Source of the DNA: Actinomycetota bacterium
Lineage (GTDB): Bacteria > Actinomycetota > Acidimicrobiia > Acidimicrobiales > Ilumatobacteraceae
DNA: 34,544 bases
Assembly: GCA_027592925.1 (NCBI GenBank)
Contig: JAQCJO010000011.1
Span: forward strand, 1 to 34,544
Direction of reading: 5' to 3'
Position numbers and translations under genes: made by a program. This document shows positions 1 through 34,544 of this stretch, in pieces. The notes beneath the pieces were generated by a model. That model was not told the origin of the DNA. It did no database searches and saw only the letters and a list, made by a program, of their open reading frames with translations. How positions within the stretch are numbered: position 1 is the first letter of the stretch; the number at the start of each line of letters is the position of its first letter.

Positions 1-49
1 CATGCAAGTGAACTGGAATTGCGAGTTGCCGACTTCGCTGGGAGCCTGC

Positions 50-418
50 TCATGATTGTCCTCCTGGGGTGTACCCAACGGCCTCATGCAGCCGAGTCCG
101 TCGTCGCTTCATCGCCGGTCGGGCTGGAACCGAATCAGTTTTCGGCGCTGCCTCGTAGGTTGCGCCGACAACAATGCCCTCGGCCATTCCATACAACAGC
201 GGAAGGGCACCAGCAATCACTCTGCCGGTGCTATTGATGCGGTCGACGCCCGATTTGATTGGCTCAGCATTGCGCTTAATGTCCCAAACCACCTCGGCAC
301 AACCCTCCAATTTAGTCGCCACGCGGGCTAGCTGTGATCCGACTACAAACAAGTAGACGGCCAGTTCAGCAATGAGCAATGCGATCGCAACGACCGTCAA
401 CACAACCAAGAGCGTCAT
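50..418 (-). CDS. Small single-pass membrane protein, last of five downstream of coxG
   Basis: Unrecognised family; 122 aa. Residues 2-27 are a continuous hydrophobic segment beginning right after the start Met, followed by about 50 residues of predicted helix with Asn/Asp/Thr spaced between hydrophobics, then a basic, Pro-rich tail (around residues 95-122, containing MKRRR). I chose the ATG at 418 rather than an upstream in-frame start at 493, because it forms an ATGA stop-start overlap with the preceding gene and puts the membrane segment at the N-terminus. The tail makes it the longest of the five proteins. Its coupling to the cox operon suggests a membrane role beside CO dehydrogenase, but no function can be assigned from sequence. 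Confidence 0.7.
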   Translation of the reverse strand: MTLLVVLTVVAIALLIAELAVYLFVVGSQLARVATKLEGCAEVVWDIKRNAEPIKSGVDRINSTGRVIAGALPLLYGMAEGIVVGATYEAAPKTDSVPARPAMKRRRTRLHEAVGYTPGGQS

Positions 419-705
419 GATCGCACCTTGTCGAGAACGCGACCGAGGAACAAGTGATGTTCGAGTCCCTCGCTCAGAACCGCATCGACGCAATCACCCG
501 TCTTGGCAATCAGTGCGGTATCGGATGTGTTCGCCTCCGCCTGATCGAGCGTCGTGCGAATAACATCGACCCGTTTTTCGATCGTGTGCACGAGACTGAC
601 GAGCAGCGTCAGGAACGCTGCGACTGCGAGCAACACGATTAACGCGAGCCCAAGCGTTACCCACCAAAGACTTTCCTGAGTTGATGTCAAACCAAGTAGA
701 TGCAT
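415..705 (-). CDS. Small single-pass membrane protein, fourth of five
   Basis: Unrecognised family; 96 aa. A short N-terminal stretch precedes one membrane segment (about residues 14-38), followed by a charged helical tail beginning with TIEKRVDVIRTTLDQAEANT, which looks capable of coiled-coil formation. The gene starts only 2 nt after the preceding small gene's stop and overlaps the next one by 4 nt (ATGA), so translation is probably coupled. The layout resembles DUF948-type membrane-anchored coiled-coil proteins, but I see no signature that proves membership. Confidence 0.7.
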   Translation of the reverse strand: MHLLGLTSTQESLWWVTLGLALIVLLAVAAFLTLLVSLVHTIEKRVDVIRTTLDQAEANTSDTALIAKTGDCVDAVLSEGLEHHLFLGRVLDKVRS

Positions 706-707
706 GA

Positions 708-971
708 TCAGCCTCCCAGCCGCTTACGACCTCGGGTCAAACCTGCGACTATGGCATTGGCCGACTCGTTCGTGATGATGAGCTCGCGGAGCCCTGCCGT
801 GTGGTGTACCGATTTCGATAGTGAATCATTGATATCGGTCGCCTCGTCGCCAATCTGTTGGGCTAAACGAAGGATCGAGACTACAAGCGCGACGACCACG
901 AGGACTACAGCAAGGCCAACCACCCAACCAATTGTCCATCCGGCGTTCGATCCGTGAAGTAATGCTGTCAT
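708..971 (-). CDS. Small single-pass membrane protein, third of five
   Basis: Unrecognised family; 87 aa. A Gly/Val-rich membrane segment spans about residues 12-35, followed by a tail with acidic and Ser/Thr residues (DEATDINDSLSKS) and a basic C-terminus (RGRKRLGG). A start at 1088 is open, but the ATG at 971 is preceded by a GAGGGGG Shine-Dalgarno, avoids overlap with the upstream gene, and places the membrane span near the N-terminus. It lies 16 nt downstream of the preceding small gene. Function unknown; context suggests a membrane partner of the CO dehydrogenase locus. Confidence 0.68.
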   Translation of the reverse strand: MTALLHGSNAGWTIGWVVGLAVVLVVVALVVSILRLAQQIGDEATDINDSLSKSVHHTAGLRELIITNESANAIVAGLTRGRKRLGG

Positions 972-987
972 GTGGTCATCCCCCTCA

Positions 988-1215
988 TCAGACTGCATCA
1001 CAGAACTCGCGCACTGGTCGCAAGCTCTCGTTGACGGATGGTAACACGATGGGAACACTGCTCGTTTTCTCTGCAACAACTTCAACACCAGCGAAGACGC
1101 TGGCGAGCGTTTTCTTCACAGCAACTAAATGAAAAATGACTCGGATGAGTCCGAGTGCGGCGGCGGCGATGATCAGTGTTGCTAACACCAATGTGATTAT
1201 GGCAACGGTTGGCAT
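988..1215 (-). CDS. Small single-pass membrane protein, second of five
   Basis: Unrecognised family; 75 aa. A long hydrophobic segment (residues 4-32) opens the protein, then a helix of about 40 residues (LVAVKKTLASVFAGVEVVAEKT) ends in a short tail with a Cys near the C-terminus. The ATG has a GGAGAA ribosome-binding site 8-9 nt upstream. Spacing to the preceding gene is 16 nt. The pattern of membrane helix followed by regularly spaced hydrophobics resembles DUF948-type proteins, but that assignment is only a suggestion. Confidence 0.68.
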   Translation of the reverse strand: MPTVAIITLVLATLIIAAAALGLIRVIFHLVAVKKTLASVFAGVEVVAEKTSSVPIVLPSVNESLRPVREFCDAV

Positions 1216-1231
1216 ATTAAGTTTCTCCTAC

Positions 1232-1486
1232 TCAGCCCAGAAGTTTTCCAACGGAACCGGCGTAACGCACTGCACCGACAGCTACTTCGTGTATTGTGCT
1301 GTCGGTCTTAGCCAACAACTCTGGTACATCATTCACTTCTCCAATCAGTGCGACGCCACCGCTGAGAATGTCAGCAGAAGCTGCTCGAATCCGCTCAAGC
1401 GCCGCAAGCACCCTGTTGAGTAGCCCGACGAGGATTGGAACCACTGCTACTAGCAGTAGCAAGTTTCCGAAAGTCCAAAGTGACAT
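1232..1486 (-). CDS. Small single-pass membrane protein, first of five after coxG
   Basis: Unrecognised family; 84 aa. Residues 7-28 form a Leu/Val-rich membrane segment, followed by an Ala-rich helical tail (LAALERIRAASADILSGG) and a Gly-containing C-terminus. A strong GAGGAG ribosome-binding site lies just upstream of the ATG, and coxG ends only 12 nt before it, so it is almost certainly co-transcribed with coxG. Together with the next four genes it forms a continuous run of short anchored proteins of similar design, probably diverged duplicates or functionally equivalent subunits. Confidence 0.7.
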   Translation of the reverse strand: MSLWTFGNLLLLVAVVPILVGLLNRVLAALERIRAASADILSGGVALIGEVNDVPELLAKTDSTIHEVAVGAVRYAGSVGKLLG

Positions 1487-1498
1487 ATGCGCTCCTCG

Positions 1499-2083
1499 TT
1501 AGTTCGCCATTGATTGATATGGAAGAAAAAATCGCTTAAATACTCGGGTCAGAGCCATGCGTGCCGCTCGGACACCTATCGCCAATCCACTAGCTGATTT
1601 TGCGGCGGCAATTTGATCTGGGGATTGCCCGCGAGCGATCGCGCCAAGGCGAGCCTGCATCGTTGACGCAAAATCTCCGAGCAAGACTTGAGTGACATCG
1701 GAAACAAGCCCACGACCGTATTGTGCAGCAGCGCCAGAGAGTTGCAAATCCATCAAGACATCGACTTTCGTCCCAGTTGAAGTTGGGGTTAACGATGCGG
1801 TCAGCATCAGTGCGGCTTGACCGCGACCCTTTTCGTCAGCACCAGCAGCATCAACAACGATCCGCTTGGCACTGTCATTTCGTTCTTTAATCTGAGCAGA
1901 GCCAGCGAACTGCAACTTGACTGGTCCCAATTTGATCGCTACTTTGCCAACGTATTTGTCATCCCCTACTAGATCATTGAGTTCTGCGCCTGGCAAGCAC
2001 GCAGCAACTTGAGGAATATCTTGGAAGAATACCCATACGCTCTCAATCGGTTGGGCTACTTCAAAACCATTTTTAATCAGCAT
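1499..2083 (-). CDS. coxG: CoxG, SRPBCC-fold CO dehydrogenase accessory protein
   Basis: 194 aa. The N-terminal 150 residues match the CoxG family of the START/SRPBCC fold, with the family-like opening (NGFEVAQPIESVWVFFQD), the DIPQVAACLPGAEL segment and the GKVAIKLGPVKLQFAG strand pair. The last 30 residues are basic and aromatic (TRVFKRFFLPY), consistent with a membrane-touching tail. CoxG proteins accompany aerobic Mo-Cu CO dehydrogenases and are reported to bind quinone and pass electrons from the enzyme to the membrane pool. The ATG lies inside the end of the XdhC-type gene (7-nt overlap) and has an AAGGAGG Shine-Dalgarno at 2088-2094, four bases upstream. The five small membrane-protein genes follow directly. 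Confidence 0.9.
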   Translation of the reverse strand: MLIKNGFEVAQPIESVWVFFQDIPQVAACLPGAELNDLVGDDKYVGKVAIKLGPVKLQFAGSAQIKERNDSAKRIVVDAAGADEKGRGQAALMLTASLTPTSTGTKVDVLMDLQLSGAAAQYGRGLVSDVTQVLLGDFASTMQARLGAIARGQSPDQIAAAKSASGLAIGVRAARMALTRVFKRFFLPYQSMAN

Positions 2084-3015
2084 CTTGCCTCCTTCGAAAC
2101 ATGAGCGATCGGATCTTTTGCAAAAATATCACGGCAGCCCGAGCAGCAAAAGAAATATGTCACGCCATTGAATTCGACTACTTGATTCGTCCTGTCAGCG
2201 TTCACTGTCATACCACAGATGGGATCAACTACCAACTTGGTCGTCATTGCTGAAGAAGTAACGATTTTTCCAGCGGCACGCAACTGCACCAGTTGAGCCA
2301 AAACAGCCACGGCCATCTCACGATGATTTGTGTGTCCAAGGTCAAGCCCAGCCGGTACTCGTACATTTTCTAACAGGTCTTGAGCAATTCCCTTATCTGC
2401 CAAGTATCCAAGCACTGCTTCGCCCCGTCGCCGAGATGCAACCAAACCGACATAGGCAGGCTTGCCAGCGATTGCCAGCTCTGTGAGCTCTTCATCACCA
2501 TGTCCCTGAGTCGCAATTACCACGAGTGATCGTGCATCAAAATCGGCTGAAGAAAAATCTGTTCCATCAATTATCTCGGCACGCCAGTCAAGACTGACCG
2601 CTAAGTCGTGCAAAGTATGTGCCATTGGCGATCTACCGACAACCACGAGATGAGGTGTGATTTGCACAGGCTCAAGATAAATCTGTAGTGCGCCGTCACT
2701 TTGACACGAGATCGCAATTTGCGTAATGCCCTCAGCAATTGCACCCAACTGCTCAGATTCTCCAAGCATCAGGAGTCGCGGTTTACGATCGGCAAGCGCT
2801 CGTTGAGCCTCGCGCAGCAAAACTGGTTCGGCACACGCTCCACCAATCCAACCGTGGATTTCACCCGATGCCATCACAATCGCTCTTGAACCGTGCTGAC
2901 CAGATGATGGACCCTGACGCCAGACGACCGTTGCTAATACAAAGTCCTCACCGAGTTTCGCAAGCTCAACGGCTTTGCTCAAAACCGCCCAACTGTCCAG
3001 TGTCTGATCGCCCAT
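2077..3015 (-). CDS. XdhC/CoxF-family Mo-cofactor maturation factor with C-terminal YHS domain
   Basis: 312 aa. Residues 1-75 match the XdhC/CoxI N-terminal domain (TVVWRQGPSSGQHGSRAIV, GWIGGACAEPVL), and residues 120-235 match the Rossmann-like XdhC C-terminal domain (HLVVVGRSPMA, VIATQGHGDEE, YVGLVASRRRGEAV, LGHTNHREMAVAVLA). Proteins of this family bind and sulfurate molybdenum cofactor for insertion into xanthine-dehydrogenase-type enzymes. Residues 261-305 form a YHS-type domain (VVDPICGMTV, then CCSGC; Cys267, 290, 291, 294), a small metal-binding fold found in copper proteins. Start and coxL stop overlap as TAATG, implying coupling. Since CoxL carries a Mo-Cu centre, a metal-handling domain fused to the Mo-insertion factor is a suggestive combination. 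Confidence 0.85.
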   Translation of the reverse strand: MGDQTLDSWAVLSKAVELAKLGEDFVLATVVWRQGPSSGQHGSRAIVMASGEIHGWIGGACAEPVLLREAQRALADRKPRLLMLGESEQLGAIAEGITQIAISCQSDGALQIYLEPVQITPHLVVVGRSPMAHTLHDLAVSLDWRAEIIDGTDFSSADFDARSLVVIATQGHGDEELTELAIAGKPAYVGLVASRRRGEAVLGYLADKGIAQDLLENVRVPAGLDLGHTNHREMAVAVLAQLVQLRAAGKIVTSSAMTTKLVVDPICGMTVNADRTNQVVEFNGVTYFFCCSGCRDIFAKDPIAHVSKEARC

Positions 3016-5396
3016 TAGTCTTCCGTCTTCACTGGCGGCATGCCCGAAATATCGCGTCGAGTTGTAAAGGCCTCATATACCCTGTCTGGCAACAATGGCA
3101 TGTCAATATTGCGCACGCCAGTTCCCTTGAGTGCATCCATCACTGCGTTAACAAACGCCGCAGGACCACCCACGGTGGCGCACTCGCCAATACCTTTGGC
3201 TCCGATCGGATGATGCGGACAAGGTGTTACAACTTCGTGCAATTCAAAACCAGGCGTCTCCCAAGCTGTCGGCAGTAGATAGTCCATGTAGTTCGACCCA
3301 ACGCAGTTTCCTTCGGCATCAAATGTAATGAACTGCATACTCGCCATTGCATACGCCTCGGTCAAACCGCCCATGATCTGTCCTTCTACGATCATCGGAT
3401 TAATGCGCACTCCACAGTCATCAACTGCCACGACATTAAGTACATCCCACACGCCAGTCCCTGGATCAACCTCAACTGTTGCGATGTAACAGGCAAACGG
3501 CCATGTCAAGTTTGGAGGGTCATAGTAGGCAGTGTTCTCCAAGCCCGGCTCTAGACCATCTGGCATATTGCTGTAAGCGGCATTTGCACAGTCCTGAATC
3601 GTCACTCCGCGATCTGGCGAACTGCGGACATAGAAGCGGCCGAGTTCCCACTCAACATCCTCTTCAGAAACTTCCAACAAGTGAGCAGCGAGCTTGCGTG
3701 CTTTCGCTCGAATCTTGCGCGAGACCATTGCTACAGCCGCACCTGCAACAGGGGTACTGCGCGAGGCATAAGTGCCCATCCCGAATGGCGCGGTGTCAGT
3801 GTCACCTTCTTCGACTGTGATGTCGTCGGCAGGAATCCCTAGTTCATGAGCAACAATTTGTGCCCACGTAGTCTCATGACCTTGACCCTGTGATTTTGCA
3901 CCCGTGCGCAAGATCGCCTTACCTGACATATGCACGCGCAATTCGGCAGAGTCAAACATCTTGATTCCAAGAATGTCGTACTCGCGACTATTGCCAGCAC
4001 CCAATGGTTCGGTCATCGTCGAGATACCGATACCGAGTAGGCGGCCCCGCTTCTTCGCCTCTTCTTTTTGTTTCAAAAAGTCTTTGTATCCAATGGCTTC
4101 AAGACCTACGTCAAGACATTTTGCATACTGTCCAGAGTCGGTAAGGAATCCGAATGCGGTGCGATGCGGGAAGTCTTCATCGCGCACAAAGTTAAGACGA
4201 CGGAACTCGGCTTGATCCATGCCCAAATCATCGGCTGCAGCCTGCACCATGCGCTCCTGAAAAAACATCGCTTCTGTGACACGGAACGAGCAACGATATG
4301 CCACTCCACCCGGCGCTTTGTTGGTGTACAGTCCACGCGCTGTCAAGTGCGCCGCAGGAATGTCGTAACACGCAAACGCTGAGTGCATCAAACCAATCTT
4401 GAATTTGCTTGGCTGCGCATCCGAAAAAAATGCGCCATGATCAGAGTCGGTGTGCATCCGCACGCCAAGAATTTTGCCATCTTTGCGCAATGCCATTTCG
4501 CCACGTAGATAGACATCGCGTCCAAAGCCGGTGGAAATGAGATTGCCCGTCTTGTCTTCAATCCACTTCACTGGTCGTTCTAAGAGAATTGATGCAAGAA
4601 TCGATGCAACATAGCCTGGGTAAACAGGAACCTTGTTGCCAAAACCTCCTCCGAGATCAGGTGAAACAATCCGGATCATGTGTTCTGGAAGTTCTGCCAC
4701 CATGGCAACAGCAGCACGAATAATGTGCGGCGCTTGGGTGGTCATGTAGACGGTCAGTTTCGAAGTCGCTCGATCAAAGTCAGCAATCGAGCCGCACGTC
4801 TCCAACGGGGATGGGTGCGAGCGCGGATAGTGAAGTTCAAGTTTGGAAACTACGTCAGCCTGCGCAAAAGCTTTTTCGGTGCCATCCTTGTCACCCACTT
4901 CCCAATCAAATACGACATTGTCGTGCTGGTTCTCTTTGTCGTCACGGATCAATGGTGCACCTGGCGCCATAGCCTGAACCGGATTGACAACCACTGGCAA
5001 TGGTTCGTAGTCAACAACTATCGCCTCGCACGCGTCTTTGGCAATGTAAGGATCATCTGCGATCACGCACGCAACTTCTTGACCCTGAAAACGAACTTTG
5101 TCGGTTGCCAAAACTGCTTGGGTGTCATAGGACAACGTCGGCATCCATGCCAAGTTGCGACTGGCCATCATCTCGCCAGTCATCACGAGCCGTACTCCTG
5201 GAATCGCCCAGGCTTTACTGGTGTCTATTGATTTGATCCGAGCATGCGCGAGCGGACTGCGCAAAATCTCCATGTGCAGCATGCCAGGCAACACAATGTC
5301 ATCAACATAATTGCCCTTACCACGGATAAATCGATTGTCCTCTACTCGGCGTCGACTTGCACCCATTCCGCCAATCTTGATTTCATCTAGCGACAT
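3015..5396 (-). CDS. coxL: Form I aerobic CO dehydrogenase large subunit (Mo-Cu)
   Basis: 793 aa, close to the usual 800-810. Catalyses oxidation of CO with water to CO2, passing electrons through CoxS and CoxM. The diagnostic form I active-site loop AYRCSFR is at residues 366-372; Cys369 is the expected copper ligand (Cys388 in the Oligotropha enzyme). Other family marks are the GGGFGNK cofactor loop (249-255), ETCGSIADFD near 199, and the C-terminal GAKGIGECATVGGPAAFVNA with the catalytic Glu. The M-S-L gene order is also that of form I clusters, unlike the S-L-M order usual in form II. An AAGGGAT ribosome-binding site precedes the ATG. High confidence that this is true CO dehydrogenase rather than a xanthine-dehydrogenase relative. 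Confidence 0.96.
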   Translation of the reverse strand: MSLDEIKIGGMGASRRRVEDNRFIRGKGNYVDDIVLPGMLHMEILRSPLAHARIKSIDTSKAWAIPGVRLVMTGEMMASRNLAWMPTLSYDTQAVLATDKVRFQGQEVACVIADDPYIAKDACEAIVVDYEPLPVVVNPVQAMAPGAPLIRDDKENQHDNVVFDWEVGDKDGTEKAFAQADVVSKLELHYPRSHPSPLETCGSIADFDRATSKLTVYMTTQAPHIIRAAVAMVAELPEHMIRIVSPDLGGGFGNKVPVYPGYVASILASILLERPVKWIEDKTGNLISTGFGRDVYLRGEMALRKDGKILGVRMHTDSDHGAFFSDAQPSKFKIGLMHSAFACYDIPAAHLTARGLYTNKAPGGVAYRCSFRVTEAMFFQERMVQAAADDLGMDQAEFRRLNFVRDEDFPHRTAFGFLTDSGQYAKCLDVGLEAIGYKDFLKQKEEAKKRGRLLGIGISTMTEPLGAGNSREYDILGIKMFDSAELRVHMSGKAILRTGAKSQGQGHETTWAQIVAHELGIPADDITVEEGDTDTAPFGMGTYASRSTPVAGAAVAMVSRKIRAKARKLAAHLLEVSEEDVEWELGRFYVRSSPDRGVTIQDCANAAYSNMPDGLEPGLENTAYYDPPNLTWPFACYIATVEVDPGTGVWDVLNVVAVDDCGVRINPMIVEGQIMGGLTEAYAMASMQFITFDAEGNCVGSNYMDYLLPTAWETPGFELHEVVTPCPHHPIGAKGIGECATVGGPAAFVNAVMDALKGTGVRNIDMPLLPDRVYEAFTTRRDISGMPPVKTED

Positions 5397-5411
5397 GTCG
5401 TCAGATCCCTT

Positions 5412-5942
5412 CTAGTTCGCAGCCTGGTTGTTGATTTTTCGAGCAGCCCACATCACTGACTTCACGATGTTTTGATAGCCAGTGCATCGACAAAGATTGC
5501 CAGACAAGGCCCAGCGAACTTCATCTTCTGTTGGATCTGGGTTCTCATCTAAAAGCGCTTTAGCAGTAAGCATCATCCCTGGTGTGCAAAACCCACACTG
5601 AAGACCGTGCTCATCTTTAAAACCTTCTTGGATTGGATGTAGCTCACTAGCGGTTGCAAGACCCTCAACAGTCATCACATCATGGCCATCGGCTTGAATC
5701 GCGAGCATCGTACAACTCTTGATGGGTTGACCGTCAAACAACACCGTACAAGCGCCGCAATTACTGGTGTCGCAACCGGTATGTGTCCCAGTCAAATTGA
5801 ATCCCTGACGAATCAAGTGAGCAAGCAACAACCGGGGCTCAACGTTTGCAGAACGATTCTCCCCGTTAATGCGAATCGTTACTTTTCGGACCGGGACATT
5901 GCTTGCTTGGTCCGGAAATACTTCTTCGTTTAAGCTTGTCAT
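5412..5942 (-). CDS. coxS: CO dehydrogenase small [2Fe-2S] subunit
   Basis: 176 aa. Carries two [2Fe-2S] clusters that move electrons from the Mo-Cu site to FAD. The plant-type ferredoxin domain has Cys57, Cys62, Cys65 (CDTSNCGAC) and Cys77; the C-terminal helical domain has Cys116, Cys119 (CGFCTPGM) and Cys151, Cys153 (LCRCTGYQ). I chose the ATG at 5942, one base after the coxM stop (TGAGATG), over a TTG at 5969 that would overlap coxM by 26 nt; GAGAGG about 10 nt upstream fits this start. The 16-residue N-terminal extension before the ferredoxin fold is slightly long but common in form I CoxS. Confidence 0.95.
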   Translation of the reverse strand: MTSLNEEVFPDQASNVPVRKVTIRINGENRSANVEPRLLLAHLIRQGFNLTGTHTGCDTSNCGACTVLFDGQPIKSCTMLAIQADGHDVMTVEGLATASELHPIQEGFKDEHGLQCGFCTPGMMLTAKALLDENPDPTEDEVRWALSGNLCRCTGYQNIVKSVMWAARKINNQAAN

Positions 5943-5943
5943 C

Positions 5944-6819
5944 TCAGGCTGCCCTCTCCATTGATTCAACTACTCCGCTAAGAATCCGGACCACAAATGT
6001 TTTTACAATTTGACGCTTATATGAAGCACTACCACGGTGATCGCTTCGTGGTTGAGCCGCTTGCGCCGCAAGATCTGCTGCATGTGCGATGCTTCCTGCT
6101 GTCAATGGTGCTCCCACCAAAGACTGTGCAGCAGCAGTTGCATTAATCGTCGAGCCTCCCACCCCTGTCAGACCGATTCCCGCACGAATGATCAAGCCCT
6201 GAGAGGATTCGACAGCAACAGCAACGCCTGCTGTTGCAAAATCACCAACTCGTCGTTCAAGTTTCAGATATCCACCGTTGGGAATTCCTTTCGGCGCAGG
6301 GACGATTGCCTCTATCGCAATCTCGTCGAAAGCGAGCATGTTCTGAAAGGGTCCCTTGACGAAATCGGCAGCTGGGATCGATCGGCGTCCATTAGGTCCT
6401 TGGGCTACAACGATGCCACCGAGTGCCATCATCACCGATGACCAGTCGCCCTGCGGATCGGCATGGCACAAAGATCCCACCAGCGTTCCACGATTTCGAA
6501 CTATTGGATCTGCAATGACAGGTGCCGCCGCCGCCATCGTCGGTTGGTGCGCCATCAGTAATGATGACTTTTCCAAATCCGAATGTCGGCATAATGCACC
6601 AATATGAATCGTTCCGTCAGCATCAACAGTCAGATAATCCAGACCGGGAATATTATTGATATCTACAATCATCTCTGGGGCAGCAAACCGAAGTCTCATC
6701 ATCGGGACCAAACTCTGTCCGCCAGCAAGAATTTTTGCCTCACCACCACCTTGGTGAAGAAGGGCAATCGCTTCCGCAATCGACTTGGGTGATTCGTAGT
6801 TAAACCGAGTCGGGTACAT
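5944..6819 (-). CDS. coxM: CO dehydrogenase medium FAD-binding subunit
   Basis: 291 aa, normal for the family. It belongs to the vanillyl-alcohol-oxidase-type FAD subunits of molybdenum hydroxylases. The two diphosphate-binding loops are at residues 32-36 (AGGQS) and 112-116 (TLVGS, where many relatives have TIGGS/D), followed by CHADPQGDW. The C-terminal CO-dehydrogenase flavoprotein domain starts around residue 175. It takes electrons from CoxS and is the likely exit point to the quinone pool. AGGAG seven bases before the ATG is a strong ribosome-binding site. Confidence 0.95.
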   Translation of the reverse strand: MYPTRFNYESPKSIAEAIALLHQGGGEAKILAGGQSLVPMMRLRFAAPEMIVDINNIPGLDYLTVDADGTIHIGALCRHSDLEKSSLLMAHQPTMAAAAPVIADPIVRNRGTLVGSLCHADPQGDWSSVMMALGGIVVAQGPNGRRSIPAADFVKGPFQNMLAFDEIAIEAIVPAPKGIPNGGYLKLERRVGDFATAGVAVAVESSQGLIIRAGIGLTGVGGSTINATAAAQSLVGAPLTAGSIAHAADLAAQAAQPRSDHRGSASYKRQIVKTFVVRILSGVVESMERAA

Positions 6820-6846
6820 GGTGCGCTCCTTTGTCTGACTTTGTGC

Positions 6847-7086
6847 CTATGTCTTAGTGGAACCAGGATCGGCAATTGCCTCTGGCATCGAATCCGCATC
6901 TGGATCAAGTCGCGGTTCTTGATGCGGCGGCCATGGGCCTCGCACCGGCTGACTCGCTACTTTGAGATGATCAATGATTTGTGGCCATGCCCAAACAGTT
7001 GGACTCTTGCCAACTTTCGGAGCATTTTCTACAAGTTCAAACAGCCTTGGGTTACCACGACTATGACCAGAAGATTCAATCGGCAT
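6847..7086 (-). CDS. Possible small protein encoded ahead of coxM
   Basis: 79 aa, no recognised family. The protein is hydrophilic with a Trp/Pro-rich middle (TVWAWPQIIDHLKVASQPV) and a Pro/Asp-rich end (PWPPHQEPRLDPDADS). It lies between the cox promoter and coxM, ends 27 nt before coxM, and its codon usage resembles neighbouring genes. Against it: the only nearby purine tract is a run of G directly before AAATG, a poor Shine-Dalgarno with very short spacing, and the opposite strand is also open. It may be the first gene of the operon or a translated leader. Confidence 0.45.
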   Translation of the reverse strand: MPIESSGHSRGNPRLFELVENAPKVGKSPTVWAWPQIIDHLKVASQPVRGPWPPHQEPRLDPDADSMPEAIADPGSTKT

Positions 7087-7141
7087 TTCCCCCCCAGGGC
7101 AAGTACTTAGATATGGCGTCTAGCGGACACCAGTGCATGCG

Positions 7142-7170
7142 AAGGTACCAGCCGAATCAATGGCTGTCAA
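7142..7170 (-). promoter_or_regulatory. Predicted promoter of the cox operon
   Basis: On the minus strand a perfect TTGACA (-35, 7165-7170) is followed after exactly 17 bp by TACCTT (-10, 7142-7147). It is the only strong promoter-like pair I see between fda and coxM. The predicted transcript would start near 7135 and leave about 50 nt before the 79-aa ORF and about 315 nt before coxM. The -10 is weak (3 of 6), suggesting a need for an activator or an alternative sigma factor; that is inference. Confidence 0.5.
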
Positions 7171-7210
7171 GTTGGAGGACCGATGTTTACAAAAATACCA
7201 ACCCAGGATC

Positions 7211-7255
7211 AGTCATGTCTAGTAAATGACTCAGATGGCCCATCAGCAATCTGAG
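7211..7255. other. Two overlapping small inverted repeats downstream of fda
   Basis: AGTCAT...ATGACT (7211-7216/7226-7231) and CTCAGAT...ATCTGAG (7230-7236/7249-7255) lie just after the fda stop and about 40-90 bp upstream of the predicted cox -35. They could be a weak transcript end for fda (no clear T run) or regulator sites for the cox promoter. The remaining bases of the 6820-7261 gap hold only the small ORF and the promoter. Confidence 0.3.
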
Positions 7256-7261
7256 AACTGC

Positions 7262-8149
7262 CTAGCTATTTGACGCGTCGTAGATTCCTTGAATTGCCGA
7301 GTTGAGCAATGCATCAAACTCTGCATCGGACTGCTTGGCCGACAAACCCTCTGTCAACGCGCGAGAGAAACTCGCAATCACACCAGCATTCTTTGCCAAT
7401 TGCTTGTTGGCATCTTCACGGCTGTAACCACCCGACAACGCCACCACTCGCACGACGCGTGGATGCTTCACCAACTCGGCAAAGAATCCATCGAGGTTTG
7501 GCAATGTGAGTTTGAGCATCACGTTCTGATCAGCACTCAACTTGTTTAGTTCCGACAAAATTGCGGCCTTTAACAAGACCTCAGCCTCAGCCTTTTGTGG
7601 GCTGTTGATATCTACTTCAGGTTCAATGATCGGGACAAATCCGGCCGCGATTATCTGCTTGCCAACTTCAAACTGCTGACGTACAACGTCGTAAATACCT
7701 TTTTCATTTGCCAACTTGATCACTGAACGCATCTTGGTGCCAAACACACCGTGCTTCTTGGCCTTTGCTAAGAGCGCATCCAATTCGGGCATCGGCTTCA
7801 TCACTTGCACGCCATCTTGATCGTCGGCCAAACCTTTGTCGATCTTGAGGAAAGGAACGACGCCCTTGTTCTCCCACAAAAATTCCGCTGCACCCTTGCC
7901 GTCAATTGTGCGGTTCATGGTCATCTCAAACAAGATGGCACCAAGCACTCGCTCTCCAGAAAAAGCCACACTCTTGATGATGCGCGAGCGCATTGCATGA
8001 ATGAGGTCGAACATTTGCTCGTCACCCGAGTACTCAGACTCTAAGACTCCGTAGAGCTTGAGTGCTTTTGGTGTGCTACCACCGCTCTGATCGAGGGCCG
8101 CTATAAAACCCTTGCCACTTTGCACTTTGGCCATCATGTCGTTATTCAT
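7262..8149 (-). CDS. fda: Fructose-bisphosphate aldolase, class I
   Basis: 295 aa, the usual length of the bacterial class I (Schiff-base) aldolases seen in Staphylococcus. It interconverts fructose 1,6-bisphosphate with dihydroxyacetone phosphate and glyceraldehyde 3-phosphate in the cytoplasm. Family signatures: [19 protein letters not shown] (residues 12-30), ILFEMTMNR (72-80), [11 protein letters not shown] (98-108), [18 protein letters not shown] (174-182), MLKLTLP with candidate Schiff-base Lys213, and [11 protein letters not shown]. It is the only glycolytic gene in the window and stands alone, 82 bp from the alkylsulfatase gene and upstream of the cox promoter region. Confidence 0.95.
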
Positions 8150-8231
8150 ATTCTCGCTCCGTTTCGGCTACCAGAAGCATAATTCGCCAAAGATTCAAAA
8201 TAGAAATTCGCAGGTTACCTTCCGACCCCTA

Positions 8232-10112
8232 TTAGGGCTCAACGATTGCAAAACCTGTAACAAACTTTTCTAGGTTGCCAAAGATATTCAAGAGTGCTGC
8301 TGCGTCACCATCCACAGTGATGGCCCCGTCGGTCATTTCTTGAATAAAGGTCGTGGCTTGCGTAATCACGTCTATCAATGTTTCTCTTTTGATGTGAACC
8401 GTTGCATCAGCAGCATCGTCGTGACGCCCCTGAGTTGATACAAGCGTTCTATTTGAAAGAGCCAACACCCATGACTGATCCGGCGTTCCTGCCATGTCGG
8501 TGAAGTTCCAATTAATCGTGGTTGCAAGACCACCGACCTGCTCTTGCATCAACCGCACCGCAAGTGTGTCAAACACCTGACCAATTGTCATCGCTCGCGT
8601 CATTCCGCGCGCCCGTGCACCAACCTCTACTGGCGGTGGCGGGCCCTGGCGCAATTCTTGAGCACCCATCAGATACGCATTGCGAAATGTTGCCGACTCC
8701 GCTTGGTACCCAAGTTGTTCGAGCGTGTCTGCTTGCAACTCGCGGGCCTTGACATTGGTGGGGTCTGCAAACACCGCATGATTGACGAGTTCTGCGACCC
8801 AGCGATAGTCGCCAGCATCAAACGACTTCTGTGCTGATGCCAGCAGAGCATCCATTCCGCCGGCCAGATCTACATATCGCTTGCCCGCATCGGTCGGTTG
8901 CAACTTATTGAGGTTGGCCGGGTTGCCGTCATACCAACTGAGATATCGCTGATACACGGCTTTCGAGTTGTGCACGAGGTCGCCATAGAAACCACGCGTG
9001 TGTTCATTTGCCAAAAACTCTTCTGGCATCTTAAGAAATTCGGCAATCTCGAGTGGCGTCATACCGCGATTCGCACAACGCATGGTCTGGTCATGTATCC
9101 ATCTATAGAGGTCACGCTGCAAGATAAGAAATTCGCGAACATCATCAGTCCCCCATCGCGGCCAGTTGTGAGACGTAAACAAGATCTTGGTGTCCGCACC
9201 AAACAACTCGATGCTTTCATTGATGTATTTCGACCAAGAAAGTGCATTACGCACTTGCGCTCCACGAATTGGCACGAGGTTGTGCATCGTGTGCGAGCAA
9301 TTCTCTGCCATGCACAACCAACCAAAATCTGGAAAGAAGAAATTCATCTCGGCTGGTGCTTCGGTCTCGGGTGTCATCTGAAACACAATTCGCACACCGT
9401 CAATGATCATTTGCTCACCAGTGAAGGTGATGTCGTGAGTTGGCGCCACTAGTGACGGCGCTGCTGTTGGCACTGAGTTGCCAAGACCTGAGTCAACATG
9501 ACCTTCTGGACTTGCTGGAAGGAGTAGACCAAATTGATATGTTGATCGTCGGCCCATTGCCGGACCCGCAATGACGTTTTCGGCAATTGCCTCGTACAAA
9601 AACCCTTCTGGTGCAATGACGACGCACTTCCCAGCATCCACATCTGCTCGCGTTGTCACTCCGAGTACTCCACCAAAATGATCGGCATGCGAATGCGTGT
9701 AGATCACCCCAGTGACGGGGCGCTCACCAACATGTTTATTGATCAATTCGAGTGATGCTCGAGCCGTGTAGTCGCTCGTCAGAGGGTCAATAACTACCCA
9801 ACCTTTGTCGCCGCGAATAAACGTGATGTTCGAAATGTCGTATCCGCGCACCTGCCATACGCCGTTCGCAACTTCATACAAACCATGATGCGCATTGAGC
9901 GTTGCGTGGCGCCACAAGTGTGGGTTTACGGTGTCCGGTGCGTCGCGACCATCTCGCAGGAAATCGTATGCGGCAGTGTCAATTACTTTGCGACCCTCGT
10001 CGTCAACGATCTGATCTTCGGTGCGTGCAGCAATAAAGCCTCGCGTGACGCGCTCCAGATCTACCAAATCAAATACTCGACCTTGTGTCGAGCTATTGAG
10101 TCCTTGCGTCAC
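8232..10112 (-). CDS. Alkylsulfatase-type metallo-beta-lactamase (SDS hydrolase family)
   Basis: 626 aa. Such enzymes cleave alkyl sulfate esters to alcohol and sulfate with a two-zinc site. The metallo-beta-lactamase domain carries HSHADH at residues 140-145 (His140, His142, Asp144, His145), a later AENCSHTMHN segment and TSHNWPRWG with the distal ligands. A helical dimerisation domain follows (about 370-500), then an SCP2-like C-terminal domain. This three-part layout and length match SdsA1/YjcS/BDS1. Unlike several of those proteins it has no signal peptide, so it probably acts in the cytoplasm. The start is a GTG with no clear Shine-Dalgarno. It could also act on other sulfate esters. Confidence 0.88.
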   Translation of the reverse strand: MTQGLNSSTQGRVFDLVDLERVTRGFIAARTEDQIVDDEGRKVIDTAAYDFLRDGRDAPDTVNPHLWRHATLNAHHGLYEVANGVWQVRGYDISNITFIRGDKGWVVIDPLTSDYTARASLELINKHVGERPVTGVIYTHSHADHFGGVLGVTTRADVDAGKCVVIAPEGFLYEAIAENVIAGPAMGRRSTYQFGLLLPASPEGHVDSGLGNSVPTAAPSLVAPTHDITFTGEQMIIDGVRIVFQMTPETEAPAEMNFFFPDFGWLCMAENCSHTMHNLVPIRGAQVRNALSWSKYINESIELFGADTKILFTSHNWPRWGTDDVREFLILQRDLYRWIHDQTMRCANRGMTPLEIAEFLKMPEEFLANEHTRGFYGDLVHNSKAVYQRYLSWYDGNPANLNKLQPTDAGKRYVDLAGGMDALLASAQKSFDAGDYRWVAELVNHAVFADPTNVKARELQADTLEQLGYQAESATFRNAYLMGAQELRQGPPPPVEVGARARGMTRAMTIGQVFDTLAVRLMQEQVGGLATTINWNFTDMAGTPDQSWVLALSNRTLVSTQGRHDDAADATVHIKRETLIDVITQATTFIQEMTDGAITVDGDAAALLNIFGNLEKFVTGFAIVEP

Positions 10113-10187
10113 CGATGTGGCAGGTTTACTGGTCAGAAAGATCCTTACAGTCGTGCTTCGTTGGCAATCCCAACAGCCAAATGCTAC

Positions 10188-10712
10188 CTAAAATGCTGCA
10201 ACCTCACCTATGTGAACGACAGCGTCCATTCCTTCTCGATCAATAATCGCGTCGAGCAGTCCCAATTCTACAACTTGATTTGCTACCTCTACTGATACTG
10301 AACCCATGATCGCCAAGATCACTTGGCACTGAACAATACGTTGACCAACTCGTGCAATTTGCAAGGGACGAGCAGTTAATCCATCGCGCAGCATTAAGTT
10401 GAGCGCCTGCATCGGGCCATCAAGCAGAGCGGCAGCGACCACATCGTCCCCACGAAATTTTGTAATTGATCCGGGTTCGCACCGATGATCAACGCCGTTG
10501 ATATTCAGCACCACCCCATTGCCATCGGCAACACAGAATTCTCGAGTTACTCCCGGGAATGATGAAAACGGAACATCTTGCGTAATATCAGCTGTCGACA
10601 GCCGCCAAGTCCAGTCATCGGGAAGCGATCCATCGCAAGCAATTTCGTATTGCACCCCAAGGCCATTACGCCACGGAACCCCAATTCTCTCGATCGCTCT
10701 CTGCACGATCAT
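10188..10712 (-). CDS. HutD/Ves-family cupin protein
   Basis: 174 aa. Matches the HutD/Ves bicupin family: WRNGLGVQYEIA near the N-terminus (family WKNGGGxTxEI), WTWRLSTADITQDVPFSSFPGVTREF, and a central GVDHRCEPGSITKFRGDD cupin turn. HutD is linked to histidine utilisation in proteobacteria and Ves to cold responses in E. coli, but the biochemical role is not settled and no other hut gene is nearby. The ATG at 10712 forms an ATGA overlap with the stop of the lipoprotein gene, so I prefer it to a TTG six bases upstream. Confidence 0.8.
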   Translation of the reverse strand: MIVQRAIERIGVPWRNGLGVQYEIACDGSLPDDWTWRLSTADITQDVPFSSFPGVTREFCVADGNGVVLNINGVDHRCEPGSITKFRGDDVVAAALLDGPMQALNLMLRDGLTARPLQIARVGQRIVQCQVILAIMGSVSVEVANQVVELGLLDAIIDREGMDAVVHIGEVAAF

Positions 10713-11311
10713 GGACAATACAGATTGCCCTTCGTTCGAAATACTTGGACATCGGAAAGCTGCTTCGCAGAGATTCCAACAACTGTCTCGAGATCCAAAC
10801 CGCAGATCACTGTGCTCAGCATGTTGGCATTTGTAAAGTTTGCGCCAGCGATTACTGCGCCCGTGAAATTGGCGCTCGCCAGATTGGCACCCGTGAAATC
10901 TGCTCCGGTCACATTGGCTCGTATGAACTGAGTCTGTTTGAGATTGGCTCTCACGAAGCGCGCACCTGCCAAGTTGGCCACACTGAAATCAGTGAACTCA
11001 AGTTTGAGCAACGAGTAATCGACTCCAACAAGGTTTGCAAACTGACATTTCAGAGTCGTAATACACATGATGTCTAGAGCTGGCAAAGTGGTGGTTGTCT
11101 CGGGAACTGTTGTTTCAGGAACCGTTGTTTCAACAGCGGACGGCACAGTCTCTGGCAACGTCGAATCCACTTCGGGCAATGAGTTGGTGACTTCATCGGA
11201 TGTGCTTGAAGCGCTTGGAGTACTGCTCACCGCACAGGCCGATAGCACCAACAAACCCAGCGCAACCAGCACACTTGAGGGACGTAAAAAGAGAACTTTG
11301 TTGCGTGCCAT
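10709..11311 (-). CDS. Pentapeptide-repeat lipoprotein
   Basis: 200 aa. The N-terminus is a lipoprotein signal: basic start (MARNK), hydrophobic run and lipobox LSAC at about residues 23-26. A Ser/Thr/Pro/Glu linker of about 50 residues follows, including three VPETT-like repeats, typical of a cell-wall-spanning spacer. The C-terminal half has A(D/N)FTGANL-type pentapeptide repeats (ANLAGARFVRANLKQTQF, GADFTGANLASANF), which fold as a right-handed quadrilateral helix. It should sit on the outside of the membrane; target unknown. The ATG at 11311 is preferred to TTG at 11317. It overlaps the HutD-like gene by 4 nt. Confidence 0.82.
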   Translation of the reverse strand: MARNKVLFLRPSSVLVALGLLVLSACAVSSTPSASSTSDEVTNSLPEVDSTLPETVPSAVETTVPETTVPETTTTLPALDIMCITTLKCQFANLVGVDYSLLKLEFTDFSVANLAGARFVRANLKQTQFIRANVTGADFTGANLASANFTGAVIAGANFTNANMLSTVICGLDLETVVGISAKQLSDVQVFRTKGNLYCP

Positions 11312-11351
11312 TAACAAATACTACGCCAATCATTGCTACTTTTAGGGGTTC

Positions 11352-12230
11352 ATGACTACATCTCAAAACCCTCAATGGGGCACCCCCGACATGGTTTCGC
11401 AACTCGAGCGAGTGCTGGTGCGCACGCCGACAATAGTTGGAAAATTTGTAGAGGAAGGTTTCTGGCGCCAACCAGATACTTCAGCATTGCTTACCGAACA
11501 CAAATCGTTTACCGAATTGCTTGAAAGTCTTGGTTGCACAGTTGATGTTGCGCCACCAGTTGATGGACTCGTCGATGCCGTCTACATGCATGACCCAATG
11601 ATCATGACACCCCATGGTGCAATTTTGTTGCGCATGGCCAAGTCAGTGCGTTCACCAGAGCCCGCAGAGTTTCGCAAGGATCTCGAGAGGCTTGGCGTAC
11701 CAATCTTGGGGCAACTCACCGACCCAGCATTTGCCGACGGCGGCGACAAGGTATGGCTCGACGCAAAGACGCTATTGATTGGTCATGGCTACCGCACCAA
11801 TCAAGCTGGCATCGACCAAGTGCGCGCGCTGCTCGCACCACATGGTGTCGATGTTTTTTCGTTTGACCTTCCTCACTACGAAGGCCCAAGTGCGGTACTT
11901 CACCTCATGAGCGTGCTCTCGCCTATCGCGCACGACAAAGCCGTTGTATACGAACCACTCGCACCCGTGCGCTTTCTGCAGTTTCTCGAATCACGAAACA
12001 TTTCGTGGTTTAGCGTGAGTGAAAAAGAAATGCTGACCCAAGGCAGCAACATCTTGACCATTCGACCGAATGTTGTGGTGCTCGCAGCGGGCAACCCAGT
12101 TATCGAGGCTCAGTTGCTGGCTGCAGGTGTTGAAGTGCATCTTTTTAATGGTGACAATGTGGCAGTTAAAGGCGACGGCGGTCCAACATGCCTCACCGCT
12201 CCACTACTTCGGATAACAAGCAATGGCTGA
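11352..12230 (+). CDS. ddaH: Dimethylargininase / amidinotransferase-fold hydrolase
   Basis: 292 aa. Matches the DDAH branch of the guanidino-modifying enzymes, which hydrolyse methylated arginine to citrulline and methylamines. Visible active-site elements: MHDPMIMT (Asp81 region), ADGGDKVWLD around 128-137, His184 in VLHLMSVLS, and the nucleophile Cys280 in GGPTCLTAPL. AGGGG lies a few bases before the ATG. It is divergent from the lipoprotein gene and followed five bases later by an SDR gene, with which it is probably co-transcribed. An arginine deiminase-like or other amidinohydrolase substrate cannot be excluded from sequence alone. Confidence 0.82.
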   Translation: MTTSQNPQWGTPDMVSQLERVLVRTPTIVGKFVEEGFWRQPDTSALLTEHKSFTELLESLGCTVDVAPPVDGLVDAVYMHDPMIMTPHGAILLRMAKSVRSPEPAEFRKDLERLGVPILGQLTDPAFADGGDKVWLDAKTLLIGHGYRTNQAGIDQVRALLAPHGVDVFSFDLPHYEGPSAVLHLMSVLSPIAHDKAVVYEPLAPVRFLQFLESRNISWFSVSEKEMLTQGSNILTIRPNVVVLAAGNPVIEAQLLAAGVEVHLFNGDNVAVKGDGGPTCLTAPLLRITSNG

Positions 12231-12235
12231 GTTAC

Positions 12236-12973
12236 ATGTCTGATCTCAGTGGCAAGGTTGCAATAGTTACGGGATCTTCTAGCGGGATTGGTGAGGCCAT
12301 CGCCCGCTCGCTACATGCTCTTGGCGCATCAGTCGTGATCAACTCATCTTCATCGGTTGAGGCTGGCCAACAGATTGCTGCATCTCTTAGAGACAACGCC
12401 ATCTATGTGCAGGCCGACATCAGCAATAAAGCATCGGGTCAACGACTCATCGACGAAACGCTCAAACAGTTTGGCCAACTCGACATCTTGATCAACAACG
12501 CTGGATGGACAAAACTCATCGCTCATCACGACCTAGAAGCCTTGACTGACGAAATTTTTATGCGCACATTTGATGTCAACGTGACCGGCACCTGGCTGCT
12601 CACTAAAGCCGCCATGCCGCATCTCAAGAAAAGTGACGATGGCAATGTTGTCAACATCACTTCTGTTGCCGGTGTACGACCAATTGGTAGTTCGATGGCA
12701 TATTCAATGACCAAGGCTGCACTCAATCAAATGACAGTGTTGCTTGCCAAGTCATGTGGCCCAGTGCGTGTCAATGCAGTCGCACCAGGTCTTGTCGAAA
12801 CACCGTGGACAAAAGATTGGCAAAATCAACACGATGCAGTGAAGGCAGTTACCCCACTTCACCGTTCGGCCACTATGGAAGATTGTGTGCAAGCAACACT
12901 TGGCTTGTTGCGCACGAAATATGCAACGGGTCAAATCTTTGTGGTTGACGGTGGTTTAACGCTCGTTCTCTAG
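12236..12973 (+). CDS. Short-chain dehydrogenase/reductase
   Basis: 245 aa, typical classical SDR length. Nucleotide-binding motif TGSSSGIG at about residues 13-20, NNAG (about 86-89), catalytic Ser in NITSVAG, and YSMTK with the Tyr-Lys pair; C-terminal GQIFVVDGG. It reduces or oxidises a carbonyl/alcohol using NAD(P)H; the substrate is not predictable. An ATG at 12188 is also in frame but lies inside ddaH, and the family start fits the ATG at 12236. The gene converges on cinA, leaving only 19 bp. Confidence 0.9.
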   Translation: MSDLSGKVAIVTGSSSGIGEAIARSLHALGASVVINSSSSVEAGQQIAASLRDNAIYVQADISNKASGQRLIDETLKQFGQLDILINNAGWTKLIAHHDLEALTDEIFMRTFDVNVTGTWLLTKAAMPHLKKSDDGNVVNITSVAGVRPIGSSMAYSMTKAALNQMTVLLAKSCGPVRVNAVAPGLVETPWTKDWQNQHDAVKAVTPLHRSATMEDCVQATLGLLRTKYATGQIFVVDGGLTLVL

Positions 12974-12992
12974 CGAGTGTTACGGCAAGTTT

Positions 12993-14231
12993 TTATAACT
13001 CGCGAATGTGTCGACGCAAAAAATCTAGTGCGCTGATCACCGACAATTGCCTCATCTGATCGCGCACTGCGGGCAAAGAATACGTCGCTGATGCGGTCGT
13101 GCCATCTGGCAAACACACGCCGACACACAATGTTCCGGGCTTGACACCTTCTTGTGAAGCAGGCCCTGCAACTCCGGTCAATGCCAACCCGACACTTGCG
13201 CCAAGCACTTTGCACGCACCAACAGCCATCTCAATCGCTGCTTCTTCATTAACGACCATGTCGCTCCGTACACCAAGTACCGAATGCTTGACCTCGGTTG
13301 CATACGAGACGACTCCGCCGCGAAACACAGCGCTTGCACCTTCAATGCCAGTGAGGCGTCCTGCAACAAGCCCACCTGTTACCGACTCGGCAAGCCCAAG
13401 TGTGAGCCCGCGCTCTCGCAACATCTGCAATACAACCGACTCCATGGTGTCAGTGTCGACCCCAAACACGATGTCGCCGATGGCGCCACGAACTGTTTCT
13501 TCCCACTTGTCCAAAATCGCTACTACTTCAGCCTGAGTGGAAGATTTTGCGGTCAGTCGCACCTTGATGCCTTCCCATCCACTCGCCAAAAATGCAAGCG
13601 TCGGATTACCAACACTCTCGAGTTGTTCGATCACACCGAAGAGACGCTCATTCAGCCCACTCTCACTCTCGCCCCACGTGCGCAACACACGACTTGAGAT
13701 CACCGAAGCAGAGCCAGACCGCGTCAGCAAATCGGGAAGGATCGCGCGCTCAAACATTTCATACAACTCATATGGCACCCCAGGCACTGCATAGATCACC
13801 TTGTCGCCTACCGGGCAGATCAACCCCGGCGCAGTGCCGCGTCGTTGCTCGATAATGGCAGCGCCTTTTGGCACCATTGCCTGACGCATATTGATCTCGG
13901 GCATTCGTCGATTGCGTGAGGCAAACATTTCAGAAATGGCCATGCCAACGGCGTCATCAAATTCGAGTTCGACACCCATGATTTCGGCAATTGCTTCGCG
14001 CGTTATGTCATCGTGAGTTGGTCCGAGACCGCCACAAATAATTACAGCGTCTGCGTCAGCAAGTGTCGATCGAATTGCTTTCACCATCCGTTCGAGGTTG
14101 TCGCCCACTTTGACTTGTAAGCACGAGTCAATGCCGGCAGCCGACAGTTGCTCTCCTAACCAAGCCGAGTTGGTGTCAACAATTTGTCCGAGCAATAATT
14201 CGGTGCCGATAGCAACAACATCACAACGCAT
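12993..14231 (-). CDS. cinA: CinA, competence/damage-inducible protein (NMN deamidase family)
   Basis: 412 aa, standard two-domain CinA. The N-terminal MoCF-type domain (about 1-170) has AIGTELLLGQIVDTNS, GGLGPTHDDITREA and VPGVPYELYEMF, linked to ADP-ribose pyrophosphatase activity. The C-terminal domain (about 255-410) has LAESVTGGLVAGRLT and ALTGVAGPA, linked to nicotinamide-mononucleotide amidohydrolase activity in NAD recycling. It begins 3 bases after pgsA and forms the end of the rimO-pgsA-cinA operon, an arrangement common in actinobacteria, where recA often follows. Here the next genes are unrelated, so recA is not adjacent. Confidence 0.95.
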   Translation of the reverse strand: MRCDVVAIGTELLLGQIVDTNSAWLGEQLSAAGIDSCLQVKVGDNLERMVKAIRSTLADADAVIICGGLGPTHDDITREAIAEIMGVELEFDDAVGMAISEMFASRNRRMPEINMRQAMVPKGAAIIEQRRGTAPGLICPVGDKVIYAVPGVPYELYEMFERAILPDLLTRSGSASVISSRVLRTWGESESGLNERLFGVIEQLESVGNPTLAFLASGWEGIKVRLTAKSSTQAEVVAILDKWEETVRGAIGDIVFGVDTDTMESVVLQMLRERGLTLGLAESVTGGLVAGRLTGIEGASAVFRGGVVSYATEVKHSVLGVRSDMVVNEEAAIEMAVGACKVLGASVGLALTGVAGPASQEGVKPGTLCVGVCLPDGTTASATYSLPAVRDQMRQLSVISALDFLRRHIREL

Positions 14232-14234
14232 TGC

Positions 14235-14786
14235 TTAGGCCTGCTTGCGTGCTTTGAATGCGACAGCGCCGTATTGCAAGCCGCTATACAACGTCAGCAC
14301 GGTCGCAATGCCAAGTGAACCTTTGGCAAGATAGTTGTAGTCGGCAGCACTCCACGGCAACACCGCAAACCCAACCGAAACCTGCTGTGCAAATGTCTTG
14401 AATTTCGCAGCCTTACTTGCAGGCACGCTCACACCCTTGGCACCTGCAAATACGCGATACAAACTGATGGCTATTTCGCGCGCTGCGATCAGCCCAACGA
14501 GCCAAGGGCTAAACATGCCGCGACTCACCAAGATAAACATCGAGCCAAGCACGCACACTTTGTCGGCTAGCGGGTCGAGAAATGCCCCGCTGCGAGTAGT
14601 GCCGTGCCTGCGTGCAAGTTGGCCGTCTACAAGATCGCTGAGGCATAACAAAAACCACAAGCCTGTTGCCACCCATGAACCCACATTGTCTGCAGGAATA
14701 ATTGCAAACATCAACGGCGAAATCAGCAACCGACCAACCGTTACAGCGTTAGCCCATGTGCGAATCGCACTTGGATCAACGGGCAT
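14235..14786 (-). CDS. pgsA: CDP-diacylglycerol-glycerol-3-phosphate phosphatidyltransferase
   Basis: 183 aa integral membrane enzyme making phosphatidylglycerol phosphate from CDP-diacylglycerol. The CDP-alcohol phosphotransferase signature is complete: Asp51, Asp54-Gly55, Ala58-Arg59, Gly67, Asp71, Asp75 (DLVDGQLARR ... GAFLDPLAD). Several hydrophobic helices flank it. The ATG at 14786 follows the rimO stop by 2 bases. The rimO-pgsA-cinA setting makes PgsA more likely than other CDP-alcohol phosphotransferases such as cardiolipin or inositol-phosphate synthases. Confidence 0.93.
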   Translation of the reverse strand: MPVDPSAIRTWANAVTVGRLLISPLMFAIIPADNVGSWVATGLWFLLCLSDLVDGQLARRHGTTRSGAFLDPLADKVCVLGSMFILVSRGMFSPWLVGLIAAREIAISLYRVFAGAKGVSVPASKAAKFKTFAQQVSVGFAVLPWSAADYNYLAKGSLGIATVLTLYSGLQYGAVAFKARKQA

Positions 14787-14788
14787 GC

Positions 14789-16087
14789 CTAAAAATCACC
14801 TTCTTCATCGTCACTATCTTCTACCGAACTTCCCTCAGCGACCAAATCTGGACCCATTGCATCCACAATGAGCACTGTTGCAAACTCACCAACAGTCAAG
14901 GCTCGGCTCACATGCACAATGCCGTCAATGGACGGTGCTTCCCAGTGAGTGCGTCCAATGCCCACTTCGTCAACAAGTACTTCGACCGTGCGACCAATGA
15001 GCGCGTCACGTCGATTTGCCGTGATGTTGTCTTGCAACTCGCGCAATTCGGCAATTCGCTCGTTCATGAGTTCGGCTGGCACGTGATCAGGCAACGTCAT
15101 TGCATGCGTGCCTTCTTCTGGGCTAAACGTAAAGAATCCACACCAATCCAATTGCGCGTCTTCAACAAACTGCAACAACTGATCGTGGTCTTCTTCGGTC
15201 TCCCCCGGGTATCCAACAATGAAGTTGCTACGAAAAGCAGCATCGGGGGCGAGCACGCGAATGTCGTTGATGCGCTTAAGAAAGCGCTCTCCATCGCCCC
15301 ATCTGCGCATGCGACGCAAATGAGTCTTGCTTACATGCTGCAGCGACAAGTCGAAGTACGGCACACCGGTATCAAGAATTGCTGCAATAAGTTCGTCGCT
15401 CAAATCACTTGGGTACAGATACAACAACCGAGTGCGCTGTACTTTGGCTGTTACAGCGCGCACAAGTGGAACAATTGAACCAGCTCCAAGTTCGCTCGGG
15501 CGATCCTTGCCATAACTTGCAAGATCTTGTGCAATCAGCACAATCTCTTTTGCGCCAAGCTCGTCTACCTCGTGCAAAATGGAGTCGATATCACGACTGC
15601 GTTGCGGGCCTCTAAAACTTGGAATTGCACAAAAACCGCAATTACGGTCGCAACCCTCTGCAATTTTTACATACGCCCACGGCGCAGTGCTTTTTGGGCG
15701 CGGCAAGTTGAGCAGGTCAAATGATGGAATTGGTGCTGCCGAAATGGAAATTGGTTTACGACCCATGTGTACCGGCACACCAAAGCCAGCAACTTGATCT
15801 ACTTCGGGAAGAGCCTCGGCAAGTTCGGCCCCATAGCGCTCGGCCATACAGCCAGTGACAACAAGCCTTGCTCCATCTTTGCGTTGTGCTCCAAGGGCAA
15901 GCACCGCGTCGATACTTTCTTTACGTGCGTCTTCAATAAATGCGCACGTATTGACAACAACCAAGTCTGCAAGTGAAGGGTCATCGGTGGCAATCAAGCC
16001 ATCAGCAAGCAACGTGCCGACAATTTTGTCCGAATCGACATCATTTTTTGGACAGCCAAGCGTCTCGACATAAAAACGTTGCTGCAC
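14789..16087 (-). CDS. rimO: Ribosomal protein S12 methylthiotransferase RimO
   Basis: 432 aa radical-SAM enzyme that methylthiolates an Asp of ribosomal protein S12. The UPF0004 domain holds Cys12, Cys48 and Cys80 (LGCPKN, NTCAFI, TGCMAE) for the auxiliary cluster; the radical-SAM motif is Cys146, Cys150, Cys153 (CDRNCGFC). A TRAM domain ends the protein, followed by an acidic tail (SSVEDSDDEEGDF). LGCPKNDVDSD separates RimO from MiaB. The start is GTG with AGGATT upstream; no in-frame ATG is nearby. First gene of the rimO-pgsA-cinA operon. Confidence 0.95.
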   Translation of the reverse strand: MQQRFYVETLGCPKNDVDSDKIVGTLLADGLIATDDPSLADLVVVNTCAFIEDARKESIDAVLALGAQRKDGARLVVTGCMAERYGAELAEALPEVDQVAGFGVPVHMGRKPISISAAPIPSFDLLNLPRPKSTAPWAYVKIAEGCDRNCGFCAIPSFRGPQRSRDIDSILHEVDELGAKEIVLIAQDLASYGKDRPSELGAGSIVPLVRAVTAKVQRTRLLYLYPSDLSDELIAAILDTGVPYFDLSLQHVSKTHLRRMRRWGDGERFLKRINDIRVLAPDAAFRSNFIVGYPGETEEDHDQLLQFVEDAQLDWCGFFTFSPEEGTHAMTLPDHVPAELMNERIAELRELQDNITANRRDALIGRTVEVLVDEVGIGRTHWEAPSIDGIVHVSRALTVGEFATVLIVDAMGPDLVAEGSSVEDSDDEEGDF

Positions 16088-16113
16088 AACATGTAATCCT
16101 ACAGTTCGCTTGT

Positions 16114-17034
16114 TTAGTAATTGAGCTTGAGCCCCTTATATGACCACGGCATCGACACCAATCTGCCCGTTCCAGAAAGCGTGATGTATGCAGTCTTATT
16201 CTCTGGTCCACCAAAGCAGATGTTGGTCGTGAGCGGGTCACCTGTCAAAATCTGTTCGAGCACTACTCCATCTGGCGAGATCACGGTGATGCCAGCAGTT
16301 TGCAGACCGAGTGTGGCGACACACACATTGCCGTCACCATCGACCGCAAGGGAATCAAACAGTTGCAAGCCTGGCAATCCACACAACAAGCCAGATGGAT
16401 CTATTGGCGAGAACGGTGTTGTCTCACCTGGCGCAGTGACCGTTGCGTGGTAGACGCGACCCGTATAAGTTTCGGCCCAATACAACTTGGTGCCGTCTGG
16501 AGACAAGCCAATTCCGTTTGGAGACTCGGTTGGAAAAATAACTTCCTTGATCATTGTGCCGTCGGTCTTGGCGTAATAGATGCCAGTGAAGTCAGCCGTG
16601 CGATGCTCCCGAATTCCATGATCGGTGAACCACATGCCACCCTGTTTGTCGAAGACCAAGTCGTTTGGCCCGCGCAACTTGATTCCGTCGCACTCTGTGT
16701 AGAGGTCGGTCACTTTGCCCGATGCAATATCCACGCGTTGAATGCGACCACCGATGTAGTTGTCTGGATTAAACGGACCAGGAAATGTCAGTCCAAGAAA
16801 ATCAACTTCCGAAAACGATCCACCGTTGTTGCACAAATAAATTGCGCCATCAGGACCAATGGCGATTCCGTTCGGGCCGCCAGGAGTGTCAGCAATTTTT
16901 TGCTTACTTCCGTCCGGCAACACTCGCGTAATCACTTTGCCAAACATCTCCACCAAAATCACGCTGCCGTCGGGCATAGCGATTGGTCCTTCGGGAAAGC
17001 GGAATCCAGATGCAATTTCAGTAAATTCGGTCAT
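16114..17034 (-). CDS. SMP-30/gluconolactonase-like hydrolase
   Basis: 306 aa six-bladed beta-propeller of the SMP-30/gluconolactonase/LRE family, metal-dependent lactonases acting on sugar lactones. Family marks: GFRFPEGPIAMPDGSVILVEM near the N-terminus with the ligand Glu, PGGPNGIAIGPDGAIYLCNNGG, LRGPNDLVFDKQGGMWFTDHG and SPNGIGLSPDGTKLYWAETYT. No signal peptide. It sits between ftsK and rimO, an accessory insertion into an otherwise conserved core cluster. The true substrate is unknown. Confidence 0.88.
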   Translation of the reverse strand: MTEFTEIASGFRFPEGPIAMPDGSVILVEMFGKVITRVLPDGSKQKIADTPGGPNGIAIGPDGAIYLCNNGGSFSEVDFLGLTFPGPFNPDNYIGGRIQRVDIASGKVTDLYTECDGIKLRGPNDLVFDKQGGMWFTDHGIREHRTADFTGIYYAKTDGTMIKEVIFPTESPNGIGLSPDGTKLYWAETYTGRVYHATVTAPGETTPFSPIDPSGLLCGLPGLQLFDSLAVDGDGNVCVATLGLQTAGITVISPDGVVLEQILTGDPLTTNICFGGPENKTAYITLSGTGRLVSMPWSYKGLKLNY

Positions 17035-17086
17035 GGCGAGACTTTAGATCTCCAACCGGCCCGCCATGCAAGCGGCACAAAACTCG

Positions 17087-19510
17087 TTAGCTGGCTTGTT
17101 GCAGTTGCTCGAGCTCTTCCAATGTCATCAACACTTCGCGAGGCTTTGAGCCATCGCTTGGGCCAACGATTCCACGGCTTTCGAGCAAGTCCATGATGCG
17201 GCCAGCACGGGCAAATCCGATCTTGAGCTTGCGCTGCAACATCGATGTTGAGCCCTGACGAGTGCGCACAACTAAGTCCATTGCCTGACGCAACAATTCA
17301 TCATCGTCGCTGTCACCAGTGGTGCCACCTAACAGATCTGCGCCACTGCCACCACTCTTCTCGCCGTCGACACCAGATACATAGACAACTTCAGGTGCTT
17401 GACGACGCCAATGCCCAACAACCTTGCGCACCTCGGCTTCGTCAACCCATGCCGACTGAATTCGCTGTGACACCGATGTGTTTCCTGGCAACAACAACAT
17501 GTCGCCCTTACCAATCAGTTTCTCTGCGCCAGGCTGATCCAAGATCACGCGACTGTCGGTCAGGCTTGACACCGCAAACGCCATGCGAGCAGGAATGTTT
17601 GCTTTGATAACACCGGTAATGACGTTGACGCTTGGACGCTGCGTTGCAACGATCAAGTGGATGCCAACCGCACGCGCTTTTTGCGCAATACGAGTGATGC
17701 AGTCTTCTACGTCGCGAGCCGCAACCATCATCAAGTCATTTAACTCATCAACCACAATCAAGATGTATGGAATGCGATCAAAACTCTGGTCGGTGTTTTG
17801 TTCTTCCGACAAATCGCCACGGTCGTACGCAGCGTTGTAACCAACGATGTCTCTGAAGCCGGCCTCGACCAACAAGTCGTAACGCCGCTCCATCTCTTTG
17901 ACTGCCCAACCCAGCGCATTGGCAGCCTTCTTTGGGTTTGTTACTGGCGGCGTGAGCAAGTGTGGCAATCGCACGTACTGCGCCATTTCGACCTGCTTTG
18001 GATCTATCAAAATCAGCTTCACTTGATCCGGAGTCGAACGCATCAGTACCGATGTGATGATGCAGTTAATCGCACTCGATTTTCCTGCACCGGTTGTGCC
18101 GGCAATCAACATGTGTGGAGTTGTAGAGATATTGAGAAATACTGCGCGACCAGCAATGTCTTTACCCACAGCAACATCGAGAGGATGTCCGGCTACGCGC
18201 GCTTCCTGCGACATCATCAAATCGCCAAGCGACACCAACTCGCGTTGCGCGTTTGGTACTTCAATACCAATTGCCGACTTGCCAGGAATTGGGGCCAAGA
18301 TGCGCACATCAGTTGCAGCCATTGTGTACGCGATATCGCGCGACAACGAAGTCACTTTGGCAACTTTGACGCCACCACCCAATGACAACTCAAATCGCGT
18401 AACTGTTGGGCCGCGCGTGTATCCAACTAATTCAGTTTCTACGCTGTGTTCTTTGAGCGCTTCAACCAGTTTCATACCGCGCTCTTGCGTTGCACGCTCG
18501 TCGGCCCTCTCGTGACGAGTCACTGTCAACATGTCGAGAGTGGGCAACGACCAACTGCTTGGGTTTGCACCTGGCCCGAGAGGCATCTGTTGAGCAATAC
18601 CCTTCACAATTGCCGCAGCAGTAGGCGATGGTGCTGAAACAGGAACATCTGTTTGCGAAAGCTTTGGCTTGCGCTTTTTGCGTTCGCGACGAGGCTTTAC
18701 TACTTCTTCGTATTCGTCTTCTTCATCACTATTTTCTGCGTCGCGATCATCGCGATCTGCAACGTCCTCATCATCTAATGCAATATCGTAAAACTGCGGT
18801 TCGTCAGACTCATCAAATTGCAGATCACGACTGCTATCACGGCGGCCTTGCGGCATTGACACGCCGTTTACCCACGCCGAGATGCGGCGATATAACTCTG
18901 GCAACGTATTACCAGTAATCAACAACACACCGCCAAGCATCGACCCGAGCAACAAAATTGTTGTGGCAATACCGCCAATGCTTTGTCGTAACGGCTCCCC
19001 GATCAACCAGCCCATCCATCCGCCAGCACTCGAGAGCGCGTTCATTTCTGCACTTATAGAGCCGCCACCTTTAAGAATGTGAATTTCGCTCAACACTGCA
19101 ATCGACAACACAGTCCAACCCAATGCGAGACGGACACGATGTTGCACTTCGGTGCGCTTAATAAAGGCAACTCCGGCACCGATGACCAGCACCGGAATGA
19201 CGAATCGCCCGACGCCGATTGTCCAAGACAACAACGTGTTGAGACCGCGACCAACCGGCCCAGCCGTGCGCGCATACACCGACATAAAGAGCAAAATGCC
19301 AAGACACACCAAGGCGATGCCACCAAATTCGTGGCCACGACCCTCAAGGATCGACTTCAATACCGATGGACGCCGAGCGCGTCTAAATTGCATCTCGTCG
19401 GGGTCAACCGGTTTATGGCTGCGCAGCGGCCTGATCTGAGCGTCGCCGCGTGATGCGGGTCGCGATTGGGCGCGCCCCCGTTGAGACCCCTTACGGGGCT
19501 TGGTTGCCAT
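17087..19510 (-). CDS. ftsK: FtsK/SpoIIIE-type DNA translocase
   Basis: 807 aa septal DNA pump that segregates chromosome termini at division. A basic N-terminal region (1-55) precedes four membrane helices (about 62-80, 97-117, 128-146, 176-200), an acidic linker (235-270) and a basic patch (RRERKKRKPK). The motor has Walker A GTTGAGKSS (471-479) and Walker B ILIVVDEL (583-590). The C-terminal gamma winged-helix domain (about 735-805), which reads polar KOPS-like sequences, is present. The length is normal for actinobacterial FtsK. Downstream synteny with rimO-pgsA-cinA is conserved in the phylum. Confidence 0.96.
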   Translation of the reverse strand: MATKPRKGSQRGRAQSRPASRGDAQIRPLRSHKPVDPDEMQFRRARRPSVLKSILEGRGHEFGGIALVCLGILLFMSVYARTAGPVGRGLNTLLSWTIGVGRFVIPVLVIGAGVAFIKRTEVQHRVRLALGWTVLSIAVLSEIHILKGGGSISAEMNALSSAGGWMGWLIGEPLRQSIGGIATTILLLGSMLGGVLLITGNTLPELYRRISAWVNGVSMPQGRRDSSRDLQFDESDEPQFYDIALDDEDVADRDDRDAENSDEEDEYEEVVKPRRERKKRKPKLSQTDVPVSAPSPTAAAIVKGIAQQMPLGPGANPSSWSLPTLDMLTVTRHERADERATQERGMKLVEALKEHSVETELVGYTRGPTVTRFELSLGGGVKVAKVTSLSRDIAYTMAATDVRILAPIPGKSAIGIEVPNAQRELVSLGDLMMSQEARVAGHPLDVAVGKDIAGRAVFLNISTTPHMLIAGTTGAGKSSAINCIITSVLMRSTPDQVKLILIDPKQVEMAQYVRLPHLLTPPVTNPKKAANALGWAVKEMERRYDLLVEAGFRDIVGYNAAYDRGDLSEEQNTDQSFDRIPYILIVVDELNDLMMVAARDVEDCITRIAQKARAVGIHLIVATQRPSVNVITGVIKANIPARMAFAVSSLTDSRVILDQPGAEKLIGKGDMLLLPGNTSVSQRIQSAWVDEAEVRKVVGHWRRQAPEVVYVSGVDGEKSGGSGADLLGGTTGDSDDDELLRQAMDLVVRTRQGSTSMLQRKLKIGFARAGRIMDLLESRGIVGPSDGSKPREVLMTLEELEQLQQAS

Positions 19511-19535
19511 GCAACAAACTTACCAACGGGGTGCT

Positions 19536-19547
19536 CCCCAATTGGGG
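19536..19547. promoter_or_regulatory. 12-bp perfect palindrome between ftsK and the antitoxin gene
   Basis: CCCCAATTGGGG is perfectly symmetric and is flanked by a further matching GGGT/ACCC pair (19529-19532/19551-19554). It lies 26 bp upstream of the ftsK start and 54 bp upstream of the divergent antitoxin start. It may be a regulator site for either gene. It does not resemble an actinobacterial LexA box. Confidence 0.35.
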
Positions 19548-19574
19548 CATACCCGCAATGGGTCAATATCCATC

Positions 19575-19593
19575 TGTAGCACAGAGTGCTACA
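19575..19593. promoter_or_regulatory. 19-bp palindromic operator of the toxin-antitoxin operon
   Basis: TGTAGCAC-AGA-GTGCTACA, two perfect 8-bp arms around 3 bp, ends 8 bp before the antitoxin ATG. It overlaps a possible -10 (TACAGT, 19590-19595) placed about 7 bp from the ATG, which would give a leaderless mRNA. Phd-type antitoxins bind such palindromes and repress their own operon; the link is inference from position and symmetry. Confidence 0.7.
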
Positions 19594-19601
19594 GTGGTTC
19601 T

Positions 19602-19856
19602 ATGTCAACGATTATCACGCAGCGCGAACTCCGAAACGACAGTGGCGACATCATGCGCCGTCTCGATGACGGCGAAACATTCGTCGTGACGAGCAATGGT
19701 CGACCAGTGGGCGAACTCACACCACTTCGTCGCAATAGATTCGTCTCGTCCATTGCCGTTGCTGCAATGTTTGCAAATGCGCCGAGCATTGATCCAGTTC
19801 GTTTTCGCAACGACGTAGACACATCTATCGATCAAAACATATCCCCTCGTGCCTAA
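19602..19856 (+). CDS. Phd/YefM-family antitoxin
   Basis: 84 aa. The N-terminal half fits the Phd/YefM fold: ITQRELRNDSGDIMRRLDDG, then ETFVVTSNGRPVGELTPL, the DNA-binding and dimerisation region. The C-terminal half (about 45-84) should wrap and neutralise the toxin. I chose the ATG at 19602, not an upstream in-frame start, because the family begins with MSTI-like sequence just before the RELR motif and the operator palindrome lies directly upstream. It overlaps the toxin gene by 8 nt, as usual for such modules. Confidence 0.9.
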   Translation: MSTIITQRELRNDSGDIMRRLDDGETFVVTSNGRPVGELTPLRRNRFVSSIAVAAMFANAPSIDPVRFRNDVDTSIDQNISPRA

Positions 19857-20259
19857 ACCACGGATTGTTCGCGGTCTTCTCGATACATCTGTAATTATCA
19901 ATCTAGAAAATATTGAACGAGCAAAACTGCCTGCAGAAATTGCGGTCAGCGCACTCACCATGGCCGAGCTTGCGGCTGGCCCGCACGCAACAAACGACCT
20001 CAATGAACGAGCCGCGCGACAAGACCGATTGCAACGCATCGAAGCACTTGTCGATCCATCGCCTTTTGATGCTGCTTCGTTTCGCGCCTATGGTCGCATC
20101 TACGCAGCGGTTGTGGCGTCAGGGCGCAAAGCACGTGGCCCACGCATGGTCGATCTGCTTATCGCGTCAACGGCATGTGCGCTCAATATTCCGCTCTTCA
20201 CCAAAAACCCAAATGATTTCAAATCAATCGAGCATCTGGTCAAGGTCATCGCCCTCTAA
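19849..20259 (+). CDS. vapC: PIN-domain ribonuclease toxin (VapC type)
   Basis: 136 aa. A PIN-domain RNase expected to cleave tRNA or rRNA when freed of its antitoxin. Acidic catalytic residues are in the expected places: Asp in LLDTSVII (residues 10-17), Glu in LTMAELAAG (37-45), Asp in RMVDLLIAS (98-106), and Asn/Asp in KNPNDF near 118-123. The start is a GTG inside the end of the antitoxin gene. This module is a plus-strand insertion between minus-strand rnj and ftsK, consistent with acquisition, though no repeats or integrase mark its borders. Confidence 0.9.
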   Translation: MPKPRIVRGLLDTSVIINLENIERAKLPAEIAVSALTMAELAAGPHATNDLNERAARQDRLQRIEALVDPSPFDAASFRAYGRIYAAVVASGRKARGPRMVDLLIASTACALNIPLFTKNPNDFKSIEHLVKVIAL

Positions 20260-20275
20260 AACCTGCCAATGCAGG
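20258..20275 (-). terminator. Probable intrinsic terminator after rnj
   Basis: On the minus strand CCTGC-ATTG-GCAGG is followed directly by TTTT, 12 bp past the rnj stop. The stem is short (5 bp). On the plus strand it lies right at the vapC stop, so it may help separate the two convergent units. Confidence 0.5.
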
Positions 20276-20286
20276 AAACTTTGTAA

Positions 20287-21948
20287 CTAGGTCTCCATCA
20301 CGATCGGCACGATCATCGGACGGCGCTTGGTGCGCTCCGACACAAACTTGCCCGCAGCGCGGCGCACTTCTTTTTCGAGTGCGTCCACGTCCCTAGTGCC
20401 CGCTTTCAGCGCCTTCTCCACAGCCTTCGATACCGTTACAACTGCCTCATCAATCAAGTCTTCTGCTTCTGGCGCATACACCCATCCACGCGTAATGATT
20501 TCTGGGCCAACAAGCACCCGCCCAGCGTCAATATCAACGGTGACGACAACAACGACTACGCCCTCTTCCGCAAGCACCTTGCGATCGCGCAACACACCTT
20601 GACCAACATCGCCAACTATGCCATCTACATACAACATTCCCGCCGGCACCCTGCCTGCAAGTTCAATGCCGTTGTCGGTGATCTCAATAACATCGCCGTC
20701 TTCGCACAACACAATGCGCGACTCCGGTACGCCCATTGTGCGTGCATGCTTGGTGTTCGCAACCATGTGGTGGTACTCACCATGAATTGGCACAAACCAT
20801 TCGGGTTCAGTAATTGATAAATACATCTTGAGGTCTTCGGCTTGTGCATGACCAGTTGCGTGCACGTCGGCAATACCCGAGTGCACCACGTCGGCGCCAG
20901 CACGCAGCAAGCCGTCGATCACACGGTTGACATTGCTTTCATTGCCAGGAATTGCATGGCTCGAAAAAATCACCAAGTCTTTAGGTCCGATCTTGACAAA
21001 CTTGTTGTCGCCGCGCGCCAACAGTGAAAGTGCAGCCATCGGCTCGCCCTGCGAACCTGTAGAAATCACGCACACTTTTTCTGGCGGATAGTTGTCAATA
21101 TCTTCGATGTTGACAAACGCATGATCGGGCAACTTGATGATGCCGAGGTCGCGCGCCATGCGCACATTGTTGATCATTGACCTGCCAAGTGTGGCCACTA
21201 CTCTGCCCGCATCAATGGCCGCTTCAGCAATTTGCTGCACGCGATGAATGTGACTTGCAAAACTCGCAGTGATGATGCGTTCTGTCTTGTGTTCAGCAAA
21301 CAACTGTCGCAACACAACACCCACACTGCGCTCGCTTGGCGCCGAGCCGCGCTCTTCGGCATTGGTGCTGTCGAGCATCAATAAGCGAATGCCATCGCCA
21401 GCGGCCAACGCACCAAGGCGAGCCAAGTCAGTTCGACGATCATCTACCGGAGTCAGATCAATCTTGAAGTCGCCTGAGTGAATGATCACGCCTTGCGGTG
21501 TATGCAATGCAATGGCATGAGCAAATGGAACAGAGTGGGTAACAGGAATGAACTCGACATCAAATGGCCCAATGCGTCGGCGCTCGTTGTCGACAACAGG
21601 AATCAGTTCGGTTTTGCCCAAGAGCCCGGCTTCTTCGATGCGGTTGCGAGCTAGACCAAGTGTGACTGGCGAGCCATATATAGGAAACGAAAGCTCACGC
21701 AACAAAAATTGCAACCCACCCACGTGATCTTCGTGACCATGAGTAGCCACGCATGCTTCAATGCGATGTGCGTTGTCGCGCAAATACGTAAAGTCGGGCA
21801 ATACCAAGTCGATGCCGTGCATATCTGCATCTGGAAACATCAATCCGCAGTCGATCAACAACAGCCGATCGTCCTGCTCGATCACCATGCAGTTGCGACC
21901 TATTTCGCCGAGACCACCAAGAAAAATAATTCGGACTGGCGCCGCCAT
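20287..21948 (-). CDS. rnj: Ribonuclease J
   Basis: 553 aa, the normal RNase J length. A metallo-beta-lactamase/beta-CASP nuclease with endonuclease and 5'-3' exonuclease activity in mRNA and rRNA processing. Zinc motif HGHEDH at residues 70-75 (His70, His72, Asp74, His75); later family segments are VTHSVPFAHAI, IHSGDFKID, and HATGHAQAEDL with the HGEYHH motif; a C-terminal domain follows. The start overlaps the dapA stop (TAATG), giving a dapA-rnj coupling that is widespread in actinobacteria. Probably partners with the PNPase encoded in the same window. Confidence 0.95.
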   Translation of the reverse strand: MAAPVRIIFLGGLGEIGRNCMVIEQDDRLLLIDCGLMFPDADMHGIDLVLPDFTYLRDNAHRIEACVATHGHEDHVGGLQFLLRELSFPIYGSPVTLGLARNRIEEAGLLGKTELIPVVDNERRRIGPFDVEFIPVTHSVPFAHAIALHTPQGVIIHSGDFKIDLTPVDDRRTDLARLGALAAGDGIRLLMLDSTNAEERGSAPSERSVGVVLRQLFAEHKTERIITASFASHIHRVQQIAEAAIDAGRVVATLGRSMINNVRMARDLGIIKLPDHAFVNIEDIDNYPPEKVCVISTGSQGEPMAALSLLARGDNKFVKIGPKDLVIFSSHAIPGNESNVNRVIDGLLRAGADVVHSGIADVHATGHAQAEDLKMYLSITEPEWFVPIHGEYHHMVANTKHARTMGVPESRIVLCEDGDVIEITDNGIELAGRVPAGMLYVDGIVGDVGQGVLRDRKVLAEEGVVVVVVTVDIDAGRVLVGPEIITRGWVYAPEAEDLIDEAVVTVSKAVEKALKAGTRDVDALEKEVRRAAGKFVSERTKRRPMIVPIVMET

Positions 21949-22847
21949 TATTTTTGTGCCAAGCGAGCAGCGCGCAAGTTTTCGAGCACTTTTTTACCGC
22001 GCTCTTCGAGGCCGTCTGGCGGCGGACCCATCGGCAACCTTGCCTCGCCCACTTCAAGGCCGAGCAAATTCATTATCACCTTGCTTGGCAATGGGTTTGG
22101 ATTGTCATCACCAGTCTCAAACGCAAAACTCTCAAGCATGCGAGCGTTGATGCGACGTGCACCATCTACATCGCCCTTTGCCCAACAATCAAACATCTCT
22201 TGATGATCAAGCCCAGTCCAGTGTGTAGCCACACCAATCACGCCGCATCCACCAATAGCCATAAACGGAAGGGTGAGCCCATCATCGCCGCTGTACAACT
22301 CGAAACCAGCAGGCGCTTGCGACATCAACACCGCAGACTCGGCTGGGTTACCTGCAGCATCTTTGACAGCAGCCACATTTTTTACTTCGCGCGCCAACTT
22401 GAGCAATAACTGCGTCGAGATCTTGCGACCGGTGCGCGCTGGAATGTCGTACACAACAACAGGCAATGGCGTTGCTGCACACATCGCACGCATATGTCCT
22501 TCGATGCCAGCTTGTGATGGACGGTTGTAATAAGGAGTAACGGCCAAGATGCCAGCAACACCCAACTTGGTGGCTTCTTTGGTTAAGTGCACCGAGTGCG
22601 CTGTGTCGTTAGTGCCCGTGCCAGCAATGACCGGAATCGTGACGGCCTCGACAACTGCGGCAAACAGACTCAGGCGTTCATCGTCGGTGAGCACAGGTGA
22701 TTCACCCGTAGTGCCCGCAATAACGAGACCATCGTTGCCGTTGTCTTGCAACCATTTAGCAAGCCGTCTTGCACCATCCACATTGAGTGCTCCGTTCTTA
22801 TCGAACGGAGTCACCATTGCTGTTAGTACTCGACCAAACCTTGCCAT
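21948..22847 (-). CDS. dapA: 4-hydroxy-tetrahydrodipicolinate synthase
   Basis: 299 aa. Condenses pyruvate with aspartate semialdehyde, the first committed step to lysine and diaminopimelate. TIM-barrel signatures: GTTGESPVL with Thr46-Thr47, TPYYNRPSQ (104-112), Tyr133 in VVYDIPART, and Schiff-base Lys162 in AAVKDAAGN. Overlaps rnj by one base. dapB is about 4 kb away on the same strand; the usual close dapB-dapA spacing is broken here by the diiron, acyl-CoA synthetase, DedA-like and tpx genes. Confidence 0.95.
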   Translation of the reverse strand: MARFGRVLTAMVTPFDKNGALNVDGARRLAKWLQDNGNDGLVIAGTTGESPVLTDDERLSLFAAVVEAVTIPVIAGTGTNDTAHSVHLTKEATKLGVAGILAVTPYYNRPSQAGIEGHMRAMCAATPLPVVVYDIPARTGRKISTQLLLKLAREVKNVAAVKDAAGNPAESAVLMSQAPAGFELYSGDDGLTLPFMAIGGCGVIGVATHWTGLDHQEMFDCWAKGDVDGARRINARMLESFAFETGDDNPNPLPSKVIMNLLGLEVGEARLPMGPPPDGLEERGKKVLENLRAARLAQK

Positions 22848-22857
22848 GCGTTAGTGG

Positions 22858-23988
22858 CTATTCGCCAACTGTGGCAAGTGGCGCACCAATTTCAAACTTG
22901 GTGAACTCTTCGCCTGTGTCCTCATGATCTTCAAATTGGATGACATCCATTTCCTCGAAGCGGTGACGCAACCACTTGTCGTTGCGATCAAGCAAACCCA
23001 ACTTTTTGCAGTTAGGAACAATCTTGGCAAACAACAATTGCTGAAAGAACTTGCGGGTTGGGTCATTGATCGTGATTGGCACAACATCGCGTGGCTTGAC
23101 ACCCATGCGCTCCCAAACTTCTTGTTGCAAGAATCGGTCACGCATGCGAATGCTTGCTTCAAAAGCAAACTCTTGGCGATCTTTGATCTCTGCATCGGTC
23201 ATGTCTTCATATGCTTCTTTGAGACTGAGCACGCCGAATGCCACGTGTCGAGCTTCGTCACTCATGACGTAGCGCAACAACTTCTTGAGTAGCGGCTCAC
23301 CTGTGAGTTCATGCAAGTAACCGAATGCAGCAAGTGCAAGACCTTCGATCATGATTTGCATTCCTAAGTACGTCATGTCCCAACGACTGTCCTTGATGAT
23401 GTCGTCCAACAACATCTTCAAGTGAGCATTGACGGGATACATGCCCCCCATTTTCTCATCGAGGTAACGGGCGAAAACTTCTACGTGACGAGCCTCGTCT
23501 ACTACTTGAGTGCTGGCGTACAACTTTGCGTCGTACCAAGGAACGGTCTCCACAATTTTGGCAGTGCAAACAAGCGCACCCTGCTCGCCGTGCAAAAACT
23601 GCGACAACGTCCAACGACGCGACTCGATACCAAACTCCAACCATTCTTTATCATTCCATTTTGCAAGCGGAGTATTTGCATACAGCGAAGGATCAATGCC
23701 GCTACCGATGAGCAGTTGGTCTGCAGTAATTGTCTTCTCGATGTCAACTGACGTGCTCCAGTCGAGATCAGTTGAACCATTCCATTGACCGGTCTTGGCT
23801 TTTTCGTACAACTTGCGAAGTTGTGGACGAGCAAGTGAATAGTCCCAAGTAAAGATGGTGTCGCCACCGCCCTTGACACTGTGTTGCACTTCGTTCGGAT
23901 CGGTATTACAGACACTGAGAATCGCCTCAATGTCATTGATCTCTGAACGACCGATGATTTCCTCGTTGCTGGCGTGTGTAATAGTCAT
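22858..23988 (-). CDS. Ferritin-like diiron oxygenase-type protein
   Basis: 376 aa, ferritin-like four-helix fold. A full diiron ligand set is visible: Glu135 (LHGEQGAL), Glu165 and His168 (DEARHVE), Glu215 (MIEGLAL), Glu245 and His248 (DEARHVA). The two E-x-x-H motifs 80 residues apart resemble ribonucleotide-reductase R2, AurF-type N-oxygenases and R2-like ligand-binding oxidases. No radical-type Tyr assignment is possible by eye. I chose ATG 23988, behind a GATGTGGGG tract, over a start at 24042. It ends 10 bp before dapA, so it is probably the first gene of a diiron-dapA-rnj operon. Substrate unknown. Confidence 0.8.
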   Translation of the reverse strand: MTITHASNEEIIGRSEINDIEAILSVCNTDPNEVQHSVKGGGDTIFTWDYSLARPQLRKLYEKAKTGQWNGSTDLDWSTSVDIEKTITADQLLIGSGIDPSLYANTPLAKWNDKEWLEFGIESRRWTLSQFLHGEQGALVCTAKIVETVPWYDAKLYASTQVVDEARHVEVFARYLDEKMGGMYPVNAHLKMLLDDIIKDSRWDMTYLGMQIMIEGLALAAFGYLHELTGEPLLKKLLRYVMSDEARHVAFGVLSLKEAYEDMTDAEIKDRQEFAFEASIRMRDRFLQQEVWERMGVKPRDVVPITINDPTRKFFQQLLFAKIVPNCKKLGLLDRNDKWLRHRFEEMDVIQFEDHEDTGEEFTKFEIGAPLATVGE

Positions 23989-24109
23989 GCCCCACATCCT
24001 ATGACACAGCCCGAGGCACAACAGGTGTTGGACGCATCCCAATCAAAAAGTTCATATTCATGCGTAAATCCGCCATTATGCGGACAGTTATCTCCTTGCA
24101 GATGATTTG

Positions 24110-25738
24110 TCAGACATCTGGCAGGACATAGTCGGCAAACTGCTCGCGCAATGTCTTTTTTGAAAACTTGCCAACGCTCGTCTTTGGCACTTCATCAATA
24201 AACACCACGTCGTCTGGCACTTGCCACTTGGCTAGGCGTGGGCGCACATAGTCGAGCACTTCTGCCTTGGTCAGTGTCTCGCCCGGGTTGAGCACTACGC
24301 ATGCAAGCGGACGCTCCGACCACTTTGGATGAGTCACGCCAACTACAGCGGCTTCTTTGATCTTTGGATGCGACATCAATTCGTTTTCGATCTCAACTGA
24401 TGAGATCCACTCGCCACCCGACTTGATCAAGTCTTTGGTGCGATCAACCAATCGAATACGACCCTTTGGATCCACCGATGCAACATCTCCCGTACGCAGC
24501 CAACCGTCGGCCGTAAAGCTCTCGCCCGCACGGGCATCGTCGTAATACGTAGAAGCAATCCAGTTTCCACTGCACTGCAGTTCTCCACTTGTTTCGCCGT
24601 CCCATGCAACCGGATCAGTGGTGCCAGGAACGACCACTCGCGCATCAACACCAAAAGCGATTTGACCAACAGTTGTGCGCAACTCGGCTTGCTCTAATTG
24701 CGGAAGTAACTGATCCGCTGCCGAAAGCATGCACACTGCAGCGATTGGACTTGTTTCTGTCATACCCCACGCTTGCAAAATTGGCAAGCCTGTCTGTTCG
24801 CGATATCCCTCGCTTAATGCTTTGGGAACAGCCGAGCCACCGCACGGAATTGCGCGCAATGAAGAAGTGTCGCGACCCTTCAACTCTGGCAACACTGCCA
24901 TCCAAATTGTTGGCACTCCTGCTGCAACCGTTACCTTTTCTTCAACAATTAGGTTGGCAATTGCTTTGCCCGACAAGTCCGGACCAGGCATGACTAATGT
25001 TGCTCCTGCCGCAACTGCTGCGTGAGCAAGACCCCACGCATTGGCATGGAACATCGGCACAACTGGCAAAATGATGTCGCTTTCGCGCGCACCAAGGGAA
25101 TCTGCGGTCATTGCACCAAATGTGTGCAAGTACGTCGAGCGGTGGCTGTACACAACCCCCTTTGGATTGCCAGTCGTGCCACTGGTGTAACACATACTTG
25201 CAGCCAAATTTTCGTCAGTGATGTTGAACTCGACCCCAGGTGTTCCCTTTAAAAGCGCCTCATAGTCGTGCATCTCAAAACCCTTGACAGAATCTGGAAC
25301 ATCTCCCTTTCCGTCATCCATAATCACCAAATGTTTGACAGTGGTGAATGTTGGCAACAGTGGCGCAATCAAACCAAACAGTGAACGGTCAATAAAGATC
25401 ACTTCGTCTTCAGCGTGGTTGGCAATGTATGTCAACTGCTCTGGGAACAATCGAATGTTGAGCGTGTGTGAAACACGGCCTGTGCATGGTGGAGCAAAGT
25501 ACAACTCGAGATGACGTGCTGTGTTCCACGCAAATGTCGCAACGCGACCATCTTTACTAATGCCCAACTTGTCAAGCACTCCGCCGAGTTGGCGCGTGCG
25601 CGCAGCCCACTCGCCATAAGTAGTGCGCTCTCGACCAGTAGCAGTTGCTGTGATGATCTGCTTGTCGCTGTGATACTTCTCGGCACGCTCAAACAAATGC
25701 ACCAGAGTGAGTGGTGTCTCTTGCATTAAACCCTTCAT
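24110..25738 (-). CDS. Acyl-CoA synthetase (AMP-forming, fatty-acid type)
   Basis: 542 aa ANL-superfamily enzyme activating a carboxylic acid, probably a medium- or long-chain fatty acid, to its CoA thioester. P-loop YTSGTTGNPKG at 184-194 followed by VVYSHRS, then WGMTETSP, ADGWLRTGDVA, VDRTKDLIKSGGEWIS and the C-terminal catalytic Lys in SVGKFSKK (about 524). The N-terminal MKGLMQ is typical of FadD-like medium-chain ligases and favours ATG 25738, although GGAGGG lies unusually close to it; ATG 25726 is an alternative. Diverges from the DedA-like gene across a short palindrome. Confidence 0.9.
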   Translation of the reverse strand: MKGLMQETPLTLVHLFERAEKYHSDKQIITATATGRERTTYGEWAARTRQLGGVLDKLGISKDGRVATFAWNTARHLELYFAPPCTGRVSHTLNIRLFPEQLTYIANHAEDEVIFIDRSLFGLIAPLLPTFTTVKHLVIMDDGKGDVPDSVKGFEMHDYEALLKGTPGVEFNITDENLAASMCYTSGTTGNPKGVVYSHRSTYLHTFGAMTADSLGARESDIILPVVPMFHANAWGLAHAAVAAGATLVMPGPDLSGKAIANLIVEEKVTVAAGVPTIWMAVLPELKGRDTSSLRAIPCGGSAVPKALSEGYREQTGLPILQAWGMTETSPIAAVCMLSAADQLLPQLEQAELRTTVGQIAFGVDARVVVPGTTDPVAWDGETSGELQCSGNWIASTYYDDARAGESFTADGWLRTGDVASVDPKGRIRLVDRTKDLIKSGGEWISSVEIENELMSHPKIKEAAVVGVTHPKWSERPLACVVLNPGETLTKAEVLDYVRPRLAKWQVPDDVVFIDEVPKTSVGKFSKKTLREQFADYVLPDV

Positions 25739-25769
25739 AACCCTCCAGTATTTTGTGTTCCACACCTTT

Positions 25770-25787
25770 TAACTTCTCATCAAGTTA
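25770..25787. promoter_or_regulatory. Inverted repeat in the divergent acyl-CoA synthetase / DedA-like promoter region
   Basis: TAACTT-CTCATC-AAGTTA has perfect 6-bp arms around a 6-bp spacer and sits between two divergent starts (25738 and 25811). Its position suits a shared operator for a dimeric repressor, such as a TetR or GntR family protein. No regulator gene is adjacent. Confidence 0.4.
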
Positions 25788-25810
25788 GCAACTCCGCTAG
25801 ATTGCTAGAA

Positions 25811-26401
25811 ATGCGAAAAGCGGTGCTCACTCTTACAACGCTGTTATTTGTCATTGGCACCATCGGCAGCAATATTGGGCCGGCGTTAGTTGACGAAAAC
25901 CCCCGACTCGTGCTGCTCTTAAGTTCGCGCAATCGCAATCTTTTTGGCTCTGTGCCCTATATCGACCTGACGTCATACATAGCAATCGGATTTCCACGCG
26001 TACTTATCGCTGGAATTGCCCTCTATCTCGTGGGTCGTTGGTATGGGGCCAAGGCACTCGGCTGGGTCGAGGGCAACATGGGTGAACTACCTGCGATTTA
26101 TCGCTGGACAGAAAACGCTGTCGAGAAGGCCGGCAGTGTGGCTCTTGTGCTCATGCCAGGCAGCAACATTGTGTGCTTGCTACTCGGCCACAAGCGCATG
26201 GATCCAGGGCGTTTTGTGCCACTCCTATGCATTGGCATTGCAATAAAACTTGCGGTCTTATGGCGCGGCGGCCAGATCTTTGCCGAAGAAATCAAGTCGT
26301 TTCTGAATTACATCGAAAAGTATCAGTGGTATGTAGTGATGGCACTATTTGCACTGTCCATGCTCCAGTCGGTGCGCAAGGGTCGATCACCACAAAAATA
26401 G
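25811..26401 (+). CDS. VTT/DedA-like membrane protein
   Basis: 196 aa, with about five hydrophobic segments. Features compatible with the VTT (SNARE-associated/DedA) family: a re-entrant-type GFPRVLIAGIALYLVGRWYG stretch with the YxxGRxxG pattern, and VLMPGSNIVCLLLGHKRM in the second half, resembling the family's R/P..aG...m motif. DedA proteins are linked to lipid scrambling, including undecaprenyl-phosphate, and to membrane potential homeostasis. ATG 25811 is preferred over a TTG nine bases upstream. The charged Arg/Lys C-terminus should be cytoplasmic. Family assignment is moderate. Confidence 0.68.
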   Translation: MRKAVLTLTTLLFVIGTIGSNIGPALVDENPRLVLLLSSRNRNLFGSVPYIDLTSYIAIGFPRVLIAGIALYLVGRWYGAKALGWVEGNMGELPAIYRWTENAVEKAGSVALVLMPGSNIVCLLLGHKRMDPGRFVPLLCIGIAIKLAVLWRGGQIFAEEIKSFLNYIEKYQWYVVMALFALSMLQSVRKGRSPQK

Positions 26402-26473
26402 ATTTGTTTCTTCTTGCTTCTTGGCATGCAAATTTGGCAGACTCATGGATCAACCCCAAATGAGGAGCACCCC

Positions 26474-27094
26474 ATGGCCGCAAAAAAGAAAATCAAAAAA
26501 GCAAACAAAAAAACTGCTAAAAAAACAGCCAAGAAGGCTGTAAAGAAATCAGCAAAGAAGAATTCTAAGAAAGTCGCAAAGAAAAAAGTCGCCTCGAAGA
26601 CAACTGTAACTCTCGGCGGCAACAAAGTTTCGGTAAGCGGCAAACTTCCAAAGGTTGGATCACGTCTTCCAAAATTTGCACTCACCACTGGCAACTTGAG
26701 CGAGATCGGCAACTCCGATATCAAAGGCAAGCGCGTCATTTTCAACATCTTCCCTTCAATCGACACGCCAACATGTGCAACATCAACTCGCACATTTAAC
26801 GAGATTGCATCAGGCTTGACCAACACCGATGTCTACTGTGTTTCCGCAGACTTGCCGTTTGCACAGGGTCGCTTCTGTGGATCTGAGGGCTTGGCAAATG
26901 TGAAGACCGCTTCGTCGTTTCGCTCCAACTTTGGCTCCGTGTTTGGCGTCAACCTCACGAGCGGTGTACTCAAAGGTGTCTTGGCACGAGCAGTCGTCGT
27001 CGTTGATGCAAATGGCAAAGTGCTGCACACTGAGCTCGTCAGCGAAATCGCCAACGAGCCAAACTACTCAGCAGCAATCAACGCGCTGAAATAA
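26474..27094 (+). CDS. tpx: Thiol peroxidase (Tpx) with lysine-rich N-terminal tail
   Basis: 206 aa. Residues 45-206 are an atypical 2-Cys peroxiredoxin of the Tpx type, reducing peroxides with thioredoxin. Peroxidatic Cys101 is in FPSIDTPTCATSTRTFNE and resolving Cys135 in DLPFAQGRFC; the 34-residue spacing equals that of E. coli Tpx (61 and 95). The additional first 42 residues contain 21 lysines in a strict KKxx pattern, like histone H1 and actinobacterial HU tails. The ATG at 26474 has a clear GAGGAG site and includes the tail, so the tail is translated. The tail could bind DNA or RNA, suggesting a nucleoid-associated antioxidant; this is inference. Confidence 0.92.
   Translation: MAAKKKIKKANKKTAKKTAKKAVKKSAKKNSKKVAKKKVASKTTVTLGGNKVSVSGKLPKVGSRLPKFALTTGNLSEIGNSDIKGKRVIFNIFPSIDTPTCATSTRTFNEIASGLTNTDVYCVSADLPFAQGRFCGSEGLANVKTASSFRSNFGSVFGVNLTSGVLKGVLARAVVVVDANGKVLHTELVSEIANEPNYSAAINALK
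26495..26584 (+). repeat. KKxx tetrapeptide repeat in the tpx tail
   Basis: Codons 8-37 encode about seven and a half consecutive KKxx units (KKAN, KKTA, KKTA, KKAV, KKSA, KKNS, KKVA, KK), a 12-bp period rich in A. The units differ at the DNA level, suggesting selection on the protein pattern rather than recent slippage. Confidence 0.85.
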
Positions 27095-27095
27095 T

Positions 27096-27857
27096 CTAGA
27101 TACCAAGAAAAGTGTCGAGCCCAAGGGTGAAGCCCTTGTGCTCGGCAATTTTTTTGCATGCAAGCAAAACACCAGGCATAAACGAAGTGCGATCAATCGT
27201 GTCGTGACGAATCGTCAGCGTTTGCGACTGCGTACCAAGAATGACTTCTTGATTGGCCACAGTGCCGCGCATGCGCACAGCATGAATTGGAATATCGCCA
27301 GGGCCTTTTGCCCCACGCGCTCCAGTAATCGCTTCGTGCTTTGTCGGGTCGCTAGCCCACTCATTGCTGGCCGCAGCCATGCGTTGAGCAGTTGCAATTG
27401 CGGTTCCACTTGGTGAGTCTGCTTTGCCGTCGTGATGAATTTCAATAATTTCTGCGGTGTCAAAAAATGGGGCTGCCATCTCGGCAAAGCGCATCATCAA
27501 CACTGCACCTACTGCAAAGTTGGCAGCAACAATACAGTTGCTATTCGTGAATGACTTTTTGAATGTGTCGAGGTCTTCTTGTGTGAAGCCGGTCGTGCCG
27601 ACCACAGCGTGGATGCTGTGCATTGCAAGCCAAGGCAAATTGATGCGTGAAGCTGCCGCGACGGTGAAATCGACCGCAACGTCGACATGTGCGTCGGCAA
27701 GTGCACGCAACTCTTTCGAAATAGTGATGCCTTCAGCGGTAACGCCAGGCACTGCATCAACTGCAGCGACAAGTTGAAGACCATCGGCGTCCGCAATTGC
27801 GGCACAGGCTGCTGCGCCCATACGCCCTGCGGCGCCGATGACTCCTACTTTGATCAT
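27096..27857 (-). CDS. dapB: 4-hydroxy-tetrahydrodipicolinate reductase
   Basis: 253 aa. NAD(P)H-dependent second enzyme of the diaminopimelate/lysine branch, acting after DapA. N-terminal Rossmann motif GVIGAAGRMG (residues 5-14), VDFTVAAAS and VVGTTGFTQED in the middle, and the substrate-binding EIHHDGKADSPSGTA with the catalytic His pair and Lys. The stop is separated from the convergent tpx stop by a single base. Lies directly downstream of pnp, as in many actinobacteria. Confidence 0.95.
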   Translation of the reverse strand: MIKVGVIGAAGRMGAAACAAIADADGLQLVAAVDAVPGVTAEGITISKELRALADAHVDVAVDFTVAAASRINLPWLAMHSIHAVVGTTGFTQEDLDTFKKSFTNSNCIVAANFAVGAVLMMRFAEMAAPFFDTAEIIEIHHDGKADSPSGTAIATAQRMAAASNEWASDPTKHEAITGARGAKGPGDIPIHAVRMRGTVANQEVILGTQSQTLTIRHDTIDRTSFMPGVLLACKKIAEHKGFTLGLDTFLGI

Positions 27858-27907
27858 GAAACGAGGTTAGCCGTTAACAAAAACAGCATGAACTCAATTT
27901 CTAGCAA

Positions 27908-30382
27908 TTAGCCGTTGAATTCGCTGTCGAATTGTTCTTCGAAGCTCACCGATACAGCATTGTCGCTGACTGGTTCTGCTGGGCGTGATCCACGATTTGG
28001 TTCGCGACGTGCGCTGTTGTCGCCACGGCTGTTGCCGCCACGATCTCCACCACGGCTGTTACCGCCACGACTATTGCCGCCACGATCTCCGCCACGGCTG
28101 TTACCGCCGCGGTCATTACGACCGCCACGATCTCCACCACTGCGCTCTGGACGCGGGCCACGATCGCCGCCTTCAGATGGTCCGCTTCCGGAACCCTTCA
28201 TTGGCTCGCCGTCTGGTCCAATCAACGAGAGGCTGACTTTGCCACGGTCATCGATGTCGTCGACGCGCACTTGCACTTCGTCGCCGATGTTCAAGACATC
28301 TTCAACTTTGGCAATGCGTTGTCCGTTGCCCAACTTAGAGATGTGCACGAGGCCATCACGTCCAGGAAGGATGTTGACGAATGCACCGAACTGCGCGATG
28401 TTGACAACGCGGCCCGTGTAAGTAGCACCGAGGTCGGCTGTTGGTGGATCAACAATGGCAAGAATGCGTGCCTTTGCGTCTTCCACCTTGGCGTTGTCTG
28501 GTGAACCAATGGTGATGATTCCAGTTGCACCGTCGTCGGAGACGTTGATCTCTGCGCCGGTCTCTTGCTGAATCGTGTTGATGACTTTGCCCTTTGGCCC
28601 AATCACTTCGCCGACCTTGTCCAACGGAATGGTGAACGTCACGATCTTCGGTGCGCTTTCGGCAACCGTTGCACGTGGTGCAGCAATTGCTGCGTTCATC
28701 ACATCAAGAATCTTCAAGCGTGCTTCTTTGGCCTGCTGCAATGCTGCTGCCAACACTTCACTTGGAATTCCTTCGATCTTGGTGTCAAGTTGCAATGCGG
28801 TTACTGCGTCTGCAGTACCAGCAACTTTGAAGTCCATGTCGCCGAATGCGTCTTCAGCACCCAAGATGTCGGTGAGCGCGGTGTATTTGCCCTGATCAAA
28901 GATCAGACCCATCGCGATACCTGCCACTGGGGCGATGATTGGAACACCTGCGTCCATCAACGAAAGACTCGATGCACAAACCGACGCCATTGAGGTGCTG
29001 CCGTTTGACGACAACACTTCAGAGACGAGACGCAATGTGTATGCAAACTCTTCTTGACTAGGAACAACTGGGAACAATGCGCGCTCTGCGAGTGCACCGT
29101 GTCCGATTTCGCGGCGCTTTGGGCTACCTACGCGACCGGTTTCACCGTTGGCCCAAGGAGCCATGTTGTAGTCGTGCATGTAACGCTTTGATGTCTCAGG
29201 TGTGATCGAGTCGATCATCTGGTTCATCTTTGGCATTGCCATTGTCAAGACGTTGAGCACTTGTGTCTCACCGCGCTGAAACAATCCGGTACCGTGTGCA
29301 GTCGAGATCAAACCAACTTCGGCTGATACTGGACGCAAGTCGGCTGGTGCACGACCGTCGATGCGGATGCCTTCATCAACAACGCGTTTGCGCACCAACT
29401 TCTTGGTGAGCGAACGAACTGCTTCTTTGATCTGCTTTTCTTGGGCTGGGAAAGCTTCTGCCAATTCGGTAAGCGTCTCGGCAGTTGCTGCGTCGATGGC
29501 CTCGTTGCGATCGCTCTTCAGAGCAATGCGAATTGCTGGCTGCAACTTGGTAGTTGCTGCTTTTTCAACTGCTGCAAACAACTCTGCCGAATAGTCAAGA
29601 ACTGGTGTGTACTTGAGTGGCACGATTGGTCCTCGAGTTGCAATCACACTGGCAACAAGCTGGCGCTGCAACTTGATCGACTCTTTGATGTACTGCTTGC
29701 ATACTTCGAGACCGCCGGCGATGACTTCTTCAGTCACCTTCGGTGCACCCGCTGCGCAATAGGTGAAACTCTTTTCGGTTCCGCCTGCTTCCACCATCAT
29801 CACTGCAACGTCGCCGTTGTCGAGTTCGCGACCAGCAACAACGATTTCGAATGTTGCTTCTTCGCCCTCTTCGAATGTTGGGTGAGGAATCCATGTGCCG
29901 TCCTGGCTGTATGCCAAGCGCACTGCACCAATTGGTCCATCAAACGGAATGCCCGAGATCATGAACGAAGCAGATGCTGCGTTGATTGCGAGAACGTCGT
30001 GTGGGTTTTCTTGGTCGGCACCGATGACGGTGATGACAACTTGTGTCTCGTTGCGGTAGCCATCTGGGAAGGCTGGACGCAATGGGCGGTCTGTCAAACG
30101 ACAAGTAAGAATTGCTGCTTGACTTGGTCGGCCTTCGCGACGGAAGAATGAACCAGGAATTTTTCCTGCTGCGTATGCACGCTCTTCAACGTCAACTGTC
30201 AACGGAAAGAAATCGATGCCGTCACGCACGCCCTTTGCGGCGTTTGCTGTCGCAAGAACAAGTGTCTTACCAACTTTGGCGATAACCGCACCTTGCGACT
30301 GCAAGGCAAACTTTCCGGTTTCGAAGGTGAGTGTTTTGTTGGTCCCAGAAATTGGTCCCGATACTGAAATGGCGTCAGCCAT
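27908..30382 (-). CDS. pnp: Polyribonucleotide nucleotidyltransferase
   Basis: 824 aa. Phosphorolytic 3'-5' exoribonuclease. Two RNase PH domains (about 10-240 and 335-570; FFPLTVDVEERAYAAGKIPG, FRREGRPS, RRVV/EGIRIDGR region, GRVGSPKRREIGHGALAER), KH (about 590-650; VIGPKGKVINTIQQETGA) and S1 (about 660-730; GRVVNIAQFGAFVNI). The last 100 residues extend beyond the usual length: residues about 739-796 are built of RGG/DRGG/NSRGG repeats, then an acidic end. AAAGGAAA precedes the ATG. Downstream of rpsO through a structured spacer. Confidence 0.97.
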   Translation of the reverse strand: MADAISVSGPISGTNKTLTFETGKFALQSQGAVIAKVGKTLVLATANAAKGVRDGIDFFPLTVDVEERAYAAGKIPGSFFRREGRPSQAAILTCRLTDRPLRPAFPDGYRNETQVVITVIGADQENPHDVLAINAASASFMISGIPFDGPIGAVRLAYSQDGTWIPHPTFEEGEEATFEIVVAGRELDNGDVAVMMVEAGGTEKSFTYCAAGAPKVTEEVIAGGLEVCKQYIKESIKLQRQLVASVIATRGPIVPLKYTPVLDYSAELFAAVEKAATTKLQPAIRIALKSDRNEAIDAATAETLTELAEAFPAQEKQIKEAVRSLTKKLVRKRVVDEGIRIDGRAPADLRPVSAEVGLISTAHGTGLFQRGETQVLNVLTMAMPKMNQMIDSITPETSKRYMHDYNMAPWANGETGRVGSPKRREIGHGALAERALFPVVPSQEEFAYTLRLVSEVLSSNGSTSMASVCASSLSLMDAGVPIIAPVAGIAMGLIFDQGKYTALTDILGAEDAFGDMDFKVAGTADAVTALQLDTKIEGIPSEVLAAALQQAKEARLKILDVMNAAIAAPRATVAESAPKIVTFTIPLDKVGEVIGPKGKVINTIQQETGAEINVSDDGATGIITIGSPDNAKVEDAKARILAIVDPPTADLGATYTGRVVNIAQFGAFVNILPGRDGLVHISKLGNGQRIAKVEDVLNIGDEVQVRVDDIDDRGKVSLSLIGPDGEPMKGSGSGPSEGGDRGPRPERSGGDRGGRNDRGGNSRGGDRGGNSRGGNSRGGDRGGNSRGDNSARREPNRGSRPAEPVSDNAVSVSFEEQFDSEFNG
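27995..28168 (-). repeat. RGG-repeat coding region in the PNPase tail
   Basis: Degenerate 9- to 12-bp units encode GGDRGG, GGNSRGG and similar (residues about 739-796 of PNPase). Low-complexity Arg/Gly tracts of this kind bind RNA and mediate protein assembly. The alternating near-identical units are not CRISPR repeats, since there are no unique spacers. Confidence 0.8.
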
Positions 30383-30434
30383 GTTTGTTTCCTTTCGTCT
30401 CTGGCGCGTCCGTGACGATCATCCAGAGTTTGAG

Positions 30435-30530
30435 GAGCAACCAGATCGATTCCCAGTCGGCAATCTCGCAACTTCAGTCCGAATTGACTGGCTGCGTTAT
30501 CAGCGACTGACAACCGAATCCTGGTTGCTC
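30435..30530 (-). promoter_or_regulatory. Long stem-loop in the rpsO-pnp spacer (candidate RNase III site)
   Basis: A perfect 10-bp outer stem (30435-30444/30521-30530) continues with a 5-bp helix (30448-30452/30516-30520) and a 6-bp helix (30454-30459/30504-30509), with an apical hairpin CAGTC-CGAATT-GACTG (30475-30490). It occupies most of the 175-nt gap between rpsO and pnp. In E. coli and Streptomyces a comparable rpsO-pnp hairpin is cut by RNase III and underlies PNPase autoregulation. Confidence 0.75.
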
Positions 30531-30557
30531 GTTATGTGTTTACCGAACTGCTGTGCT

Positions 30558-30821
30558 TTAGCGGCGCAGACCGAGATCGTTGAGAAGTTTTCTGTACTTC
30601 TCAATGTCGCGAGCCTTAACGTAATCCAACATGCGGCGTCGACGCCCAACCATCATCAAGAGACCTCGACGACTGTGGTGGTCCTTATCGTGACTCTTTA
30701 GGTGCTCGGTAAGGTGATTGATACGTTCTGTCAGGAGTGCAATCTGCACTTCTGGGGAACCTGTATCGGTTGCGTGAATCCGGTGTTTGGATATCGTGTC
30801 GCTTTTTGCAGCAATAGCCAC
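30558..30821 (-). CDS. rpsO: 30S ribosomal protein S15
   Basis: 87 aa, normal S15 length. Binds 16S rRNA centrally and starts platform assembly. Complete family pattern: [17 protein letters not shown] (18-34), [32 protein letters not shown] and [15 protein letters not shown] at the end. The start is GTG, preceded by AAAGG at good spacing and by a small hairpin. First gene of the rpsO-pnp-dapB group. Confidence 0.97.
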
Positions 30822-30838
30822 GGTAATGCCTTTCGTTT

Positions 30839-30856
30839 TCTCGCCGAATTGCGAGA
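30839..30856 (-). promoter_or_regulatory. Hairpin in the rpsO 5' leader
   Basis: TCTCGC-AATTCG-GCGAGA (minus strand) gives a perfect 6-bp stem with a 6-nt loop, ending about 8 nt before the AAAGG ribosome-binding site and 18 nt before the GTG. S15 represses its own mRNA through leader structures in several bacteria, so this is a plausible control element; the structure class is not established here. Confidence 0.45.
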
Positions 30857-31015
30857 AGTTGAGGTCGCTATCAGTCGGATGACCAACAGCATCACACCAG
30901 AGCAGGAAGCCCCAATGGACATAATCACTCTATCGGCGGAGAAACCCAAGTAATACGGGGTCCCTCGTAAAAACTGGTGTCACGAACTAGCTCCATATAA
31001 GTAGTGTGAATTGCT

Positions 31016-31621
31016 GTGTTCACAGGGATCGTCGAAGAACTAGGCACCATTGCCCAGCGGGATGGCAGTCGCCTGCGAGTCAATGCCTCTCTTGCCCTCG
31101 AAGGTTCCGGTCTCGGTGCATCAATTGCGGTGAATGGTTGCTGCCTCACGGTGGTGGCCACCGACGGTTCGTCGTATTGGGATGCCGATGTAAGCGAGGA
31201 AACATACTTGCGCACCAACCTCGGCTCGCTGCAAACCGGCGACGTTGTCAACCTCGAGCGACCTATGGCGCTTGGTGATCGATTGGGCGGACACATGGTG
31301 CTCGGTCATGTCGATGCAGTTGGAACTGTTGTGTCCCCTGCGCCAGATTTGGTCATTCGTATTTCGCGCGACTTGATGCACTTGATCGTCGAAAAAGGTT
31401 CGGTCACTGTTGACGGTATCTCACTTACAGCATTTGATCTGACCTCCGACACATTTCGTGTTGCTGTGATTCCACACACGTGTGCAGTCACAACATTGGG
31501 TGTGCGCAAATCTGGTGACGCTGTCAACATCGAGATGGATGTGCTTGCAAAGCATGTCGCAAAACTTGTTGAGCCACATAAATCCAAGCGTTCTTGGTGG
31601 CGATCGTTGGCAGGAAAATAA
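31016..31621 (+). CDS. ribE: Riboflavin synthase, alpha chain
   Basis: 201 aa. Dismutates two 6,7-dimethyl-8-ribityllumazine molecules to riboflavin. Two lumazine-binding barrels: first MFTGIVEELGT, SIAVNGCCLTVV and VNLERPMALGDRLGGHMVLGHVD, second ending VDGISLTAFD and VAVIPHTCAVTTLG. The start is GTG (31016); an ATATAA tract at 30995-31000 could be a -10, leaving a short leader with no obvious Shine-Dalgarno. No FMN riboswitch is visible in the roughly 190 bp upstream. Other rib genes are not in the window. The stop abuts the next gene. Confidence 0.95.
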   Translation: MFTGIVEELGTIAQRDGSRLRVNASLALEGSGLGASIAVNGCCLTVVATDGSSYWDADVSEETYLRTNLGSLQTGDVVNLERPMALGDRLGGHMVLGHVDAVGTVVSPAPDLVIRISRDLMHLIVEKGSVTVDGISLTAFDLTSDTFRVAVIPHTCAVTTLGVRKSGDAVNIEMDVLAKHVAKLVEPHKSKRSWWRSLAGK

Positions 31622-32389
31622 ATGGCACGCGATCTTCCACAACTCCGCGAGAAGATCGATCAGATTGACGCGGCAATCGTTGCTTTGCTCGCACAGCGCA
31701 TGGAAGTGTGCAGAGAAGTAGCAGAAGTGAAAGCCGGTTCATCAACCGCAGTTATTCAGCCGCAGCGTGTGCGCGAAGTACTGACAACGCGACGCCAATG
31801 GGCGATCAATAGTGGGGTTGACGCCGACTTTGCCGAACAGATATTTCGTATAGTGCTTTCCGAAACCCATCGCATAGAAGTTGCACACGATCGCGGAAGT
31901 GTCGAGCCTGTAAAAATTGCAGACACACTGCTCAGCGCTCTCGACACTGTTGCCGTGCGCATCGATCATGTTGTCGTTGCAGTCGTTGATCTCGCATCTG
32001 CTTCGGCATTTTTGTCATCGATCGGATTTGCGGTGCGACCTACGGAAGATGCCGACATCGTGACAGCCGATGCCGGTGGCGTCACTGTTGTGCTCGTTGG
32101 CCCAGGCAATGACCCTGCGGTGCGTGCACACTTGAATGCTCATGGTTCGGGCGTGCAACACATCGCTATTGAGGTGCTCAATGCCGGCTTCGTGCAACAA
32201 GCACTTGCAGCAGCAGGCATTCCCCTACTGACCGACGTAGTGGTTGACGCAGCAGGACACGAACAGCTTTTTACAGTTGTCGACCCAGCAACAGGCGTGC
32301 AGTTGGGCTTCATCAGTCGCACTGGTCATCGCGTACCCATTAGCGGCCACAATGTGCGAACGCTGTTTTCTGCTCTCGGCAACATCTAA
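31622..32389 (+). CDS. Chorismate mutase (AroQ-type) fused to a VOC domain
   Basis: 255 aa. Residues 1-90 fit the all-helical AroQ chorismate mutase: LREKIDQIDAAIVALLAQR, EVCREVAEVKA and QPQRVREVL, with Arg9, Arg26, Lys37 and Arg49 matching E. coli positions 11, 28, 39 and 51; the Gln88 equivalent looks like Glu86. Residues 112-235 form a vicinal-oxygen-chelate domain (VRIDHVVVAVVDLASASAFL, GVQHIAIEV, VVDPATGVQLGF). Metal ligands His116 and His180 are present, but the usual third ligand Glu appears replaced by Gly229. Starts directly after the ribE TAA with AGGAAA upstream. Possibly links prephenate/tyrosine metabolism to a dioxygenase-like fold; function unproven. Confidence 0.82.
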   Translation: MARDLPQLREKIDQIDAAIVALLAQRMEVCREVAEVKAGSSTAVIQPQRVREVLTTRRQWAINSGVDADFAEQIFRIVLSETHRIEVAHDRGSVEPVKIADTLLSALDTVAVRIDHVVVAVVDLASASAFLSSIGFAVRPTEDADIVTADAGGVTVVLVGPGNDPAVRAHLNAHGSGVQHIAIEVLNAGFVQQALAAAGIPLLTDVVVDAAGHEQLFTVVDPATGVQLGFISRTGHRVPISGHNVRTLFSALGNI

Positions 32390-32403
32390 CTGCTCCGAAA
32401 ATA

Positions 32404-32421
32404 TTGATACCGACGTATCAA
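32404..32421. promoter_or_regulatory. Inverted repeat overlapping the fbiC -35
   Basis: TTGATAC-CGAC-GTATCAA has perfect 7-bp arms and covers the -35 box and half of the spacer of the predicted fbiC promoter. A protein bound here would block RNA polymerase, so it is a plausible repressor operator. Regulator unknown. Confidence 0.55.
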
Positions 32422-32432
32422 GCCGCTATAGT
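32404..32432 (+). promoter_or_regulatory. Predicted fbiC promoter
   Basis: TTGATA (32404-32409) and TATAGT (32427-32432) are separated by exactly 17 bp, close to the sigma-70 consensus (5 of 6 each). A transcript would begin near 32439, about 97 nt before the TTG start of fbiC. Confidence 0.72.
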
Positions 32433-32524
32433 TGGGATCGCACGACAAATACAGGAAACTTCGCCCCTCTAACATGGTGAAGCAACTTGGTCGGGCGCTG
32501 GCAATCCAACTTCACTACACCCAC

Positions 32525-32538
32525 GGAGGGTTCAGTTG
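32525..32538 (+). promoter_or_regulatory. Shine-Dalgarno deciding a TTG start for fbiC
   Basis: GGAGGG (32525-32530) lies five bases before TTG at 32536. The next in-frame ATG is residue 43, within the radical-SAM core next to its cysteines, so it cannot be the start. The TTG is therefore the best choice. Confidence 0.8.
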
Positions 32539-34544
32539 TCGATATATCAGCGCTTACTTGAAACGCCCCTTGATCAGCTTTTGGCTGATGCGCGCGCAGT
32601 GCGCGACCGTCAGTTTGGTAGCCGGGTTACATACTCACCAAAAGTTTTCATTCCACTCACCATGTTGTGCCGCGACAAATGCGGCTACTGCACATTTGCT
32701 CAGCCACCAGCACGACTTGAAAATCCATATCTGTCCGCCGATCAAGTTTTGGCAATTGCCAAGCAAGGCGCTAAATCCGGATGCCACGAAGCGCTCTTCA
32801 CGTTGGGTGAGCGCCCAGAGTTGCGTTACGACGTAGCCACCGAATGGCTAAAGGCAAACGGCTTTGACTCAACCGTGCACTACTTGCACGACATGGCAGC
32901 ACTCGTACTCAAAGAAACTGGTTTGTTGCCGCATGCAAATGCCGGTGCCTTGTATAAAGACGAGTTGGCAATGTTGCGCAGCGTTTCGCCGTCGCAGGGC
33001 ATGATGATCGAATCATTGCGTGACGATCTCGATTGCCATCGGGGCGCTCCCGACAAAGTTCCGCAACGCAGACTCGACACACTCGAGTGGGCTGGCGAAC
33101 TCAAGATTCCATTTACTACCGGCATCTTGGTTGGCATCGGTGAAACTCGCGAAGATCGCATAAACGCGCTTGAAGCAATCGCTGCTTCGCATGCTCGACA
33201 CGGTCACGTGCAAGAAGTGATCGTCCAAAACTTTTTGCCAAAGCCACGCACCGGCATGCAACACGAAGCACCGTGCCCACAAGATGAATACCTGTGGTCA
33301 ATCGCCGCCGCGCGCATCATCTTGCCTCCAAACATTCACTTGCAAGCACCACCAAACCTCAGTGACGACTTTGGCATTCTGCTCGACGCGGGCATCGACG
33401 ATTGGGGTGGCGTTTCACCGATCACGGCAGACCATGTCAACCCAGAACGCCCATGGCCAGCGCTCGACAAACTGCGCGTCGTCACCGAAGAGCGCGGCAA
33501 AGCACTTGCGCCTCGCCTCACCATTTATCCAGAGTTTGCAATCAACCCAACGGTGTGGGTTGATGATGCGCTGCACTTCCCTATTCAAGATCGAAGTGAT
33601 GCCGAGGGCTTGGGTCGCGACGACCCGGGTCAGGTGTGGCCAGAAAAAGTAACCGCAGCAGACGTGGTCTTAGACGGCGCCGAAGTTGTTTTGATTGGCC
33701 ACCGCTCAACACAGTGGTATTCGGGCGCAAACAATCCACCTCCCTCGCTGATCGGCACACAACACGATGGCACACCTTTTGCCGAAGTTGATGTTGACCA
33801 ATTGCGCGGACCAGTCGCAGAAATCTTGCGAGGAGTAGCGCTAGGTCATCGCATTAACGAAGCCGAGATCGTCACACTCTTTAGTGCTCGTGGTAAAGAA
33901 GTGCGCGCTATTGCAAAAGTTGCTGACGACTTGCGCAAACAAGTTGTAGGCGACGCCATCACATGGGTGCACAACCGCAATATCAACTACACCAACGTGT
34001 GCACATTTAAGTGCAAGTTCTGCGGATTCTCTAAAGGTCCCCTCTCTCTCAACTTGCGCGGCACCCCGTACTTGCTCACGCTCGACGACATCGCCAATCG
34101 CGCACGCGAGGCATGGGACTTAGGCGCAACCGAGGTCACGTTGCAGGGTGGCATTCACCCAGACTTTGACGGCGACTATTACATCAATGTCACGCGCGCA
34201 GTGAAAGATGCAGTGCCAGAGATGCATGTGCATGGTTTCACTGCACTCGAAGTAACCGAAGGGGCCAAGCGCCTCGGAGAGCCGCTCTACAACTACATCA
34301 TGCGACTCAAAGAAGCCGGTCTTGCATCTTTGCCTGGCACTGCAGCTGAAATTTTGGACGATGACATTCGTGCAATCTTGTGCCCAGACAAGATCAATAC
34401 CGAAGAGTGGCTCGAGTGCCATCAAGTAGCCCACGAGGCAGGCTTGCGTTCAAACATCACGATCATGTTTGGATCCGTCGAGCATCCAAACAGTTGGGCC
34501 AAGCACATCGTGCGCACTCGGGCATTACAAGCACAGACTGGCGG
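32536..34544 (+). CDS. fbiC: FbiC, fused CofG/CofH 7,8-didemethyl-8-hydroxy-5-deazariboflavin synthase (3' end outside window)
   Basis: Open for 669 complete codons to the window edge, out of about 850 expected; no stop is met. Makes the deazaflavin core (F0) of coenzyme F420 from tyrosine and a riboflavin-pathway pyrimidine. Two radical-SAM domains: the CofG-like first with Cys45, Cys49, Cys52 (LCRDKCGYCTFAQPP), and the CofH-like second with Cys489, Cys493, Cys496 (NVCTFKCKFCGFSKG). LGERPE, HANAG and LQGGIHPDFDGDYY also match the family. The single-chain fusion is typical of Actinomycetota. It follows the riboflavin synthase pair but has its own promoter. Confidence 0.96.
   Translation, partial: MSIYQRLLETPLDQLLADARAVRDRQFGSRVTYSPKVFIPLTMLCRDKCGYCTFAQPPARLENPYLSADQVLAIAKQGAKSGCHEALFTLGERPELRYDVATEWLKANGFDSTVHYLHDMAALVLKETGLLPHANAGALYKDELAMLRSVSPSQGMMIESLRDDLDCHRGAPDKVPQRRLDTLEWAGELKIPFTTGILVGIGETREDRINALEAIAASHARHGHVQEVIVQNFLPKPRTGMQHEAPCPQDEYLWSIAAARIILPPNIHLQAPPNLSDDFGILLDAGIDDWGGVSPITADHVNPERPWPALDKLRVVTEERGKALAPRLTIYPEFAINPTVWVDDALHFPIQDRSDAEGLGRDDPGQVWPEKVTAADVVLDGAEVVLIGHRSTQWYSGANNPPPSLIGTQHDGTPFAEVDVDQLRGPVAEILRGVALGHRINEAEIVTLFSARGKEVRAIAKVADDLRKQVVGDAITWVHNRNINYTNVCTFKCKFCGFSKGPLSLNLRGTPYLLTLDDIANRAREAWDLGATEVTLQGGIHPDFDGDYYINVTRAVKDAVPEMHVHGFTALEVTEGAKRLGEPLYNYIMRLKEAGLASLPGTAAEILDDDIRAILCPDKINTEEWLECHQVAHEAGLRSNITIMFGSVEHPNSWAKHIVRTRALQAQTG

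Follow-up and report, generated by a model that had tools for sequence, protein, structure and literature searches.

The window analyzed here is the whole of contig G000:C39, 34,544 bases long, from a genome of 1.66 Mb. Its minus strand carries, in order, coxM, coxS, coxL, an XdhC-like gene, coxG, five small genes and the beginning of a sixth. We letter the small genes a to e, counting from coxG outward (the initial annotation listed them from the far end), and call the sixth f. By coordinate, the features are as follows.

1..53, minus strand: f, first 17-18 codons, the rest lying beyond the contig end; ATGA overlap with e at 50-53
50..418, minus strand: e, 122 aa; a membrane helix followed by one long helix; cox-type C-terminal extension; by profile comparison a paralogue of b
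415..705, minus strand: d, 96 aa; a membrane helix and a tail ending in the cox-type GLEHHLFLGRVLDKVR; by profile comparison a paralogue of c and a
708..971, minus strand: c, 87 aa; a membrane helix and an amphipathic tail
988..1215, minus strand: b, 75 aa; a membrane helix and an amphipathic tail; by profile comparison a paralogue of e
1232..1486, minus strand: a, 84 aa; a membrane helix continuing as one helix, with a second helix beyond a break
1499..2083, minus strand: coxG, 194 aa; amphipathic C-terminal tail, without a membrane helix; PF06240 match
2077..3015, minus strand: XdhC/CoxF-like protein; C-terminal cysteine motif similar to a YHS domain (identified by eye)
3015..5396, minus strand: coxL, form I CO dehydrogenase (CODH) large subunit; TIGR02416; AYRCSFR
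5412..5969, minus strand: coxS, small [2Fe-2S] subunit; assigned from its position and from homologues in other loci
5944..6819, minus strand: coxM, flavin subunit; assigned from its position and from homologues in other loci

The initial annotation had described five consecutive small genes (122, 96, 87, 75 and 84 aa) directly after coxG, and all five open reading frames were found there on the minus strand, with the same spacings of 12, 16, 16 and 2 nt and the same 4-nt ATGA overlap read from the sequence. Its statement that none of them belongs to a known cox accessory family was likewise borne out, as no match to a-e rose above the Pfam or NCBIfam cut-off. CoxL scores 1113 bits against the TIGR02416 cut-off of 991 and contains AYRCSFR in its translation, and thus shows both marks of a form I enzyme, the score and the AYxCSFR loop. 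CoxG exceeds the PF06240 gathering score (59.6 versus 22.2 bits, E 3.7e-16) and resembles the CoxG chain 8uds_D (E 1.5e-28). No hydrogenase large subunit was found in the window's genome (G000) at E 1e-90. In a near relative (L008, 12938-14527), f is full-length and encodes a protein of 529 aa with an internal repeat and no Pfam match. The same relative has an N run between a and b (11558-11760, genome G017) with the same 19-base stretch on either side; this is probably a gap in the scaffold whose edge was duplicated, and no extra gene. A simple scan of window positions 1-8300 for signs of separate transcription gave 8 terminator-like sites where 8.1 were expected, including one within gene b, and no promoter-like sites inside the array.

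Cox-type d was used to search named genomes; this yielded 185 relatives, of which the best 80 were analyzed as named loci; as several of these are the same contigs as loci in the genome survey described below, the two surveys must not be summed. Among the best 80 of the 185, coxG-a-b-c-d-e is contiguous in 72; seven of the other eight are interrupted by contig ends (L166, L167, L198, L204, L207, L212 and L222), and one (L185) has two a-like matches. CoxL was matched in 70/80 of these best 80, CoxG in 74/80 and hydrogenase subunits in 0/80, with the XdhC-like gene in the same position in most and f directly after e in 13/80. Still within this set, all 389 of the 389 measurable adjacent pairs among coxG and a-e share a strand, and the median gaps along coxG-a-b-c-d-e are approximately 11.5, 12, 12, 2 and -4 nt, as calculated from start codons chosen by script. 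This arrangement exceeds chance. Comparison with L009 gave dN/dS ratios of 0.18 for b, 0.19 for c, 0.08 for d and 0.12 for e, while dS was saturated for a, coxG and coxL, which therefore have no ratio. The carriers among the best 80 are mostly Acidimicrobiia and other Actinomycetota assemblies, including four named-strain records (L186, L209, L214 and L231), and coxM-S-L-xdhC-coxG-a-b-c-d-e is present in the cultured carriers Nocardioides soli DSM 105498, Nocardioides mangrovi GBK3QG-3, Planosporangium flavigriseum TBRC 198 and Kineosporia sp. A_224. Four records (L164, L165, L170 and L212) hold actinobacterial-type coxG-a-e contigs under the titles Acidobacteria, Candidatus Poseidoniales archaeon or Bifidobacterium breve, which are likely binning or naming errors.

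Each of the five proteins was said to carry one membrane helix. This stands insofar as every one has a hydrophobic helix beginning near its N terminus; it is less sure for e, as a second hydrophobic stretch exceeds the script threshold in 27/84 cox-type sequences of e (and in 5/84 of b), and this stretch could form a membrane hairpin instead of a stalk. Positive residues follow the helix in 404/410 cox-type and 107/107 hydrogenase-type sequences (charge and helix counts were made on profile-matched segments), and an N-out/C-in topology is therefore predicted. The amphipathic moment of the tail lies above that of shuffled sequences in 75/75 cox-type a, 80/84 b, 76/84 c, 48/83 d and 81/84 e, so that the excess for cox-type d is at most weak. 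AlphaFold2 modeled a single helix for e (residues 2-86; mean pLDDT 80) and two helices for a (residues 2-52 and 54-83; mean pLDDT 87), with the low pTM values (0.40 and 0.36) expected of single helices.

Several residues are conserved in both of the enzyme systems discussed below: W14 (101/101), N59 (99/101), T60 (101/101) and H83 (92/94) of d, T61 of a (103/104) and N62 of e (99/101). None of the five families keeps a cysteine in more than 60% of its sequences, which leaves no conserved cysteine for a redox centre. C-terminal extensions are present on cox-type d and e and absent from the hydrogenase forms, with R106 and R107 of e, for example, found in 79/79. Near the end of the tail of d, E79 (95/97) and H83 stand four residues apart and are kept in CODH- and hydrogenase-associated proteins alike; the pair is a candidate contact for quinone or a partner protein. 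Weak matches linked b to DUF948 (6/22 members, best E 0.0015) and c to DUF2561 (6/17 members, best E 0.00035); we did not count these as membership in either family. Searches of the PDB with profiles of a, b, d and e gave only chance-like or pattern-level matches, and no Huc chain was among them at E up to 1. The profiles of b and e matched designed coiled coils and helical barrels (for example 8qkd_A for b, E 1.4e-7, and 8a3k for e, E 2.5e-10). These matches arise from heptad-like repeats in b and e and not from homology, and they hint at a coiled coil in these two proteins.

An all-against-all profile comparison, which the initial annotation had proposed, separates the five proteins into two groups. 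The hhalign scores of 63.8 for c-d, 69.2 for b-e, 51.1 for a-d and 40.3 for a-c exceed both the reversed-profile null (best of 25: 26.7) and tail-permuted controls. At the level of sequence profiles, the module thus consists of two paralogous sets, a/c/d and b/e.

Searches with a across 61 relatives, 296 genomes of the class and 346 genomes of the phylum gave a confident match in 51 distinct genomes, leaving out four weak phylum matches (G358, G443, G624 and G650, E 1.3e-5 to 9.7e-5) and one weak class match (G258). Reading of the contexts by tblastn and profile search of fetched stretches placed the module near CODH genes in 21 of the 51 and near structural or accessory genes of hydrogenases in 25, with five in other or ambiguous contexts. 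Two of the CODH-side genomes are more distant cases, at approximately 6 kb (G432) and 4 kb (G492) from the CODH genes, and some of the hydrogenase-side contigs, such as those of G532 and G444, show accessory genes only. As for the remaining five, the module adjoins CoxD/CoxE-like ORFs (named by eye) in G453 and lies at contig ends in G434 and G570; the neighborhood in G469 was left out of the context reading; and in G056 the five genes are on a 9.3-kb contig (L013) on which no cox or hydrogenase gene was matched. Two extra copies (L082 and L085) adjoin ORFs that resemble HypD and HypF by eye.

The array had initially been tied to CO dehydrogenase, a link to be refuted by homologues lying mostly away from cox genes. 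Taken literally, this applies to about half of the genomes (25/51 at hydrogenase genes); 21/51 have the module at CODH genes. As homologues of all five proteins also accompany [NiFe]-hydrogenases, we rejected a cox-specific array. The other home of the module is, however, again a soluble trace-gas dehydrogenase that needs a path to quinone, and the idea of a docking function is therefore strengthened. It is very improbable that a-e merely hitch-hike in these operons or represent a general cluster of small membrane proteins. The clear copy away from both enzymes in G056 would fit such a cluster, as would the weak DUF948 and other small-membrane-family matches of b and c, which show how easily such resemblance arises; against it, the module stands beside CODH or hydrogenase genes in 46/51 genomes, the named loci (the best 80 of the 185) keep one gene order and dN/dS is low where measurable.

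The hydrogenase loci closely match gene layouts described in PMC9561532, according to which group 1l [NiFe]-hydrogenases have five short transmembrane proteins, HylTM1-5, encoded between the subunit genes, and group 1m clusters encode two small single-helix proteins. On the strength of this match in gene layout, we refer to six loci (L139 and L144-L148) as 1l-like and to those with TPR and BirA-like genes as 1m-like. Five loci of one family (L139, L144, L145, L146 and L148) have the order hydS-c-d-e-a-b-hydL, and the sixth 1l-like locus (L147) has c-d-e-a-b beside hydL on a contig that ends before hydS. All five proteins were found in these six loci with profiles built from cox-type and 1m-type members, the E-values in L139 being 3e-14 for a, 9e-14 for b, 2e-10 for c, 9e-17 for d and 1e-11 for e. 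In six 1m-like loci (L079, L080, L084, L127, L128 and L132), c-d-e are divergent and upstream of hydS, with a-b downstream. The loci labeled 1m from their neighboring genes (n = 22) contain all five in 10 cases, a and b alone in 10, abc in one and abcd in one, and several of those with only a and b sit on cut contigs.

HylTM1-5, as described in PMC9561532, and a-e are both sets of five short predicted membrane proteins; those of the window are consecutive and single-helix (with a reservation for the second hydrophobic stretch of e), and homologues of all five lie between hydS and hydL in the order c-d-e-a-b, a likeness drawn from description and position. The window set differs from the published one in following coxG in a CODH operon, in the order a-b-c-d-e and in a genome with no hydrogenase large subunit at E 1e-90, and only cox-type d and e bear C-terminal extensions. 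The window's a-e are homologous in sequence to the hydrogenase five and are themselves no hydrogenase part. The group 1m proteins resemble a and b in their length of 82-92 aa, their single helix and their position beside TPR, BirA-like, CooC-type and HybD-like genes; they differ in number, being two in print, in contrast to all five in 10/22 of the loci that we labeled 1m from neighbor genes. The name HylTM was found in a literature text search only in PMC9561532, and the terms searched in the excerpts of PMC10305171 gave no small membrane proteins.

Among the matches listed by text searches, none mentioned the a-e genes together with cox. Ortiz et al. 2021, reportedly the earlier source on hydrogenase small membrane proteins, and Kropp et al. 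2025, a study of CoxG, may have such a mention.

Three long proteins, h, i and j, turn up repeatedly close to the module at both kinds of enzyme locus, cox and hydrogenase (L013 1599-4310, L083 5210-7356, L087, L125, L126, L131, L134, L135, L137 and L149). Each combines a membrane helix with a long stretch of low-complexity helix or coil. Their N-terminal parts show weak profile matches to a, c, d or e, and it is possible that they are enlarged members of the a-e design.

Among the 346 phylum genomes, a was found in 9/9 genomes whose CoxL is at least 70% identical to that of the window and in 9/43 with CoxL at 55-66% identity, where it lies at cox genes in only 3/43 (G432, G530 and G578). On the hydrogenase side, 17/18 of these phylum genomes gave a match to a when they had a large subunit at least 50% identical to that of L012, the exception being G653, against 4/24 with less similar large subunits; three of those four copies lie at cox or cox accessory genes (G424, G432 and G453) and one at a contig end (G434). 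The enzymes also occur without the module. L150 (G040:C78, 7974-19056) has form I cox genes beside a [NiFe]-hydrogenase approximately 50% identical to that of L012, and a-e are absent from the fetched 19.9-kb stretch. None of 25 other form I cox loci carries a-e; these comprise 20 CoxL places at 56-66% identity without an a match there, plus L150-L154, and as a chosen sample they show that b-e are missing too and give no independent frequency. Four plasmid loci of the classic group 1h hydrogenase (L089-L092) gave no match to a-e, and membership of the module in classic group 1h operons is accordingly not supported.

These distributions also bear on whether a-e might form a membrane-bound assembly or maturation complex for metallo-enzymes, outside the working enzyme. 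The hydrogenase-side modules stand among CooC/MinD-type ATPases, maturation proteases and a NifU-domain protein, and the cox-side modules near MoxR/vWA genes (identified by eye), as would be expected for such a complex. However, the two enzymes have unrelated cofactors (Mo-Cu in one, NiFe in the other), the module is dispensed with by classic group 1h hydrogenases and by other form I CODHs, and its genes separate those of the two structural subunits in the 1l-like loci. We therefore regard a maturation role as improbable.

In a tree of joined a-e from 35 loci, the 1l-like set falls in one clade (100/100), and the cox sets fall in two: 16 rows with the order a-b-c-d-e, and three with c-d-e-a-b (L136, L140 and L149), among hydrogenase rows. 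An approximately unbiased (AU) test did not reject a single cox clade (p 0.36) and gave p 0.043 for a single hydrogenase clade. On a simple reading of this tree, there would have been one or two transfers between the enzyme systems, in either direction.

CoxG itself may differ between loci with and without the array. Of the 73 CoxG tails that could be read in array loci (among the best 80 of the 185), all 73 end in an amphipathic motif of RFFxPY type and none has a membrane-helix-like stretch, whereas 4/11 tails from array-lacking loci have such a stretch; as the other 7/11 are also without it, the link from array to unanchored CoxG runs one way only, and the contrast in tail sequence is suggestive only. 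The CoxG proteins of three array-lacking loci (L249, L251 and L253) have one C-terminal membrane helix, and the L253 protein is closely related to the CoxG chain of PDB 8uds (E 8.6e-76), which we take to be the Mycobacterium smegmatis complex. In G056, CoxG is encoded on a different contig (L153) from the module and has a membrane-helix-like tail. In the window, coxG directly precedes a; CoxG is a soluble-fold carrier, to which a-e are unrelated.

The main rival to a quinone-handling function is that a-e only hold the dehydrogenase near the membrane, with quinone handled by CoxG alone in CODH and by another route in the hydrogenases. One-helix proteins without a conserved cysteine would suit a pure anchor, as would the presence of CoxG in 74/80 of the named loci (the best 80 of 185 relatives). 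PMC13240472 describes CoxG as a menaquinone-binding membrane protein that delivers electrons, which would make a second quinone device unneeded for CODH. Five different, strictly ordered and strongly conserved proteins nevertheless seem beyond the needs of an anchor, and array-lacking CoxG obtains its anchor from a single C-terminal helix, as in the three loci above. Moreover, no CoxG match was found in the hydrogenase loci whose genes were examined, leaving the module as the sole candidate for a quinone route there. On balance, we consider a pure anchor unlikely, though more probable than a maturation complex.

Homologous sets of ordered proteins with one helix pattern accompany two unrelated soluble gas dehydrogenases. 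Both enzymes share the need to reach quinone, and a dock that includes a path to it would explain the association most economically. The initial annotation had suggested a hetero-oligomeric membrane dock or quinone-handling patch, and this fits the gene order after coxG, the predicted N-out/C-in helices, the long amphipathic tails, the lack of a conserved cysteine and the unanchored CoxG. We think it probable that a-e are a single module, homologous to the HylTM1-5 set and recruited to form I cox operons, that serves as membrane base, stalk, dehydrogenase dock and menaquinone route. Its assembly, the stalk, docking and the passage of quinone are the parts that we infer. The five helices would assemble into a hetero-oligomeric membrane base, with the tails forming a coiled-coil stalk, at whose cytosolic end the soluble dehydrogenase would dock, and menaquinone would leave the lipid phase by way of the stalk, either inside it or alongside. 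For CODH, the unanchored CoxG would dock by its conserved amphipathic tail and ferry quinone to the enzyme, with the C-terminal extensions that cox-type d and e carry as the likely docking surfaces.

Such a plan would resemble that of HucM, in which, according to PMC10017518, the stalk of the hydrogenase Huc consists of amphipathic helices and is hydrophobic inside. The analogy with this group 2a hydrogenase concerns the proposed job, in which an amphipathic coiled-coil stalk would join a soluble dehydrogenase to the membrane and let menaquinone pass. HucM is a single protein of approximately 188 residues acting as a tetramer, whereas the stalk proposed here would be built from five different short proteins of 75-122 aa each.

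How electrons pass from soluble gas dehydrogenases to membrane quinone is a live question for the uptake of atmospheric CO and H2, and a conserved five-protein set serving Mo-Cu and NiFe enzymes points to a shared solution. The relatives of a-e at both enzymes suggest a shared membrane part for feeding trace-gas electrons into respiration. More tentatively, and with somewhat less than even expectation, a five-subunit helical barrel may be a general quinone conduit of aerobic trace-gas oxidizers, having evolved with one dehydrogenase and been recruited once or twice by the other, with the CoxG shuttle inside or atop it in the CODH form.

Two other genes of the window have unusual architectures, as judged by eye. 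One (26414-27094) encodes a thiol-peroxidase-like protein whose N-terminal tail is rich in lysine and alanine and resembles histone H1, and the other (31622-32389) a protein in which a chorismate-mutase-like N terminus is fused to a glyoxalase/VOC-like domain.
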